Assembly: GCF_002154695.1 (NCBI RefSeq)
Contig: NZ_MTAV01000002.1
Coordinates: 310,001-374,000 of the forward strand
Length of the DNA: 64,000 bases
Reading direction: 5' to 3'
From: Nostoc sp. T09
GTDB taxonomy: Bacteria > Cyanobacteriota > Cyanobacteriia > Cyanobacteriales > Nostocaceae
Shown here in pieces: positions 1-64,000 of the stretch (positions are counted from its first letter, which is position 1; every line of letters starts with the position of its first letter). The notes under the pieces are model-generated. The model saw only the letters and a program-made list of their open reading frames with translations. It did not search any database and was not told the DNA's origin. The position numbers and the translations under genes are program-made.

Positions 1-3000
1 TTGAGAAAAGCCAACAAGCATTTACAGCAAGAGATTGTGCAACGCCAGCAAGTGGAGGAGGAGTTACGCCGAGTTACTGATGAGTTAGAAAAACGAGTAG
101 CGGAACGTACCATTGAACTTTCCCAAGCTAATGCACTTTTGCAACAAGAAATTAGCGATCGCGAACTTGGATTTCGGGAACTCCAGCAGACAGAATCTGC
201 ACTAAGAACTAGCGAGTTGCAACTGCGAGCATTATTTAATGGGGCGAATGACGCAATGGTGATTGCGGATGATGAAGGTAGGTATGTAGACGCTAACCCC
301 GCCGCCGCGCGACTTTTTGGCTTATCAACGACAGATCTGTTAGGTCGCACTATTGTAGAATTTGCCGAGCCTGGTTTTGATTTCGTCAAAGCATGGCAAG
401 AATTTCAAGTAAGTGGGCAAAAGACTGGAGAATTTCGCCTTCTACGTCCCGATGGTACTATCTGCGAGGTGGAATATGGGGCTACGGCTAACTTTCTGCC
501 TCACCGCCATCTCTCAATTTTGCGAGACATTAGCGATCGCAACCAGCACACAGAACAGCAGCGACTAGTGACAGCAATTGCCCAGCGTATCCGCGCCTCT
601 TTGAACTTGGACGAGGTTTTAAATACCACTGTGGCTGAAGTGCGCCAGTTTCTCCAGGCTGACCGAGTTTTTATTTATCGCTTTCAACCAGACTACAGTG
701 GCACGATAGTAGTGGAAGCTATTGGTAAAGGTTGGATTTCTGCTCTAAATGCCAAAGTTGCAGATACTTATTTTATGGAAACTCGCGGCGAGGAATACAG
801 ACAGGGCCGTATTCAAGCTGTACCAGATATTTATACAGCAGGTCTTACCCAATGTCACTGCGATATACTTGCTCAATTTCAGGTGAGAGCAAACTTAGCA
901 GTCCCGATATTGCAAGGAGAACATTTGTGGGGATTGTTAGTGGTTAACCAATGTTCTGCACCCCGATTGTGGCAGCAGTGGGAAATAGATTTAATGAATC
1001 AATTGTCAACTCAGGTAGGCATTGCCATCCAGCAATCGGAGCTGTATCAGAAAATACAAGCTGAACTAATCGAGCGCAGGCAAACAGAAGAGGCATTACG
1101 CAAGAGTGAAGCGCAACTGAAGTTAGCCTTGGAAGCTGCCCAAACAGGAATTTGGGATTGGAACATTCTGGATAACAAGATTACTTGGTCTAAGAACTTG
1201 CCTGCGATGTTTGGTCTTCCCCCAGATAAGTTTGATGGGGCTTATGAAACCTTTATCAATCAAGTTCATCCACAAGACCGAGAATTCGTGAGTAACGCAG
1301 TCATGCGATCAATGCAAGAGGGAGCAACCTACGACATCGAATTCCGGATTGTCTTCCCCGATGGTAACATTCGCTGGGCAGCCACTAAAGGTCAAGTTTT
1401 TTACGACAAAACTGGCAAAGCTGTACGAATGATTGGGGTAGATATGGACATTAGCGATCGCAAGCAAGCGGAACAGAAAATCCGCGAACAAGCTGCTTTG
1501 CTTGATATCGCTACCGATGCAATCATAGTCCGCAATTTATCACACAAAATCTTATTTTGGAACAGAGGAGCCGAACGCTTATATGGTTGGTCAGCAGAGG
1601 AAGCATTAGGAAAAAATGCCAATGAGTTAGTGTACAAAAAAATCCCTCCACAATTTGCAGAGATTTTTACGACTGTTGTTGAGCAAGGCGAGTGGCATGG
1701 TGAATTGCATCAAGTCACAAAACATGGTGTGGATATCATCGTTCAAGGGCGTTGGACACTGGTGCGCGATGAAACCGGAAATCCCAAATCAATCTTGATT
1801 GTTAACACTGACATCACCGAGAAAAAACAACTTGAAGCTCAATTTCTCCGTGCCCAGCGCTTAGAGAGTCTCGGCACCCTCGCCAGTGGCATTGCCCACG
1901 ATCTCAACAATATTCTTACGCCTATTCTTACTTCATCTCAATTGTTGGTGCTCAAACTCAGCAATCTCGATCCACGAAATCAACAATTATTGAAAATAAT
2001 CGAAAATAATTCCAAACGCGGTGCTGATTTAGTTAAGCAAATTCTCACCTTTGCTCGTGGTTCTGAGGGCAAGCGCTTTCCATTACAAATAGAACATCTG
2101 CTTGCGGAAATTCAACATATTACCAACAGCACATTTCCGAAATCCATTATTATCAATACTAATCTACCGACAACAAACCTTTGGACTGTCTTGGCAGAGT
2201 CCACGCAATTGCATCAGGTGTTAATGAATCTCTGTGTAAACGCTCGCGATGCTATGCCCAATGGTGGCAATTTGGATCTGACAGCAGAAAATATCCTCAT
2301 TGATGACGCTTATGCCAAAATGCATTTAGATGCTCAGGTGGGTGAATATGTAGCGATCGCTGTCTCGGATACGGGAGTGGGTATTCCTCGCCATATATTG
2401 GATCGCATTTTTGAGCCATTTTTTACAACTAAGGAACAGGGCAAAGGCACAGGGCTAGGTCTGTCAACAGTGATTGGCATTGTCAAAAACCACGGTGGTT
2501 TTGTTAATGTCTCTAGCGAACTCGGCAAAGGCACGCAATTTCAGGTGTACTTGCCAGCTGGCTCCCAACGGGCAATCCAGCAACCAGAAACTCTAGAATT
2601 ACACAATGGCAAAGGAGAAACGATTTTAGTTGTAGATGATGAATCCGCCATCCTGGAAATTATCAAAACCTCATTAGAAGACTACAACTACAAAGCTCTG
2701 ACAGCTAGCAACGGTATTGAGGCGATCGCATTATATAGTCACCACCAAAATGAAATTAGCTTGGTATTGCTAGATATGATGATGCCATCAATGGATGGAT
2801 TAACTACCATCCGCGTTTTGCAACAAATGAATCCACAGGTCAAGATTATTGTCATGAGTGGTGTCAATGCCACAAGTCAGCTTGCCGAAGTTCATGGCAT
2901 CAATACATTTTTGAGCAAGCCCTACACTATCAATGAATTATTGCAGGCTCTAGAGAGAGCGCAAGCAGGCCACTCATCTGGTGCAAAATCTGATGAACCA

Positions 3001-3003
3001 TAA
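1..3003 (+). CDS. Hybrid sensor histidine kinase, PAS-GAF-PAS-PAS-HK-REC (5' end at window edge)
   Basis: Multi-input hybrid kinase that should autophosphorylate on His and pass phosphate to its own receiver. Visible order: coiled coil (about 1-60), PAS (66-182), GAF (199-347), PAS (369-490), PAS (497-620), HisKA with GIAHDLNN and His633, HATPase with an N box (NARDAMPNGG) and G boxes (DTGVGI, GTGLGLS), then a receiver with VVDDE, phospho-acceptor Asp925 and Lys973. The GAF keeps Cys285-His286 in the position used for bilin attachment in cyanobacteriochromes. No transmembrane segment is seen in the part present. The frame is open at base 1 and a TTG there is the only visible start, so the N-terminus probably lies outside the window. 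No partner regulator is adjacent. Confidence 0.9.
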   Translation: MRKANKHLQQEIVQRQQVEEELRRVTDELEKRVAERTIELSQANALLQQEISDRELGFRELQQTESALRTSELQLRALFNGANDAMVIADDEGRYVDANPAAARLFGLSTTDLLGRTIVEFAEPGFDFVKAWQEFQVSGQKTGEFRLLRPDGTICEVEYGATANFLPHRHLSILRDISDRNQHTEQQRLVTAIAQRIRASLNLDEVLNTTVAEVRQFLQADRVFIYRFQPDYSGTIVVEAIGKGWISALNAKVADTYFMETRGEEYRQGRIQAVPDIYTAGLTQCHCDILAQFQVRANLAVPILQGEHLWGLLVVNQCSAPRLWQQWEIDLMNQLSTQVGIAIQQSELYQKIQAELIERRQTEEALRKSEAQLKLALEAAQTGIWDWNILDNKITWSKNLPAMFGLPPDKFDGAYETFINQVHPQDREFVSNAVMRSMQEGATYDIEFRIVFPDGNIRWAATKGQVFYDKTGKAVRMIGVDMDISDRKQAEQKIREQAALLDIATDAIIVRNLSHKILFWNRGAERLYGWSAEEALGKNANELVYKKIPPQFAEIFTTVVEQGEWHGELHQVTKHGVDIIVQGRWTLVRDETGNPKSILIVNTDITEKKQLEAQFLRAQRLESLGTLASGIAHDLNNILTPILTSSQLLVLKLSNLDPRNQQLLKIIENNSKRGADLVKQILTFARGSEGKRFPLQIEHLLAEIQHITNSTFPKSIIINTNLPTTNLWTVLAESTQLHQVLMNLCVNARDAMPNGGNLDLTAENILIDDAYAKMHLDAQVGEYVAIAVSDTGVGIPRHILDRIFEPFFTTKEQGKGTGLGLSTVIGIVKNHGGFVNVSSELGKGTQFQVYLPAGSQRAIQQPETLELHNGKGETILVVDDESAILEIIKTSLEDYNYKALTASNGIEAIALYSHHQNEISLVLLDMMMPSMDGLTTIRVLQQMNPQVKIIVMSGVNATSQLAEVHGINTFLSKPYTINELLQALERAQAGHSSGAKSDEP

Positions 3004-3159
3004 ATTTTATCTTGATATTTAGATATAGCAAAAAAAAATTCAAGATTTTTGTATGGGAGATTTGGCGAAAAATACAGCATAAGCATGAATATTGATGAGA
3101 AAAGCTGTACAAGGCGCATCAAAAAAATTTGAATTAAAATATTGCATAACCAACCACTT

Positions 3160-3201
3160 GTAACAAACTGTACCAAAATGAGTCAAAGAATCCGTTAACT
3201 T
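3160..3201 (+). promoter_or_regulatory. NtcA-activated promoter of ntcB
   Basis: A perfect NtcA box GTA-N8-TAC lies at 3160-3173. It is followed after exactly 22 bases by TAACTT at 3196-3201, which fits the TAN3T -10 element. This is the canonical spacing of nitrogen-regulated class II NtcA promoters in cyanobacteria. It sits about 37 bases before the LysR start codon. Confidence 0.8.
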
Positions 3202-3237
3202 AATGAAAGCCATAAATGTAATTCAGGCTACATAAAA

Positions 3238-4185
3238 ATGCGACTAGAGCAGTTGCAAGCTTTTTTAGCGATCGCGGACACCGGTAGCTTTCAACAAGCA
3301 GCACGAAAATGTGGGGTCACTCAATCTACCATTAGCCGCCAAATCCAGGCATTGGAAGCAGATTTGGGGATAGAACTGTTTCATAGAACCACTCACGCCA
3401 AGCTGACGCTGGGGGGTGAGAGGTTGCTACCCCGAGTGCGAAAAATTTGTCAAGAGTGGCAAACAGCCACAGAGGAATTAACAGATTTAATCGCAGGTAA
3501 GCAGCCAGAATTGTGCATTGCAGCCATTCACTCGCTGTGCGCCTCCTACTTACCACCAGTATTGCAACAATTTTGTCGCGATTATCCAGAAGTACAATTA
3601 CGGGTAACGTCCTTGGGTAGCGATCGCGCTTTAAAAGTCCTCAAGGATGGATTGGTGGATCTGGCAATTGTAATGAATAATCGCTTTTTAACTACTGGCC
3701 GAGAAATGGTAGTAGAAGTACTGTATGAAGAACCTATAGAAGTTCTCACATCTGCCAAACATCCATTAGCCCAATATGAATGTATCCCTTGGTCTGAGTT
3801 AATTCGCTATCCCCAGGTGGTGTTTAAAGATGGTTATGGGATGCAACGCTTAATCCAAGATCGATTTGAGCGACTGGAAGCGACATTACAAGCAGCTTTA
3901 GAGGTCAACACTTTAGATGCTTTCCGAGGAGTAGTGCGTCAAGGAGAACTGATCGCTTTGCTACCTCATTCCGCATTAATGGAAGCGCAGCTAGACCCAA
4001 CTTTGGCAGTGCGCCCTTTAGCCACTAATAATAATGTTACTGTGCCTGACACTTCTAGTTTGACACGTCGAGTAGTCATGGTTACAACTGGCGATCGCCT
4101 GCAAATTCCTCCGATCAAGCACTTTTGGCAACTGGTGCGAGACAATATCCCACCGCAAATTAACCAACAGCGATCGGCTTCTTAA
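3238..4185 (+). CDS. ntcB: LysR-type regulator, nitrate-assimilation activator NtcB
   Basis: LysR-family DNA-binding activator of 315 residues. An N-terminal winged helix-turn-helix occupies residues 1-60 (SFQQAARKCGVTQSTISRQI), followed by a linker helix and a substrate-binding-like effector domain. In cyanobacteria NtcB activates the nir (nitrate assimilation) operon. The assignment rests on three things: family resemblance, the perfect NtcA promoter just upstream, and the next gene, which resembles cnaT as in Anabaena PCC 7120 where ntcB and cnaT are neighbours. The nir operon itself is not in this window. Other cyanobacterial LysR proteins are the alternative, but the context makes NtcB clearly the best reading. 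Confidence 0.82.
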   Translation: MRLEQLQAFLAIADTGSFQQAARKCGVTQSTISRQIQALEADLGIELFHRTTHAKLTLGGERLLPRVRKICQEWQTATEELTDLIAGKQPELCIAAIHSLCASYLPPVLQQFCRDYPEVQLRVTSLGSDRALKVLKDGLVDLAIVMNNRFLTTGREMVVEVLYEEPIEVLTSAKHPLAQYECIPWSELIRYPQVVFKDGYGMQRLIQDRFERLEATLQAALEVNTLDAFRGVVRQGELIALLPHSALMEAQLDPTLAVRPLATNNNVTVPDTSSLTRRVVMVTTGDRLQIPPIKHFWQLVRDNIPPQINQQRSAS

Positions 4186-4187
4186 CA

Positions 4188-4322
4188 GTCAATTAGTCAT
4201 TAGTCATTAGTCATTGGTCATTGTCCATAATTAACAAAGGACAGCGTTGTTGAATAATGGAATGATTGAGGCTAACGCAAAGACGGGGTAGGGACAAAAG
4301 ACGAATGACAAATGACAAAGCG
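4188..4322. repeat. Heptameric short tandem repeats (TTAGTCA type)
   Basis: Directly after the ntcB stop, four to five degenerate copies of a 7-base unit (ATTAGTC / ATTGGTC) run from about 4190 to 4228. A complementary run (AATGACA) lies at 4303-4318. The same unit recurs at 35341, 45687, 56624 and 63058. It matches the class of short tandemly repeated heptamers described in heterocystous cyanobacteria. Confidence 0.7.
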
Positions 4323-4411
4323 CAAAGTCGAGCCAGTGCGTTCCTGTCGCCTCGCGTCGGAAAGCATCTGGCGTCGGAGCGCCGATTTCCGGCGATCAGA
4401 ACTTTGTAAGA
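4320..4411 (+). repeat. MITE/REP-like palindromic element, copy 1
   Basis: Starts with GCGCAAAGTCGAGCCAGT and ends with TCAGAACTTTGTAAGA. The same two ends frame a longer element at 59561-59696. The interior is GC-rich and palindromic (CGGAGCGCCGATTTCCG). The outer ends carry CAAAGT and ACTTTG in inverted orientation. It stops 15 bases before the cnaT start, so it supplies most of the apparent 5' leader. It is probably a non-autonomous mobile repeat. Confidence 0.6.
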
Positions 4412-4426
4412 GAGGACAAAGAACAT

Positions 4427-5497
4427 ATGAGCAATCTATTTAGGCAATTTCTGCAAAAGGTAGGGAGTGGAAATCACACAGGAGAAAATTTAACTCGTGC
4501 TGAAGCCGCAACAGCTACCAAAATGATGTTGCTAGGTGAAGCAACTCCTGCCCAAATCGGGGCGTTTCTGATTGCCCACCGCATCAAACGTCCTATCCCA
4601 GACGAGTTAGCAGGAATGTTAGATGCTTACAATGAACTAGGGCCAAAACTCCAACCCATCGCTTCAGAACGACCAGTCATAGTTTTTGGCATCCCTTATG
4701 ATGGCAGAACGCGCACTGCACCAATTAGCCCGCTCATCGCTTTAATATTAGCTGCTGTTGGTCAACCAGTGGTGATGCACGGTGGCGATCGCTTCCCAAC
4801 AAAGTATGGACTACCCTTAGTAGAAATTTGGCAGGGGTTAGGCGTTGATTGGACAAACTTGTCACTAGCAAAAACCCAGCAGATATTAGAGCAAACAGGA
4901 ATTGGCTTTGTTTATACGCCTCAGCATTTCCCATTGACTCAAAGTATTTGGGAATACCGGGATCAACTGGGGAAACGTCCACCCTTGGCAACAATGGAGC
5001 TAATTTGGTGCCCCTACGCTGGGGATGTGCACATGATTCCGGGATTTGTCCATCCACCTACAGAAACGCTGTTTCAGCTAACTCTGGCTTTGCAAAATAT
5101 TACAAAATATACATTAGTGAAGGGATTGGAAGGTAGTTGTGATTTGCCACGCGATCGCACGGCGATTATTGGTTTATCAACACCCTCAGGACAGCTAGAA
5201 AGGCTGCACCTCGTGCCGCGTGATTATGGTTTTACTACTAAGAATGTCCCCCTTAACACTACAGAAGAACTACTTACCCAAATGCATGAGGTTTTGGCTG
5301 GTAATCCTACAGAATTAACACAAACAGCCTTGTGCAATGGTGGATTTTATCTCTTTTCAAGTGGCGTTTGTCCAGATATGCGATCGGGTATAGCGAAAGC
5401 GGAAGAATTATTGATGAATGGTGTGGTAGCTGACAAACTTCAACAACTCAGCCAGGTAGTAAATTCAATATCAAAAACAGCATTTCAGCCAGCGTGA
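4427..5497 (+). CDS. cnaT: CnaT-like protein, anthranilate phosphoribosyltransferase fold
   Basis: 356-residue protein of the TrpD / nucleoside phosphorylase fold, with an N-terminal helical domain (1-75) and an alpha/beta domain. The PRPP-binding GTGGD signature of true TrpD reads GIPYDGRTRTAP here, and the KHGNR-type loop reads MHGGDRFPTKYG, so it is unlikely to make tryptophan precursor. In Anabaena PCC 7120 the cnaT product is of this family and is required for expression of the nitrate-assimilation nir operon; its biochemical activity is unknown. The neighbouring ntcB on the same strand supports the name. The gap to ntcB (241 bases) holds heptamer repeats and a MITE-like element, so co-transcription is uncertain. 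Confidence 0.78.
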   Translation: MSNLFRQFLQKVGSGNHTGENLTRAEAATATKMMLLGEATPAQIGAFLIAHRIKRPIPDELAGMLDAYNELGPKLQPIASERPVIVFGIPYDGRTRTAPISPLIALILAAVGQPVVMHGGDRFPTKYGLPLVEIWQGLGVDWTNLSLAKTQQILEQTGIGFVYTPQHFPLTQSIWEYRDQLGKRPPLATMELIWCPYAGDVHMIPGFVHPPTETLFQLTLALQNITKYTLVKGLEGSCDLPRDRTAIIGLSTPSGQLERLHLVPRDYGFTTKNVPLNTTEELLTQMHEVLAGNPTELTQTALCNGGFYLFSSGVCPDMRSGIAKAEELLMNGVVADKLQQLSQVVNSISKTAFQPA

Positions 5498-5644
5498 AGA
5501 AGGTAGAAGGTTGCAATGAGCGTGTCAGCTTCAGATCTATACTGATTTTGTATGGGTCTTAAATTCTTGCTCCCTTCTGCCTTTGTTGCTAATTTTGACT
5601 ATGTGTGATGTTTGGGAAGACTCTCTTCCCTTAAGCCTTTGGCC

Positions 5645-6547
5645 CTACTTAGCCACAGATAAAATCATACCTTCACAGGCTAAGAGTGCTTTGGGAAATA
5701 CAGACTTAACTTCAGTTTGAACCCGATCTAGAAAATCATCGTCATCATCTGGATGATAATGAGATATGACTAAGCTTTTAACAGCCGCATCATTAGCTAA
5801 ATCCGCAGCAGTTTGCCATTGCAAATCAGCTAAATCATGGTTGTGAGCGGTAGGGGGATTGTAGGTACCGTTAGCAATCAATAAATCGACCCCTTTAATT
5901 AGCTGTAAAATCCGCTCTTGCTCTAGTTTCTCAGGACTCTTGGGTAAATCTGTAACGTAGGCAACGCTAAACTCTTGCCAAGTAACTCGGTAGCCAATCG
6001 ATCGCTGGTGTTTATTGATCAATGCTGTTTTAATTGTGACATCCTCCAGCTTGACCTCGCTACCTGAGTTGAGATTGTGGAAATGCAATTCCGACTGCAT
6101 TACCTGTAAAGGATAAGGAAAGTGTGGCTGGAGCATTTGGTCATACAGGCATTGCTTAATCGAGGCGCTATTCGAGGCTGCTGTGCCGTAGATATGAAAG
6201 CAATTTTGGTCAATAAATGCGGGGGCAAAAAAAGGAAACCCGAGAATGCGATTTGATTGGGAGTTAGTGAAAAATAAATGGGCTTCTATTGGCTGTTGCA
6301 GGTGCTGCCAAGTTTTACCCAGTACTCGTAAGCCAGTACCCCCATCAAAAATCAACTCTTTTCCCGCTACACGAATTTCTACACAAGCAGTATTTCCACC
6401 ATAGCGGTTGGTGCTGCTCCCTGGGGTAGGAATCAAACCTCTAACACCCCAGAATTGCACTAAAAATTCTGCGGCTGGACTACTGAGTGGGGTAGTTTGC
6501 TTCTCAGTTAAGTAGCTTTGGGAACCCGACAGCTCAAAATTTGACAT
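5645..6547 (-). CDS. Metallo-beta-lactamase-fold protein with lost metal-binding motif
   Basis: 300-residue protein of the MBL-fold family whose members carry FWGVRGSIP, RYGGNTSCVE and then the metal motif HxHxDH before GFPFF. Here FWGVRGLIP (32-40), RYGGNTACVE (48-57), FDGG (67-70) and GFPFFAPAF are kept, but the metal motif reads TNSQSNR (94-100): all four ligands (His, His, Asp, His) are gone. Asp200 in YVTD and a His in ISHYHPDDDDDFLD (about 262-274) remain, while the GWGHS-type His is missing. The frame is intact, so it is probably a non-catalytic family member, not a decaying gene. It lies 12 bases downstream of panD and is probably co-transcribed with it. Confidence 0.85.
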   Translation of the reverse strand: MSNFELSGSQSYLTEKQTTPLSSPAAEFLVQFWGVRGLIPTPGSSTNRYGGNTACVEIRVAGKELIFDGGTGLRVLGKTWQHLQQPIEAHLFFTNSQSNRILGFPFFAPAFIDQNCFHIYGTAASNSASIKQCLYDQMLQPHFPYPLQVMQSELHFHNLNSGSEVKLEDVTIKTALINKHQRSIGYRVTWQEFSVAYVTDLPKSPEKLEQERILQLIKGVDLLIANGTYNPPTAHNHDLADLQWQTAADLANDAAVKSLVISHYHPDDDDDFLDRVQTEVKSVFPKALLACEGMILSVAK

Positions 6548-6559
6548 TTTCCTCGAATT

Positions 6560-6943
6560 TTAGACCTTACTGAGCAGGTCATCGTAGTGCCGTACTTCCA
6601 ACAGTTGGTTTTTTTCGTCTACAATGACAACCGTAGGCGAGTAATTTTGTAACTCTTCCGGAGTAAACTGCCCGTAGGCCATTATAATCAGGCGATCGCC
6701 TATAATGCCTAGACGTGCGGCAGCCCCATTTAACTCAATTACTCCTGAGTAATCTGGAGCAGGTATTGCATAGGTAATAAAACGCTCGCCATTAGCTTTA
6801 TTCACTACTTGTACCTGTTCGTAGGGTAAAATGCCAGCTTTTTGCAACAGAATGTTATCTATACTGATACTACCCACATAGTTGACATTTGCCCCTGTAA
6901 GGGTACAGTTGTGAATTTTGGCTGAAAGGAGAGTTCGCTGCAT
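6560..6943 (-). CDS. panD: Aspartate 1-decarboxylase proenzyme
   Basis: Pyruvoyl enzyme that decarboxylates L-aspartate to beta-alanine for pantothenate and CoA synthesis; cytosolic tetramer. The 127-residue length is normal. The self-cleavage site Gly24-Ser25 is present (YVGSISID), as are Lys9 (SAKIHN), the ERFITYAIP strand and [13 protein letters not shown]. Ser25 becomes the pyruvoyl group after cleavage. The degenerate MBL-fold gene follows after 12 bases on the same strand. Confidence 0.97.
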
Positions 6944-7080
6944 TTGATTTAGGGTTTATGTAGCAATTTTTGCGCGCGGCAAACAGCAAAAGGTTTTGAT
7001 TTTTTTGTTTCTTGACTCTGGTGACTAGGTTTTTAACTAGGTTGTGCCAATCAAATTATGAAATCATGATTAAACAAAAT

Positions 7081-7159
7081 TGGTAATGGGTTAATCAATA
7101 GTCAACAAGACAAAAGCCAACTTCTGAATTACTGACAACTGAAATATTACCCATTACCA
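7081..7159. repeat. Inverted repeat TGGTAATGGG...CCCATTACCA
   Basis: Arms TGGTAATGGGTTAAT (7081-7095) and ATTACCCATTACCA (7146-7159) are complementary with one extra base in the left arm. The element lies just downstream of the ppa stop codon, so it could act as a 3' hairpin for ppa. A related GTAATGG...CCATTAC pair occurs at 52170-52201, which suggests a dispersed repeat. Confidence 0.5.
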
Positions 7160-7166
7160 TAACCGA

Positions 7167-7679
7167 TTATCCTTGAGCAGCTTTAATAGACTTTTCTACC
7201 AATGCATTTACCTGCTCAACATCCTGCCAACCGAGAATTTCAGTCACCTTTTTTTCCAGATTTTTATAAGTGCGGAAAAATTCAGCAATTTCATCCAAAC
7301 GGTGTGATGGTAGGTCTTTTAAAGATTTTATTTGAGCGTAGCGCGGGTCTTTGTCAGGAACGCAAAGGATTTTTTCATCGCGATCGCCACCATCAATCAT
7401 CTCTAACAAGCCAATCGGTCGTGCAGCAATTATACAACCTGGAAAGGTTGGTTCATCAATGATGACCATACCATCTAACGGATCGCCGTCATCAGCTAAA
7501 GTATTGGGTACAAAGCCGTAGTCGTAAGGATATTGTACCGAAGAATAAAGGACTCGATCTAAGGCAAAGGCCTGAAGATCTTTGTCATATTCGTATTTAT
7601 TTTTACTCCCGCCGGGAATTTCAATTAGAACGTTGATTAGTCCCGGTTTTGGTTGGGCTGGTATAAGGGTTAAGTCCAC
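7167..7679 (-). CDS. ppa: Inorganic pyrophosphatase, family I
   Basis: Soluble Mg-dependent pyrophosphatase that hydrolyses PPi to two phosphates and drives biosynthetic reactions. It is 170 residues from a GTG start at 7679, preceded by AGGAGG with 9-base spacing. The protein then starts [13 protein letters not shown], as in family I enzymes. Active-site segments are visible: [18 protein letters not shown] and the signature [10 protein letters not shown] with its metal-binding Asp residues, then DKDPRYAQ. The frame stays open upstream to 7871, but those 64 extra codons have no family counterpart and overlap hairpins. Confidence 0.95.
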
Positions 7680-8069
7680 AAAAAAGCGCCTCCTGTAACA
7701 CAGTAGATTTTGGGTGCATCGATATAGGCTCCCCGTGTAGAATTTTAGGGCCAAGATGGACTTCTTCCCAAGGTATTCTTTTAACAAAAGGGAACAGGTG
7801 AGAGCAACAGTCTCCTGTTCTCCTGAAAAAAAAGGCGGCAATTCTTTAGAATTCACCGCGCCGCCTGTCACTATTGTGATTTCCCCCTGCTAGAAGCAGG
7901 TGGGATTCTTAAGTGTTTAAATAGAGTCGATAGTATCCAAGTTATGTCTTCACACAGTCACAAGAGAGTTGATCCAACTCTGTGTTTTGCTGAGTATTTG
8001 TGCTGGGTTACAGTTTATTACACTTTGGATGATTTCTTTTCTATATTCACTGATGAGACTGTCTAATTT
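7680..8069. other. Structured ppa upstream region, possible mobile-element remnant
   Basis: 390 bases without a supported gene but rich in hairpins. GAACAGG/CCTGTTC pair at 7792-7798 and 7814-7820, followed on the ppa strand by a CCCTTTTGTT stretch. GGCGGC/GCCGCC with inner AATTC/GAATT lies at 7834-7865. CCTGC-TAGAA-GCAGG lies at 7886-7900 with flanking CCC/GGG. The last resembles the subterminal hairpins of IS200/IS605-type elements, but no transposase is present. The ppa promoter or a leader must lie here. Confidence 0.4.
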
Positions 8070-8255
8070 TCACTTCATTGGCATTGGCAGATTATAACTC
8101 AGAGGTTGCTGGTTATTAGGCACATTCGTTGAAGAATAATGAGCAATGACAAATACAGGTAATGTCAGAGTTAGTAGAGCGATCGCAGTTCCCACAATGT
8201 CTGCCAACCTATGGGGATATATATCGTTATTGGCAGACTGGCTATTTGAATTCAT
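8070..8255 (-). CDS. Small single-pass membrane protein, unknown function
   Basis: 61 residues with a polar N-terminus (about 1-16) and one strong hydrophobic helix ([22 protein letters not shown], about 19-40), then a short Pro/Asn-rich tail. I do not recognise a named family. The clean arrangement of a positive or polar head, one membrane span and a tail, plus the lack of any competing gene, makes it more likely real than a chance frame. It stands alone between ppa and DUF362, with its start at 8255 and an AT-rich upstream region. Confidence 0.55.
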
Positions 8256-9132
8256 ACAAAAAATTTGAAATTCACCTATTCGCTTTCAGATTTACTCTCG
8301 TCGAGAGAGTCTTGATTCTATTTTAACTATTTTTTAGATGTAACTTGTGGATACAGTCGGAATATTATCCAGTTTTACAAGTGTCATAATATTTCTTTGC
8401 TACAAAAGACTTTTGATACAAAGTTTCACACCAACATTTTTGTCTTTCATCTGGTGACTAATATTAAATTTCACTTGTTCTCCAGTATCATTTTTGAATT
8501 CCTCAGATTTAGATTAAAGCAATATAAATTACATTTCTTGCACTTGGTTGTAGATGCAATTCTCAAATTCTTTTGGGCTTCACTGCATTAGTATAACATC
8601 TGAAAATGCTTTGTCTAAGGTACTTTTAATGATATTTAGTTAATTTGTGTTACCTAAAATTTATCCCAAAAACACACTGATTATCCATTACGGTTACTGA
8701 TACTTCAACAGTAGTTATACTTAAATAGCTTCACCTTTTCGCATTAACGAATAGTGTTGATTTTTTTAACCATGAATTCAGACCGAATAAATACAGACAT
8801 ATTTACCTGGCTTGGCAGTATTAATTCAGTGCCTATGCTAGAAATATTGCCAAGCTTAGATTACCTAGCATTAGTAATATTTCCTATTTTGTCAATCTAT
8901 AAATAGGTATATTTTTAGAAATGTAGAATACTATATCTCTACAGATATTTCTCAAATATTGTAGCAACGATATCTAGCGTTAATGTCAGAGTTTGATCAA
9001 CAATTTTATAATAAATTTCTCAATGATAAAACCGCCGCTAAACTAGGGCGGTCTGGTTAAGAAATCGGATGTTAGTTATAGCTGAATCTGCTAAGAATGC
9101 AAGTTGTTGTAACCAAGTTCGCAATTGTTCAA
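8256..9132. other. Long AT-rich intergenic region
   Basis: 877 bases with no supported gene. A 64-codon frame at 8397-8591 on the plus strand has no ribosome site and a phenylalanine/histidine-rich composition, so it is rejected. Imperfect inverted arms CTTGGCAGTATT (8811-8822) and AATATTGCCAAG (8843-8854) are visible, and a terminator-like hairpin lies at 9031-9052. Otherwise nothing is recognised. An unannotated small RNA is possible but not supported. Confidence 0.5.
9021..9052 (-). terminator. Candidate intrinsic terminator after the DUF362 gene
   Basis: On the minus strand ACCGCC and GGCGGT form a 6-bp GC stem with a 10-base loop, followed directly by TTTATCATT, about 80 bases past the stop codon at 9133. 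Confidence 0.5.
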
Positions 9133-10104
9133 CTAACGTCTACCATAAGCAATCATCGGTTCTTTAATAAATCGAATGTAAAGGTGTTTAAACGTGGATT
9201 TAATCACACGCGGCATAGCAAAATCGATGGGAATTAACTTGTCTGGTAACCGCCAATCTTCTAATTTTAGTAAGTCAGGTTCTAACTGAGGAAAATCAAT
9301 ATCAGCCAATTCTGGACATACACCTAATCTTTGGGAAGCTGCGACGGTGGGCACTTGCTGGGGTGGGACGTTGAGAATTTCCACCATTGCCCGATCTAGG
9401 GCAAATACATTTGATGCTGCTGCTAAAATACCCAAGGCACGAGGTTCTCCATTACTAGGGCCATTGCCATCATGACCGATGATGCCATCTAAAATGGTTA
9501 AGTTGGGGTTAATAGCCTTGGCAGTTTCTACTAACATTTCGCCAAATCGGTTAGCGTCTTTGCCCGCTTCCATATGCCACCAAGCTTTCATCTTGCCGGG
9601 GACACAACCAAAAAGATTTTTAACGCCTAAAGTTAAAGTCAGTTGGGCATGGGATTTGACTTTGGGTAGGTTAATTACCACATCCGCTGCCATTGCTTCT
9701 TTAGATAACAACAGGTGGTTAAAATTTTCGCTGACTGTTTGGTAACGCTGCCCGTGAAAATCTACTATTGGCAGTTTAAGTTCTTCTAAAATCGATGCAT
9801 AGCCATTTGCTATAGCTACTCCCTTCGCACTACCAAACGCTGGGCTATCCCCTAAAAATGGCTTACCGCCAGCTTCAATTACCATCTGGGCAACTTCGTA
9901 AACCAGTTCGGGGCGAGTGGTACACTCTTTACCAGGACGCGCCCCTGTGAGGAGATTAGGCTTGAGTAAGACGCGATCGCCTTTATTAACAAAAGCTGCC
10001 ATTCCCCCGAAAGGTTCCAGCAGCGTTAGTAAAGACTCCCGTAAAGTCTCTCGTTCGTAAGAAGTAGCACGGATTAAACTGACCGATGGTTTTTGGGTCT
10101 GCAT
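9133..10104 (-). CDS. DUF362 family protein
   Basis: 323-residue protein of the DUF362 family, whose biochemical role is not established. Recognisable family segments: GDRVLLKPNLL (about 42-52), the TTRPELVYEVAQ helix, GDSPAFGS (94-101), DVVINLPKVKSHAQLTLTLGVKN split over the central strand and helix, and FALDRAMVEIL. There is no ferredoxin-type cysteine cluster, unlike some family members fused to 4Fe-4S domains. No signal peptide is seen. It lies downstream of aspartase on the same strand with a 72-base gap holding a small hairpin, so the two may share a transcript. Confidence 0.85.
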   Translation of the reverse strand: MQTQKPSVSLIRATSYERETLRESLLTLLEPFGGMAAFVNKGDRVLLKPNLLTGARPGKECTTRPELVYEVAQMVIEAGGKPFLGDSPAFGSAKGVAIANGYASILEELKLPIVDFHGQRYQTVSENFNHLLLSKEAMAADVVINLPKVKSHAQLTLTLGVKNLFGCVPGKMKAWWHMEAGKDANRFGEMLVETAKAINPNLTILDGIIGHDGNGPSNGEPRALGILAAASNVFALDRAMVEILNVPPQQVPTVAASQRLGVCPELADIDFPQLEPDLLKLEDWRLPDKLIPIDFAMPRVIKSTFKHLYIRFIKEPMIAYGRR

Positions 10105-10133
10105 GGATAATAATGAAAATTAGTAAAGATAAC

Positions 10134-10156
10134 AGAAAGAAGAACTTCTTCTTTCT
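10134..10156 (-). terminator. Hairpin between aspartase and DUF362 genes
   Basis: Arms AGAAAGAAG and CTTCTTTCT (9 bp, 5-base loop) lie in the 72-base gap. On the minus strand no clear T-run follows, so it may be only a weak terminator or a processing site. Confidence 0.35.
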
Positions 10157-10176
10157 TATATCTTCCTACTATCTTT

Positions 10177-11613
10177 CTAATCCACTTTGTCTGATTCTGT
10201 AGTGAGGGGTAAGATACCACTCATTTGTTCTAGATTTAATACTGTGGCTAATTCTGCCTCACTCATCAGCCCTCTTTCCAAAACAATCTGCCTTAAGGAT
10301 TTGCCCGTTTCCAATGATTCCTTAGCTACAGCCGCAGCATTGAGATAACCGATGTGAGGATTGAGGGCTGTAACTAAAGCTAAACTACCTTCAGCGTATG
10401 CCAAACACCGTTCTTGGTTGGCGGTAATGCCTTTGATGCAGCGTTCTGTGAGGGCGGCGATAGTATTACCCAAAATTTCGATGCTGTGAATCAAGTCATA
10501 GGCAATTAGCGGCATCATCACATTTAATTCCAATTGTCCGGCTTGCGCTGCCAGTGCGATCGCATTGTCGTAACCTATAACTTGAAAGCACACCATCGAT
10601 GTCATCTCTGCCATCACCGGATTATACTTTCCTGGCATAATCGAGGAACCGGGTTGCACTGGCGGTAGTTGAATTTCTTTGAATCCAGTTTTTGGCCCAG
10701 AATCCATCAGCCGCAAGTCGTGGGAGATTTTCACTAAATCCTGAGCTAAATTGCGTACCGCCCCGGAAACATTTACAAATGGTGCCATACTCTGCATTGC
10801 CGCCATCAGGTGAGGTGCAGGTTCCAAAGGTGAGTTGAGTAATTGGGAGAGAACTTCCACCACCCGCGCCCGATACAGGGGATGAGTATTCATACCCGTA
10901 CCAGCTGCACTTCCACCCAAACCCAGCACCATCAAATCTCCTGAGGCGGTGTAAATGCGGTTTTGATGTTCTGCAAGAATGTGTGCCCAAGCCCGGAAAT
11001 TCTCACCCAAACGCACAGGTACAGCATCTTGCAAATGTGTTCTACCAGACTTGACGATATCTTGAAATTCTGTAGCTTTAGCTTCTAAGGCTGCGATCGC
11101 ATGATCTAACGCTGGGTGTAATGTATGCGAAAGTGCCAATAAACCACCAATGCGAATTGCTGTGGGAATTACATCATTGGTAGACTGCCCATAATTAACA
11201 TGGTCATTAGGACTCACACGTTTGTAGTTGCCTTTTTCATCACCCAGAATTTCTAGAGCACGATTTGCCAAAACTTCGTTGACATTCATATGGTGCGAAG
11301 TACCTGCACCAGCTTGATAAACATCGACAACAAATTGATCGCGGAACTTTCCTGCAAGTATCTCTTCGGATGCTTGCACAACTGCCCGACTTATATCTTG
11401 GGAAATACAACCTAGTTCGCCGTTAACAATTGCTGTAGCTTTTTTGATTAATAAACAGGCATCTACGTAAGTAGATAAAGGCTTAAGTCCGCTGATTGGG
11501 AAATTTTCTATCGCCCGCAACGTTTGAATACCGTAATAAGCGCTACTAGAGATTTGGCGATCGCCCATTGAATCGCGTTCGATGCGAAATTGGGAGTCTG
11601 TTTGTTGAGTCAT
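10177..11613 (-). CDS. aspA: Aspartate ammonia-lyase (aspartase)
   Basis: Fumarase/aspartase superfamily enzyme interconverting L-aspartate with fumarate and ammonia. It is 478 residues from ATG 11613; the frame continues upstream to 11652, but the family start fits MTQQTDSQFRIERDSMG. Signature GSSIMPGKYNP sits at about 322-332; the usual Val after Lys is Tyr here. SGRTHLQDA, AGTGMNTHP and AAQAGQLELNVMMP are visible. The opening AYYGIQTLRAIENFPI and the AGQLELN segment are aspartase-like, where fumarase has WGAQTQRS and GNFELN. Its proximity to panD, which also uses aspartate, may be chance. Confidence 0.88.
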   Translation of the reverse strand: MTQQTDSQFRIERDSMGDRQISSSAYYGIQTLRAIENFPISGLKPLSTYVDACLLIKKATAIVNGELGCISQDISRAVVQASEEILAGKFRDQFVVDVYQAGAGTSHHMNVNEVLANRALEILGDEKGNYKRVSPNDHVNYGQSTNDVIPTAIRIGGLLALSHTLHPALDHAIAALEAKATEFQDIVKSGRTHLQDAVPVRLGENFRAWAHILAEHQNRIYTASGDLMVLGLGGSAAGTGMNTHPLYRARVVEVLSQLLNSPLEPAPHLMAAMQSMAPFVNVSGAVRNLAQDLVKISHDLRLMDSGPKTGFKEIQLPPVQPGSSIMPGKYNPVMAEMTSMVCFQVIGYDNAIALAAQAGQLELNVMMPLIAYDLIHSIEILGNTIAALTERCIKGITANQERCLAYAEGSLALVTALNPHIGYLNAAAVAKESLETGKSLRQIVLERGLMSEAELATVLNLEQMSGILPLTTESDKVD

Positions 11614-11827
11614 AGTTTGGATAATTTCAGAGAATCTCAAAACACAGATCATCCCACGCCTAGGCAGAGATGTGGAGATCTAAAATCTGTAAGCTAAATC
11701 ATTTTTTACGTAATAATTTAGGTATTTATAGCAAAGTTTGGATCTTTACTCTCTGTATTATTTTGGTGGGGTCTTGCTTTGAGGTTATCAGAGTTGAACA
11801 ATTTAGGATTAAATTTTTGAGCTGGCA

Positions 11828-12583
11828 TTGATTTCTCAAGCTTTCATTCAAGAACAGGGTAATGGAAAACTCCGATATGAGGAGCAACTTGTTACCGAAG
11901 AACTTAGGCAACAAGGTATACCAATCACTTTTTATACTCAAAAGCGAATTCAGAGGCGACAACTTTTACTTGATGAACAGTCTTTAGTAGTTGGCGATAT
12001 GCCATGTGTTTTGGGCGCATTAAAACAGCTTGGTATCCCAGAACCTTTACCGAATGATTATCCCAACTCTATGAGCAACTTCATGCATCGCCGGATATGG
12101 ACATCTACGCTTTTAGAGTTGGAACAAGGGCTTCGGAACGGCAAATATCCTCCAACATTTGCTAAACCTGCTGTACGCCGCAAACGCTTTACAGGTTGTG
12201 TCTTTGAATCAGAATATGATTTATACCGAGTTTATGGAGTGTCGCGTCAGGAAAAGTTGCTGTGTTCAGAAGTAGTGTCTTGGCTGAGTGAGTATCGCGT
12301 CTATGTTGTGCACTCAGAAATTAGAAGTATCGATCATTATGATGGGAATGCCAATATTCTGCTAGATCTCGAAAAAATTCGGTGCGCTATTAAAACTCTG
12401 GATAATGCGGGACAATCCTATGCAGGGTATGCAATTGATTTTGGAGTTTTAGATTCTGGAGAAACTGCTCTTGTAGAGATGAACGATGGTTTTGCTCTAG
12501 GAGCATACAAAATTAATCGCAAAGACTACACAGACATGATTTTAGCAAGATGGGAGGAGCTTTTATCTCAGCGTGTGGCATAA
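11828..12583 (+). CDS. ATP-grasp domain protein, R2K clade (DUF4343-like)
   Basis: 251-residue soluble protein resembling R2K-clade ATP-grasp ligases. Visible features are a Lys in FAKPA (K113) at the position of the ATP-binding lysine, the strand SEYRVYVVHSEIRSIDHYDG (154-173), and a C-terminal YAIDFGVL (201-208) and ALVEMNDGFALGAY (214-227), whose Asp, Glu and Asn are the expected Mg-ATP ligands. Family members are predicted amide-bond-forming enzymes, often in phage or conflict-related contexts; the substrate is unknown. The start is TTG 11828 with no clear ribosome site, so the N-terminus is uncertain. pgsA follows after 38 bases. Confidence 0.7.
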   Translation: MISQAFIQEQGNGKLRYEEQLVTEELRQQGIPITFYTQKRIQRRQLLLDEQSLVVGDMPCVLGALKQLGIPEPLPNDYPNSMSNFMHRRIWTSTLLELEQGLRNGKYPPTFAKPAVRRKRFTGCVFESEYDLYRVYGVSRQEKLLCSEVVSWLSEYRVYVVHSEIRSIDHYDGNANILLDLEKIRCAIKTLDNAGQSYAGYAIDFGVLDSGETALVEMNDGFALGAYKINRKDYTDMILARWEELLSQRVA

Positions 12584-12621
12584 CAGGCGGACAGATTGTA
12601 TTTTTAAATTTAGAATTGCTT

Positions 12622-13128
12622 ATGACCCTACCCAACTGGATTACTTTTTCGCGTTTATTAGGGATACCATTTCTACTTTATGGTTTATACAATCCCACAA
12701 ATCAAGCTAAGTGGATATGTTTAGCAATTTTTTTAGTGGCGGCATTAACTGATTGGTTAGACGGCTACTTAGCCCGGAAACTCAACCAAATTAGCGATTT
12801 AGGAAAGTTTCTTGACCCTTTAGTAGATAAATTTTTAGTGCTTGCGCCGTTGATGGTGTTGATTGAATTAGGCAAAGTTCCAGCTTGGGGAGTGTTTCTG
12901 ATCTTAGCGCGGGAATTAGCGATCGCTGGTTGGCGGGTGAATCAAACTCAAATTACTGGGGCGAATATTTGGGGTAAACTCAAAACCGTGAGTCAAATAC
13001 TAGCGATCGCACTTCTGATTGCACCCCTCTCACAAGAGTGGCAAATCCCAGCCTTGATTGCTTTTTGGGTTTCTGTCATCCTGACATTAATCTCTGGGGG
13101 AATTTATCTTTTACCATCATCTGAATGA
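12622..13128 (+). CDS. pgsA: CDP-diacylglycerol--glycerol-3-phosphate 3-phosphatidyltransferase
   Basis: Membrane enzyme that makes phosphatidylglycerol phosphate, precursor of the essential thylakoid lipid phosphatidylglycerol. 168 residues with about four to five membrane spans. The CDP-alcohol phosphotransferase signature D-x2-DG-x2-AR-x8-G-x3-D-x3-D is complete (starting DWLDGYLAR, ending FLDPLVD). ATG 12622 is chosen because the protein then opens MTLPNWITFSR, as in the family; the frame stays open to 12550, inside the preceding gene. Confidence 0.93.
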   Translation: MTLPNWITFSRLLGIPFLLYGLYNPTNQAKWICLAIFLVAALTDWLDGYLARKLNQISDLGKFLDPLVDKFLVLAPLMVLIELGKVPAWGVFLILARELAIAGWRVNQTQITGANIWGKLKTVSQILAIALLIAPLSQEWQIPALIAFWVSVILTLISGGIYLLPSSE

Positions 13129-13162
13129 TGAAATTACCTCTTTGAATTTAGCCAAAGCTTTA

Positions 13163-14239
13163 TTAAGGTAGTTTATAGGCAATTTCCGTTATTTTAGATC
13201 TGACAGATCTTTCCTGATTGATTGACACTAGTTTTTGTCTAGCTGCTCTTTTAGTCCGTAGTTTTTCCTGATGCAATTCCCAAGCTAGGGTCGTGTAAAC
13301 GATCGCATCCAAATCGTTATATTTAGGTTGCCAGCCTAATACCTTGCAGATTTTATCTGCACAAGCCGTGACACAAGCTGGGTCACCAGGACGACGGTCG
13401 GCTTCAATCACAGGGAAATCTACCCCAGATATTGCTTTAACCCGTTCAATCACTTGTCGGACGCTATAACCTTGCCCATAACCGCAATTGAGCGTTTGGC
13501 TTTCTCCACCCTGTTCTAAGTAGCGTAAAGCATCGACATGGGCAGCAGCCAAATCTTCAACATGAATATAGTCCCGAATTCCAGTACCATCTGGAGTAGG
13601 AAAATCTGTGCCAAAAATTCGCAATTCTGAATGGCGCTGCAATGCAGTATTACAAGCAGCTGCAATTAAGTGTGTTACATTACGCAAACTTTGCCCCAAT
13701 CGTCTACAAGGGTCAGCTCCCCCAACATTGAAGTAGCGCAGAGTTACATACCTGAGACGAGACGCGAAACTGTAGTCTTGAATCAGCCATTCACTCATCA
13801 GCTTTGAGCGTCCATAGGGGTTAATAGGTAAAGTAGGGGTAGACTCCGTAACCGGATTTTCTTCAGGTTCGCCATAAACTGCCGCGGTGCTAGAAAAAAT
13901 GAATTGGTTAACATCCAGCACATTACAGCATCGGAGCAAATTCAAGGTATTGCGCGTGTTGTTGGCGTAGTAGTCAAGGGGATTGGCAACTGATTCCGGT
14001 ACAACTAAACTAGCGGCAAAGTGTAGCACCGCACTAAATCGATGTTTGGCAAAGACTTGGTAAAGACGGTCTGTATCTGCTAAATCACCAATAATTAACT
14101 CACCGTACAGTACAGCTTGAGGGCAACCTGTAGAGCAATTGTCGTAAACCACCACATCATAACCAGCTTCACCTAATTGGCGCACCACATGGGAACCAAT
14201 GTAACCTGCGCCGCCTGTTACCAATACTTTTGTTTTCAT
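13163..14239 (-). CDS. galE: UDP-glucose 4-epimerase
   Basis: Extended short-chain dehydrogenase interconverting UDP-glucose and UDP-galactose. 358 residues; the NAD-binding GGAGYIGSH is at 9-17, the catalytic segment SSTAAVYG at about 116-123, and Tyr142-x3-Lys146 in PYGRSK. The C-terminal half holds the sugar-binding RYFNVGGADP and RDYIHVEDLA segments. Its start overlaps the stop of the upstream phosphoglycosyltransferase by four bases, so it is translationally coupled to it. It probably supplies UDP-galactose for the surface polysaccharide. Confidence 0.95.
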   Translation of the reverse strand: MKTKVLVTGGAGYIGSHVVRQLGEAGYDVVVYDNCSTGCPQAVLYGELIIGDLADTDRLYQVFAKHRFSAVLHFAASLVVPESVANPLDYYANNTRNTLNLLRCCNVLDVNQFIFSSTAAVYGEPEENPVTESTPTLPINPYGRSKLMSEWLIQDYSFASRLRYVTLRYFNVGGADPCRRLGQSLRNVTHLIAAACNTALQRHSELRIFGTDFPTPDGTGIRDYIHVEDLAAAHVDALRYLEQGGESQTLNCGYGQGYSVRQVIERVKAISGVDFPVIEADRRPGDPACVTACADKICKVLGWQPKYNDLDAIVYTTLAWELHQEKLRTKRAARQKLVSINQERSVRSKITEIAYKLP

Positions 14240-15654
14240 CTACCTTTTCCTAACAAAACAACCCTGACAGTTTTAAAGGCGATCGCTATATCCAACCATA
14301 AGGAATAATTTTTGATGTAGTAGAGGTCATAAGCTAGCTTTTCGTAAGCATCCTCAACTGAAGCACCGTAGGGATAAAGTACTTGTGCCCAGCCAGTGAT
14401 TCCCGGTTTGACTAAATAACGCAGCTCGTAGTACGGAATTGTTTCTTTGAGCTTGACATCAAACTCCGGTCGCTCCGGCCGGGGGCCAATCAGACTCATA
14501 TCTCCCCGCAATACATTTAAAATCTGCGGTAGTTCATCAATTCGCAACACTCGTAGCCAGTATCCCACTCTAGTGATTCGCGGATCGCGTTGACTTGCCC
14601 ATTGTGCCCCCCGTTTCTCTGCATCCTGATACATGGACCGAAATTTGTAAACCCTAAATGGCTTACCATACAACCCTGTGCGTACTTGACTATAGAATAC
14701 GGAACCTCGACTGTCCAACTTAATTGCCACCATTGCTAATAGCATCAGTGGAAATAAAAATATTAGTAATAGCCCTGTCAGTATTAGGTCTACCAACCGC
14801 TTCAACTTCAGACTAATACCACCAGGTACTAAGTTAAAACCAGCACTAAAAGCTAACCAGCTATCCTCCAGTAGAGAGGACGGAAGTTTGTACCATAAGG
14901 TTTCGCAAATATCCGGTAGCCTGTAAATTGGGATACCTTGCAACCGTAATTGCATCAACTGCTGCACCTGGATATCAGAAAAATCCTTTGGGCTTGCCAC
15001 TACTACCCCTGACCAAGATTGCTGACTCCAAGCAGACAAGTCGTTTGAGCCAGTTATGTAACTCAGATTAGATGCTGTTTTTGCTAATTCGGTGAGTTCT
15101 GGATCGGCTTCTGCAAGAACTACCAACCGCCCCAATGGGTTCTGTTCGAGGAACATTTGTGCAAATTTTATACCACTTTTGCCAGCACCTAGCATTAACC
15201 AAAGACTTTGCTCGGCGTGCGATCGCAACCACTTGACTGCCAATAACCGTGAGAACACAGCCCAGATTGTAAATATTCCCAGGCTTACTAGCAAAATTCC
15301 TCGCCCCAGAAATGGGTATTGTCCCCAAGTGCCAGATAAGTAAATTAGGGCAGAGGTGATTCCACCAGCTATTAAAGTACTAACTACGATACGAGCCGGA
15401 GCACGCAAACCTGCTATTTGCGTATCTGGATGATAAGTATCTGCCAGATAAAGGCCTGCCAGAACCAGTAGTATAAATCCACAAACAACCGTATCAAAAC
15501 CCTCAAAGATCTGACCTAGGCGTAACCAAAAGGCAACCCCTAAACAGACAAATAAGCCAAAAATATCTCCTACCAAAAGTAATACAGGCATGAAGCGTGG
15601 GATTTTGAGTAACTGAATGCTTCCCCTGTAACCGTGAAATGGTATATTGAACAT
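14236..15654 (-). CDS. Polyprenyl-phosphate sugar-1-phosphate transferase (WbaP/WcaJ type)
   Basis: Initiates polysaccharide repeat units by moving a hexose-1-phosphate from its nucleotide to undecaprenyl phosphate at the inner membrane. 472 residues: about four N-terminal membrane spans (20-135), a degenerate nucleotide-binding central domain (about 145-250), then a reentrant helix and catalytic domain starting KRLVDLI (about 285) with KFRSMY, DELPQILNVLRGDMSLIGPRP and KPGITGWAQV. It is coupled to galE by a 4-base overlap. It is divergent from the Wzc gene across a 714-base region, and one of two such initiators in the locus. Confidence 0.92.
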   Translation of the reverse strand: MFNIPFHGYRGSIQLLKIPRFMPVLLLVGDIFGLFVCLGVAFWLRLGQIFEGFDTVVCGFILLVLAGLYLADTYHPDTQIAGLRAPARIVVSTLIAGGITSALIYLSGTWGQYPFLGRGILLVSLGIFTIWAVFSRLLAVKWLRSHAEQSLWLMLGAGKSGIKFAQMFLEQNPLGRLVVLAEADPELTELAKTASNLSYITGSNDLSAWSQQSWSGVVVASPKDFSDIQVQQLMQLRLQGIPIYRLPDICETLWYKLPSSLLEDSWLAFSAGFNLVPGGISLKLKRLVDLILTGLLLIFLFPLMLLAMVAIKLDSRGSVFYSQVRTGLYGKPFRVYKFRSMYQDAEKRGAQWASQRDPRITRVGYWLRVLRIDELPQILNVLRGDMSLIGPRPERPEFDVKLKETIPYYELRYLVKPGITGWAQVLYPYGASVEDAYEKLAYDLYYIKNYSLWLDIAIAFKTVRVVLLGKGR

Positions 15655-16368
15655 AAGTATTTTATACTACTCTTAAATTCCGAGATAAACGATCTGTAGG
15701 TAGTAGAATTTTTGTGCTTTAAAATGCTTAACTCTAAAGTTTTATTACCTTAAGTATGTATTTCAGTTTGCCAATTTTTGGCTGGAAATGAAGCAAATTT
15801 AATTAGCTCAGTTTCAGTTTAAGAGTATTTTAAGTGTTTCTGCGATAATAATTAGTCCCTTTTATCACAAAAAAATTAACATAGCGACAGTTATTTTCGT
15901 AACAAGTGCTTTACATGACTTGTTATTTCCCAGTAGATGATTTTTGGAGATTTTAATCAAGCGTACATATCTAGAGCTTAGACAGGAATACACTGTTTTA
16001 TTGGTACATTACCACCTCAGTGGGCTGTACACAAACAAAGGGGATTAAACAAGTTACTTAGTATTAGTTTTTCGTGAAGCTTCATAACAAAGCTCAAAAA
16101 GCTATAAAAAATATCTATATTTTTTTAAATTTAGATAAATCACGTTTATAATTACCTTTGACAAAGTCAAAGGTAGTATTTTTGGTGAGCTAAAGAACAA
16201 AAATTAGTATAAAATGGTCGGGACGTTTTGGGATCAAGATATTTTAAGGAAAATTTCTGATAAATAGCAGGACTAGCTATCCCCGGTTAATTTTGTTGGA
16301 GCGATAATTGTGTTTGCATACAAAGCAGCACCATCGCACATTATTTTTGGTTTTTCGGTACATTATTT
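15655..16368. other. Divergent intergenic region upstream of the polysaccharide operon
   Basis: 714 AT-rich bases between two divergent polysaccharide transcription units, so both promoters should lie here. The clearest structure is the perfect palindrome at 16153-16175. A small GAAGCTTC palindrome lies near 16076. No coding frame or HIP1 octamer was seen. Confidence 0.6.
16153..16182 (+). promoter_or_regulatory. Terminator-like palindrome in wzc leader (attenuator or operator)
   Basis: Perfect arms TACCTTTGAC and GTCAAAGGTA separated by AAA, followed directly by GTATTTTTGG. On the plus strand this has the form of an intrinsic terminator about 187 bases before the Wzc start, which would act as an attenuator if transcription starts upstream of it. 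It could instead be a dimeric regulator's operator. Confidence 0.55.
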
Positions 16369-18564
16369 ATGCCTACTAAGCGAGACGACCGTGACCTTAT
16401 TGATTTCCACCAGTACTGGCCGATACTAAAAAGGCGTTGGCCGGTGACAACAGTTGTGATTGGCTCTGTGTTTGGACTGACAGCGTTAGTCACTTTCCTC
16501 CAAAAACCAGTTTACGAATCACAAGCCAAGCTGTTGTTTAACAAACAGAGTGGAGTTTCATCACTCAGTGGTCTGTCTTCACAAGTAGGAGAACTGAGCG
16601 GTTTGACCAACCTTAGCAACCCAGTGGATACAGAAGCCGAAGTCATCCGCTCAAATCCTATTGTTCAAAAAACCATTACCAGCCTTAACCTGAAAGATAA
16701 ATCAGGTAAACTAGTTTCGATCGAAAGATTTCTCAAAGTTCTGAAACTGAAGACTATTCGGGGAACGGATGTGATGCAACTCTCCTACCGCAGCACAAAT
16801 CCGCAAGAAGCAGCATCTGTAATTAATTCCCTGATGAACTATTACTTAGAAAGCAATGTTCGCACTAACAGTGCTGAGGCCAGGTCTGCAAGAGAATTTT
16901 TGAATCGGCAATTGCCTGAGGTTGAGAAAAGAGTATTAAAAGCAGAAATGGCCCTGCGTCGGTTTAAAGAGAAAAACAGGGTAGTAGCTCTAGATATAGA
17001 AGCAAAAGCCGGGGTAGAAGGCCTTAAAGATTTATTGGAGGAAATTACTACAGCCCAAGCAGAATTAGCTGATGCTAATACTCGCACTAGAGCGTTGCAA
17101 AGCCAAATGGCATTAAACACGCAACAGGCTGTAGAACTCAGCACCTTAAGTCAATCTCCTGGGATACAGCAGGTACTTACCGACTATCAGAAAACAGAAG
17201 ATGAGTTAGCAGTGGCACGCACTCGCTTCAGTGATGAGCACCCTACCGTTATTAATCTGGATAAGAAAGCAGCAGCTTTAAGAAGCCAACTAGAAGGGAG
17301 AGTTTCCCAAACCATAGGTAATTCCGAATTTGTACCAGAGCAAAATTTGCAGATAGGAAAACTCAAGCAGAATTTGACCGAGGAATTAGTCAAGTCAGAA
17401 GTAAATCGGTTGGCAATAACAAACCGATTAGCCGAGTTGCGGCAAGTATACATAGTTAATCAAAGACGCTTGGATATTTTACCCCGGCTCGAACAACAAC
17501 AGCTACAGCTACAGAGACAGTTGCAGGTAGCGCGACTTACCTATGAACAACTGTCAAAGCAGTTACAGGAAGTTGAGGTCATAGAAAACCAGAATATCGG
17601 TAATGCGCGAGTAATCTCTGAAGCTTTAGTTCCTGAGAGGCCTGTTTCTCCGGTAATTCCCCTAAACTTAGCTTTAGGTGGATTTTTGGGCATTTTGCTA
17701 GGCGTGGGCACAGGGCTACTGCTGGAAGCGATGGATACTTCTTTGAAGACTATTGAGGAAGTTAAGCATCTATTAGATTATCCTTTGCTAGGTATAATTC
17801 CGTTAGCTGAAAAAGCAAAGGGAAGTGATGGTGAGGGGAGTACAGAATTACCCGTACTCAACAATCCCTACTCCCCTGAATCTTCAGCGTTTGAGATGCT
17901 TCAGGCTAACCTGAGTTTTAGCATTTCTGATAAGAAGCTCAAAGTAATTGTTGTCAGCAGTTCAGTTCCAGGCGAAGGTAAATCTTTTGTGGCAGCTAAC
18001 TTGGCAGTAGCAGCAGCACAAATTGGGCATAGAGTGCTGTTGGTAGATGCAGATATGCGTCGCCCTCGTCAACACAAAATTTGGGAACAATCCAACCTGA
18101 TAGGGCTGAGCAATATTTTAGTGGGTCAGGCTGAGTTACCAACAACTACGAAAGAAGCACTTATGACTTTAGACTTTGTTAGTTCTGGTACGATTCCACC
18201 CAATCCTGCGGGACTTCTAGAGTCAAAACGCATGGCTGCTTTAATCCAAGAGGCTACCAATGACTATGACTTTGTAATTATTGATGCTCCACCGTTGACT
18301 GCGGTTGCTGATGCGCAGATATTAGGCAAGCTAGCGGATGGAATTTTGCTAGTGGTGCGTCCTGGTGTAGTTGATTCTGCTGCTGCTAGTGCTACAAATA
18401 CCCTGTTAGCGCAGTCTGGACAGAAGGTTTTAGGAATGGTAGTCAACGGCATTACTTCTACTAGCAGCTATGGTGGCTACTATTCCAAGGGTTACTACCA
18501 TCAAAATGGGCACTCTAAAAATGGAAAAGTGAATAAACAGATGCCCAAAATTCATATTTCCTAA
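16369..18564 (+). CDS. Polysaccharide co-polymerase with bacterial tyrosine kinase domain (Wzc type)
   Basis: Inner-membrane protein controlling chain length and export in Wzx/Wzy systems. 731 residues: Wzz domain with first membrane span (about 25-45), long periplasmic coiled coil (about 165-410), Pro-rich second span (about 422-450), cytoplasmic BY-kinase domain. Walker A PGEGKS at about 532-537, Walker A' VLLVDADMRRP at about 554-564, Walker B FVIIDAPP at about 635-642, and a C-terminal tyrosine cluster (YGGYYSKGYY, about 700-710) for autophosphorylation. First gene of a long plus-strand operon running to about 29.8 kb. Confidence 0.95.
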   Translation: MPTKRDDRDLIDFHQYWPILKRRWPVTTVVIGSVFGLTALVTFLQKPVYESQAKLLFNKQSGVSSLSGLSSQVGELSGLTNLSNPVDTEAEVIRSNPIVQKTITSLNLKDKSGKLVSIERFLKVLKLKTIRGTDVMQLSYRSTNPQEAASVINSLMNYYLESNVRTNSAEARSAREFLNRQLPEVEKRVLKAEMALRRFKEKNRVVALDIEAKAGVEGLKDLLEEITTAQAELADANTRTRALQSQMALNTQQAVELSTLSQSPGIQQVLTDYQKTEDELAVARTRFSDEHPTVINLDKKAAALRSQLEGRVSQTIGNSEFVPEQNLQIGKLKQNLTEELVKSEVNRLAITNRLAELRQVYIVNQRRLDILPRLEQQQLQLQRQLQVARLTYEQLSKQLQEVEVIENQNIGNARVISEALVPERPVSPVIPLNLALGGFLGILLGVGTGLLLEAMDTSLKTIEEVKHLLDYPLLGIIPLAEKAKGSDGEGSTELPVLNNPYSPESSAFEMLQANLSFSISDKKLKVIVVSSSVPGEGKSFVAANLAVAAAQIGHRVLLVDADMRRPRQHKIWEQSNLIGLSNILVGQAELPTTTKEALMTLDFVSSGTIPPNPAGLLESKRMAALIQEATNDYDFVIIDAPPLTAVADAQILGKLADGILLVVRPGVVDSAAASATNTLLAQSGQKVLGMVVNGITSTSSYGGYYSKGYYHQNGHSKNGKVNKQMPKIHIS

Positions 18565-18722
18565 TTTTGTTGATTAGCTAGAGTAATTTCATTAATTCAA
18601 ACATTTCAACCTTAAAACTCAGTTTCATCTTTTACTTAAAGTAATTGGGAACTCATATTTGAACATTATTTGTGTTAGGATTTAACCCTAATACAAATAA
18701 AGAATAGGATAATGTAAAAATA

Positions 18723-20084
18723 GTGCCTTTTATTCACAATAAAGATAATAGTCGAGGAAAAATCCGCTTATTAAAAGTAGGATTGACTGGCTTATCTAGT
18801 TTATTAATTAAACTTTTATCAATGGGAATTGGATTATTTTTGATACCATTGACAGCTAACTATCTAGGTACAGAACGCTTTGGTTTATGGCTAATTTTGA
18901 ACACATTTCTAAATTGGATTGGCATGGCAGATTTTGGTCTAGCGAATAGTTTAAAGAATGCCTTGGCTGCTGCTGATGGAGAGCAGGAACAAGAAAAAGC
19001 TAAAATAGCTGTGTCAAGTGTATTTTGGATGACAATTGGTATAGCCTTTCTTTTAGGTATAGTATTTTCTGTTGCTTATCCCACTATTTCTTGGTCAAAA
19101 GTTTTTAATGTCACGTCTCCTCTAGCTAAATCTGAAGCTAACATAGCTGTTATATTTATTTCTATTTTATTTTTAGTTCGATTAGTACTTTCAATACCAT
19201 CACATATTTACTATGCTTATCAAGAAGGATATTTATATAATATCTGGGATGTTATATCAAATATTATATCTATAAGTTCAATATTAATTGCTATTAGTTG
19301 GAAAGCAAACTTACCAGTCCTGATAATTGCAGGTTTTGGTACACCTCTGATAGGAAACATTTTTTCTGCTCTTCATATTTTTGTTTGGAAACGATCCTGG
19401 CTAATGCCGAAAATAACTTATTTTAGATGGAATCAAGCCTATTCATTGCTGAAAATTGGTTTTCATTTCTGGCTAGCTCAAATTTCAGCTATTCTTCTAC
19501 TTCAAACAGACTTAATTTTAGTTGCCCAGATTTTTGGTGCTGTAGATGTAGCTAAGTATGGGGTAACACTCAAGTTATTTGGATTAATTAGTCTAGTACA
19601 AATGTCATTTTTGTTACCACTATGGGCAGCCTACACTGAAGCCATTGCTCGACAAGATTTTCAATGGGTGGTTAAAACATTTAAATATTCTCTTTGGATC
19701 AGTATGATCTGGGTAGTTGCAGCTAGTGGATTTTTAGTCATATTCGGCCAGGAGATTATCAAAATACTCACTAATCAGGAGATTGTTCCAGACATAAATT
19801 TATTGTTAGCTATGTCTTTAACTACAGTTATTATAGGATTTGCACAGTCATTAACCATGCTTTTAAATGGGCTAGGAGAAGTAAAAATACAAGCTCTATT
19901 AGGACTACCTTCAGGAATTGTAAATTTAATACTTTCAATTATATTAGGTCATTGGTTAGGGCTTGCGGGTATAAGTATAGGTACTTCTGTGACGATCGCA
20001 CTCACTCTATTGATATATGTAAGCTCTATTATCAAAAGAATAAAAAATTTTAATTCGCTATCTAAGCACGAAAAATTTAGCTAA
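18723..20084 (+). CDS. Wzx-type polysaccharide flippase
   Basis: Integral membrane protein of the polysaccharide-transport (MOP) family; moves lipid-linked repeat units to the periplasmic face. 453 residues with about 12 to 14 predicted hydrophobic helices and short charged loops. The typical N-terminal LIKLLSMGIGLFLIPLTANYLGTERFG segment spans about 27-52 and a GLADFGLANSLKNAL-like loop lies at about 75. The start is GTG 18723 by position; no strong ribosome site. The gene is AT-rich and lacks HIP1 sites, as do its downstream neighbours. Confidence 0.9.
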   Translation: MPFIHNKDNSRGKIRLLKVGLTGLSSLLIKLLSMGIGLFLIPLTANYLGTERFGLWLILNTFLNWIGMADFGLANSLKNALAAADGEQEQEKAKIAVSSVFWMTIGIAFLLGIVFSVAYPTISWSKVFNVTSPLAKSEANIAVIFISILFLVRLVLSIPSHIYYAYQEGYLYNIWDVISNIISISSILIAISWKANLPVLIIAGFGTPLIGNIFSALHIFVWKRSWLMPKITYFRWNQAYSLLKIGFHFWLAQISAILLLQTDLILVAQIFGAVDVAKYGVTLKLFGLISLVQMSFLLPLWAAYTEAIARQDFQWVVKTFKYSLWISMIWVVAASGFLVIFGQEIIKILTNQEIVPDINLLLAMSLTTVIIGFAQSLTMLLNGLGEVKIQALLGLPSGIVNLILSIILGHWLGLAGISIGTSVTIALTLLIYVSSIIKRIKNFNSLSKHEKFS

Positions 20085-20098
20085 ATGTAGCAGGAAGT

Positions 20099-20142
20099 AT
20101 GACAATGTTTATTGATAAAGTAAAAAAAAAATTAAACATTTA
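20099..20142 (+). other. Out-of-frame start and A10 tract before the acyltransferase
   Basis: A well-placed ribosome site (AGGA, 20092-20095) precedes ATG 20099 and ATG 20105. From ATG 20105 the frame reads MFIDKVKKK across a run of ten A (20122-20131), then continues in a frame that ends after about 37 codons. One extra A would join it to the acyltransferase as [20 protein letters not shown]. See the findings. Confidence 0.6.
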
Positions 20143-20679
20143 TTGTCTTACACAATTCGGTTACCATCTAATGTCAAAGTTCACCCAAGCTCCGAATTTG
20201 TCTTACCTAATTTAGTTTTTAAACCTGGCTGTTCAGTAAATATTGACGAACATAGCCAAGTACCAGGTTCTCTAATTTTTGATAGAGAAAATGCTACTAT
20301 TTCTATTGGCAAAAGAGTATTTATGAATGGTAATCTTATTGCTGCTAAAAGCATTGAAATAGGTGATGATGTAATGATATCTTGGAGCGTAACAATTGTA
20401 GATCATAATTCTCATGCTGTATCTTTTTCACAGCGCTCAAAAGATGTTATGAATTGGCAATTAGGTAAAAAGGATTGGACTCATGTAAAAGTTGCACCTA
20501 TTAAAATATGTAACAAAGTATGGATTGGCTTTAATTCAATTGTTCTTAAAGGTGTCACCATTGGTGAAGGTGCTGTTGTTGCAGCAGGTTCAGTTGTTAC
20601 AAAAGATGTGCCAGCATGGACAATTGTTGGTGGTAATCCATCTCGTGTAATTCGGGAAATTCCAGAAAATGAGCGTTAA
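20143..20679 (+). CDS. Hexapeptide-repeat acyltransferase (probably O-acetyltransferase)
   Basis: Left-handed parallel beta-helix acyltransferase, probably acetylating a sugar of the repeat unit. 178 residues as opened from TTG 20143. Hexapeptide repeats run through most of the chain ([46 protein letters not shown]) and the catalytic His is likely in VDHNSHA (about 88-94). The C-terminus has the usual [11 protein letters not shown]. No ribosome site precedes TTG 20143; the natural start is probably ATG 20105, displaced by one base in an A10 tract. The end overlaps the next gene by 11 bases. Confidence 0.82.
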
Positions 20680-21514
20680 ACTGTTAACTTGGGAAGAAGC
20701 TGTCCAATGGTTAATCAACCAACCAGATAAACAAGAATTAGTAAGACAATGTTACTATGATGAGCCTTTACAATTATCAGCAGAACGTTTTAGTAATAGC
20801 GAAGAATGGCTAGCTGTTAAAAATCTATTGAAAAAATACATTCCTGGACAGGTCTTAGACTTGGGTGCTGGTAGAGGAATTTCCAGTTATGCGTTTGCTA
20901 AATCTAAATGTTTAGTAACCGCGCTAGAACCTGATCCTAGTCCCATCGTAGGTTCTCAAGCAATCCAATCTTTATTTAATAGCACTAATTTACCAATCCA
21001 AATAGTTCAAGAATATGGTGAAATATTACCATTTCCAGAAAATAGTTTTGATATTGTATACGGACGAGCTGTTCTACATCATGCCTGCGACCTCAAACAA
21101 TTCTGTAAAGAGGCAGCACGAGTTTTAAAACCTGGTGGTATATTTATTGCTACTCGCGAACACGTTATTTCTCAAAAAGAAGACTTACCTAAATTTTTAG
21201 ACTCTCATCCTCTACATTTCCTTTATGGTGGAGAAAATGCTTACCGAGTACAGGAGTATAAACAAGCGATTAAAGCTGCAGAACTAAAGCTAGAAAAAGT
21301 CCTTGCTTCTTATGAAAGCGTTATTAATTACGCACCTATAACTCAAAAGGAATTTGAATCTGCAATAGTATCTGTATTGAGCTATATTTTAGGCAAAAAA
21401 TTAGCTACTGGGCTAGCCGCTAATATAACTGTGCAGCAGTTAGCTGGCTGGTATAAATCTCGAATATCAAATGTTCCTGGTCGCCTTTACACATTTCTAG
21501 CGGTTAAATATTAG
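20669..21514 (+). CDS. SAM-dependent methyltransferase, class I
   Basis: 281-residue class I methyltransferase. SAM-binding motif [10 protein letters not shown] is at about 60-68, an acidic ALEPD strand end follows, and [12 protein letters not shown] and the [12 protein letters not shown] motif lie in the second half. The acceptor is unknown; position inside the polysaccharide operon suggests a sugar or glycolipid. ATG 20669 lies inside the end of the acyltransferase gene, so the two are translationally coupled. Confidence 0.85.
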
Positions 21515-21540
21515 GCTTCGCGCAAAATTCCAAAAATAAA

Positions 21541-21572
21541 TAATTAACCACTAATAAACGCTGATAAAAGCC
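21541..21572. repeat. Short dispersed repeat (TAATTAACCAC...CTGATA type)
   Basis: This stretch resembles 23744-23770 (TAATTAACCACAGATGAATACTGATAA in outline) and the inverted-repeat block at 63121-63190. All three share the ACCAC core and all are intergenic. Confidence 0.45.
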
Positions 21573-21593
21573 ACTTATGTAAGAGGTCTATTG

Positions 21594-22526
21594 ATGACTC
21601 AGCCTAAATCAATTCTCATAACTGGAGTTGCTGGTTTCATTGGTCGCTACGTTGCTCGCTATTGCTCAGAGCAAGGCTGGTCTGTAATTGGTGTTGATAA
21701 CTCCCCTCATGAAAATGCACCTATTGCCTATTTGTCAGCTTATTACTACCTTAAATTACCTGATACTGCTTTCAGTACTTTACTAAAAGAAATTTCTCCC
21801 CAAGTTTGTATTCATTGTGCTGGTCGTGCTTCTGTCGGTCTATCTATTACCGACCCTGTAGCTGATTTCTATACTAATACAGCACTTACCTTTGAAATTC
21901 TCAATACCTTGCGCCTCCAGGTACCTCACTGTAGATTCATTTTCCTCTCTAGTGCAGCAGTTTATGGCAACCCAAACTCACTTCCAGTCAGCGAAAATCA
22001 ATCATTAGCTCCCCTTTCTCCTTATGGCTTTCATAAATTGCAGTGCGAGCAGCTATGTCTAGAGTTTGCCAAAGTCTATGGTTTACCAACTGCTAGTGTG
22101 CGAATCTTCTCTGCTTATGGGCCTGGTTTACGCCGTCAAGTTATTTGGGATATTTGCCAAAAAGCCATCACTCAAAACTCTGTTAGACTGCAAGGAACTG
22201 GACAGGAAAGTCGTGATTTTATCCATGCTCTCGACATTGCTAAAGCCCTAATAGTAGTCGCAAATTCTGCACCGATGCAAGGTGAAGCTTATAACTTAGC
22301 TTCCGGTACAGAAGTAAAGATTTCTGAATTAGCCAATATGGTTTTGGATGCTCTCGAGTATGAGGGCGCTGCTCAGTTTGATGGCATTCTCCCAATTGGT
22401 ATACCCTTACACTGGCAGGCGGATGTCTCTAAGTTAGCTGCTTTAGGGTTTAGTGCTTCTGTACCTTTAAAATCGGGTATAAAAACATTTGCAACCTGGA
22501 GTAGAGCGGAGCTTATAGGGTTATGA
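21594..22526 (+). CDS. NAD-dependent sugar epimerase/dehydratase
   Basis: Extended SDR enzyme of 310 residues acting on a nucleotide sugar. The Rossmann motif GVAGFIG is near residues 11-17, SSAAVYG near 125 and the catalytic pair in SPYGFHK. The substrate cannot be told from sequence: it could be a UDP-hexose epimerase or a dehydratase/reductase. ATG 21594 is preferred over the TTG three bases upstream because GAGG precedes it by 7 bases. The stop overlaps the next start by four bases (ATGA). Confidence 0.85.
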   Translation: MTQPKSILITGVAGFIGRYVARYCSEQGWSVIGVDNSPHENAPIAYLSAYYYLKLPDTAFSTLLKEISPQVCIHCAGRASVGLSITDPVADFYTNTALTFEILNTLRLQVPHCRFIFLSSAAVYGNPNSLPVSENQSLAPLSPYGFHKLQCEQLCLEFAKVYGLPTASVRIFSAYGPGLRRQVIWDICQKAITQNSVRLQGTGQESRDFIHALDIAKALIVVANSAPMQGEAYNLASGTEVKISELANMVLDALEYEGAAQFDGILPIGIPLHWQADVSKLAALGFSASVPLKSGIKTFATWSRAELIGL

Positions 22527-23683
22527 AAAATTTTCATATTTGTCTTCATATGGAAGTCAATTCTCAATGGATGGGAGGGGCTATTTATATCCAAAATTTA
22601 GCTCGTGCTATTGCCAGCTTACCAACGGTGGAAAGAGCTAATATCAAACTCAGTGTTGCTTGTTCTCCTGATAATTTAAAATTGGTTCTCCCTATCCGTT
22701 CTTGTGTTGACCAAATTTACGTTTATGGTAGACTATATCTGAAAATTTTTGATAAATTGTCCAATAGCCTATTTTTCCTTCCTTTTCAATTATTAAATCC
22801 TCTAAAAATTAATTTTCTTTATCCAATGCAAACTTCTGTATTAAGTAGAAAATGTCCATACAGATGGGGAGCTTGGATTCCTGATTTCCAGCATCACTAT
22901 TTTCCTGAATTTTTTTCCCAACAAGATATTAATATACGCAATGCTATCCATAAAAATATGGCTGACACTGCTCCTGTTATCATCCTGAGCAGCAAAATGG
23001 CAGAATCGGATTTTCATCGTCTTTATCCCCATGCAATATCACGAACTAAAGTTATGAATTTTGTCAGTTACCTAGAGCCAGATTATTTTTATCTTAACCC
23101 GCAACTAACTCAGGTTAAGTATAACCTACCAGATAAGTTCTTTATAATTAGTAATCAATTTTGGAAACATAAAAACCATGCTTTGGTAATCGAGGCTTTA
23201 GGGATTTTAAAACAAAATAATATTTATCCAACAATTGTTTTGACAGGCAGTTTTAACAAAAATTCTGAAAATTTTAGCCAATTAGTTTCTAGAATTGAAA
23301 AATTAGGGCTTGATCAGCAAGTGATAATTTTAGGATTAATTTCTCGGACTGAACAAATCCAACTAATGAGGAGATGTTTAGCTGTTATTCAGCCTTCTTT
23401 GTTTGAGGGATGGAGTACTGTTATTGAAGATGCGCGGGCTTTAGGTAAGCCAATGCTGGTTTCTGATTTCCCAGTTCATTTAGAACAAAACCCGCCTCAA
23501 GCATGGTTTTTTGAAAGACAAAATCCAGAACAATTGGCATCAATGATCGCTGAAGCATTATCTAACTTAACACCAGGTCCAGACATCTTAGCAGAAAATA
23601 TAGCTAGACAAAAAAGCTATGAGGCTAGTTTAGCTTATGGTAGGCAATTTATTGAAATAGTTATGAACGAAGTATCAAAGTAA
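22523..23683 (+). CDS. Glycosyltransferase, GT4 family (GT-B fold)
   Basis: 386-residue retaining glycosyltransferase. The C-terminal domain carries ISNQFWKHKNHALVIEAL (about 208-225) and the nucleotide-sugar-binding Glu motif in SLFEGWSTVIEDARALGKP (about 292-310), typical of GT4. The N-terminal domain has a Gly-rich MGGAIYIQNLARAI loop near residue 17. Donor and acceptor are unknown. It is coupled to the upstream epimerase by a 4-base overlap. Confidence 0.88.
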   Translation: MKNFHICLHMEVNSQWMGGAIYIQNLARAIASLPTVERANIKLSVACSPDNLKLVLPIRSCVDQIYVYGRLYLKIFDKLSNSLFFLPFQLLNPLKINFLYPMQTSVLSRKCPYRWGAWIPDFQHHYFPEFFSQQDINIRNAIHKNMADTAPVIILSSKMAESDFHRLYPHAISRTKVMNFVSYLEPDYFYLNPQLTQVKYNLPDKFFIISNQFWKHKNHALVIEALGILKQNNIYPTIVLTGSFNKNSENFSQLVSRIEKLGLDQQVIILGLISRTEQIQLMRRCLAVIQPSLFEGWSTVIEDARALGKPMLVSDFPVHLEQNPPQAWFFERQNPEQLASMIAEALSNLTPGPDILAENIARQKSYEASLAYGRQFIEIVMNEVSK

Positions 23684-23743
23684 GTTTTCAAGAGTTTTTT
23701 TATATAAAAAATATCACTTGAATGAGGTATGAGAAAGAAGAAG

Positions 23744-23770
23744 TAATTAACCACAGATGAATACTGATAA
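23744..23770. repeat. Short dispersed repeat (ACCACAGATGAATACTGATA)
   Basis: Intergenic copy of the ACCACAGAT family also seen at 63121-63190, and in a diverged form at 21541. It lies in the 194-base gap between a glycosyltransferase and a methyltransferase gene. Confidence 0.45.
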
Positions 23771-23877
23771 TTTTGTACTTCAGGCAGATGGAAAAAACCA
23801 AATATATTTATTTATAAATTTTGTAAAGACTTAGCTAAAAGTTTAGATATGAATTTAAACTATCACATCCTACTATT

Positions 23878-24660
23878 ATGAAACCAAATATTATGAAATT
23901 TTTTAAAAAGGTTGAACAACTCAATTCAATAGCGAAAAACCAAGGTTTAAAAGGAGCTATTCAGGTTTTATCTCGACGTATCGCATCAAAGGATAAGACC
24001 CTACGTAGGGACATTTCTTCTCGCTATTTAGCCGGAGAAGGAATAGAGATTGGGGCTTTACATTCTCCCTTAGAAGTTCCTGCTAACGCTAAAGTTCGTT
24101 ATGTTGACCGCATGTCCGTTGCTGAACTAAGAAAGCAGTACCCAGAGTTAGCAGATTCTCAATTAGTAGAAGTTGATATTATTGATGATGGAGAAACCCT
24201 TTTCTCAATAGCAGATTGTTCTCTTGATTTTGTCATCGCAAATCACATGATTGAACATTGTCAAAATCCCATTGGTACAATCAAACAGCATTTGAGGGTG
24301 CTGAAATCAGGTGGAATATTATATATGGCTGTACCAGACAAACGTTACACCTTTGATGTTAGTCGCCCTGTAACATCACTAGAACATCTAATTCGTGACT
24401 ATACTGAGGGACCTCAATGGTCAAAATTATCCCATTTTGAAGAGTGGAGTAGGTTAGTAGAAAAAGTTTCTGAAGAAGATTTATCAGCATCAGTTCAACA
24501 TTTAATTTCAATTGACTACAGCATTCACTTTCATGTATGGACTAAAGTAGAATTTTTAGAAATGCTGTTATACTGTCAACGCACTTTATTATTGCCTTTC
24601 AAAATAGAATTTTCACAGGAAAATGGTACAGAATTTATTATAATTATCAAAAAACTTTGA
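23878..24660 (+). CDS. Methyltransferase type 11 domain protein
   Basis: 260-residue class I SAM-dependent methyltransferase related to those found with surface-glycan clusters. GIEIGALHSPL (about 55-65) replaces the canonical motif I glycine loop, DCSLDFVIANHMIEHCQNP (about 116-134) covers motifs II to III, and LKSGGILYMAVPD follows. Activity on a sugar is inferred only from context. ATG 23878 is used; ATG 23893 is an equally possible start. Confidence 0.8.
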   Translation: MKPNIMKFFKKVEQLNSIAKNQGLKGAIQVLSRRIASKDKTLRRDISSRYLAGEGIEIGALHSPLEVPANAKVRYVDRMSVAELRKQYPELADSQLVEVDIIDDGETLFSIADCSLDFVIANHMIEHCQNPIGTIKQHLRVLKSGGILYMAVPDKRYTFDVSRPVTSLEHLIRDYTEGPQWSKLSHFEEWSRLVEKVSEEDLSASVQHLISIDYSIHFHVWTKVEFLEMLLYCQRTLLLPFKIEFSQENGTEFIIIIKKL

Positions 24661-24730
24661 TTGTAAGCACTCATGCTTATAGATGAGATTTGAATATTTT
24701 AATAACTAATGAGGTGTTGATAAATCTCTT

Positions 24731-25546
24731 ATGGAAATCCCTACAACAACAGAAGAATATGCGAGCAAAGAACCTTATCCACAGCGCTTAGAAGGTGGAT
24801 TGAGACGCAATTATAATTATCATAAAAAAAATCCACCTAATCAGCCCTTAATTACTATTATAACAGTTGTATTTAATGGAGGAGAATATATAGAGAGTAC
24901 TATTAAGAATGTTCTTGAACAAAAATATGAAAATATAGAATATATAGTGATAGATGGTGGAAGTAATGATGGGACTTTAGAAATAATTAGGAAATATGAA
25001 GCCCATATTGAATATTGGATTAGTGAACCAGATAAAGGTATTTATGATGCAATGAATAAGGGATGGGCTGTAGCAGATAATAACAGTCATATTCTGTTCT
25101 TAGGTGCAGGAGATTTGATATTGAGCTTACCAGCGGTCAATCAACTGCGTTCTAATAAAGCTATTTTTGGCAAAGTAAGTATGGGGAATAATGGTTTCTT
25201 TAAATCAACATCCGATTGGAAACTTAAATTAGGAAATACTCTGCACCACCAAGGATTGTTGATTCATAAATCGCTTTGTAATGAGCCTCCATTTAATACG
25301 CAATATAAAGTTTATGCAGATTATGATTTCAATGCAAGGCTTTTTAATAAGGGTATAAATTTTGTATTTTCTGAATCATTCTTTGCATATGCTTTGCCAG
25401 ATGGCTTAACTAGTCAGTTATATGTTCAGGAATGCTTAAGTATTATCGAGAAAAATTTCGGAATTCTTTGGAAAGTTTTGGCTGCAATTTACTACCTCTA
25501 TCAAGGCATAAAATATGGATTTCGCAGAATTTCAATATTTTCTTAA
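24731..25546 (+). CDS. Glycosyltransferase, GT2 family
   Basis: 271-residue inverting GT-A glycosyltransferase. ITIITVVFNGGEYIESTI (about 37-54) opens the nucleotide-binding domain, DGGSNDGTL (about 75-83) is the conserved Asp motif, and SEPDKGIYDAMNKG with HILFLGAGD (about 94-130) replaces the DxD region. The substrate is unknown. Its last 32 bases overlap the next glycosyltransferase in another frame. Confidence 0.9.
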   Translation: MEIPTTTEEYASKEPYPQRLEGGLRRNYNYHKKNPPNQPLITIITVVFNGGEYIESTIKNVLEQKYENIEYIVIDGGSNDGTLEIIRKYEAHIEYWISEPDKGIYDAMNKGWAVADNNSHILFLGAGDLILSLPAVNQLRSNKAIFGKVSMGNNGFFKSTSDWKLKLGNTLHHQGLLIHKSLCNEPPFNTQYKVYADYDFNARLFNKGINFVFSESFFAYALPDGLTSQLYVQECLSIIEKNFGILWKVLAAIYYLYQGIKYGFRRISIFS

Positions 25547-26417
25547 AGAGACTTTAGCTGTTTTAGTACTTTATAAAACCGATATCAATAATTCCGATTC
25601 ATTTAAATCATTAAGCTGTTGCTTAGAAAAAAACTCTTCTACGCTAGATATTCTTATTTACGACAATAGCCCATTGCCAATGCTAAATCAAAAGCAAATG
25701 GATTATCAAAATTGGCATATTAATTATGTTTATGATGAAACAAATCCAGGTGTTGGTAAAGCATATAATGTAGGATATAAAATTGGTAGACAAATGAATA
25801 AGCAGTGGCTGTTGCTGCTAGATCAAGATACTAAATTTGAACCAGATGCTTTACTAAAGTACTACCAAACAGTAAAGAGCAATTGTAACTCATTTTTGTT
25901 TGCACCTATTCTGACTTCGGATATGGGTGAACTTTATTCACCTTGTAAATATGCATTTAGAAGAGGATTTCCTCTCAAAAATATTGTACCAGGGTTGCAT
26001 AACACTAAAAATATCTCACTATTGAATAGTGGTCTATTGATAAGTATAGATATTTTTGGAAAAATAGGTGGTTACAACGAGAAATTAAAACTTGATTTTA
26101 GTGACTTTGAATTTATAGACAGATATAAACAAATTAATACTTCTTTTATTATTATTAATACTAAATGTATTCACGGCTTTTCATCTCAACAAGATAGCAT
26201 TGAAGCAGCATTAAGTAGATTCTCTAGGTACTGTGAAAGTATACAAGTACTAACTAAAATTCATGTAGATGCATTTATACTTTTATTTTTTGCTTTTGTT
26301 CGCGCCTGTAAATTAGCAGTTAAGTTTAAGGATTATAAATTTTTTTATATATTTTTTATTAATCTCATACAGTCGTATTTTAAAAATCTAAGCTTCAAAA
26401 TCAATAAATTACCTTAA
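25515..26417 (+). CDS. Glycosyltransferase, GT2 family (rhamnosyltransferase-like)
   Basis: 300-residue GT-A protein. TLAVLVLYKTD near residue 13, YDNSP near 50, TNPGVGKAYNVGYKIG near 77, and LLLDQDTKFEPDAL (about 97-110) with the DxD-type metal motif resemble bacterial rhamnosyltransferases. The rhamnose genes in the same locus fit such a donor but do not prove it. The C-terminal 60 residues are hydrophobic and basic and may touch the membrane. The start at 25515 overlaps the preceding gene by 32 bases. Confidence 0.85.
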   Translation: MDFAEFQYFLKETLAVLVLYKTDINNSDSFKSLSCCLEKNSSTLDILIYDNSPLPMLNQKQMDYQNWHINYVYDETNPGVGKAYNVGYKIGRQMNKQWLLLLDQDTKFEPDALLKYYQTVKSNCNSFLFAPILTSDMGELYSPCKYAFRRGFPLKNIVPGLHNTKNISLLNSGLLISIDIFGKIGGYNEKLKLDFSDFEFIDRYKQINTSFIIINTKCIHGFSSQQDSIEAALSRFSRYCESIQVLTKIHVDAFILLFFAFVRACKLAVKFKDYKFFYIFFINLIQSYFKNLSFKINKLP

Positions 26418-26434
26418 TCAGGTTAAAGTTCATT

Positions 26435-27796
26435 ATGACAGAGTATATATTATCAATAAATTTTTATCTTTATGTACCTCTTGTGATTTTGGCATTAGCG
26501 GCACAAGTATTAATTTTAAAAAAGCTGGTGTTTGCTTGGTATGACCCACTCTTCACTTATTTAGTTTTTAATTCATTTAGCATAGCATTTGTTATATATT
26601 TATTTTTTGATAATCAGATATATTTTGTCTATTTGATAACATTTATATTATCGAACATATTTTTTTTAGCTGGTCTAATATTAGGATATAGAAAAATTAG
26701 TTCAGGTAGAAAGAATTTTTTTGAGCCAATAATCCAAGAAAATGAAGAACAGGAAACTAATTATATTTTCGTATTTAAAAAATATTCTAAACAATTAAAT
26801 ATTATTTTATACATTTCTGTATTTATTCTTGTGGTTGCGAATACAATATTATTTTTCCAATATGGATCAGTTCCATTATTTTCTGAAAATGCTGAGGTAG
26901 CAAAAGTTGAGTTTCGTACTAACGGCTTTGGTTTTATTTATAGAATAAATGATGCACTTTTACCTGGTGCAATTGGGATAATTCTTATTAAAATTATTAA
27001 TCCTAAAATTAAAATTGGTAAATACCAATATTTGGTTTTGATATTTTGTCTGTTAATTCTGATATTTTTGGCTTTGTCTGGTGGTAGTAAAGGAGCAATT
27101 TTACTGATTATAAATTTGATTTTTTATATTTATTTAATCAATAAACAGTTTGATACTAAATATAGCAATAAAATAAATTTTTATATTTCACTATTATTTA
27201 TTTTAGGAATCAGTGTTGTATTATTCATTTTTTGGAGAGCTTCAATTGCAGTTCAATATTTAAATCTATTTGAAGCTTTGTTAGTTCGTCTTGTTGGGTC
27301 TGGAGATGTATTTTACTATTTCTACACTTATGATTTACTAAATCTATTTGATTATAACCCTATAGATTATTTAATAAATAGCATCAATCCACTCTTGAGT
27401 CTACTGAGATTGAGTGAGTACAGCACTGCTCTTGGAGAACGCATAATTTCAGAATCAATCGGCTTGACAACAGGAGGGTTTGGAGCCAATCCTCAGCATC
27501 CTATTGAAGGTTTAATTTATTTTGGCTTTGCTGGGTCTTGGATTTATAGTTTGACAATTGGTTATATAGTTTCTGTAATGAGAACTCGGCTGCTTTTGTT
27601 TGTGCTCAAAAAACCGCATCAATTAAATTTATTGTTATATATGATCTGTGCTTACCAAGTTCTCAAACTACCAGTTGATTCAAGTTTATTCCTAGAGTCT
27701 TTATATAGTACAGTTATTATTGGCACGCCTATTTTTATGTATGTTCAACTATTTTTTGCCTCAAAATCAACTTCTGTTAACCAAGCAGGAAAATAA
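26435..27796 (+). CDS. Wzy-type O-antigen/capsule polymerase
   Basis: 453-residue inner-membrane protein with about 11 to 12 hydrophobic helices and a large periplasmic loop in the second half (about 285-360), the usual shape of Wzy polymerases that join repeat units at the periplasmic face. Motifs are poorly conserved in this family; SGGSKGAILL near 214 and GFGANPQHPIEGLIYFG near 346-362 resemble oligosaccharide repeat-unit polymerases. It is the only polymerase candidate in the locus and is strongly AT-rich. Confidence 0.82.
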   Translation: MTEYILSINFYLYVPLVILALAAQVLILKKLVFAWYDPLFTYLVFNSFSIAFVIYLFFDNQIYFVYLITFILSNIFFLAGLILGYRKISSGRKNFFEPIIQENEEQETNYIFVFKKYSKQLNIILYISVFILVVANTILFFQYGSVPLFSENAEVAKVEFRTNGFGFIYRINDALLPGAIGIILIKIINPKIKIGKYQYLVLIFCLLILIFLALSGGSKGAILLIINLIFYIYLINKQFDTKYSNKINFYISLLFILGISVVLFIFWRASIAVQYLNLFEALLVRLVGSGDVFYYFYTYDLLNLFDYNPIDYLINSINPLLSLLRLSEYSTALGERIISESIGLTTGGFGANPQHPIEGLIYFGFAGSWIYSLTIGYIVSVMRTRLLLFVLKKPHQLNLLLYMICAYQVLKLPVDSSLFLESLYSTVIIGTPIFMYVQLFFASKSTSVNQAGK

Positions 27797-27803
27797 AGAT
27801 TAA

Positions 27804-28535
27804 ATGATGAATGTTTCAGTATGCATGGCGGTATACAACGGTCAAGAATATTTACAAGATCAATTACAGTCTATTTTAAAACAGCTACAGCAGAATGATG
27901 AAGTTGTAATTGTCGATGATGCTTCTAGCGATCGCACTGTATCTATTATCAATAATTTTCAAGACTCCCGAATAAAATTAATAGAAAATAAGATTAATTT
28001 AGGTGTAGTAAAAACATTTGAAAAGTCGATAAATCATGCAAGTGGTGACATCATCTTTCTTAGTGACCAAGATGACATTTGGCTTGCATGTAAAGTCCAA
28101 AAATTTTTATCAGTTTTTGAAGCATACCCTGATGTAACACTAGTACTTAGCGATGCACAAATTATTGATGAAAAAGGTCAAATTACAGCAGATTCCTTTT
28201 TCAAAATTCGGGGAGAATTTGTTGCTAATCCTCTTTCTAACTGGATTAAAAGTAAACATCATGGTTGTACTCTAGCTTTTAGAAGAGAAATGCTAAAGTT
28301 ATTTCTACCCTTTCCTGCTGATACTCCGATGCATGATATATGGATTGGCATAGTTAATGGCATTTACGGTAAAGCTTTTTATATAGATGAACCACTAATA
28401 CAGCATCGCAGACATACCAGTAACACTGGACGAGGAATTTTTAACCATGCTGGAATTTTACAAATGGTAAATTGGCGATTAGTTTTAGCTAAAAACATTA
28501 TAAGTTTACTTTTAAAACAAACATCGAAATATTAG
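27804..28535 (+). CDS. Glycosyltransferase, GT2 family
   Basis: 243-residue GT-A glycosyltransferase. VSVCMAVYNGQEYLQDQL (about 4-21), VIVDDASSDRT (33-43) and FLSDQDDIW (about 85-93), the last being the metal-binding motif seen in glycosyltransferases from rhamnose-containing clusters. HHGCTLAFRREM follows at about 152. It contains the first HIP1 octamer (27928) after the HIP1-free block. A second ATG three bases downstream is an alternative start. Confidence 0.9.
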   Translation: MMNVSVCMAVYNGQEYLQDQLQSILKQLQQNDEVVIVDDASSDRTVSIINNFQDSRIKLIENKINLGVVKTFEKSINHASGDIIFLSDQDDIWLACKVQKFLSVFEAYPDVTLVLSDAQIIDEKGQITADSFFKIRGEFVANPLSNWIKSKHHGCTLAFRREMLKLFLPFPADTPMHDIWIGIVNGIYGKAFYIDEPLIQHRRHTSNTGRGIFNHAGILQMVNWRLVLAKNIISLLLKQTSKY

Positions 28536-28581
28536 CAATTAAATCTAGCTATAAAAATCTACTAATTCAAATATTTTTTAT

Positions 28582-29826
28582 ATGCAACGAATCTGGATTT
28601 TAAGTGAGTTATACTTCCCAGAGGAAACTTCCACTGGTTATATTCTAACCTATATTGCTGAAGGTTTAGCTGAAGAATATGAAGTTAAAGTAATTACCGG
28701 ACCTGCAACTAATTTTTTGCATCGCGATGCTTATCCAGATTATGAAATTAAAAATGGTGTTGAAATATTTCGATGTCAAAGTACTGGATTTAATAAAGAT
28801 TTTTTCTGGGGAAGACTAGTTAATTTAGTGGTTCAATCAACATCAATTTTATGGAAAGCTGGAAAACTTTGTCAGAGAAAAGATATTATTTTAGTTGTCA
28901 CAAATCCGCCTTTATTGCCATTCGTAGCACTAGTTTTGAAATGGCTGAAAAATTGTCAGTTTGTCTTATTGATTCATGATGTTTACCCTGAAGTTCTTGT
29001 TGCTACTGGACTATGCAGTTCATCGTCATTGATAGCGAGAATAGGTCGTATAGTAAGTGCTTTACTATATACCCAAGCTAGTAAAATAATTACCTTGGGT
29101 AGAGACATGGCTAAGATAGTTAAAGATAAATTATCTAATAATCTTAATAAAGAAAATATTAGTTCAAAAATTTATTTAATTCCCAACTGGGCTGAGCACG
29201 AAACTGTTAAACCTAGCGATCGCAACAATAATCTATTATTACAAGAGTTAGGATGTTGCGATCGCTTTGTGGTTTTATATGCAGGTAACATGGGAAAAAC
29301 TCATGGTATCGAAGACTTAGGAGAGGTAGCTAATATCCTGCAAGTTGACAGTAATATTCATTTTGTGGTTGTAGGCTTTGGCGCAAAGAAAAAGTGGTTA
29401 GAAGAGTATGTAAAATCATATAACCTACAAAATATTAATATTATCCCTCTATCTGCTCGACCTCGTTCTGAACAATCAGTATCTCTAAATGCTGGCGATG
29501 TTGCTTTAATTTCCTACCTTCCGGGTATGGCGGGTGTTTCTGTGCCCAGTCGTATGTATAATCAAATGGCAGCTGGTAAACCTATCATTGCTGTTGCAGA
29601 TGATTGGTCTGAACTAGCTGAAGTTGTGCGAGAAGAAAATATAGGATGGGTAATTAAACCAGGGAACATTCAAGAATTGGTTTGGACAATTCAATTTGCA
29701 GCAAATAATCGCGATTTATGCACTCAAATGGGATTAAGAGCCGCAGAAGTAGCTAAAAATAAGTATAATTTTGCTCAAACTAACCAAGCTTATAAAGAAT
29801 TGTTTAAAGAAGTATTTTCTTCTTAA
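28582..29826 (+). CDS. Glycosyltransferase, GT4 family (WbuB-like)
   Basis: 414-residue GT-B enzyme. ELYFPEETSTGYILTYIAEGLA (about 8-29), VVTNPPLLPFVALVL (about 104-118), LLIHDVYPE (129-137) and VVLYAGNMGKTHGIEDL (about 231-247) match the WbuB-type group that often adds amino- or deoxy-sugars. SVPSRMYNQMAAGKPI (about 314-329) is the donor-binding region. Last glycosyltransferase of the plus-strand operon. Confidence 0.88.
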   Translation: MQRIWILSELYFPEETSTGYILTYIAEGLAEEYEVKVITGPATNFLHRDAYPDYEIKNGVEIFRCQSTGFNKDFFWGRLVNLVVQSTSILWKAGKLCQRKDIILVVTNPPLLPFVALVLKWLKNCQFVLLIHDVYPEVLVATGLCSSSSLIARIGRIVSALLYTQASKIITLGRDMAKIVKDKLSNNLNKENISSKIYLIPNWAEHETVKPSDRNNNLLLQELGCCDRFVVLYAGNMGKTHGIEDLGEVANILQVDSNIHFVVVGFGAKKKWLEEYVKSYNLQNINIIPLSARPRSEQSVSLNAGDVALISYLPGMAGVSVPSRMYNQMAAGKPIIAVADDWSELAEVVREENIGWVIKPGNIQELVWTIQFAANNRDLCTQMGLRAAEVAKNKYNFAQTNQAYKELFKEVFSS

Positions 29827-30034
29827 TTTTCTTAAGTTTTGCTAACTTTCCTAAATTACTTAATGCGATCGCTATAAAGTTTAAACTCTTACTAATAGGC
29901 AAATATACACAGCAATTTGTTATGAGACATCGCTAGTTTAGCAGGAATTAAGATTAGCTAATACAAAAGCAATCACCAAAACCAGCCATACTTATAACAA
30001 ATTCTTCAAGTATTTATTATCGAAGGAAAAAAAT

Positions 30035-32137
30035 ATGGATCGCCGCTCTTTTCTGAGTTGGATGGGATTGGGCTGGTTAACCGCTTCTCCGTTATTTATT
30101 GGGTCTAGAATTACTAAACTTCAGGAGCAACTAGTATTTGCAAACAATTCTAATGGTATAAAAAATACTATTTTTTATGTTGCCCCTGATGGTAATGATG
30201 CTTGGACAGGCAAACAAGTAAATCGGAATAAAACTCAAACCGATGGGCCATTTGCAACTCTAGAACGAGCACGCAATGCTATTCGCGAACTCAAGCTTCA
30301 ACAAGGCGGTATCCTCAAACAACCCGTTACCGTTTTCATCAGAGGTGGTACATACTTTTTAGCCCAACCATTGGTATTCAACTCAGAAGATTCTGGTACA
30401 CAGAAATGTCCCATTACCTACACAGCCTATCAAAATGAGAAGCCGATAATCAGTGGCGGTCAGCGTCTTCAAGGATGGCAAGAGGTAGTTATCAACGGTA
30501 AACGGTTATGGATGCTGGAAATTCCGCAAGTTCGCCAAGGTCAATGGTTCTTTCGACAGCTTTGGGTAGGAAACCAACGGCGAACTCGTGCTCGTTACCC
30601 GAAAAAGGGCTACTTACCAGTTGCGGAAGTACCAGATGCTACACCCAACCAACCTGTAGCTCCTGGTCAATCACGCTTTAAATATCGTCAGGGTGATCTC
30701 AAAAACTGGAGTACCATAAGTAACGCTGAGATAGTAGTTATGACCCGATGGGTAGAGTCTCGGCTACCAGTTGTCGGCTTAGACGAAAAACAAAGAATAG
30801 TCGCCTTTGCTAAACCTAGCCTTCATAGCATGGAACCTGGTAATTCCCAGTCTTCTGCTGCTACAAACTATTACTTAGAAAATGCCTTAGAGGTTTTAGA
30901 CAATCCTGGTGAATGGTATTTAGATAAGAAGTCCGGCAAACTTTATTACATGCCTTTAGCAGGGGAAAATATAACTAGAATAGAGGCAATTGTTCCTCGT
31001 TTATCCCGCTTAGTTGATTTGCAAGGTAGTCCTGAAAATAGTAAATTCATAGATTATCTATCATTTCAAAATCTAACTTTTGCTCATGCGGAATGGTACT
31101 ATAACAATTCAGATGCCAGTGGCTTTGGTCAGGCAGCAGAAGGCGTTCCTGGAGCAATTTATGCACAAGGGTTAAGATACTGTACTTGGCAAAACTGTGA
31201 GATTAAGAATGTCAGTAATTATGGCATTGAGTTTGCTAACGGCTGTACAAATAATTCATTAATTCGTTGCCGAATTTCCGATTTAGGAGCTGGCGGAGTC
31301 AAAGTCACTCAAGGAGCTAGCAGTATTCAAGTTATTAATTCACATATTCACAATGGAGGCAAGATTTTTCATAGCGCAGTAGGCATTTTAGTGATGAATG
31401 CACCAAATAACTTGATCAGCCGCAATCACATTCATGATTTTTACTACACAGGAATTTCGGTTGGCTGGACTTGGGGTTATCAAACTAGCCCGACTAAAAA
31501 CAATGTTATTGAATTTAACCACATACATCATATCGGTCGGCTCTCGAATAGTGATGGTCCGCTGCTAAATGATAAAGGTGGTATTTATACATTAGGTGTA
31601 CAACCAGGAACAGTAATTCGTGGCAATATTATTCATGACATTGATGCTTACAGGTTTGGCGCTTGGGGTATCTATTTAGATGAAGGTAGTTCACAAATTC
31701 TGGTAGAAAATAACTTGGTTTACCGTACTAGAGACGCAGGATTTCATCTACACTACGGTAAAAATAATTTAATTCGTAATAATATCTTTGCTTTTGGTCG
31801 GTTCGCACAAATTCGCAGATCGAGACCAGAAGGCCATTTAAGCTTTACGTTTGAACGCAATATTATTTACTGGAATCAAGGGCAACTTTTAGATAGCCAA
31901 GGTAATTGGGACGACTCTAATTATGTATTAGACCGTAATCTTTATTGGTATACAGGTAAAGGCAATTTTCGCTTTGGTAAACTTTCATGGCAAGAATGGC
32001 AGCAAAAAGGTAGAGATAAAAATTCTCTGATTGCTAACCCACTATTTGTTGCTTCCGATCGCGATGATTTTCGGTTAAAGCCGAATTCCCCTGCCTTGAA
32101 ATTAGGGTTCAAACAGACTGATTACAACAAAGATTGA
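30035..32137 (+). CDS. Tat-exported right-handed beta-helix protein
   Basis: 700-residue secreted protein. The N-terminus MDRRSFLSWMGLGWL has a twin-arginine signal. After it FYVAPDGNDAWTG (about 48-60) and GPFATLERARNAI open the usual beta-helix carbohydrate-active module; many Asn-rich strands (about 330-600) form the solenoid. Such folds include pectate-lyase-like polysaccharide lyases, hydrolases and epimerases; no catalytic set could be assigned. Position next to the polymerase and glycosyltransferases suggests it trims or remodels the exported polymer. Ribosome site AAGGA precedes ATG 30035. Confidence 0.85.
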   Translation: MDRRSFLSWMGLGWLTASPLFIGSRITKLQEQLVFANNSNGIKNTIFYVAPDGNDAWTGKQVNRNKTQTDGPFATLERARNAIRELKLQQGGILKQPVTVFIRGGTYFLAQPLVFNSEDSGTQKCPITYTAYQNEKPIISGGQRLQGWQEVVINGKRLWMLEIPQVRQGQWFFRQLWVGNQRRTRARYPKKGYLPVAEVPDATPNQPVAPGQSRFKYRQGDLKNWSTISNAEIVVMTRWVESRLPVVGLDEKQRIVAFAKPSLHSMEPGNSQSSAATNYYLENALEVLDNPGEWYLDKKSGKLYYMPLAGENITRIEAIVPRLSRLVDLQGSPENSKFIDYLSFQNLTFAHAEWYYNNSDASGFGQAAEGVPGAIYAQGLRYCTWQNCEIKNVSNYGIEFANGCTNNSLIRCRISDLGAGGVKVTQGASSIQVINSHIHNGGKIFHSAVGILVMNAPNNLISRNHIHDFYYTGISVGWTWGYQTSPTKNNVIEFNHIHHIGRLSNSDGPLLNDKGGIYTLGVQPGTVIRGNIIHDIDAYRFGAWGIYLDEGSSQILVENNLVYRTRDAGFHLHYGKNNLIRNNIFAFGRFAQIRRSRPEGHLSFTFERNIIYWNQGQLLDSQGNWDDSNYVLDRNLYWYTGKGNFRFGKLSWQEWQQKGRDKNSLIANPLFVASDRDDFRLKPNSPALKLGFKQTDYNKD

Positions 32138-32158
32138 GATATCATTACTTGTACAGTC

Positions 32159-32725
32159 TCAGTTGAGACGAGGGTTAAAACTCGCACCACTCCGACCACT
32201 TAAAATCCAGAAAATTGATCGCCCACAATCTCGCAATACTCTTACCGGAGATTCTGATTTATCTCCTCGTGAAGGAACTATGACGGGTGTAACTGCAATT
32301 CCCTGGCTACCCAAAACAATGGTTGCTACCGCCTTTGCCCTTCTCATGTGATAATCCGATGTAATCAGATAGATATGTTGTAACTTCTGGTTAACAAAAT
32401 CTGCTGCCAGTGTCGTGAAATTAGTCACTGTATCTGTGGCCCGACCATCCAAGCGCAACCTTTGATCTACAACACCAAATTTGTGAAAAATTAACCGATT
32501 ATATTCTAAATTCGAGGTGACATCAGAAATCCAAATATCTAAATTACTGTGAGACTGGCCAAACTTCGCAGCGAACTCTATCCTGGCAAAATCGCCTCCT
32601 AGTACAAAAATTGCCTGTGGTATTGGTGCTTGGTAAGAAGCGATCGCTATCTTAGCAGGAATAATACTAATCCAGACAGCTAAAACTAGCCCTATCAATT
32701 TTAAAAGCTTACGCCGAGAAACCAT
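32159..32725 (-). CDS. YdcF-like (DUF218) protein with twin-arginine leader
   Basis: 188 residues from ATG 32725 (TTG 32740 is also possible). MVSRRKLLKLIGLVLAVWI is a twin-arginine-type or signal-anchor sequence. The rest is a DUF218 fold: AIFVLGGD (near 38-45), RATDTVTNFTTLAADF (near 94-109) and LITSDYHMRRAKAVA (near 119-133). DUF218 proteins are membrane-anchored and implicated in envelope processes, but their chemistry is unsettled. It converges on the beta-helix gene with 21 bases between stop codons. Confidence 0.85.
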   Translation of the reverse strand: MVSRRKLLKLIGLVLAVWISIIPAKIAIASYQAPIPQAIFVLGGDFARIEFAAKFGQSHSNLDIWISDVTSNLEYNRLIFHKFGVVDQRLRLDGRATDTVTNFTTLAADFVNQKLQHIYLITSDYHMRRAKAVATIVLGSQGIAVTPVIVPSRGDKSESPVRVLRDCGRSIFWILSGRSGASFNPRLN

Positions 32726-32812
32726 GCGTTCAAGATTCAACTACATCAGTTATTTATGCAGTACGTTTTGTGCCTCGCTTCAAATTACTTGATTGCTATT
32801 CCAAAACTCTGA

Positions 32813-33721
32813 TTACTCCTGATTATTGTTAGCCATCACCAACTTTAAACTCCTTTCCCAATCTGGCAAAACCAATCCAAATGTTGTAGATAATTTCTGA
32901 TTGTCTAATAGAGAATAAGCTGGTCTGCTGGCTGGTGTGGGATACTCTTTTGAAGTAATCGCAGTCAACCTTTGCAACTTGCGATCGCTCTTTCTATCGT
33001 CAAGCTCAAAAATTGCTTTGGCAAATCCATACCAGCTAGTCTGTCCACTGGCGGTTAAGTGATATAACCCACCTTTACTTACTAAAAAATCAGAGATATT
33101 CTCTGGAGCTTGAGATAAAATTTGGGCTGTAACTTCGGCTATCATGCGACTCCAAGTAGGTGCGCCTATTTGGTCATCAACAACTTTGATTTCTTCACGT
33201 TCCTGAGCCAGCTTTAACATCGTGAGTAAGAAATTCTTACCTTGTAAGCTATAAACCCAACTGGTACGTAAAATTAAATACGGTACACCTACAGATGCGA
33301 TCGCCTGCTCACCTGCGAGTTTTGTTTTACCGTAAATGTTTTGTGGGTTAGGTTGGTCTTGCTCTGTATATGTAGTATTTTTGCTGCCATCAAATACATA
33401 ATCTGTTGAATAGTGAATGACGGCTGCACCTAATCGCTTGGCTTCTTCTGCGATCGCACCTGGAGCAATACCATTAATCGCCATTGCTAATTCTGGCTCT
33501 TTTTCTGCTTTATCTACTGCTGTGTAAGCCGCCGGATTGATAATTAAGTTTGGTCTTACTTCTCTAATAGTGCGGCGAATAGTATCTAGTTGAGCTAGAT
33601 CCATTTGCAAATTTGGGTTATTAACGCTGCGTCCTACAGGTATAACTTCACCTATAGTCATGAGTGTGCGTTGCAATTCCCAGCCTACTTGTCCAGTTAC
33701 ACCTGTCAATAAAATTCTCAT
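32813..33721 (-). CDS. rfbD: dTDP-4-dehydrorhamnose reductase
   Basis: Last step of dTDP-L-rhamnose synthesis: NAD(P)H reduction of dTDP-4-keto-L-rhamnose. 302 residues with Rossmann motif GVTGQVG (7-13), HYSTDYVFDG (103-112) and catalytic Tyr130 and Lys134 in YGKTK. Overlaps rfbC by four bases. Last gene of the minus-strand rhamnose set rfbB-rfbA-rfbC-rfbD. Confidence 0.96.
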   Translation of the reverse strand: MRILLTGVTGQVGWELQRTLMTIGEVIPVGRSVNNPNLQMDLAQLDTIRRTIREVRPNLIINPAAYTAVDKAEKEPELAMAINGIAPGAIAEEAKRLGAAVIHYSTDYVFDGSKNTTYTEQDQPNPQNIYGKTKLAGEQAIASVGVPYLILRTSWVYSLQGKNFLLTMLKLAQEREEIKVVDDQIGAPTWSRMIAEVTAQILSQAPENISDFLVSKGGLYHLTASGQTSWYGFAKAIFELDDRKSDRKLQRLTAITSKEYPTPASRPAYSLLDNQKLSTTFGLVLPDWERSLKLVMANNNQE

Positions 33722-34269
33722 GCATATACCTCTGCATCTCGCAGTAATTTTCCAGCTTTATCTTTCGCAGATAAGATTGGTTCTGCTTGAATTGGCCAAG
33801 CGATCGCTAAATCCGGGTCATTCCACAAAAGCGTGCGTTCATATTGGGGTGCGTAGTAATTCGTAGTTTTATACAAAAATTCTGCATATTCAGAAACTAC
33901 TACAAAACCGTGGGCAAAACCTGCTGGTATCCAAAGTTGCCGTTTATTTTCGGCTGTCAAGTCCGTACCAACCCATTGACCAAAAGTTCTAGAGCTTTTC
34001 CTTAAATCTACAGCCACATCAAATACTTCTCCTACTACCACTCTCACAAGTTTTCCTTGAGGCTGCTGAATTTGATAGTGCAAACCACGCAAGATATTTT
34101 TGGCAGAACGAGAATGATTGTCTTGGACAAAATGTTCAGTAATACCTGCCTTTTCTAACAAAACTTTTTCATTATAACTTTCATAAAAAAAACCGCGTTC
34201 ATCTCCAAATATCTGCGGTTCAATCACTATTACATCAGTAATTTCTGTGTGTTTTACTTGCATTGTCAT
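33718..34269 (-). CDS. rfbC: dTDP-4-dehydrorhamnose 3,5-epimerase
   Basis: Cupin-fold epimerase converting dTDP-4-keto-6-deoxyglucose to the L-rhamno form. 183 residues with ERGFFYESYN (25-34), NILRGLHYQ with catalytic His64, WIPAGFAHGF (113-122) and the active-site Tyr in TTNYYAP (about 135-141). Four-base overlap with rfbD; 73 bases after rfbA. Confidence 0.97.
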   Translation of the reverse strand: MTMQVKHTEITDVIVIEPQIFGDERGFFYESYNEKVLLEKAGITEHFVQDNHSRSAKNILRGLHYQIQQPQGKLVRVVVGEVFDVAVDLRKSSRTFGQWVGTDLTAENKRQLWIPAGFAHGFVVVSEYAEFLYKTTNYYAPQYERTLLWNDPDLAIAWPIQAEPILSAKDKAGKLLRDAEVYA

Positions 34270-34342
34270 ATCCTTATTAATATAAAAATTGCTGCTTGAT
34301 TACAGTGGATTCCCAAACTTTAAAGATAGATCATGCAGACAT

Positions 34343-35329
34343 TTATTTAGAGTCTGGTATAGTTGTTGGCGTTTGTACAGCCAATAAATCCCAGTCAGAT
34401 GATTGTTGATTAAGAGAGGATTTTCCCATTCCGTTATTTTGTTCTATGGTTGCAGATATTTGATCGTTCTCTAAAGTTGACATCAGGTAAAGACCATAGC
34501 TACTCTTCGACATAGATTCAGCTAATTGACGCAGTTGGGATGAGTCAATATATCCTTGGCTGTAGGCAATTTCTTCAATACAAGCTATTTTTAGACCTTG
34601 GCGTTCTTCTAGTGTTTGGATAAAGTTACCAGCCTGATGTAAGGATTCATGAGTACCAGTATCTAACCAGGCATATCCACGACCCAAAATTTCTACTTGC
34701 AGTTGACCTTGATTCAAATAAGCTATATTTAAATCAGTAATTTCTAGTTCATTGCGAGCAGAAGGCTGAAGTTGGGCAGCGATTTCTACTACTTGAGAAT
34801 CATAAAAGTAGATACCAGGTACAGCATATTTAGACTTGGGAATTAAAGGTTTTTCTTCTATACTAATTGCTCGTCCATTGTTATCAAATTCAATTACTCC
34901 ATATTGCCTGGGATCTTTGACTTGATAGCCAAATACTAATCCACCTTCTTTCAGAGTGGCAGCCCTAGCTAACACTTCTGTTAAACCATGCCCATAAAAA
35001 ATGTTATCACCTAAAATTAAGCATACTGGCTCGTTAGCAATAAAATCTTTGCCCAGAATAAAAGCTTGTGCTAATCCTTCTGGTCGCGGCTGCTCAATAT
35101 AGCTAAACTGCAAACCCCACTGACTACCATCTTTTAAAATTTTCTCAAATAATGGTAAATCATTAGGAGTGGAAATAATCAAAATCTCCCGAATACCTGC
35201 CAGCATTAATATAGATAACGGATAGTAAATCATTGGCTTATCATACACGGGCATTAACTGTTTGCTAACAGCATAGGTTAGAGGATAAAGACGTGTACCA
35301 GAGCCACCTGCCAGAATAATACCTTTCAT
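34343..35329 (-). CDS. rfbA: Glucose-1-phosphate thymidylyltransferase, with C-terminal extension
   Basis: Makes dTDP-glucose from dTTP and glucose-1-phosphate. ATG 35329 gives the family start [21 protein letters not shown] 35341 is also possible. Nucleotide-binding [20 protein letters not shown] and EEKP segments are clear. The usual enzyme ends near KSSYGLYL; here about 40 extra Ser/Gln/Asn-rich residues follow, which is unusual. Heptamer repeats (35341-35372) lie directly upstream and may disturb or form part of the leader. Confidence 0.95.
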
Positions 35330-35340
35330 AATATTTGCCA

Positions 35341-35372
35341 TTTGTCATTGGTCATTAGTCATTAGTCATTTG
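35341..35372. repeat. Heptameric repeats at the rfbA start
   Basis: Four degenerate copies of ATTGGTC/ATTAGTC, directly in front of the rfbA start codon. Same unit as 4188-4228 and 45687-45760. Confidence 0.7.
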
Positions 35373-35413
35373 TGCGAAACTACAAATGATTTTAGATAGC
35401 CAAACCTAAATTA

Positions 35414-36484
35414 CTAAGATTTCCGATTTTCATAGTTTTGTTTTAACCAGTTTTGGTAAGCACCTGAGCGCACTTGATTTACCCAAGTAGAGTTATTGAG
35501 ATACCATTTAACTGTTTTTAATAACCCACTGTCAAAATTTTCTTGAGGTTGCCAACCTAAATCATGGTTGATTTTACTACAATCAATTGCATATCTTCGA
35601 TCGTGACCAGGACGGTCTTTCACAAAAGTAATTAAAGAAGAGTGATGAAAATCAGGTTTAGGAGCCAAGTCATCTAAAATAGCACAAAGTTTCTCCACAA
35701 CTGTTAAATTAGCTTGTTCATTAAGACCGCCAATATTATAAGTTTCACCAACTTCACCTTGTTGAAGAACAAGATATATAGCCTCGCAGTGGTCTATAAC
35801 ATAAAGCCAATCGCGAACATTTTGCCCATCCCCATATATAGGTAGTGGTTTACTATCTAGAGCATTGAGAATAGTTAAAGGAATTAGTTTTTCGGGAAAC
35901 TGACAAGGCCCGTAGTTGTTTGAGCAATTAGTTGTTAACGTAGGCAATCCATAGGTGTGATAGTAGGCTCTAACAAAATGATCCGATGCTGCTTTCGATG
36001 CTGCGTAAGGGCTATTGGGTGCGTAGGGAGTATCTTCGCGGAAAGCTGGGTCTTGGGGTTTGAGTGAGCCGTATACTTCATCTGTAGACACATGCAAAAA
36101 GCGAAATTGCTGCTGTTTTGGCGATGATAGTTTTTGCCAGTAGAGTCTACTTGCTTCTAGGAGTTGAAATGTTCCGACTACATTAGTTTGGATAAAGTCA
36201 TGGGGGCTAATTATAGAACGGTCAACATGACTTTCCGCAGCGAAATTAATAATTGCATCTGGTTGATACTGCTCTAAAAGGTAGCTGACTAACTCTACAT
36301 TGCCAATGTCGCCTTGAATAAAATGATAGTTTGGGTCGCTTTGGAGTTCTGCTAAGGTTTGAAGGTTACTAGCGTAAGTCAACTTATCTATATTAATTAC
36401 ATTAGCCCATTGTGCCTTTCTAGCTTGGAGAATAAAATTAGCCCCAATAAATCCGGCTCCCCCGGTAACCAAGATTGTTTGCAT
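35414..36484 (-). CDS. rfbB: dTDP-glucose 4,6-dehydratase
   Basis: NAD-dependent extended SDR enzyme that makes dTDP-4-keto-6-deoxyglucose. 356 residues with GGAGFIGANF (8-17), HVSTDEVYG (about 131-139) carrying the catalytic Thr-Asp-Glu, SPYAASKAASDH with the Tyr and Lys pair (about 158-162), and NNYGPCQFPEKLIPL. First gene of the rhamnose set; the C-terminus is normal. A 12-bp hairpin lies between it and the upstream gene. Confidence 0.97.
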   Translation of the reverse strand: MQTILVTGGAGFIGANFILQARKAQWANVINIDKLTYASNLQTLAELQSDPNYHFIQGDIGNVELVSYLLEQYQPDAIINFAAESHVDRSIISPHDFIQTNVVGTFQLLEASRLYWQKLSSPKQQQFRFLHVSTDEVYGSLKPQDPAFREDTPYAPNSPYAASKAASDHFVRAYYHTYGLPTLTTNCSNNYGPCQFPEKLIPLTILNALDSKPLPIYGDGQNVRDWLYVIDHCEAIYLVLQQGEVGETYNIGGLNEQANLTVVEKLCAILDDLAPKPDFHHSSLITFVKDRPGHDRRYAIDCSKINHDLGWQPQENFDSGLLKTVKWYLNNSTWVNQVRSGAYQNWLKQNYENRKS

Positions 36485-36528
36485 ATTGCCTATAATTATT
36501 TGTTTAATACATCTTATATGAGAATTTA

Positions 36529-36568
36529 TACGTAAAGACGCGCTAGTTTGAGCTTACGTCTTTACGTA
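36529..36568. terminator. Perfect 12-bp inverted repeat upstream of rfbB
   Basis: Arms TACGTAAAGACG (36529-36540) and CGTCTTTACGTA (36557-36568), loop 16 bases, between the CSP41-like gene and rfbB. No strong T-run follows on the minus strand, so it may be an operator or a weak terminator. Confidence 0.45.
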
Positions 36569-36588
36569 AGTTGAAATTTTTCTGTTGC

Positions 36589-37527
36589 TCACAAAGCTTG
36601 TAAAATCTCTTCATCCACAGAAAAATCAATCTCAGCTTTGTCTCGCCCAGATGCTAGATAATCATTTTCAAAAGCATCAGTCAGCCCAGATATCAAATCA
36701 TACTCAGGTTGCCAGCCTAATTCGGTTTGAGCCTTATTCACAGATGCAAAGAAATGCTGCCCCCGCATTGGAAAAGCTTTACGCTTACCGAAATCAAATT
36801 TTTTCGGGTCGTAATGGACAATTTTTACAGCATCGGGTGACTTGCCTGCTGCTTGTCCACAAGCACGAGCTAAACCATCAAAAGTGACAAAGCGATCGCC
36901 TGATACATTGTAAATCTGCCCTACTGCCTGCTGATTGCCTAAAACTTGAGTCATAGCTTTCGCTAAGTCTTTTACATGACCTAGCTGCGTAATATACAAG
37001 CCATTTCCAGGAATGGGAATGGGGCGATCGTGGACAATTCTATCAAAAAACCAGCTTTCTAAATCGTTATAGTTACGTGGCCCATAAATGTAAGTGGGAC
37101 GGATTGAGGTAAAAGGTATTCCGATTTGAGCTAGGTAAGCTTCTGTTTCATGCTTACCCCGATGACGGCTTTTTGGATCTACAGGATCGCCTTCTACATG
37201 AGGCATTTGGTCAGATTTAAGATATACTCCAGCAGAACTCATATAGACAAAATGTTGTACGCGGTCTTGAAAAATTTCTGCCAGTGGTTGAGTATCAGTA
37301 AGTTCTCGTCCATTATTGTCAAAAACGACATCAAAATTTTCCTGTGATAACTTTGCTTTTAACTGGGTAGCGTCAGTGCGATCGCCTATAATTTGTCCTA
37401 CTCCCTGTAAGGAAGGTGCAGGTCGATTACCACGATTGAATAGCACCACCTCATGTCCTTGTTCTACTAGCAGTTGAGTTAGGTAAATACCGATGAACCG
37501 AGTGCCGCCTATAATCAAAATTCGCAT
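36589..37527 (-). CDS. NAD-dependent epimerase-like protein, CSP41-related
   Basis: 312-residue atypical SDR protein. GGTRFIGIYLTQLLV (8-22) is the dinucleotide-binding loop (GGTxFxG, typical of this subgroup), and SSAGVYLKSD (about 97-106) and HRGKHETEAYL (about 122-132) match the CSP41 type. Plant CSP41 proteins are chloroplast RNA-binding endonuclease-like proteins of cyanobacterial origin; the cyanobacterial function is unsettled. It lacks the classical YxxxK. Placement beside rhamnose genes could mean nucleotide-sugar chemistry or only neighbourhood. Confidence 0.8.
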   Translation of the reverse strand: MRILIIGGTRFIGIYLTQLLVEQGHEVVLFNRGNRPAPSLQGVGQIIGDRTDATQLKAKLSQENFDVVFDNNGRELTDTQPLAEIFQDRVQHFVYMSSAGVYLKSDQMPHVEGDPVDPKSRHRGKHETEAYLAQIGIPFTSIRPTYIYGPRNYNDLESWFFDRIVHDRPIPIPGNGLYITQLGHVKDLAKAMTQVLGNQQAVGQIYNVSGDRFVTFDGLARACGQAAGKSPDAVKIVHYDPKKFDFGKRKAFPMRGQHFFASVNKAQTELGWQPEYDLISGLTDAFENDYLASGRDKAEIDFSVDEEILQAL

Positions 37528-37581
37528 AAATTACTACTTCCTATGTCAGTTGTTGTCAAGGGATTGGGGACTAGGATCAGG

Positions 37582-37640
37582 GAAAAACTATTACCTAATA
37601 CTTAATACCTAATACTTACTACCCAGTATTTAATCCCATG
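37582..37640. repeat. Direct repeats TACCTAATACT in the gap before a GT4 gene
   Basis: Several near-copies of TACCTAATACTTA and one TACCCAGTATTTA run head to tail here. They resemble the degenerate 7-base families elsewhere in the window. No gene is seen in the 272-base gap. Confidence 0.4.
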
Positions 37641-37799
37641 TTTGAGGTTATCAGGTTGTAGTATCCCTCTGGAACCTGTTTTGGGAGAATTGCGTCTTCA
37701 GTGAAATCTGGGTTGCTTTCCATTCCTTGATCACAAAGAGAAACTTTTCAGTTAACCTGACAATTTGCTTGCTGTATTTTCCACTTATTTACGTTAGCT

Positions 37800-38942
37800 G
37801 TGCCCTTGAAATATGCTCTGATTCATGAATGGCTGACACCTAAAGCCACTGGCGGTTCAGAACTAGTTGTACAAGAGATTCTGAATCATATAAATGCGGA
37901 TTTATACGCCCTGATTGACTTTGAATCCAGCAATCCTAAAAGCTATTTATATCAGCGTCAGATTGGCACAACTTTTCTGCAGAACTTGCCCTATGCTCGC
38001 AATGGTATACAAAAATACTTACCTTTGTTGCCGTTAGCCATTGAACAATTGGATTTACGGCAATACGACGTAATTCTATCTTCATCTCACGCTGTAGCAA
38101 AAGGAGTTATTACTACTCCCGAACAATTACATATTTGTTATTGCCACAGCCCGATGCGCTATGCTTGGGACTTGACTTTTGATTATCTGCAACAAAGTCA
38201 GTTGGGAAATGGTGTAGCTGGATGGGTAACGCGGTATTTATTGCATCGTTTGCGTCAGTGGGATGTATTAACAGCTAATCGCGTTGATTATTTCATTGCC
38301 AACTCAGAGCATACAGCTCGCCGAATTTGGCGTTGCTATCGACGAAAATCAACAGTAATTTATCCGCCAGTTAATGTCGAAGCAATGCCTTTTTTAGCTC
38401 AAAAAGAAGATTTTTATCTGATAGTTTCCCGGTTAGTGAGTTACAAGCAAGTATCCTTAATTGTCAGAGCTTTTAATCAACTGCAAAAACCATTAGTAGT
38501 AATTGGTACAGGTCCACAGATGAAATATCTTCGCAAGATGGCGAATTCTCATATCCAAATACTGGGATGGCAACCTGATGATGTAGTAAAAAAATATATG
38601 GCTAGAGCCAAGGCATTTGTGTATGCGGCTTGTGAAGATTTTGGTATTGCCTTAGTTGAGGCACAAGCTTGTGGTACACCTGTAATTGCCTATGGCGCAG
38701 GGGGAGCGTTAGAAACTGTACAAGATATTCGTTCCTATATTGATACAGGAACAGGCATTTTCTTCAAGGCACAAATAGAGGCTGCTTTAGTAGAAGCGGT
38801 AGAAAAGTTTGAAATGTATCAGAATGCATTTAATCCTGAGTATTTGCGATCGCACGCTAGCCAGTTTTCTCGTCAGGTTTTTAGCGATCGCTATCTAAAT
38901 TTTTTAGATAAGTGCAGCAAAAAAAGGCCATCCTTGGAATAA
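37800..38942 (+). CDS. Glycosyltransferase, GT4 family
   Basis: 380-residue GT-B enzyme from GTG 37800. HEWLTPKATGGSELVVQEI (9-27) has the acceptor-side Gly loop, ICYCHSPMRYAWDL (about 112-125), YLIVSRLVSYKQVSLIVRAF (about 208-227) and CEDFGIALVEAQACGTPVIAYG (about 279-300) the donor Glu motif. This arrangement is that of mannosyl- or glucosyltransferases in capsule loci. It is followed by an initiating sugar transferase and then the GDP-fucose genes, so it opens a second plus-strand polysaccharide block. Confidence 0.9.
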   Translation: MPLKYALIHEWLTPKATGGSELVVQEILNHINADLYALIDFESSNPKSYLYQRQIGTTFLQNLPYARNGIQKYLPLLPLAIEQLDLRQYDVILSSSHAVAKGVITTPEQLHICYCHSPMRYAWDLTFDYLQQSQLGNGVAGWVTRYLLHRLRQWDVLTANRVDYFIANSEHTARRIWRCYRRKSTVIYPPVNVEAMPFLAQKEDFYLIVSRLVSYKQVSLIVRAFNQLQKPLVVIGTGPQMKYLRKMANSHIQILGWQPDDVVKKYMARAKAFVYAACEDFGIALVEAQACGTPVIAYGAGGALETVQDIRSYIDTGTGIFFKAQIEAALVEAVEKFEMYQNAFNPEYLRSHASQFSRQVFSDRYLNFLDKCSKKRPSLE

Positions 38943-39053
38943 TGGTCAGAATTTTTGTAATTGTTTTGTAGCTTTTGGAAATTTAAACCCAGAAGCACCT
39001 CCTTTTAGCTTTAAGATTGGGACTATGTGTGGTGTGGATTGTTAAGGAGTATG

Positions 39054-39812
39054 ATGACTGCCCAGAGCTCACTCCTCTCCGGCAAGCGAGGACTACGGCA
39101 AGATGCTAGCGCGTCTGCGCGTACTTTGTTAAAACGCGGTCAACAAAAAAAGACTCCTCGGGTAAAACCCAAAGGATTGTCTTTTCAAGGTTTAAACGGA
39201 GAGTTTGCCAAGCGACTGTTTGACATTGTGTTTTCGCTGTTTGTTTTGATTGTATTTTTCCCTGTTTACTTAATCTTGGCCTTGCTGATTGCTTTCAGTT
39301 CAGAAGGCCCGATTTTTTATGTCCAAGAAAGGGTAGGTAAAAACTACAAGCCCTTTAATTGTATTAAATTTCGCACAATGGTGAGCAATGCTGATGAAAT
39401 TCTTGTACAAATGATGGAAACATCCCCCCAGATGCGGCAAGAATTTGAAAGCAGCTTTAAACTCAAACAAGACCCTAGAATCACTAAAATTGGGCAATTT
39501 TTGCGAATTACTAGCTTAGACGAATTTCCCCAGTTCTGGAATGTTTTAAAAGGAGATATGAGTGTTGTTGGTCCCCGACCCTTAGTAGAGGAAGAACTTC
39601 CAAAATATGGTTATCATATCGATCGGATTTTAACTATCCGGCCGGGTATCACAGGATTGTGGCAAGTTTCTGGGCGTAATGATATTCCCTATCCTCGAAG
39701 AGTCCAAATAGACCTGCATTATGTCAAATTTAGAACTTTTTGGCTTGATTTATGGATTATCTTGAAAACCATTGATGTCGTCATTATGCCCAAAAATAAC
39801 GGAGCCTACTGA
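39054..39812 (+). CDS. Short sugar-1-phosphate transferase (PF02397 type)
   Basis: Second initiating phosphoglycosyltransferase of the locus, consisting of the catalytic domain only. KRLFDIV and a hydrophobic hairpin (about 54-85), ERVGKNYKPFNCIKFRTM, LDEFPQFWNVLKGDMSVVGPRP and RPGITGLWQVSGR are all present. The start is ambiguous: ATG 39051 or 39054 follow AAGGAG, with 39054 better spaced; the frame is open to 39027. The first 35 residues are Ser/Arg/Ala-rich, have no family counterpart and coincide with a GC-rich repeat-like stretch (about 39075-39130). Confidence 0.88.
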   Translation: MTAQSSLLSGKRGLRQDASASARTLLKRGQQKKTPRVKPKGLSFQGLNGEFAKRLFDIVFSLFVLIVFFPVYLILALLIAFSSEGPIFYVQERVGKNYKPFNCIKFRTMVSNADEILVQMMETSPQMRQEFESSFKLKQDPRITKIGQFLRITSLDEFPQFWNVLKGDMSVVGPRPLVEEELPKYGYHIDRILTIRPGITGLWQVSGRNDIPYPRRVQIDLHYVKFRTFWLDLWIILKTIDVVIMPKNNGAY

Positions 39813-40425
39813 AAAAATACTTAAAGAGTAGATTCTATGGGGCAGTTAATGCCCCCAAATAAAAATCACTTAGCTATCTGTAACCAAAAATCAAAACAAA
39901 TTATCCTAAATATTTTTCTTTAAAAGTAGAATAATCTTGAAAAAAATTTATCCACACTTAATATAATTCTGCGTTAGATAAAGTTTTTGTAAATATATAT
40001 AAATTTTAAATAAAACCGACATTCCGCAGGTAGGCGATCGCTTTAATGAATTTTCACTCGTTTTAGCCTACAGAGGTTGAGCGCGCGTCAAATAATTGAG
40101 AATAGTGTCAACAATGTCTGAAAACAAAACTCAAAACTAAACGACGATATCCCTTGCCCAATAAAGACTTTAGGTTTTAAACTACCAAAAATATTTGGAA
40201 AGAAAACAAAACCAGCGGAATGTAGGATAAAAAACGCATAATTTTAATTCTAACCAAGTCAAAACTTATTAAGTATATTTATAAAAGTATATTTTTTGAC
40301 TTTAAATTTGCCGTAACAGCGAAGATTGGTAGGTTTCCCATTAGGCAATTTAGCGATTAACTGCTAGCTTGTATCAGTTAGGCTGTAACTTTTTTTTACC
40401 GAAGATAACAAAGGAATCACTAAGC
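39813..40425. other. Intergenic region before gmd
   Basis: 613 AT-rich bases with no supported gene. It contains a HIP1 site near 40036 and a distant inverted pair CATTCCGC (about 40020) and GCGGAATG (about 40214). The gmd promoter should lie here; no clear -35/-10 pair was identified. Confidence 0.5.
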
Positions 40426-41505
40426 ATGACGCAACAGAAACGAGCATTGATTACCGGTATTACTGGTCAAGATGGTTCATATCTGAGTGAGTTTTTGCTA
40501 GAGCAAGGTTACGAGGTTCATGGTATCATCCGCCGGACTTCTACCTTTAACACAGACCGTATCGATCACATGTATGAAGATCCTCACAAAGAGGGTGTGA
40601 GGTTATTTCTTCACTATGGCGATCTGACGGATGGTACGACGCTACGCCGGATTTTAGAAGAAGTACAGCCACAAGAAATCTACAATCTAGGTGCTCAATC
40701 CCATGTAAGAGTGAGCTTTGATTCACCAGAATACACAGTGGATGCTGTAGGAATGGGAACACTACGTTTGTTAGAAGCAATTCGGGATTACCAGCAACGC
40801 ACTGGAATTCAGGTGCGGTTCTACCAAGCTGGTTCTTCTGAGATGTATGGTTTAGTTCAAGCAGTACCTCAAACTGAGACAACGCCCTTTTATCCCCGTA
40901 GCCCTTATGCTTGTGCTAAAGTTTATGCCCATTGGCAGACGGTAAATTACCGTGAATCTTATTCTTTGTTTGCCTGTAATGGCATACTTTTTAACCACGA
41001 ATCGCCTCGACGCGGTGAAACTTTTGTAACGCGTAAAATTACTAGGGCAGTTGCTCAAATTGTTGCTGGTAAACAGAAAAAGCTTTATATGGGCAATCTT
41101 GATGCCAAGCGAGATTGGGGTTATGCCAAAGATTATGTCAGAGCCATGTGGCTGATGTTACAGCAAGAGCAACCAGATGATTACGTGATTGCGACTGGTG
41201 AAACCCATTCAGTCAAGGAGTTTCTGGAGTTAGCATTTAGTTATGTGAATCTCCGTTGGCAAGATTATGTAGAGTTTGATGAGCGCTATCTTCGTCCTGC
41301 TGAAGTAGAGTTATTAATTGGTGATGCTACTAAGGCACGCCAAAAGTTAGGTTGGACACCATCGGTAACCTTTGAGGGACTAGTAGCGCTGATGGTGGAA
41401 GCAGACCTACAAGCACTCGGCGTTACTGCTGCGAATGGAAGTGGTTCATCAGTACTGAATGATATTGCGACTGTTCGGCAACAACTAGGCGCTCTCCACT
41501 TTTGA
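40426..41505 (+). CDS. gmd: GDP-mannose 4,6-dehydratase
   Basis: Makes GDP-4-keto-6-deoxymannose, the first step to GDP-L-fucose. 359 residues from ATG 40426, chosen because the protein opens [20 protein letters not shown] as in the family. GITGQDG (12-18), [20 protein letters not shown] with the Tyr and Lys pair, and [11 protein letters not shown] are present. fcl follows closely, giving a complete two-gene GDP-fucose pathway. Confidence 0.96.
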
Positions 41506-41528
41506 TTCACACTGCTGAGGATAAAAAT

Positions 41529-42473
41529 ATGACTGCCTTAGAACTAAAAAATAAACGGATTCTCGTTACTGGTGGATCGGGTTTCCTAGGTCGTCAGGTG
41601 ATCGATCAGCTGTGTCAGGCAGGGGCTGATATTGCGAAAATTACAGTACCGCGATCGCGTGACTGCGATCTACGCGTTTGGGAAAATAACCAACGCGTAG
41701 TTGACCAGCAAGATATCATCATCCACTTAGCAGCTCACGTCGGTGGTATCGGCCTCAATCGCGAAAAACCAGCAGAGTTGTTCTACGACAACTTGATCAT
41801 GGGAACTCAGCTAATTCATGCTGCCTATCAAGCTGGAGTAGAAAAATTCGTCTGTGTTGGCACTATCTGCGCTTATCCCAAATTTACCCCTGTGCCTTTC
41901 AAAGAGGATGACCTTTGGAATGGTTATCCAGAAGAAACCAATGCTCCCTACGGAGTTGCCAAAAAAGCACTTTTAGTCCAGCTGCAAGCTTACCGTCAGC
42001 AGTATAACTTTAACGGTATTTACCTCCTACCCGTCAATTTATACGGACCGGAAGACAATTTTGATACCAGAAGCTCCCATGTCATTCCGGCGTTAATTCG
42101 CAAAGTTCACGAAGCCCAAATTAAAAAACAAAAGCAACTTCCTGTTTGGGGTGATGGCAGTCCTACCCGTGAGTTCCTTTATTCTCAGGATGCGGCCAGG
42201 GGAATTGTCATGGGAACTCAATTTTACAACGATTCCGAACCAGTAAATCTGGGAACAGGTTATGAAATCTCGATTCGGGATTTAATCACTCTGATTTGCG
42301 AACTCATGGAGTTTGACGGTGAAATTGTCTGGGAAACAGATCAGCCTAATGGTCAACCTCGCCGTTGTTTGGATACTGAACGGGCAAAGCAAGCTTTTAA
42401 TTTCACTGCCCAAGTCAGCTTTCAGCAGGGGTTAAAAAATACTATTGATTGGTATCGGCAAAACGCGGCATAA
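41529..42473 (+). CDS. fcl: GDP-L-fucose synthase
   Basis: Bifunctional 3,5-epimerase/4-reductase that finishes GDP-L-fucose. 314 residues from ATG 41529 (GAGG 8 bases upstream); the frame opens earlier at 41502, overlapping gmd. [11 protein letters not shown] (about 16-26), a [11 protein letters not shown] active-site strand, [13 protein letters not shown] with the Tyr and Lys pair, and [10 protein letters not shown] are clear. A strong terminator hairpin follows, closing the polysaccharide locus. Confidence 0.95.
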
Positions 42474-42479
42474 ATATTT

Positions 42480-42515
42480 AAGTAGGGCAAATGCCCTACT
42501 TATTTGTGTTTTGGT
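42480..42515 (+). terminator. Intrinsic terminator after fcl
   Basis: Arms AAGTAGGGCA and TGCCCTACTT (42480-42501, perfect), followed by ATTTGTGTTTTGG. It starts 7 bases past the fcl stop codon. Confidence 0.7.
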
Positions 42516-42606
42516 TTTAACTTCTTAAGCAGAACTCTTAATTTCCCTGTAAAGACTCCAGCCCCATTTTAAGGCAGTCGCCTATAAGACAGCTTTCAAG
42601 GGAAGG

Positions 42607-44193
42607 TTAATGAGCAACAGCACCACCAGTAGCTTTTACTTTTTTAATAAAAACAATAGCAAGACCGCTTAATAATAAAGCAATCCCGATAAAATAAAAG
42701 CAGTCATTGAAAGCCATGACAAAAGCTTCTCTACGAACAATATTAGATATGGATGCGATCGCCTGATTTTGCGCTGTACTCAAATCTGCTCCTCGACTGA
42801 TGAAATATTGAGTCATCTGATCGATTCGCTGTTGAGTTTCGGGATTATATAAAGATACGCTATCACCTAATCTATTAGAGTGAAATTGCTCTCTGTTAGT
42901 TAATAAAGTTGCTAAGGCTGCAATACCTAAAGAACCGCCCATATTACGCATCATATTAAATAAACCACTTGCCGAACCTGCTTCTTTGGGATTCAATCCA
43001 GCTGTAGCGATACTACTTAGTGGAACCATAATTAATGGTTGTCCCATTGCGCGGACAAGTTGCGACCATCTTAATTGATCTAATCCTGTTTGAGAAGTCA
43101 TCCCAGCGTTCATAAACGCACTTACAGCAAACAGGGACGCCCCTACTCCCACCATTAACCGTACATCAATACGTTGCATCAATTTAGGTATAAAGGGAAT
43201 GATAAATAATTGGGGAATACCTGCCCAAATTAATACTTCACCAATTTGTAGCGCATTATATTGTTGAATTTGGGCAAGATATAAGGGCAAAACATAAATT
43301 GAACCATATAATCCCACCCCTAGGGAGACGTTAACAATACTGGCTAAACCAAAATTACGCCGTAGCACCAATCTTAAATTAATAAATGGTTGCTTGCGAG
43401 TCAATTCTATAAATAAAAATAATGCTATAAAAATTGCCGCTATCACACTTAAGCGGACAATCAAAGCCGAACCAAACCAATCTTTGCGGCTACCTTCTTC
43501 TAATACAACTTGTAGGGAACCTAAGCCAATAGCCATTGAAATAATTCCCCACCAATCGCCTTGTTTAAGCAATTGTAATTGGAGTTGATCTTGTTTAATG
43601 CCATACCATACTCCGGCAAGCATTAACACCCCAGGAAATACATTTATATAAAAGTTATATTGCCAACTAAAATTTTCTGTTAACCAACCTCCTAATGTGG
43701 GGCCAATTGAGGGAGCAAACACTGCTGTAATAGCAAATGCGGCTAGTCCTACTGATTGCTTGGATGGCGGTAAAGTCGTCAGTACAACTGTCATCGCCGA
43801 AGGAATTAAAATCCCACCGCTGAAGCCTTGTAAAGCCCGGAAGACTATCATAGAATTGAGATTCCATGACCAAGCACAGCATATAGAAAAGAAGATAAAT
43901 AGTATGGTATTTACTATTAGATAGCGTCGCAGTGAAAACACCCGCGATAACCATCCGGTAAGTGGAATAACTACAATTTCTGCTACTAGATAAGCAGTAG
44001 AAATCCAAGACCCCTCTTCTAAAGTTGCGCCTAAACTTGCTTGAATTTCTTGCAATGAAGCATTAGTAATTTGAATATCTAAAACCGCCATGAATGCGCC
44101 AAGCATACTGGCTAATACACCAATCCAAGTTCTTAAAGGTATATTTTCTGGTGGTAGGGCAGTATTCTGCTGGATAGCACCTGTGTTAGCCAT
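42607..44193 (-). CDS. MFS efflux transporter, DHA2 (EmrB/QacA) family
   Basis: 528-residue drug:proton antiporter with about 14 membrane helices. The first helix carries the DHA2 motif LDIQITNASLQEIQ (about 40-53) and the antiporter motif GPTLGGWLTE (about 168-177) is present. It works with a HlyD/EmrA-type adaptor, and one is encoded two genes upstream on the same strand. GGAG lies 8 bases before ATG 44193. A terminator separates it from the upstream MFS gene, so it may have its own promoter. Confidence 0.92.
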   Translation of the reverse strand: MANTGAIQQNTALPPENIPLRTWIGVLASMLGAFMAVLDIQITNASLQEIQASLGATLEEGSWISTAYLVAEIVVIPLTGWLSRVFSLRRYLIVNTILFIFFSICCAWSWNLNSMIVFRALQGFSGGILIPSAMTVVLTTLPPSKQSVGLAAFAITAVFAPSIGPTLGGWLTENFSWQYNFYINVFPGVLMLAGVWYGIKQDQLQLQLLKQGDWWGIISMAIGLGSLQVVLEEGSRKDWFGSALIVRLSVIAAIFIALFLFIELTRKQPFINLRLVLRRNFGLASIVNVSLGVGLYGSIYVLPLYLAQIQQYNALQIGEVLIWAGIPQLFIIPFIPKLMQRIDVRLMVGVGASLFAVSAFMNAGMTSQTGLDQLRWSQLVRAMGQPLIMVPLSSIATAGLNPKEAGSASGLFNMMRNMGGSLGIAALATLLTNREQFHSNRLGDSVSLYNPETQQRIDQMTQYFISRGADLSTAQNQAIASISNIVRREAFVMAFNDCFYFIGIALLLSGLAIVFIKKVKATGGAVAH

Positions 44194-44315
44194 AAAAATT
44201 GCTCCAGTTTCAGATTTGAGGCGCGCAAAGGGGAATATCTATCTATTTTTCAACTTTAAAGCAAAATGTCCGTGACGCAAAACAGATAAAAGAAATAGTT
44301 CTTATCGGTAATTGA

Positions 44316-44362
44316 GGATTAAAAAGCTCAGATTACCGACTTCTTAAGGAAGTCGGTAATCT
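44316..44362 (-). terminator. Intrinsic terminator after the EntS-like MFS gene
   Basis: A 14-bp perfect stem, AGATTACCGACTTC (44330-44343) with GAAGTCGGTAATCT (44349-44362), loop of 5. On the minus strand it is followed by GAGCTTTTTAATC. It lies 65 bases past the stop codon at 44427. Confidence 0.7.
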
Positions 44363-44426
44363 TGTTTATTACGAATGCTTTAGGAGTTCTATATCCGTGC
44401 ATAGCAGCCTATCTATCTTGAAGATT

Positions 44427-45686
44427 CTAGACTTTTATAATGCCCTTTTGCTCATAGAGTGGCATAACTAGTCGTCTCAATCCAGGTAGTTGTCTGCCAA
44501 AAATAATAGAACCGATAATACAAGCGATGCCATCAATAATTAATGTATTAGGAGCGCCAATACGACTAGCTAAGAATCCTCCTAATAAATTGCCTACAGG
44601 TATCATTCCTAAAAATGACATCGTATACAGGCTCATCAATCTACCACGTTTGTCTTCTTCTACAATTGTTTGTAAAAATGTATTACTGGCGGCAATTTGG
44701 AGAATTGTGCCCAAGCCAACAAACAACATTGTAAATAAAGAAAGTGGTAAAAATCGAGATAGCGAAAAACCAATTAAACCTACTCCTAAAATTGCTGGAG
44801 CTATAGCAATTAATTTACCAATTCCTAATATTGTTCGTCTTGTAGCTAGATAAATGCCACCCGCTAAGGCTCCTACTCCGGAGGCAGCCATCAAAAAGCC
44901 TAATGCTTCTGCTCCTCCTTTAAGAATTTCTTCGGCAAAAATGGGTACAAGAATAGTATTTTGTAATCCCATTAAACTAACTAAAGTTGATAGCAACAAG
45001 ATAGCTCGGATTGGTGGAAAGCTAAAAGCATACACAAATCCTTCTTTAACTTGTTGGAGAGGATTACCAGCAATCACTGCAACTTTCCAAGGTTTAATTG
45101 TCATCGCCAATAAAGCGGCAATTACTGCAATGTAACTCAAACCATCAATTAAAAAACAGTAAGCAGCGCCAATTCTAGCAATGATTAAACCACCAACTGC
45201 CGGACCAATTAATCGCGCACCATTAATCATTGTTGAGTTGATAGCGATCGCATTGGCTAAATCTTCTCGTCGTTCTACTAGTTCTGGCACAAATGCTTGC
45301 CTAGCTGGTGCATCCAAGGCGTTAATAAATCCTTGAAACAAGCTTAAAGCGATGATATGCCATACCTGAATTACACCTGTTAGCGCAAGTACCGCCAATG
45401 CTAACGACTGAATCATCGCCATGATTTGTGTAGCAATTAAGGTACGATACCGAGAAAAGCGGTCTACAAAAACGCCCCCAAAAGGAGCAAGAAAGAAACT
45501 AGGAATTTGGCTAGTAAATCCCACAACTCCCAACATTAATGCAGAGTTAGTTAAACTATAAACTAGCCAGACTGTAGCAAGTTGTGTCATCCAAGTCCCA
45601 ATCAGGGAAATACCTTGTCCGGCAAAAAACAAACGGTAGTTTTTTGATGTTAATGCAGGTAGTTGCGGCAGCTTTATCTTAGCCAT
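44427..45686 (-). CDS. MFS transporter, EntS/enterobactin-exporter-like
   Basis: 419-residue transporter with about 12 membrane helices. The opening LTSKNYRLFFAGQGISLIGTWMTQLATVWLVY (13-44) and GVFVDRFSRYR loop (about 75-85, the MFS motif A region) match the EntS-like DHA3 group, which exports siderophores or drugs. Heptamer repeats directly abut its start codon. It lies between the HlyD adaptor and the DHA2 pump, so the cluster has two different MFS pumps. Confidence 0.9.
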   Translation of the reverse strand: MAKIKLPQLPALTSKNYRLFFAGQGISLIGTWMTQLATVWLVYSLTNSALMLGVVGFTSQIPSFFLAPFGGVFVDRFSRYRTLIATQIMAMIQSLALAVLALTGVIQVWHIIALSLFQGFINALDAPARQAFVPELVERREDLANAIAINSTMINGARLIGPAVGGLIIARIGAAYCFLIDGLSYIAVIAALLAMTIKPWKVAVIAGNPLQQVKEGFVYAFSFPPIRAILLLSTLVSLMGLQNTILVPIFAEEILKGGAEALGFLMAASGVGALAGGIYLATRRTILGIGKLIAIAPAILGVGLIGFSLSRFLPLSLFTMLFVGLGTILQIAASNTFLQTIVEEDKRGRLMSLYTMSFLGMIPVGNLLGGFLASRIGAPNTLIIDGIACIIGSIIFGRQLPGLRRLVMPLYEQKGIIKV

Positions 45687-45812
45687 TAGTCATTATTCAT
45701 TGGTTATTAGTCATTGGTTAATAGTCAAGAGTCAATAGTCATTGGTCATTAGTTATTGGTTTTTCACAAAGAACAACTGACAAATGACAAATGACAAAGG
45801 ACTAATGACAAA
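45684..45812. repeat. Heptameric repeats between HlyD and MFS genes
   Basis: Almost the whole 130-base gap is made of degenerate 7-base units: ATTAGTC / ATTGGTC (45684-45760), then AATGACA (45781-45812). It is the longest such tract in the window. Opposite-strand units at its two ends would allow a long hairpin. Confidence 0.75.
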
Positions 45813-45816
45813 TAAC

Positions 45817-47325
45817 TTACTTAACCTCTACATTAACTTCCGCAGACATCCCAGGTGTAATCCGTGAGTTATATCCTTGGATACTCTTTTGGTCGAAAAC
45901 TACTTTTACTGGAATACGTTGAACGATTTTGGTGAAGTTACCGGTGGCGTTATCTGGTGGTAATAAAGCAAATTGAGCACCGGAGGCTGGGGATATACTG
46001 TCAACTCGACCTTTAAAGGGGTGATTAGGAAAAGCATCTAGCTTGATTTCTACTGGTTCTCCTGGTTGCATTTTATTCAATTGGGTTTCTTTGAAGTTCG
46101 CTACTACCCAATAGCCGTTATCTACGATCGCCATTAACGGTGTTCCCACTTGCACCCGGTTACCAACTTCCACGTTTTTCCTACCTACCCGTCCAGCGCT
46201 AGGAGCGGTAATGTTGGTGTAAGAAAGCTGCAACTGTGCATCTTTGAGGGAAGCTTCAGCTTGCGCGATCGCTGCTTTTGCTGCTTCGTACTGACTTTGT
46301 TTGACAGCAGTATCTTGTCCAGTGGCGGTGGCTTGTTGCAATCCTCCCTTAGATGCAGCTAGTTTCGCTTGGGCGCTGGTTACACCTTGTTGTGCTTGTG
46401 CAAGTTGAGACTGCGCTTTCGCTACACCCACTCTGGCAGAGGCTAATCTGGCTTGGGCTTGTTCGACTCCCTGAAGTGCAGCATTTTTTTGTGCTACAGC
46501 CACATCATAAGCTGCCCTGGCTGTATCTAGCTGTTGCCGAGGAATTGCGCCTTCTTTAAACAAACTGTTGTAACGGTTGTAGTCTGCTTGAGCTTTTGCC
46601 AAATTTGCATTAGCCTGCGCTACCTGGGCTTGGGCGGCGGGTATCCCGGCTTGCGCTAGTTGTACTTCAGCTTGGGCGGCGGGTATCCCGGCTTGTGCTT
46701 CTTTAACTGCGGCTTGCGCTGTGGAAATTGCTGCAACAGCACTGCTGACATCTCCTTGCGCTTGAGTTGTTTTACCACTAGAGGTTTGTGAAGCTAAAGC
46801 AATATTGGCTTGTGCAGCTTGCGCCTGACCACGAGCATTTTGTAGCGCTGCTTGCGCTTGCTGTACTTTACTTTGATAATCCTTTGGATCGAGTGTCACT
46901 AATAACTGTCCTGGTTGCACAAGTTGGTTGTCGTTGACTAGCACCTGGCTGACAGTTCCGGGAATCCGGCTACTCACTTGGTGAATATTTCCTACCACAG
47001 TGGCGTTATCTGTTTGTTCGTGGGCAGAAGCATATTGCCAGTAGTTATAACCAAAACCACCAGCGGCGATCGCACCTACACCCACGCCAGCTAAAATCAA
47101 ACCAATCGGTTTCTTACGTTTCTTGTCAGCCTTTTTCTCTGTTTCTGGCTGAGGATGGACATCGGTTTCTGGTTGTGTAGGAGCTTCGGGAGTTACAACG
47201 GTTGCTTCTGGACTTGCGGCAGTCTTGGCAGTAACAGCCTCTAAACTCTCTACATCAGTAATTAGTTCTTTGTCTATAACAGAGGTATTGCCTTTTTTGC
47301 GTCCGTTCTCAGTATTAGCGCCCAT
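45817..47325 (-). CDS. HlyD/EmrA family efflux adaptor
   Basis: 502-residue periplasmic adaptor anchored by one inner-membrane helix (about 78-100). An unusually acidic and polar cytoplasmic head of about 75 residues precedes it. After the first half-lipoyl strand HQVSSRIPGTVSQVLV (near 117) a very long Ala/Gln-rich coiled coil runs (about 155-365), then the second lipoyl half SYTNITAPSAGRVGR and the beta barrel. The coiled coil contains an exact 26-base direct repeat (46628-46653 and 46670-46695), offset by 14 residues. GGGGAG lies 9 bases before ATG 47325. It should couple an MFS pump to an outer-membrane channel, which is not in the window. Confidence 0.93.
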   Translation of the reverse strand: MGANTENGRKKGNTSVIDKELITDVESLEAVTAKTAASPEATVVTPEAPTQPETDVHPQPETEKKADKKRKKPIGLILAGVGVGAIAAGGFGYNYWQYASAHEQTDNATVVGNIHQVSSRIPGTVSQVLVNDNQLVQPGQLLVTLDPKDYQSKVQQAQAALQNARGQAQAAQANIALASQTSSGKTTQAQGDVSSAVAAISTAQAAVKEAQAGIPAAQAEVQLAQAGIPAAQAQVAQANANLAKAQADYNRYNSLFKEGAIPRQQLDTARAAYDVAVAQKNAALQGVEQAQARLASARVGVAKAQSQLAQAQQGVTSAQAKLAASKGGLQQATATGQDTAVKQSQYEAAKAAIAQAEASLKDAQLQLSYTNITAPSAGRVGRKNVEVGNRVQVGTPLMAIVDNGYWVVANFKETQLNKMQPGEPVEIKLDAFPNHPFKGRVDSISPASGAQFALLPPDNATGNFTKIVQRIPVKVVFDQKSIQGYNSRITPGMSAEVNVEVK

Positions 47326-47420
47326 GATTGTTAACTCCCCTAACTCGATGATTAAATTAATATTTTTACTTAGAGTACGTATTATTTAATTGCTAGCTTT
47401 TATATAGCGTTCCGTTCGTA

Positions 47421-47434
47421 TGCGTAGTATTATT
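47421..47434. promoter_or_regulatory. Motif TGCGTAGTATTATT upstream of the HlyD gene
   Basis: Matches TGCGTAATATTATT upstream of the marR gene (48009-48022) at 13 of 14 positions; a partial copy TACGTATTATT lies at 47376-47386. It is a candidate shared regulator or promoter element. Confidence 0.45.
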
Positions 47435-47460
47435 ATCGCAAAACAAAACTTCATACTACT

Positions 47461-47476
47461 TCACCCAATTGGGTGA
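47461..47476. promoter_or_regulatory. Candidate MarR operator, perfect palindrome
   Basis: TCACCCAATTGGGTGA is a perfect 16-bp palindrome in the 196-base gap between the marR stop and the HlyD start. Its size and symmetry suit a MarR-family dimer. It lies about 135 bases before the HlyD start codon. Confidence 0.55.
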
Positions 47477-47521
47477 TCGTAGCTTCTTCTATAGATAGAC
47501 TTTGCCTTAACTAGCCTGTTC

Positions 47522-47989
47522 TCAACTCAAGTTAGCGATCGCCCGATTCAATAATTGGGAGAATATTTCTCGTTCAGCGTGGGAAATACCGGACATTGCT
47601 TCATCGCGCAATTCTACTGCTAATGGCGGCAAAACTGTTTCTAGCTCCTTACCAGCATCTGTTAGCCAAATCCGCCAGATACGGCGATCGTGAGCGTCCC
47701 GTTCTCGACGCACTAAACCGCGTTCTTCCATGCGATCTAAAACCCCAGTTAAAGTTCCTCCCACTTGTTTGAGCTTGTCGCCAATACTGGAAGTAGGTAA
47801 ACCATCTTCTTGCCACAAACAGCACAACACTAACCAGTGAAATGGCGTCAATCCAAACGGCTCTAGTTTCTCAGTAAACTTGCGAGTTAGCAGTTGTGAA
47901 AGCAACTTGATTCTATAGCCAACACTATATGGTGCCACAACTTGCTGCCACGACTCTAAAACTTCAAAATCATTAGATGTAGAAACCAT
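47522..47989 (-). CDS. MarR-family transcriptional regulator
   Basis: 155-residue winged-helix repressor, probably of the downstream efflux genes. From ATG 47989 (TTG 47998 also possible). The helix-turn-helix and wing cover about residues 58-118: LPTSSIGDKLKQVGGTLTGVLDRMEERGLVRRERDAHDRRIW in outline, with the conserved wing DRRIWRIWLT. The ligand is unknown. It is first in the order marR, HlyD, MFS, DHA2, the usual layout of self-regulated multidrug efflux operons. Confidence 0.92.
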   Translation of the reverse strand: MVSTSNDFEVLESWQQVVAPYSVGYRIKLLSQLLTRKFTEKLEPFGLTPFHWLVLCCLWQEDGLPTSSIGDKLKQVGGTLTGVLDRMEERGLVRRERDAHDRRIWRIWLTDAGKELETVLPPLAVELRDEAMSGISHAEREIFSQLLNRAIANLS

Positions 47990-48008
47990 TGAGAGCAATT
48001 ATTTAGGG

Positions 48009-48022
48009 TGCGTAATATTATT
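48009..48022. promoter_or_regulatory. Motif TGCGTAATATTATT upstream of marR
   Basis: Lies about 20 bases before the marR start and repeats (one mismatch) upstream of the HlyD gene at 47421. This suggests joint control, most simply by the MarR protein itself. Confidence 0.45.
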
Positions 48023-48067
48023 CTAACTAAGCAATGCTTTCTTGGCAATAGCTGATTGCCATCTCTC

Positions 48068-49738
48068 TTAGGGAAGGACTTGAATCAGCTGGTACTCTTG
48101 TAGTGTAGCAATAACCTGGTAAGGCGTGGATAATTGCGGCTGCTCTGGTGCAGATATCCAAGCATAGCTCAAAGCTGGTAATTGGGAAATTGCATCTACC
48201 CTTGGACCAGGAATTGGAGTGTAGAAATTCAGCAGTACAGAATTTTTATCTTCTACTTGAGCAAAAGAGACAGGATGATTTTGGAGAATAGAGGCGATCG
48301 CTGGTTGTTGGAAAAAAGCTTTAAAAGTTGGGTTGTAGTCGCTTAACAAGCCTAAGCTACCAGTCATAGCTAAAGTTAGCCAACAGGGAAGTAACCAACA
48401 AGCTATCCAATAATTATCTGTCAAGAACTTTTTGCCAAAGTGATAACGACCGATCCACACTAAAGGTAAAATTAGCCAACCTAATCCTAAAATCAAGCCT
48501 AAGGTTGCCTGCTGGTCAATATCAAAGTCATCCGAAATTAAAGCAAATGTACTTACTAGCAAAAGTACAATACCTAGTACGCCAAAGGCGTAACTGAGGT
48601 TCCGAGGAAGTTTTTCCCTAGTCTCTCTCATCAATGAGAGTAATATATTTCCTTTATGCTTTTGCTGGGAAGTTGTTGAGTGTGTAAATCCTCTTTGGTA
48701 AATTCTGCCCAACCAGTCTAAACCTAAAGCAGCTAGCAAAGCTATGAAAGGATAAAGACCAAGAGCATAGTGAGAAAGACGTGTGGAGAAAATACTCAGT
48801 TCAGTAAACCAAACTAAGGGAACTCCGACTAAAATCAACTGGTAGCGAGCGATAGGACGATGCAGCACTACAGCCAATCCTATAAGACTGAAAAAACCCC
48901 AAGGAAAGGATTTTAAAGGAATATTCCAGAAATAGAATAGCACTCCATTATGGTTGCGGTCTTCAGAACCTAGCTCTACCACAAATCCTAACAAGCGATT
49001 AAAACTTTCATAACCATAGCGCGACCAGCTTAACCAAAGCCAAGCTAATGTAGGAATCAAACCAACTGCCAATCCTAAATACAACATTGGGTTAGCAAGA
49101 TGATGATGACGGCGATGCTCCCCAATTAAATAAGGTAATAAAGCTATCATTGGCAAAAAAATCATCAAGCTTCTCATTAAGAAGCCCAAACCGAAACTTA
49201 ACCCGGCAATAAAAAGCCAATAATAGCTATATTTATGATGGATTTCAGCTTTTAAAAAAGATAAAATAGCTAAAAGTACCAAGAGAATCATGGGAATATC
49301 TGGTGCAGCTAATCGACATGATTGTAGCCAGAGAAATTCCACACTCAAGATAGTAGCTGCTAGCCATGCTACTTTTTTACCCAAAAGAATTTTGCCGATT
49401 TCATATATAGTCACAAGGCAAAATATTCCGGCGATCGCACTTGGAATTCGCGCACTAAATTCACTGACACCAAATAACTGATAAGAACTAGCAATCAACC
49501 AATAGGGACCAGGAGTTTTATGGTGGGCATTACCCCAAGGAGCTATCCAATCACCAGATTCAAACATCTGGCGTGCTCGCCCAGCATAATAGCCTTCATC
49601 ATGAGCCATCAAGCTATTTTGCCCAGAATTGCATAGCAATAAAGGAAGTAGCCAAATTAACAAAGTGACATAGGGTAATCTCGCAAAAACGTAGATTTGC
49701 CGCCATAAACTCGGCAATACTCGGGTTTTGTACAACAT
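48068..49738 (-). CDS. ArnT/PMT-like membrane glycosyltransferase (GT39/GT83 type)
   Basis: 556-residue multi-span membrane protein that should move a sugar from a polyprenyl-phosphate donor to a lipid or protein at the periplasmic side. About 11 to 12 helices. The first periplasmic loop has the catalytic acidic motif in HDEGYYAGRARQMFESGDW (about 46-64), then HHKTPGPYWLIASSYQLFG, as in ArnT-like proteins. The acceptor is unknown. It stands alone, next to but not part of the efflux cluster. Confidence 0.88.
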   Translation of the reverse strand: MLYKTRVLPSLWRQIYVFARLPYVTLLIWLLPLLLCNSGQNSLMAHDEGYYAGRARQMFESGDWIAPWGNAHHKTPGPYWLIASSYQLFGVSEFSARIPSAIAGIFCLVTIYEIGKILLGKKVAWLAATILSVEFLWLQSCRLAAPDIPMILLVLLAILSFLKAEIHHKYSYYWLFIAGLSFGLGFLMRSLMIFLPMIALLPYLIGEHRRHHHLANPMLYLGLAVGLIPTLAWLWLSWSRYGYESFNRLLGFVVELGSEDRNHNGVLFYFWNIPLKSFPWGFFSLIGLAVVLHRPIARYQLILVGVPLVWFTELSIFSTRLSHYALGLYPFIALLAALGLDWLGRIYQRGFTHSTTSQQKHKGNILLSLMRETREKLPRNLSYAFGVLGIVLLLVSTFALISDDFDIDQQATLGLILGLGWLILPLVWIGRYHFGKKFLTDNYWIACWLLPCWLTLAMTGSLGLLSDYNPTFKAFFQQPAIASILQNHPVSFAQVEDKNSVLLNFYTPIPGPRVDAISQLPALSYAWISAPEQPQLSTPYQVIATLQEYQLIQVLP

Positions 49739-49891
49739 TAATTAGTACGAATTGAATGTTGCGAAGTAAATTTTATGTATTTGTACTCCCGCTTTTAAAA
49801 TATGTAGAGCAGCTTACAAATTACTTGATTAAAATCCTAACTGAAATTAACTCAGTTAGAAAAAAAATCCTCCCAAATAGACATTTAAGCT

Positions 49892-50545
49892 ATGATACTT
49901 CGACCAAATGAACGCCTAAAGTTAGATGACACAAATGACAAACTCTTTTATAATCAACCACGCTTTGTTACCCATGTTGATGAAGCGTTTATTAAGCAGC
50001 TAACAGATGTATATCGCGAGCGGCTCAAAGCTAACACACGTATTTTAGATATGATGAGCAGTTGGGTATCCCATCTGCCTGAAGAAATGCAATTTGCTCA
50101 CGTTGAGGGACACGGACTCAATGCTGAAGAATTAGCGCGTAATCCTCGATTAAATCATTACTTTGTACAAGATATAAATAATAGTCCGCAGTTGTCTTTA
50201 CAAGAGCAAAATTTTGATGCCGTTCTCAACTGCGTCTCAATACAGTATGTGCAATATCCAGAGGCAGTCTTTTCCGAAATACATCGCATTCTTAAACCCG
50301 GTGGTATAGCTATTATCAGCTTTTCTAACCGCATGTTTTTTCAAAAAGCGATTCAAGCTTGGCGCGATGCATCAGAAGAAACCAGAGTGGAGTTAGTCAA
50401 AAACTATTTTGCCTCAGTCCCAGGGTTTTCTACTCCAGAAGTTATTGTCAGTAAGTCAACCATCCCGACTGTGCTTCAATGGTTGGGCGCACCCGGAGGA
50501 GATCCGTTCTATGCTGTCATAGCTTATCGGACTGAAGCACAATAG
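49892..50545 (+). CDS. SAM-dependent methyltransferase, type 11-like
   Basis: 217-residue protein with a class I methyltransferase fold. ILDMMSSWVSHLP (about 51-63) stands where the glycine-rich motif I should be and is poor in Gly, so SAM binding is less certain. The later motifs NFDAVLNCVSIQYVQYPEAVFSEIHRILKPGGIAIIS are typical. Related small proteins are common in cyanobacteria and lack a proven substrate. Start ATG 49892. Confidence 0.75.
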   Translation: MILRPNERLKLDDTNDKLFYNQPRFVTHVDEAFIKQLTDVYRERLKANTRILDMMSSWVSHLPEEMQFAHVEGHGLNAEELARNPRLNHYFVQDINNSPQLSLQEQNFDAVLNCVSIQYVQYPEAVFSEIHRILKPGGIAIISFSNRMFFQKAIQAWRDASEETRVELVKNYFASVPGFSTPEVIVSKSTIPTVLQWLGAPGGDPFYAVIAYRTEAQ

Positions 50546-50701
50546 TCTATTTGCTGTTCACTGATTAGTAATCAGCCACCGGCTGACAACATCTGTAATT
50601 CTAAATACCCAGCAATAGTTATCAAAAAGTAAATTTTGTGGCGAAAGAAGACACAAGCGCTGATAATTGCCTCAAAGCTCAAGCATAAGGAGACACAAAA
50701 T

Positions 50702-51211
50702 ATGACTTTCCCTCGTGGGCATAGGATTTTAGCTGCTGTGTTAATCTCAGTATTATTGCTGACTTCAGCATGTACACCAAAAACACCTGGACGTTTTGAC
50801 CAAGCACAGCAAGAAAGCAGTCGCCAAAAAAGTGGTCAAGCAGTTGCTAAAGATGCAACTCAAGGTAGCAAATTGAACAAATTCTTTCCGGCTGGGGGAG
50901 ATGGCTACCAGCGTGTCTATACTCAAGAGAAAAAAGGCTTTTCGGAAGCAAACTTGAAAAAAGGTGGCAAAGTCATAGCACAACTGGCTATTTCGGACAC
51001 TACCAGTACTCCTAGCGCTGCGGCCAAATTCTCCAAAAGCACCAAAAAAGTTGGCGGTTACCCCGCAGTCACCCTTGGTAACACTCAAACTTCGATTTTG
51101 GTAGGTAAATACCAAGTAAAAGCGATATCCAAAGATCCAACATTTACAGCAACAGACAGGGAAGCTTGGATAGAGAAATTCAATCTTGATGGTCTGGCTA
51201 AACTCAAATAA
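50702..51211 (+). CDS. Lipoprotein of unknown function
   Basis: 169-residue lipoprotein from ATG 50702, with AAGGAG 9 bases upstream. Signal: basic RGHR, hydrophobic AAVLISVLLL, lipobox LTSAC with Cys24 as the lipidated residue. The mature part is Lys/Ser/Gln-rich with no domain I recognise. The frame is open upstream to 50636 but lacks a ribosome site there. The next gene follows after 48 bases. Confidence 0.85.
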   Translation: MTFPRGHRILAAVLISVLLLTSACTPKTPGRFDQAQQESSRQKSGQAVAKDATQGSKLNKFFPAGGDGYQRVYTQEKKGFSEANLKKGGKVIAQLAISDTTSTPSAAAKFSKSTKKVGGYPAVTLGNTQTSILVGKYQVKAISKDPTFTATDREAWIEKFNLDGLAKLK

Positions 51212-51259
51212 GCTGCACGACAGAAATAAAAATTACAACAGCTAAATTAGGAGATTGTT

Positions 51260-52147
51260 TTGAGCAAATCGATTTTTGAGTTGGTGGATCAACTCCCAAC
51301 TAGTGGTTTGACAGTTTCTCTGTTGAATGCCCTGGATTTTGTGGCTCCAGGCCAGTGGCAAAATACTGTGGGTTTTGTCAATACTATTAAGACTGTGACT
51401 GGCGAAACTGACGAAGACTTAATTCAACAAATTGGCGAACGAGCAATTTATCTTTTCAATGATAAATCCCAAGGATACCAAACAGCTTTGTGGCTTTATC
51501 AAACCGTTGATGGCACAGATAAAGCCCTGGGTGCAGCAGCTTTAGCTAATAAGGTGGGAGAGAAAGTTCCCTTGTTAGGTTTTTTAAATGCTGTTACTCC
51601 TAAACCTGACAAAGCCCAAACCATTGACTTGACTTTAAAATTAGTGGCTGAGTTGGTAGCCTTCTGCCAAATCAACGGCATTCCTGGAGACAGCATTGGA
51701 GATTTTGTTGCCTCTTTGGGTGAGTATAGCGGTGAGTCTTTGATTCGGATGGTGGCTTTAGTCTGCGTTGATGGTTTAATCCCTTTAGGACCTGACTTCA
51801 TCAGCAAAGCCATATCTGGGATAAGTCAAACCAATCCCCAAGAGTTAGAACAAAACTCGACTTTTCAAAGCATCAAAGATGTCATCCCCGGCAACAATGC
51901 TGGCAGCAAACTGAACTTTATCGGTGAAAGCTTTGATTCTGTGAAAGGTTGGATGAGTGGTCTTGTTGCCTCGAATAATTTAACCCCACAGAAAGTTGTC
52001 GGTCATTTGCAAAATTTTGTCGAATTTTCTGATAGCAAATTAGACTACCTAGCAGCATTTTTGGACGTGTCAACCAATTACTATGAACATACTGGTACGC
52101 AAACTTTAGCGCGTCGCTTGATTGAACGAGCTATAGCTGAAATTTAA
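51260..52147 (+). CDS. Conserved-type hypothetical protein, mostly helical
   Basis: 295 residues from TTG 51260, preceded by AGGAG. No family recognised. The sequence is rich in amphipathic and mildly hydrophobic helices with repeated Leu/Val/Gly patterns, no signal peptide, and only three Cys-containing positions, in AFCQ and LVCVDG. Long, clean and with good codon usage, so certainly coding. It may be co-transcribed with the upstream lipoprotein gene. Confidence 0.75.
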   Translation: MSKSIFELVDQLPTSGLTVSLLNALDFVAPGQWQNTVGFVNTIKTVTGETDEDLIQQIGERAIYLFNDKSQGYQTALWLYQTVDGTDKALGAAALANKVGEKVPLLGFLNAVTPKPDKAQTIDLTLKLVAELVAFCQINGIPGDSIGDFVASLGEYSGESLIRMVALVCVDGLIPLGPDFISKAISGISQTNPQELEQNSTFQSIKDVIPGNNAGSKLNFIGESFDSVKGWMSGLVASNNLTPQKVVGHLQNFVEFSDSKLDYLAAFLDVSTNYYEHTGTQTLARRLIERAIAEI

Positions 52148-52168
52148 GCTTCTCGGTATCTAAGAATA

Positions 52169-52203
52169 AGTAATGGGTAATACTTGCAATTATCCATTAC
52201 CAA
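52169..52203. repeat. Inverted repeat GTAATGGGTAAT / ATTATCCATTAC
   Basis: Imperfect hairpin 22 bases after the preceding stop codon; related to the pair at 7081/7146. It may double as a terminator. Confidence 0.4.
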
Positions 52204-52309
52204 AACCGCTATATATGGTTTGGTGAATGTTTAAAAAATAGTATTATTCTTGAGCTTTTATTTAAGGAAAATAATGAGTAAATCTGGCAAATTGCTATCC
52301 ATTAATTAA

Positions 52310-52903
52310 ATGCAGAATAGGCTTTTTGTATGTTGGTTCAAAACAGCATGGCCCGCCTTCATTGCCTTATACTGCATGATGTTTGCACCCAAGGCGATCG
52401 CTGATACTTTTGACAAAGACGTGTCCGATTTTATCTCTGGAGGTGGTACTGCACTTTATTTAGGTGCTGGTGTCGCCCTACCGCTGTTGCTAGATGGTAA
52501 ACAAGGCGGACAACATTCTTTACGGGCGCTAGACTCCCTCGGTACAAGTACTCTACTTTGTATTGCTTTAAAAGAAGTAACTGATGTTAAGCGCCCCGAT
52601 TCCGACTCCCGCGATAGTTTCCCTAGTTGTCATGCTACAGCAGCATTTGCGATCGCAACTGTACAAAGTCACTACCATCCTGGTTCTGCTATCCTCTGGT
52701 ACTCTGGCGCATCTCTTATCGCCTATTCACGGGTAAACCTTAATCGTCATCGTCTCACGGAAGTGCTGGCTGGGGCTGCACTGGGATATCTGACAGCGAA
52801 ATTGGAGTTGAGCCAAAAGCATGGGCTGATATTATTCCCGATCATTAGCAGTGATAATGCGGGCGGATCGCTTGTAGGACTACAGGTAGTTGGCTCTTTT
52901 TGA
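52310..52903 (+). CDS. PAP2-family phosphatase, exported or membrane-bound
   Basis: 197-residue phosphatidic-acid-phosphatase-type protein. A signal-like N-terminus ends near AIADTF (about 32). The three active-site blocks are KEVTDVKRP (K-x6-RP), PSCHATAAFA (PSxH) and SRVNLNRHRLTEV, in which the usual final Asp is Glu. Likely substrates are phospholipids or isoprenyl pyrophosphates at the periplasmic face. No ribosome site is obvious. It converges on the next gene with 18 bases between stops. Confidence 0.85.
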   Translation: MQNRLFVCWFKTAWPAFIALYCMMFAPKAIADTFDKDVSDFISGGGTALYLGAGVALPLLLDGKQGGQHSLRALDSLGTSTLLCIALKEVTDVKRPDSDSRDSFPSCHATAAFAIATVQSHYHPGSAILWYSGASLIAYSRVNLNRHRLTEVLAGAALGYLTAKLELSQKHGLILFPIISSDNAGGSLVGLQVVGSF

Positions 52904-52921
52904 GAAAATACCAACACAGAT

Positions 52922-53659
52922 TTACTTGGGCAAACGCAGATCAGTTGCGATCGCATATAGGTAAGGTTGGAAAATAATCCAATCTTCTAACTTGTCAAAT
53001 TTGCCTGTTTCTGAAGCTGGATCAAAGGCACTACTAATGACGTAAAGTGCAGTACCATCGAAGGTAACATGCCCGATGTGTTGCTCCTGTACTCCACCTT
53101 GCTGCTTAAGTCCAGCAAATCCATAGCGGATTCCTGGGAGTTTACCAATTGTTACTGGCTGTGGGGGGTGGGTTGAGAAAATAATCTCCTTTCCATAGCT
53201 CACCTGACGATCTTTTGCGATCGTACTGTAGTACTCTGTTACCCAAGCCTTCAGTGCTGTCAATAGCTGGGTTTGATACTGAGGACTTTGGTAATCCACT
53301 TTAGTACCTGGCGGAATACCAGCGGCTTCTAGCTGCTTTTGGAAAGCCGGATTTTTTTCCAATGGGTAAACCCCAATCTCAACCGTACCTAAAATTTTTC
53401 CTTTGCTGGAGACACATAAAAGCGGCGCATTACCCTTACAAGGTGCTACTTGCCAATCGCTGGGTGCTGAGGTGTTACCCAGGAGATTCTGCCAAATACT
53501 ACCCTCAGTAGGAGTAGGGTTAGGTTGTTTCAATGTTTGTACAACTGGAGTTTTCTGCTCGGTATTATTGGCAGAAATTAGGTGGGAACCATATTTAACC
53601 CCCACTGGTATTAATGCTACTAAGGTAGCACCAATTAATAGATGATAAAGACGCAACAT
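52922..53659 (-). CDS. Exported protein of unknown function
   Basis: 245 residues with an N-terminal signal or anchor (LYHLLIGATLVALIPVGV, about 4-21), then a Pro/Thr-rich linker (38-52) and a soluble domain containing PLLCVSSKG, a Cys pair (CKG...LLC), and IYGFAG-like strands. I recognise no domain. Periplasmic location is the safest inference. Convergent with the PAP2 gene. Confidence 0.75.
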   Translation of the reverse strand: MLRLYHLLIGATLVALIPVGVKYGSHLISANNTEQKTPVVQTLKQPNPTPTEGSIWQNLLGNTSAPSDWQVAPCKGNAPLLCVSSKGKILGTVEIGVYPLEKNPAFQKQLEAAGIPPGTKVDYQSPQYQTQLLTALKAWVTEYYSTIAKDRQVSYGKEIIFSTHPPQPVTIGKLPGIRYGFAGLKQQGGVQEQHIGHVTFDGTALYVISSAFDPASETGKFDKLEDWIIFQPYLYAIATDLRLPK

Positions 53660-53778
53660 GTTTTCTGAAAATCTAGAGTCAGAGATTGCGGGATGAAGGT
53701 AGACAAAGAAGATATATCAAAATATTTGGTAGTTCCGCAAAGGCCACTTTTATAGCCATTTGAATTTAGCACATAAAT

Positions 53779-53816
53779 TTGTAGTAGCACTGTCTTTGCT
53801 CTTAGTGCTACTACAA
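53779..53816 (-). terminator. Perfect 12-bp hairpin downstream of rpsU
   Basis: Arms TTGTAGTAGCAC (53779-53790) and GTGCTACTACAA (53805-53816), loop 14. On the minus strand it lies 110 bases past the rpsU stop and is followed by ATTTATG, so it is a terminator candidate without a strong T-run. Confidence 0.5.
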
Positions 53817-53925
53817 CAATTGTTATTTATGTCTGCCTACTTATTTGCACTTTCCAAAGGTAAAGCCACTAAGTATGGTAGTTAAAACATGGCGAGCAAG
53901 TCGAAGAGCAAATTTCTAAGAAATT

Positions 53926-54120
53926 TTATCTGTAGCGAGAACGTTGTCTACGACTTTGCTTGTGTCTAGCAACTGCCTTGCGCTTTTCTTTTTCTAAAGG
54001 CGTCTCAAAGTGACGCTTCTTACGCATATCTTGAAAAATCCCTGCTTTGGAAACTTCGCGTTTAAATCTTCTTAAAGCCGATTCAATACCTTCATTCTCT
54101 CCTAGTACTACTTGTGTCAT
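53926..54120 (-). CDS. rpsU: 30S ribosomal protein S21
   Basis: 64-residue basic small-subunit protein needed in translation initiation. ATG 54120 gives [29 protein letters not shown] lies 7 bases upstream. ATG 54126 (MRM) is possible. [15 protein letters not shown] and the Arg-rich tail are typical. It follows an RRM-protein gene across a hairpin, the arrangement known from Anabaena. Confidence 0.96.
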
Positions 54121-54157
54121 TCTCATTCCTCCTAAATCTGGATGAATAGACAAAATT

Positions 54158-54191
54158 CCAGCAGAGATGAGCCTTTGGCCTGATCTGCTGG
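54158..54191 (-). terminator. Hairpin between rbp and rpsU
   Basis: Arms CCAGCAGA (54158-54165) and TCTGCTGG (54184-54191), perfect 8 bp with further internal pairing (GCC/GGC), followed on the minus strand by AATTTTGTC. It could be a partial terminator or processing site that sets rpsU expression relative to rbp. Confidence 0.55.
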
Positions 54192-54224
54192 AGACTCTAG
54201 ATTTTTAAATTTTCAGTTTAAGGC

Positions 54225-54530
54225 TTAGTAGCGGCGATTGTTGCGGTTATTATTGCCCCAGTTACCACGGGGAGAAGAACTTCTTTCTTCACGAGGCTTA
54301 GCCTTGTTCACTTTTAGATCGCGTCCCATCCACTCAGCACCATCAAGTGCATCAATTGCAGCTGTTTCTTGAGCATCGGTTTCCATTTCTACAAATGCAA
54401 AACCACGTGGCCGACCTGTCTCTCGGTCAGTAGGAAGTTGAACGCGATTAACCGTTCCATATTCTGCAAAAGCCCTCTTCAGGTCTTCCTCAGTAACCTG
54501 ATAAGACAAGTTCCCAACGTAAATCGACAT
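54225..54530 (-). CDS. RNA-binding protein, RRM type (cyanobacterial Rbp)
   Basis: 101-residue single-RRM protein with a short Gly/Asn/Arg tail. RNP2 is IYVGNL (3-8) and RNP1 RGFAFVEM (42-49). These Rbp proteins bind RNA and several are strongly cold-induced; in Anabaena a member precedes rpsU as here. The 5' leader forms a 10-bp stem that covers the ribosome-binding site. The C-terminal basic, Asn-rich tail (about 88-101) probably adds RNA contacts. Confidence 0.95.
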   Translation of the reverse strand: MSIYVGNLSYQVTEEDLKRAFAEYGTVNRVQLPTDRETGRPRGFAFVEMETDAQETAAIDALDGAEWMGRDLKVNKAKPREERSSSPRGNWGNNNRNNRRY

Positions 54531-54536
54531 ATTCTG

Positions 54537-54576
54537 TCTCCGAATTCAGAAAGTTGTAGAGAGTTAAATTCGGAGA
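54537..54576 (-). promoter_or_regulatory. RBS-sequestering hairpin in the rbp 5' leader
   Basis: Perfect arms TCTCCGAATT and AATTCGGAGA with a 20-base loop. On the mRNA the 3' arm contains the Shine-Dalgarno GGAGA, 6 bases before the ATG at 54530, so it is wholly paired. It is a candidate temperature- or protein-responsive translational switch. Confidence 0.6.
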
Positions 54577-54863
54577 GACGCTTTTGAGAAATCAAAACGA
54601 ATAACTCAACCGAAAATAATCTTTATATCCACTAGTATACCACAGCATTTGAAAATTAACTCCCACGGAGTTGGATTTCAAAGGTATAAATTATAAGCCA
54701 AGCAGCAAAATCTGCTATTTACGGCTATATTTTTGCTCGTATCTAATTATTGCACGGTTGTTGCATTTTTCAACATAAAATTTTTGGCAAATAGTAATTA
54801 CCTCCGATAAAAAATGAATAGCTACTAAACTGGATATAATTATTCACTAAATTCTCCAAGTCT

Positions 54864-55727
54864 TTAGCTATTAAGGAATTGGGCTAAAATACTTTCCGCT
54901 TCTTTACAGAGCATTTCGTGATACTGACCATTACTGGCAAGCAATCCACCCCACTGATTAATATCATGGGTGTTGTACTGCAAGGGTGAGCCATCAAAGT
55001 GTGTGAACTTACCACCAGCTTCTGTCAAAATTAATTCTGGTGCTGCTATATCCCAATCTTTAGGAGCAGATTTACCAGACAGAGAAATATAAACATCTGC
55101 CTGTTGTTCAACAATAGCTCCAACTTTGCAACCTACACTACCAATCGCTTTTTGATTCTTACAAGGTAAATTTTGTAGCAGGTAATTTAATCTTTGATTG
55201 CGGTGAGAGCGACTAACAACTAGAGTTAAATCCTCAAGGCGCTTTTTGCCTAAACCTAACGACATCTGTAAGGGCGCAGAACCATTACGGGTTTCGACAA
55301 ATGTACCTCCGCCTTTGGTAGCAAAATACAACTTTTCTGCCTCTGGTACTGCTACAACTGCAAGTACTGGGCGTGTTTCTTTGACTAAAGCAATATGAAT
55401 TGCATAGTCCCCAGTTTTATCGATAAAGTCTCGCGTGCCATCTAAGGGGTCAATGATCCATACCCAGGTAGAGTTATTGTAATTCGGTTGTAATTTATAG
55501 GTTTCTTCGCTGATATAGGTAAAGTCTTCATTACCCAAAGCGGTTTGTAAGCAATCTAAAATGTGTTGGCTGACAGTTATATCTGCAACGGTAACAGGCT
55601 CATTTTGTTTATATTGCACTTCGAGATTAGAGTCTTTAACAGTCCCGTGGTAATAAGACCGGAGTATATCTGCTGCTTCCCATCCTACCTGACGGGCGAT
55701 CGCTAATATTTCTTGTAAATCTTTCAT
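54864..55727 (-). CDS. cysQ: 3'(2'),5'-bisphosphate nucleotidase, CysQ type
   Basis: Li-sensitive, Mg-dependent phosphatase of the inositol monophosphatase superfamily; turns PAP into AMP in sulfur assimilation. 287 residues from ATG 55727 (AGAAGG upstream; ATG 55751 also possible). Metal-site motifs are WIIDPLDGTRDF (about 90-101) and WDIAAPELILTEAGG (about 228-242), plus an EEET-like SEE (about 72). It follows a PfkB kinase gene within 30 bases, an operon. Inositol phosphatase activity cannot be excluded. Confidence 0.9.
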   Translation of the reverse strand: MKDLQEILAIARQVGWEAADILRSYYHGTVKDSNLEVQYKQNEPVTVADITVSQHILDCLQTALGNEDFTYISEETYKLQPNYNNSTWVWIIDPLDGTRDFIDKTGDYAIHIALVKETRPVLAVVAVPEAEKLYFATKGGGTFVETRNGSAPLQMSLGLGKKRLEDLTLVVSRSHRNQRLNYLLQNLPCKNQKAIGSVGCKVGAIVEQQADVYISLSGKSAPKDWDIAAPELILTEAGGKFTHFDGSPLQYNTHDINQWGGLLASNGQYHEMLCKEAESILAQFLNS

Positions 55728-55756
55728 TGATTCAGCCTTCTGTGAGTTCATCTAAA

Positions 55757-56632
55757 TCACTGCTGTGAATCCATCCAACGGCGAGTGCCGAAAAATTGGC
55801 AAGCTTTAGCGGCTACCTTAGCTGCCTGAGCCAGCGCATCCGTGAAACTTTCTTGTAAGATGTAATGGCAGAAGGCACCGTGAAAAATATCTCCAGCCCC
55901 CAGTGTATCAACTGCTGAAATGCGTGGCACATCTAAGATACCAGTATTACCACAATTTAAGTATTTAATTGGCTGTTCTCCGTGAGTGATGGCGATGTGG
56001 GGAATTGCCAAAGAACTGAGATAGGCAAAAACTTCTGCTGCTGTGTGACAGTTAGGGGGATAAAAATTACTAGAACAAATAGCGTAATCCACAAAAGGTA
56101 AGAGTTGATCAAAACCAGGCTTCCAACTGCCACCATCAATTGCAATTGCGATATTCTTGGCTTTAGCCATTTGGGCGATCGCAATCCCAACTTCCATTTG
56201 ATGCCCATCAATCAGGACTATATCAATATTTTGTAAAATATCTGATGGCAGAGATGAAATACTTGCTTGAGTTTTGACTGCATTGATGGAAACGACAGCC
56301 CGTTCACCTGTAGATTGGGTGACAATGATCGAAGAGACTGGTACGACGGCGGTAGTGCTAGGGTCAAGATCTGCGATCGCTACTTTGTAACTTGCTAAAT
56401 CTGTGCGAATTAGCTGCGTCATTGGGTGCGAACCCAGTACACCCATAACTGTGGTTTGGTTTCCTAAATAACTGAAAGTAACAGCCGCATTTGTCGCCGG
56501 GCCACCTGCGGCTACAGTATAGTCACTTGCCACTATCTTCTGATTATTCTGTGGGGCAGACTCAGCCAGATAAATAAAATCCAAGGTTACTAAACCCACA
56601 AATAAACCGTGATGGAATTTTTTATTGGTCAT
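55757..56632 (-). CDS. PfkB-family carbohydrate or nucleoside kinase
   Basis: 291-residue ribokinase-fold enzyme. GLFVGLVTLDFIY (9-21), AAGGPATNAAVTFSYLG (41-57) and the C-terminal PfkB signature DTLGAGDIFHGAF (about 244-256) with catalytic Asp in GAGD are clear. The substrate is not evident: a sugar or nucleoside. The ATG and first codons lie inside a heptamer repeat, so the true start may be later, but the family begins near HHGLFVG. Operon with cysQ. Confidence 0.9.
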   Translation of the reverse strand: MTNKKFHHGLFVGLVTLDFIYLAESAPQNNQKIVASDYTVAAGGPATNAAVTFSYLGNQTTVMGVLGSHPMTQLIRTDLASYKVAIADLDPSTTAVVPVSSIIVTQSTGERAVVSINAVKTQASISSLPSDILQNIDIVLIDGHQMEVGIAIAQMAKAKNIAIAIDGGSWKPGFDQLLPFVDYAICSSNFYPPNCHTAAEVFAYLSSLAIPHIAITHGEQPIKYLNCGNTGILDVPRISAVDTLGAGDIFHGAFCHYILQESFTDALAQAAKVAAKACQFFGTRRWMDSQQ

Positions 56633-56643
56633 TAGTCATTTGT
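56624..56643. repeat. Heptamer repeat supplying the kinase start codon
   Basis: Two copies, ATTGGTC and ATTAGTC, span the PfkB-family start: its first three codons read the complementary ATGACCAAT. Confidence 0.65.
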
Positions 56644-56838
56644 GTTTGTTCTGTTTATTTCCGATCAACCTCTACTAATTTTTGATAGCCAATGAGGTTT
56701 TAGGCGTTAAATCTGTAATTAGGCGTAGAAACCTGTAAATTAGGTCTGTACCAAGATAGGTAATCAAGATCGATAAATTTGATAGCTTGGTGATAGGGTG
56801 GATTGAAAATACCTGCCCCGATCTCCAAGGAATTGCTT

Positions 56839-57138
56839 ATGAATTATCAGAAGCTAGACGCAGCCCTGGTGACAGCACTCAAGGAAGTGCATGACCCAGA
56901 AACACCGAGTTTGGCAGTTTTTATCCATACTGAACCTGTTTTAGACTTGACTGCAACTGCTGTTCTAGAAAATTTAGGTGTCAGTGGCGTCACTGCTGGA
57001 AAAGATGTTTTTACGGCAACCCTTTCCGCAAATGCCATTACCCAGTTATCTGAGCAACCTTGGGTACAATATCTCAAGTTATCGCAGAAATTGCATTTAG
57101 TTAATGCAAGGTTAAATTCTAGGAGATTGAGCGTTTAA
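56839..57138 (+). CDS. Small hypothetical protein, 99 aa
   Basis: 99 residues from ATG 56839, with AAGGA 8 bases upstream. Contains alternating hydrophobic strands (FIHTEPVL, GVSGVTAGKDVFTATLS) and two helices, with a pattern that could fit a small alpha/beta ligand- or subunit-binding domain. No named family recognised, no signal or membrane span. Monocistronic. Confidence 0.7.
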   Translation: MNYQKLDAALVTALKEVHDPETPSLAVFIHTEPVLDLTATAVLENLGVSGVTAGKDVFTATLSANAITQLSEQPWVQYLKLSQKLHLVNARLNSRRLSV

Positions 57139-57578
57139 TAGATTTGGCGATCGCATCTCTTGTGTAACCACAATCTCAAATTCCTTTAACCAAAACTGTC
57201 AGCGAGGGTTGACAGCCAGCAAGCAAAAAAATTGTGAACAGACTTTGAGAATTATTCCTAATTTTATAAGTATGCGCCTGTTGTTTGTAGAACCTTGTTC
57301 ACAGTATTTGCTACTGCCTACAAAATGCTGCTTTGTGAAAATAAGCTGAGATTTTACGTTTATAGATTGCTTAGTTGTCAAACTGGTGTAGCGATCGCTT
57401 CAATTTATTGAGTGCTTAATAATACACAATTCTTAAGGATATAGTTATTGGCAGCGACATTGATTACCGATAGCATTCTGTAAAATTCACTAAGCAGAAT
57501 CTGCGATCCCCTCTTATCAGCTGCCACATACAGTCCTAAACTGAAGGTGAGAGTTGAAAGGCAGTCGGGAGACATTTT
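57139..57578. other. Intergenic region before glgC
   Basis: 440 bases, no gene seen. HIP1 site at about 57391. A distant inverted pair TGTGAAC (about 57233) and GTTCACA (about 57297). The glgC promoter should be in the last 200 bases; none could be assigned with confidence. Confidence 0.5.
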
Positions 57579-58868
57579 GTGAAAAAAGTTTTAGCAATCA
57601 TTCTCGGTGGTGGTGCAGGTACTCGCCTTTACCCGCTAACTAAACTACGGGCAAAACCAGCCGTACCAGTTGCAGGAAAGTACCGCTTAATCGATATCCC
57701 TGTCAGCAACTGCATAAATTCTGAAATATTTAAAATCTACGTCCTGACACAATTCAACTCAGCGTCTCTGAATCGCCACATTGCTCGTGCCTACAATTTT
57801 AGTGGCTTCAGCGAAGGCTTTGTTGAAGTCTTGGCAGCACAGCAAACACCAGAAAACCCCAACTGGTTCCAAGGTACAGCTGATGCTGTGCGTCAGTACA
57901 TCTGGTTGTTGGAAGAATGGGATGCAGAGGAATATTTGATCCTCTCAGGGGATCACCTTTATCGGATGGATTACCGCCAGTTTGTCCAACGCCATAGAGA
58001 AACAGGTGCGGATATTACTCTCTCTGTTATTCCCATCGACGATCGCCGCGCCTCCGATTTTGGCTTGATGAAAATTGATGAATCTGGTAGGGTTGTTGAT
58101 TTTAGCGAAAAACCCAAAGGCGAAGCTTTAGCTCAAATGCAGGTCGATACCACCATACTCGGATTGAGCAAAGAACAAGCTCAACTCCAACCCTACATCG
58201 CTTCGATGGGGATTTATGTCTTTAAAAAAGATGTTTTGATCAAGTTATTGCGAGAATCTTTAGAAAGTACGGATTTTGGTAAAGAAATCATTCCTGATGC
58301 TGCTAAAGATCACAACGTTCAAGCTTACTTATTTGATGGTTACTGGGAAGATATTGGAACCATCGAAGCGTTTTATAATGCCAACTTAGCGCTGACTCAG
58401 CAACCCCAACCGCCCTTTAGCTTTTATGATGAAGAAGCGCCAATTTATACCCGTGCTCGGTACTTGCCTCCCACGAAGCTGTTAGATTGTAATATCACCC
58501 AATCAATCATCGGTGAAGGTTGTATTCTGAAAAATTGCCGCATTGAACACTCGGTGTTGGGAGTGCGATCGCGCATTGAATCTGGCAGCATCATCGAAGA
58601 ATCCCTAATTATGGGTGCCGACTATTACCAAGCTTCTGTAGAACGGCAATGTAACTTGTTCACAGATGAAGTTTCCGTAGGCATTTGTGCAGATACCATT
58701 ATTCGCCGTGCAATTATTGATAAAAATGCCCGCATCGGTAGAGATGTCAAAATTATCAATAAAGACAATGTACAAGAAGCCGATCGCGAAAATCAGGGCT
58801 TCTATATCCGCAGTGGCATTGTGGTCGTGTTAAAAAATGCTGTCATTCCCGATGGCACAATCATTTAA
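57579..58868 (+). CDS. glgC: Glucose-1-phosphate adenylyltransferase (ADP-glucose pyrophosphorylase)
   Basis: Rate-setting enzyme of glycogen synthesis; ATP plus glucose-1-phosphate gives ADP-glucose. 429 residues, the normal cyanobacterial length, from GTG 57579 with GGGAG 7 bases upstream. N-terminal catalytic domain with [20 protein letters not shown] (10-29), the DHLYRMDY segment, then a C-terminal left-handed beta helix with [21 protein letters not shown], which holds the 3-phosphoglycerate regulatory region. No sign of an operon partner beyond the next gene at 34 bases. Confidence 0.98.
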
Positions 58869-58870
58869 CA

Positions 58871-58899
58871 GTGCTGAGTGCTGAGTGCTGAGTTATGAG
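58871..58899. repeat. Heptamer repeat GTGCTGA
   Basis: Three exact tandem copies of GTGCTGA plus one diverged copy (GTTATGA) just after glgC. Complementary CTCAGCA/CTCAGCAC occurs at about 58942 and 58965, inside the first codons of the next gene. Confidence 0.65.
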
Positions 58900-58902
58900 T
58901 TT

Positions 58903-59472
58903 ATGATTAAAACTTCTAATCACTCTTCAGTCTTAATTCCGGACTCAGCAATCGCTACTCAAAACTCAGCACTTTTATTACTGATTGGTCTTCCGGGTAG
59001 TGGTAAATCAACCTGGGCAAAAAAATTGTTAGTAGAATGCCCCCAGATGCAGCTGATTTCTACAGATGCGATTCGGGGGCTTTTGTTTGGGAATGAAGCC
59101 ATTCAAGGACCGTGGCTGCTCATTTGGCGAGAAATTCAGCGGCAACTACAGCAGGCTAGTATCTCAGGGAAAACAACGATTTATGACGCTACTAACGCCC
59201 AACGCCGCCATCGCCGGGAGATCGTTGCTCTAGCCCGCGACGTGGGCTTTAGTAAAATTATTGGGATTTGGGCAGATACTCCATTGTGGCTGTGTTTGGC
59301 ACGTAATCAAAAACGCGATCGCCGGGTTCCTGAAGAAATCATCTTGAGAATGCATTGTCAACTCCGGGATGCCCCACCAAACTTAGAAGAAGGACTTGAC
59401 TGCCTAATTCGCTTTTCCCAATTGCGGAAGTACGGAAATTGCGCTCATCATGCGAGCGAGAACCCCACATGA
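58903..59472 (+). CDS. P-loop kinase-like ATPase (AAA_33 / polynucleotide-kinase type)
   Basis: 189 residues from ATG 58903; GTG 58885 is also possible. Walker A GLPGSGKST begins about 25 residues in. STDAIRGLLFG (the LID or substrate Asp region), TTIYDATNAQRRHRREI and the Arg-rich RNQKRDRRVPEEII follow, as in zeta-toxin and polynucleotide-kinase-like small kinases. The substrate is unknown. The first 25 codons derive in part from heptamer repeats, so the natural N-terminus is unclear. It is downstream of glgC by 34 bases. Confidence 0.82.
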   Translation: MIKTSNHSSVLIPDSAIATQNSALLLLIGLPGSGKSTWAKKLLVECPQMQLISTDAIRGLLFGNEAIQGPWLLIWREIQRQLQQASISGKTTIYDATNAQRRHRREIVALARDVGFSKIIGIWADTPLWLCLARNQKRDRRVPEEIILRMHCQLRDAPPNLEEGLDCLIRFSQLRKYGNCAHHASENPT

Positions 59473-59560
59473 TTTTCTATGATGTTTGTTAATTTAAAAT
59501 CAGAATCTATATTGCTCGGTATTATACCTGGCAAATCACAAATCTCATATCTTAGAAAAA

Positions 59561-59696
59561 GCGCAAAGTCGAGCCAGTCGTGTGGTGAGGCAGTCCGATC
59601 TTGGGGGTTCCCCCCAGGAGGAACTGCCGAAAGGGTCTCCCGACTTGAACGAACTGGCGTTGATCGGAGGAAACCTCCGCTCAGAACTTTGTAAGA
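59561..59696 (+). repeat. MITE/REP-like palindromic element, copy 2
   Basis: Same outer ends as 4320-4411 (GCGCAAAGTCGAGCCAGT; TCAGAACTTTGTAAGA) but a longer interior with nested palindromes: GGCAGT/ACTGCC around a GGGG/CCCC core, and CGGAGG/CCTCCG. It ends 35 bases before the DnaJ-type gene. It explains the short frames seen on both strands here. Confidence 0.65.
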
Positions 59697-59731
59697 ATAA
59701 CATAACAGAAATTTCTAGAGGAGGCTGGTAG

Positions 59732-60724
59732 ATGGCTGCAACCGACTTCAAAGACTATTACACAATTTTGGGAGTTAGTAAGACTGCCACTCCAGAGGAA
59801 ATTAAACAAGCTTTTCGTAAATTAGCCCGTAAGTTTCATCCCGATGTCAACCCAGGCAATAAACAAGCAGAGGCGCGTTTCAAAGAAGTGAACGAAGCCT
59901 ATGAGGTTTTGTCAGACCCAGACAAGCGCAAAAAGTATGACCAATTTGGTCAATATTGGAAACAAGTTGGTGAAGGCTTCCCGTCCGGTGGTGCTGGGGT
60001 TGATATGGGCGGCTTTGACTTCAGCCAATACGGCAGCTTTAATGATTTCCTCAATGAGTTATTTGGTGGTGCTGGCCCTCGCAGTAGTCGCCAAAGCTCT
60101 TCTTATCGTACTTCCACAGGTAGACCAGGTGGTTTTGGCGGTTTTAATGATTTTGGTTTTCAAGATGTAGGTGCGGGTGCAGGTGCAACTCAAGATAGTG
60201 AAGCCGCGATCGCTCTCAGTTTTGCCGAAGCATTTGCTGGTGTGCAAAAGCGCTTCAGCCTTGGCAACGAAACGATAGAGGTCCGTATCCCGGCTGGCGC
60301 TAAATCCGGTACTCGCCTGCGTGTGCGGGGCAAAGGTCAAGTGAACCCTATGACTCAACAACGGGGTGATCTGTTCTTAAAGGTAGAACTTCAGCCCCAC
60401 TCGTTTTTCCAAATTGAAGGCGACAATCTTGTCTGTGAACTTCCGATCACACCAGATGAAGCCACTCTCGGAGCTTCAATTGATGTTCCCACACCCGATG
60501 GTTCAGTGAACGTCAAGCTGCCTGCGGGAGTGCGTTCTGGTCAATCCCTACGTTTACGTGGCAAAGGCTGGCCCCTAGCCAAAGGTGGACGTGGCGATCA
60601 GTTGGTGAAGGTGGCGATTGTCCCACCAAAAGACCTTAGCCAACAAGAGCGGGAATACTATGAAAAAATCCGGGCTATACGTACTTACAATCCCCGCAGT
60701 CATTTGCAACAGGTCAAGCTATAA
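59732..60724 (+). CDS. DnaJ-type co-chaperone without zinc finger (CbpA-like)
   Basis: 330-residue J-domain protein. J domain (about 8-74) with HPD at 36-38, Gly/Phe-rich linker (about 85-150), then two C-terminal peptide-binding beta domains (about 160-315); no CxxCxGxG zinc-finger repeats, so it is a type II, CbpA-like member. It stimulates DnaK ATPase and delivers substrates. GAGGAGG lies 7 to 8 bases before ATG 59732. A MITE-like element sits directly upstream and a hairpin directly downstream. Confidence 0.95.
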
Positions 60725-60734
60725 AAAATCATGT

Positions 60735-60786
60735 TTCGCGCCCAGAATTTCATGGCGTCTGAGGCGCGAAGCTATGTTAATTTTTT
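60735..60786 (+). terminator. Candidate terminator after the DnaJ-type gene
   Basis: Perfect arms TTCGCGCC (60735-60742) and GGCGCGAA (60763-60770) with a 20-base loop, then GCTATGTTAATTTTTT. The T-run begins 8 bases past the stem, so it is moderate only. Confidence 0.5.
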
Positions 60787-60884
60787 AGGGAACTCCATTT
60801 CTGGACTCAACACGACTGTTTCTCCCGCTGATTTTCTGCTTCCCTGCTCTAAACGCGATGGATATTTTTTTATTTGGAAATCCT

Positions 60885-61541
60885 TTATTGGGGTTGATTT
60901 TTTGCCATTAAAACTTTTATCCGAGACTTAAACGCTTCAATTGTCTCTGGGGTAGGTTGGGTAGTTTGCCAGGATGGACGTTGCATCAAGCGATCGCACC
61001 AAGCTTGGAGTTTAGGATTTAAAGCTACTCCCATTTGCGGTAGCCAGGGAATGCTACAACCAGCAACGATATCAGCAAGAGTTAATTGCTCACTACCAAA
61101 GTATGAGCGATCGCCTAGTAGTTCTTCAAAGAAAGCCAGTGCGGTAGCTGATTTCTGCTTTGCCTCCTCTACCTTCTGGGGATCGTCGTCAAAGCCAATC
61201 ATTTGGCGAAACAGTGGATTCATTGCAGGTAGTAGCTCATTTATCGTCACCATTTCCACCATCCGCACCGTGCCTAGAGCCTTCGCTTCTTTGGGCAACA
61301 AAGCAGGCGTGGGATACTTGGCCTCTAGATAGTCCAGAATTGCTAAGGATTCTACTACCCTAAAGTCATCATCAACTAACACGGGAATATGATGGAAGGG
61401 ATTGAGCGCCACAAACTCTGGTTGAAACTGATCGCCATCCAGTTTCATTTCTATTAGTTCAAAATCCAGTCCCTTTTCTAGTAAGGCAATCCAGGGGCGA
61501 CGGGAGTTTACCGAAATAGGCTGGTGGTAAAGTTTGAGCAT
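60885..61541 (-). CDS. Glutathione S-transferase, second of a tandem pair
   Basis: 218-residue cytosolic GST. Thioredoxin-like N-terminal domain (1-78) with SVNSRRPWIALLEKGLDFE, HIPVLVDDDF (51-60) and the glutathione-binding VESLAILDYLEAK (62-74); an all-helical C-terminal domain follows, with LTLADIVAGCSIPW. It is about half identical by eye to the neighbouring gene 40 bases upstream, so a tandem duplication. The physiological substrate is unknown; detoxification or peroxide repair is usual. Confidence 0.93.
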   Translation of the reverse strand: MLKLYHQPISVNSRRPWIALLEKGLDFELIEMKLDGDQFQPEFVALNPFHHIPVLVDDDFRVVESLAILDYLEAKYPTPALLPKEAKALGTVRMVEMVTINELLPAMNPLFRQMIGFDDDPQKVEEAKQKSATALAFFEELLGDRSYFGSEQLTLADIVAGCSIPWLPQMGVALNPKLQAWCDRLMQRPSWQTTQPTPETIEAFKSRIKVLMAKNQPQ

Positions 61542-61581
61542 CAGAAAATTTCTCAGCTTTCATCAATATGAGCTTAATCCT

Positions 61582-62238
61582 TTAACCTGCATTATGCTGC
61601 GCCATTCTTGCGGCCATGCGCGCCTTCATAATTTCCAGCGGAACCTCAGTAGCTTGCCATGTTGGACGTGCAAGCAAGCGATCGCACCAAGCACTCAGTT
61701 TCGGATAGTCGTTTAAGGAGACACCTCCTCTTGGCAACCAGGGTACTAAAGTGCCAGCAACAGGCTCAGCTAGAGTGATGTGTTCACTACCAAAGTAAGG
61801 GCGATCGTCTAGCAAATTCTCGAAAAACTTCAGCACTGTTGAGGCTTTCTGCTTTGCCTGCTCAATTTTTTCCGGATCTCCTCCAGGTAAGCCTAGCATC
61901 TGGGGGGTCAACGGCATGATGGCAGATAACAACTCATTTACCGTTACCATTTGTACCATCCGCGCGATCGCCAAATCCTGGGCATCTTTGGGCAGCATTG
62001 TAGGGGTAGAGTACTTTGCCTCTAAATAGTCCAAAATAGCTAAGGATTCTACTATATGAAACCCTTCATCTTCTAAAACCGGAACGTGATGAAAAGGGCT
62101 AATTGTCAAAAAATCTGGTTTAAACTGCTCTCCATCCAGTTTTACCTCTACTAATTCAAACTCTAGTTCTTTTTCTAGCAGTGTAATCCAGACTCGGCGG
62201 GAGTTAGGAGACATTGGAGAGTGATAAAGCTTCAGCAT
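61582..62238 (-). CDS. Glutathione S-transferase, first of a tandem pair
   Basis: 218 residues from ATG 62238 (GAGG 7 bases upstream; TTG 62244 also possible). Same fold as its downstream copy: SPNSRRVWITLLEKELEFE, HVPVLEDEGF, VESLAILDYLEAK, then ITLAEPVAGTLVPWLPRGG. The LAD metal or cap position of the copy reads LAE here. The pair is probably co-transcribed. Confidence 0.93.
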   Translation of the reverse strand: MLKLYHSPMSPNSRRVWITLLEKELEFELVEVKLDGEQFKPDFLTISPFHHVPVLEDEGFHIVESLAILDYLEAKYSTPTMLPKDAQDLAIARMVQMVTVNELLSAIMPLTPQMLGLPGGDPEKIEQAKQKASTVLKFFENLLDDRPYFGSEHITLAEPVAGTLVPWLPRGGVSLNDYPKLSAWCDRLLARPTWQATEVPLEIMKARMAARMAQHNAG

Positions 62239-62440
62239 GAGCAAACCTCAAAGCCTTACAAGTATGCAAACAGATGTTAATTTTATACCTTATAAGTAAT
62301 TCAGCAAAATCTAATTAAGTCAAGTAAACTTTTGTTTATAAAAATTTAAAAATAACAAGGGAAAAAGATACCAGGTAAGAGTTTTGCCTTGATTCCTTTC
62401 CCCATTCCTCTTAGTAAAAACTTAGTTTTATGAGCCTTAT

Positions 62441-62989
62441 CTACTTAACTGATAAATTGAATTGTTCTAACAATGTCTCAACACTGGCGTTATGATCCAA
62501 AAAAGAAAATAAATGGAAGTAGCGAAGTTTGCCTTCTTTATCTAATACAAACTGTGCTGGTAAAGGCGCTCCTAAAGCTTGTCCTACTCGATATTTACGA
62601 AAGACTCGACAAATAGGATCGCTCAATAACGGCATTTTTAAGCCTAAATCTCTCACAACTATTTGGCTTTGTCTTTCGTCAGTGCTACTGATCATCAAAA
62701 CTTCTATATCACGCTCTTTAAATTGCTCGTAGTTTTCATTCAAAGCTTTGATGTGAGGATAGCACAATGGACAATATTGCTTTTCTGTAAATATCCGGGT
62801 AAAAGCCAGTAAGACTGGTTGCTTACCTCGAAAATCTGACAATTTTACCAAACTACCGTTGGTAATATCCGGTAGTTGAAAGTCTGGTGTTCCTACTTCC
62901 AGCCTTAACTGATTTATAGCTGGAATTGGCAGAAAATTGCGAAAGAAACGCTCATTTAATAAGCCGCTAAAATCAGTTGAAGTTAGCAT
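62441..62989 (-). CDS. AhpC/TSA-family peroxiredoxin-like protein
   Basis: 182-residue thioredoxin-fold antioxidant protein from ATG 62989, chosen because the frame above it (to 63040) overlaps repeats. FTRIFTEKQYCPLCYPHIKAL has the CPxC peroxidatic region, FQLPDITNGSLVKLSDFRGKQP the fold start, and APLPAQFVLDKEGKLRYFHL the later strand. It differs from the 2-Cys enzyme next door and resembles the group sometimes called redoxin-like. Likely a thiol peroxidase. Confidence 0.85.
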   Translation of the reverse strand: MLTSTDFSGLLNERFFRNFLPIPAINQLRLEVGTPDFQLPDITNGSLVKLSDFRGKQPVLLAFTRIFTEKQYCPLCYPHIKALNENYEQFKERDIEVLMISSTDERQSQIVVRDLGLKMPLLSDPICRVFRKYRVGQALGAPLPAQFVLDKEGKLRYFHLFSFLDHNASVETLLEQFNLSVK

Positions 62990-63057
62990 ATTTTTAATCC
63001 TTGATTGTTTAAAGGCAATAGTCAAGAGTCCATAGTCCATAGATCAAGAATCCAAAA

Positions 63058-63112
63058 TTTAATGACCAATGAAAAATGAAAAATGACAAATGACCAATGA
63101 CACGCGAAGCAC
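63058..63112. repeat. Heptamer repeats (AATGACC / AATGAAA / AATGACA)
   Basis: Six or seven degenerate 7-base units upstream of the redoxin gene, the same family in opposite orientation to 4188. Confidence 0.65.
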
Positions 63113-63120
63113 AATGAAAA

Positions 63121-63190
63121 AACCACAGATAGGCACTGAAGTTGACACCGATTCATCTGTATCTGTGTTCATCCGTGGTTATCTGTGGTT
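63121..63190. repeat. Inverted-repeat block AACCACAGAT ... ATCTGTGGTT
   Basis: Perfect 10-base outer arms (63121-63130, 63181-63190) enclosing further related units (ATCTGTATCTGTG, CATCCGTGGTT). Shares its core with 23744 and, more weakly, 21541. A dispersed non-coding repeat between two peroxiredoxin genes. Confidence 0.55.
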
Positions 63191-63249
63191 ATAAATGATA
63201 CTGCTCTTAAATCCAGTATACTGCGTTGCTATTTTCTGGCAAGAGAAAG

Positions 63250-63861
63250 CTAGACAGCAGAGAAGTAAACTTTAGATTTGACTGGATCGGGATTCATGGT
63301 TTTATCCCCAGGTTGCCAACCAGCTGGGCAAACTTCGTCGGGGTGAGACTGAACGTACTGAATTGCTTGTAATGTCCGCAGGGTTTCATCAACGCTACGA
63401 CCAAAAGCTAGGTTGTTTATGGTAGCGTGCTGGATAACACCATCTTTATCGATGATGAACAAACCGCGCAGAGCAATACCTGCTGCTGGATCAAGAACGT
63501 TGTAAGCTGCACTTACTTCTTTCTTAATGTCGGAAACTAAGGGATAATTCAGGTCGCCGACACCACCAGATTTGCGGTCAGTTTGAATCCAAGCTAGGTG
63601 AGAGAACTCGCTATCAACGGAAACACCAAGGATTTCCGTGTTAATTTTCTTGAATTCTTCGTAGCGATCGCTAAATGCTGTGATCTCAGTGGGACAAACA
63701 AAGGTAAAGTCTAGGGGATAAAAGAATAGAACAACATACTTACCGCGATAGTCGGAAAGTTTGATGGTCTTAAATTCCTGATCCACTACAGCTGTTGCTG
63801 TAAATTCTGGAGCCTGTTGACCAACGCGGAGGCTTCCTTCTGTTCCGTAAGTGAGGGACAT
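63250..63861 (-). CDS. Typical 2-Cys peroxiredoxin
   Basis: 203-residue thioredoxin-dependent peroxidase reducing H2O2 and alkyl hydroperoxides; close to chloroplast BAS1 enzymes. Peroxidatic Cys56 in FTFVCPTE, resolving Cys178 in [20 protein letters not shown] (99-108) is the GGLG-type motif and the tail has KSKVYFSAV instead of a YF at the canonical place, both features of over-oxidation-prone typical 2-Cys enzymes. Start ATG 63861 with GGAG about 10 bases upstream. Confidence 0.97.
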
Positions 63862-63934
63862 TAACCTAAATTCTCCTTCAACTTATATCCATTTATTAGC
63901 GTTGGGATTCGGGTCAGTAAAAACTTACCCATCC

Positions 63935-64000
63935 ACGCTGTCACCCTTCGGGTTCGTAGTCCCCTACGGAGGGAAACCCTCCTTCAGGGCTATCTCACAG
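63935..64000. repeat. GC-rich palindromic repeat at the right edge
   Basis: Contains CCCTTCGGG and CGGAGGG-AAA-CCCTCC nested palindromes, resembling the interiors of the elements at 4320 and 59561. It runs off the window. Confidence 0.5.

Follow-up and report, generated by a model that had tools for sequence, protein, structure and literature searches.

The window analysed here, the whole stretch of 64,000 nucleotides from Nostoc sp. T09, carries a gene for an MBL-fold protein in which most of the metal site is replaced. Comparison with related sequences indicates a conserved pseudoenzyme family that was derived stepwise and is represented in Nostocaceae by this protein. Judging from its residues, the protein very probably cannot hold a two-metal centre, and ordinary phosphodiester hydrolysis is not expected of it. 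Nostocaceae have preserved the altered site with hardly any change, which makes a new, non-cutting job for it most likely.

Gene, fold and metal site

The pseudoenzyme gene has an ATG start and zero internal stops, and a Shine-Dalgarno-like GAGGAAA lies just 5' of the ATG. An earlier reading of the letters without database searches (the sequence-only reading) had described the frame as otherwise undamaged and the gene as lying 12 bases behind panD, and both descriptions were correct. The start of the ppa reading frame is a mechanical GTG, and the true start is probably further in. A gene similar to the TrpD2/PRK07394-type anthranilate phosphoribosyltransferase (4427-5497, plus strand) points towards the pseudoenzyme gene; trpD2 was detected in the flanking sequence examined (up to 4 kb) at each of the 80 named Nostocales loci, which include Nostoc, Anabaena, Calothrix, Fischerella, Scytonema and Tolypothrix. 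The features of the window are:

7167-7871, minus strand: open reading frame of ppa, inorganic pyrophosphatase, named from its own sequence
6560-6943, minus strand: panD, aspartate 1-decarboxylase (TIGR00223, 128 bits), directly upstream of the pseudoenzyme gene on the same strand
6548-6559, minus strand: spacer of 12 nt from the panD stop to the pseudoenzyme ATG, containing GAGGAAA
5645-6547, minus strand: MBL-fold pseudoenzyme gene, 300 aa (PF12706; RNase Z/atypical class-II phosphodiesterase branch)
6248-6268, minus strand: motif II, residues 94-100, TNSQSNR replacing THxHxDH (H95N, H97Q, D99N, H100R)
6011-6013, minus strand: K179, where intact copies have the ligand His of motif III (LNHP); the clade mostly has Q or K here
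5948-5950, minus strand: D200, motif IV ligand Asp (YVTD), retained according to the alignment
5870-5872, minus strand: N226, in the position of the HEAT-loop acid; the same in all 75 clade members
5816-5872, minus strand: HST-loop region, residues 226-244, about 5 residues shorter than in intact copies
5759-5761, minus strand: H263, motif V ligand His, retained; some members of the clade have Q, N or Y instead
5744-5755, minus strand: residues 265-268 with the clade-specific H265 and D268; intact copies have D265 and H268

The protein matches Pfam PF12706 (Lactamase_B_2) with 35.6 bits, above the cut-off of 27, and one divergent clade member (L100) falls under this cut-off with 19.9 bits. NCBIfam gave sub-threshold matches only, to RNase Z and cyclic-nucleotide phosphodiesterase models. 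An AlphaFold2 model built with 36 sequences (pTM 0.81, pLDDT 76) has the alpha-beta-beta-alpha MBL fold, and Foldseek related it to RNase Z and ELAC-like MBL proteins (E about 1e-11). The closest folds were RNase Z, YhfI and ELAC-like proteins, behind one annotated arylsulfatase of the same fold. A paper on Nostoc PCC 7120 (PMC7354497) mentions an MBL-fold protein, all0268, and yielded no link to the pseudoenzyme gene.

Ligand positions were assigned by aligning a profile of intact and degenerate copies to the solved RNase Z structure 1Y44. Seven ligands were counted, namely those of HxHxDH in motif II, the His of motif III (LNHP), the Asp of motif IV (TDT) and the His of motif V (FHHDP), and the HEAT-loop acid and the HST loop were scored besides. 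The window protein has lost five of these seven ligands, so that only D200 and H263 remain, and its two catalytic loops have changed as well. GHST is absent from the HST loop, whose His is gone, and in the motif V region the HHDPxH of intact copies has become HxHPDD in the pseudoenzyme clade. The replacement of all four HxHxDH ligands between the family sequences RYGGNT and GFPFF had already been pointed out in the sequence-only reading; it was right about motif II and understated the extent of the loss, since the motif III His, the HEAT acid and the HST His have gone as well.

Conservation in Nostocaceae and stepwise origin

A degenerate DNA pattern search found F-[TS]-N-x-Q-x-N-x-x-x-G-F-P-F in 194 of 218 Nostocaceae genomes, which cover 54 of 56 genera; as a control, the pattern was reversed and had 0 matches in the same 218 genomes. 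The occurrence of the motif in so many genomes rules out an assembly error or an isolated mutation. Three more genomes, all of genus g36 (G100-G102; L160, L161, L162), have the variant TNSQ[SA]SH; this variant, with Ser instead of N99 and His at position 100, falls within the pseudoenzyme clade. Residues N95, Q97 and N99 are present in all 80 named Nostocales loci and R100 in 79 of them. Among the 75 clade sequences, N95, Q97, N226 and D268 are invariant, D200 is kept in 74 and H263 in most, and position 100 is Arg in 69 and His in 6. Eleven positions flip between near-invariant states when intact copies are compared with the pseudoenzyme clade: six of these (95, 97, 99, 226, 265 and 268) fall within the former metal-site motifs or next to them, and the others are 38, 80, 145, 177 and 201. 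The most conserved stretch of the clade, residues 116-145, lies downstream of the motif and is more conserved than in active copies.

The median omega of the pseudoenzyme was 0.146 (Nei-Gojobori, 483 pairs). This is close to the value of the neighbouring trpD2 (0.125, 20 pairs), and panD and ppa gave 0.10 and 0.07, respectively. The new residues are invariant or nearly so and omega is low, which argues that the replacement is fixed and under selection and is not decay. Thus, we found a conserved loss of catalytic residues together with a retained fold and purifying selection, as in a pseudoenzyme. The sequence-only reading had proposed selection on a non-hydrolytic role, and this is well supported by the single clade, the near-invariant new residues and the low omega. 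It had also asked whether the replacement is conserved in a clade and linked to panD, or rare and under relaxed selection; the former was found, in 194 of 218 genomes and with panD upstream at every named locus. The gene is nevertheless dispensable, because it is missing or broken in 24 of the 218 genomes, with frameshifts in G030, G106 and G189. Frameshifted or fragmentary copies behind an intact panD were seen at L110, L119, L121 and L129 (G030, G103, G106 and G189).

Outside Nostocaceae, orthologues at the ppa-(panD)-MBL locus are of two kinds. Intact orthologues (H[ST]HWDH, NHPN, TDT, GHST) occur in families f6, f21, f24, f30 and f39. Intermediate orthologues (HxHW[D/E]R), without GHST and in nearly all cases without the motif III His, occur in f4, f10, f13, f15, f17, f27, f33 and f38. 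The intermediate pattern was found in 66 of the 390 genomes sampled from the class and in none of the Nostocaceae genomes of this sample. All seven ligands are present in 55 of 55 intact copies, five in 37 of 41 intermediates (HxHWDR) and one to three in all 75 fully converted Nostocaceae copies. The HST loop is 24 aa long in 55 of 55 intact copies and 19-20 aa long in 72 of 75 Nostocaceae copies. In a gene tree made by a quick method with no bootstrap, all N-Q-N copies form one clade (SH-aLRT 100), and intact copies are split from all degenerate copies (SH-aLRT 92).

Because H100R is common to intermediates and Nostocaceae copies, it is plausible that motif II was lost in the order HHDH, HHDR, NQNR. 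The ancestor would have been an active MBL phosphodiesterase encoded behind ppa-panD. In a first step, Arg would have taken the place of the fourth His of motif II, and the His residues of motif III and the HST loop would have disappeared. Nostocaceae would afterwards have exchanged the HEAT-loop acid and the three ligands still left in motif II, and the new residues would have become fixed. The gene tree is compatible with a single origin of the intermediate state. Its distribution among families would fit parallel loss or transfer as well, given that f6, a family of the same order, has intact copies. A viral or phage origin was rejected, as a scan of viral contigs gave no relative.

We found no earlier description of this pseudoenzyme family in the open-access papers searched. 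MBL pseudoenzymes are already known, and this one comes with an unusually complete evolutionary series. Intact, intermediate and converted forms live on at one locus, and therefore the order of ligand loss is readable and testable. An automatic annotation as metallo-hydrolase would very probably be wrong for about 194 Nostocaceae proteins.

Paralogue, panD neighbourhood and possible roles

A paralogue with an active-looking HSHWDH motif is encoded elsewhere (G000 C242:40650-41507; L180:4597-5526), between surE and ribF, which were named from their own sequences; both neighbours encode phosphate-ester enzymes (5'-nucleotidase and riboflavin kinase/FAD synthetase). It is 47% identical to the pseudoenzyme over nearly the full length, has the same single-domain layout, and its site is fully intact (HSHWDH, NHPGE, TDT, GHST, HHDPAH). 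Counting intact frames in the 218 Nostocaceae genomes, we found both genes in 192, the pseudoenzyme only in 2, the paralogue only in 11 and neither in 13 (Fisher p = 8e-13, with shared ancestry ignored). Thus, 192 of the 194 genomes with an intact pseudoenzyme also have an intact paralogue, as would be seen for a pair like INTS9 or CPSF100 and its active partner; the two in which the paralogue was not detected (G087 and G153) are assemblies 95% and 93% complete. Both genes were lost jointly in genera g5, g17, g36 and g44, and one less complete genome of g46 without either gene is perhaps a further joint loss. G103 has also lost the paralogue; its sister genomes keep both genes, and its size is not reduced relative to the genus. 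Beyond Nostocaceae, at least two family matches were present in every one of the 66 genomes that have the HxHW[D/E]R intermediate, and the single-copy genomes inspected have intact sites (e.g. L075, L093 and L096).

Enzymes of the PF12706 branch are homodimers, and in Apyc1 the other protomer contributes catalytic residues (PMC9117128). INTS9, which has NYHC where HxHxDH is expected, cannot bind the metals and is a pseudoenzyme that dimerises with the active INTS11 (PMC7980224); CPSF100 is similar to INTS9 (PMC4819959). Because the enzymes of the branch are homodimers that share catalytic residues, we favour a partner role like that of INTS9 beside INTS11. By this analogy, the pseudoenzyme may pair, as a subunit without metal, with the active-looking paralogue, a proposal that we make tentatively and prefer to, in this order, a ligand sensor, another chemistry, a PanD factor and drift. 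The two proteins would form a heterodimer in which the pseudoenzyme supplies cross-protomer residues; alternatively, it could tune the active subunit by binding RNA or a nucleotide in its remodelled pocket. It counts against the partner role that the two genes are unlinked, that the pseudoenzyme is dispensable and that two genomes have it with no paralogue detected. In addition, several of the double losses are in reduced genomes, so that co-loss may be general gene loss, and the double loss in G103 without genome reduction is one case only. That degeneration is seen only beside a second copy is also expected from simple redundancy. If the pseudoenzyme controls the paralogue, nitrogen-fixing cyanobacteria would have a further, new level at which the turnover of nucleotides or RNA is set.

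Another explanation, possible but rather unlikely, is that the pseudoenzyme is a stand-alone sensor, whose remodelled pocket (N95, Q97, N99, R100, D200, N226, H265 and D268) binds a nucleotide or other phosphorylated metabolite without hydrolysis and in which R100 makes up for some of the positive charge that went with the metals. The new residues are indeed polar, became fixed together and cluster at the former active site (six of the eleven switching positions), R100 is already present in the intermediates and stays in most clade copies, and omega is low. However, there is no effector domain or output, positions 38, 80, 145, 177 and 201 have switched too, His stands at position 100 in 6 of 75 copies, and a sensor alone does not predict that genomes with the pseudoenzyme and without the active paralogue are nearly absent. 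That the protein is still an enzyme, either metal-free or using one metal bound by D200 and H263 together with nearby residues, for example H265 and D268, seems improbable. The conservation of D200 (74 of 75) and, mostly, of H263 is in line with it, as are the new, nearly invariant H265 and D268 beside the old motif V, but only two of seven ligands are left, neither catalytic loop is intact, and we know of no metal-free hydrolase of the MBL fold.

The linkage with panD deserves a separate discussion. PanZ (PanM) controls the maturation of PanD in enterobacteria, and a PanD-specific partner of this kind, sensing beta-alanine or CoA precursors or controlling PanD maturation, was suggested by the sequence-only reading. 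In support of this, panD is directly upstream of the pseudoenzyme gene in all 80 named Nostocales loci, with a gap of 11-12 nt in 73, and G024 has lost panD and the pseudoenzyme together. However, presumably catalytic, intact orthologues also sit behind panD in other cyanobacteria; thus, panD and the MBL gene were neighbours before the site was lost, and therefore the adjacency does not explain a new function. The most constant neighbour of the MBL gene across families is ppa. Furthermore, PF02261 (panD) was not found in 19 of 20 non-Nostocaceae genomes that were chosen as carriers of the ppa-linked MBL gene and that include genomes with intermediates, and panD is kept by 19 of 20 tested Nostocaceae in which the pseudoenzyme is missing or broken. 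The MBL gene and panD are thus separable both ways, which would not be expected of a PanZ-like factor and its target, and the proposed tie to beta-alanine, CoA or PanD is unsupported; we regard it as distinctly improbable. At least one Nostocaceae copy is apart from panD: at L045 (G067), no adjacent panD was detected and only trpD2 is nearby. The 19 non-Nostocaceae genomes without PF02261 are near-complete (G365, G270, G369, G389, G401, G283, G343, G241, G299, G334, G353, G479, G301, G430, G381, G575, G268, G540 and G219).

Least probable of all, and by our judgement very improbable, is that a redundant duplicate under relaxed selection is drifting to loss, the change of the motif being a passive early step. 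The missing and frameshifted copies in 24 of 218 genomes would fit, as would the greater divergence of the pseudoenzyme relative to the active paralogue (mean identity 69% vs 79%, in different samples). However, about 194 genomes have intact frames with the same new residues, residues 116-145 are more conserved than in active copies, the median omega of 0.146 argues against passive decay, and the invariance of the new residues is the opposite of drift.

Comparison with known systems

The atypical class-II phosphodiesterases (YhfI, Rv1339 and CpdA of C. glutamicum) and Apyc1 share Pfam PF12706 with the pseudoenzyme, and its model matches YhfI (6KNS, Foldseek E 1.6e-10), PhnP (3G1P) and Apyc1 (7U2R). 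These phosphodiesterases are defined by [T/S]HxHxDH (PMC9293780), which is in no member of the pseudoenzyme clade; TNSQSNR stands in its place in the window protein, and the His residues of motif III and HST are lost. With the model of the Rv1339/YhfI type (NF041851), the pseudoenzyme scored 31.7 bits, far below the cut-off of 400. RNase Z (B. subtilis 1Y44, E. coli 2CBN) is the top sequence match among solved structures and ranks second as a fold match, and its motifs, HEAT loop and HST loop are in the same order as in the pseudoenzyme. However, the metal motif and GHST of RNase Z are absent, the HST loop is shortened, and the scores are below the cut-offs (TIGR02651, 40.8 vs 293 bits; NF000801, 45.8 vs 252); with the RNase Z model, the cyanobacterial paralogue, although intact, itself reaches no more than 94 bits.

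INTS9 and CPSF100 of eukaryotes are likewise MBL pseudoenzymes with a ruined HxHxDH that coexist with an active relative, INTS11 and CPSF73, respectively (PMC7980224, PMC4819959). However, they carry beta-CASP and C-terminal dimerisation domains, whereas the pseudoenzyme is a single MBL domain of 300 aa, and the INTS9/INTS11 heterodimer is proven, whereas that of the pseudoenzyme and its paralogue is only proposed. By analogy with INTS9/INTS11 and CPSF100/CPSF73, heterocystous cyanobacteria could have a bacterial counterpart, doubtful as this is at present, in which a clade-wide, single-domain pseudoenzyme in an obligate heterodimer regulates an active cyclic-nucleotide or RNA phosphodiesterase.
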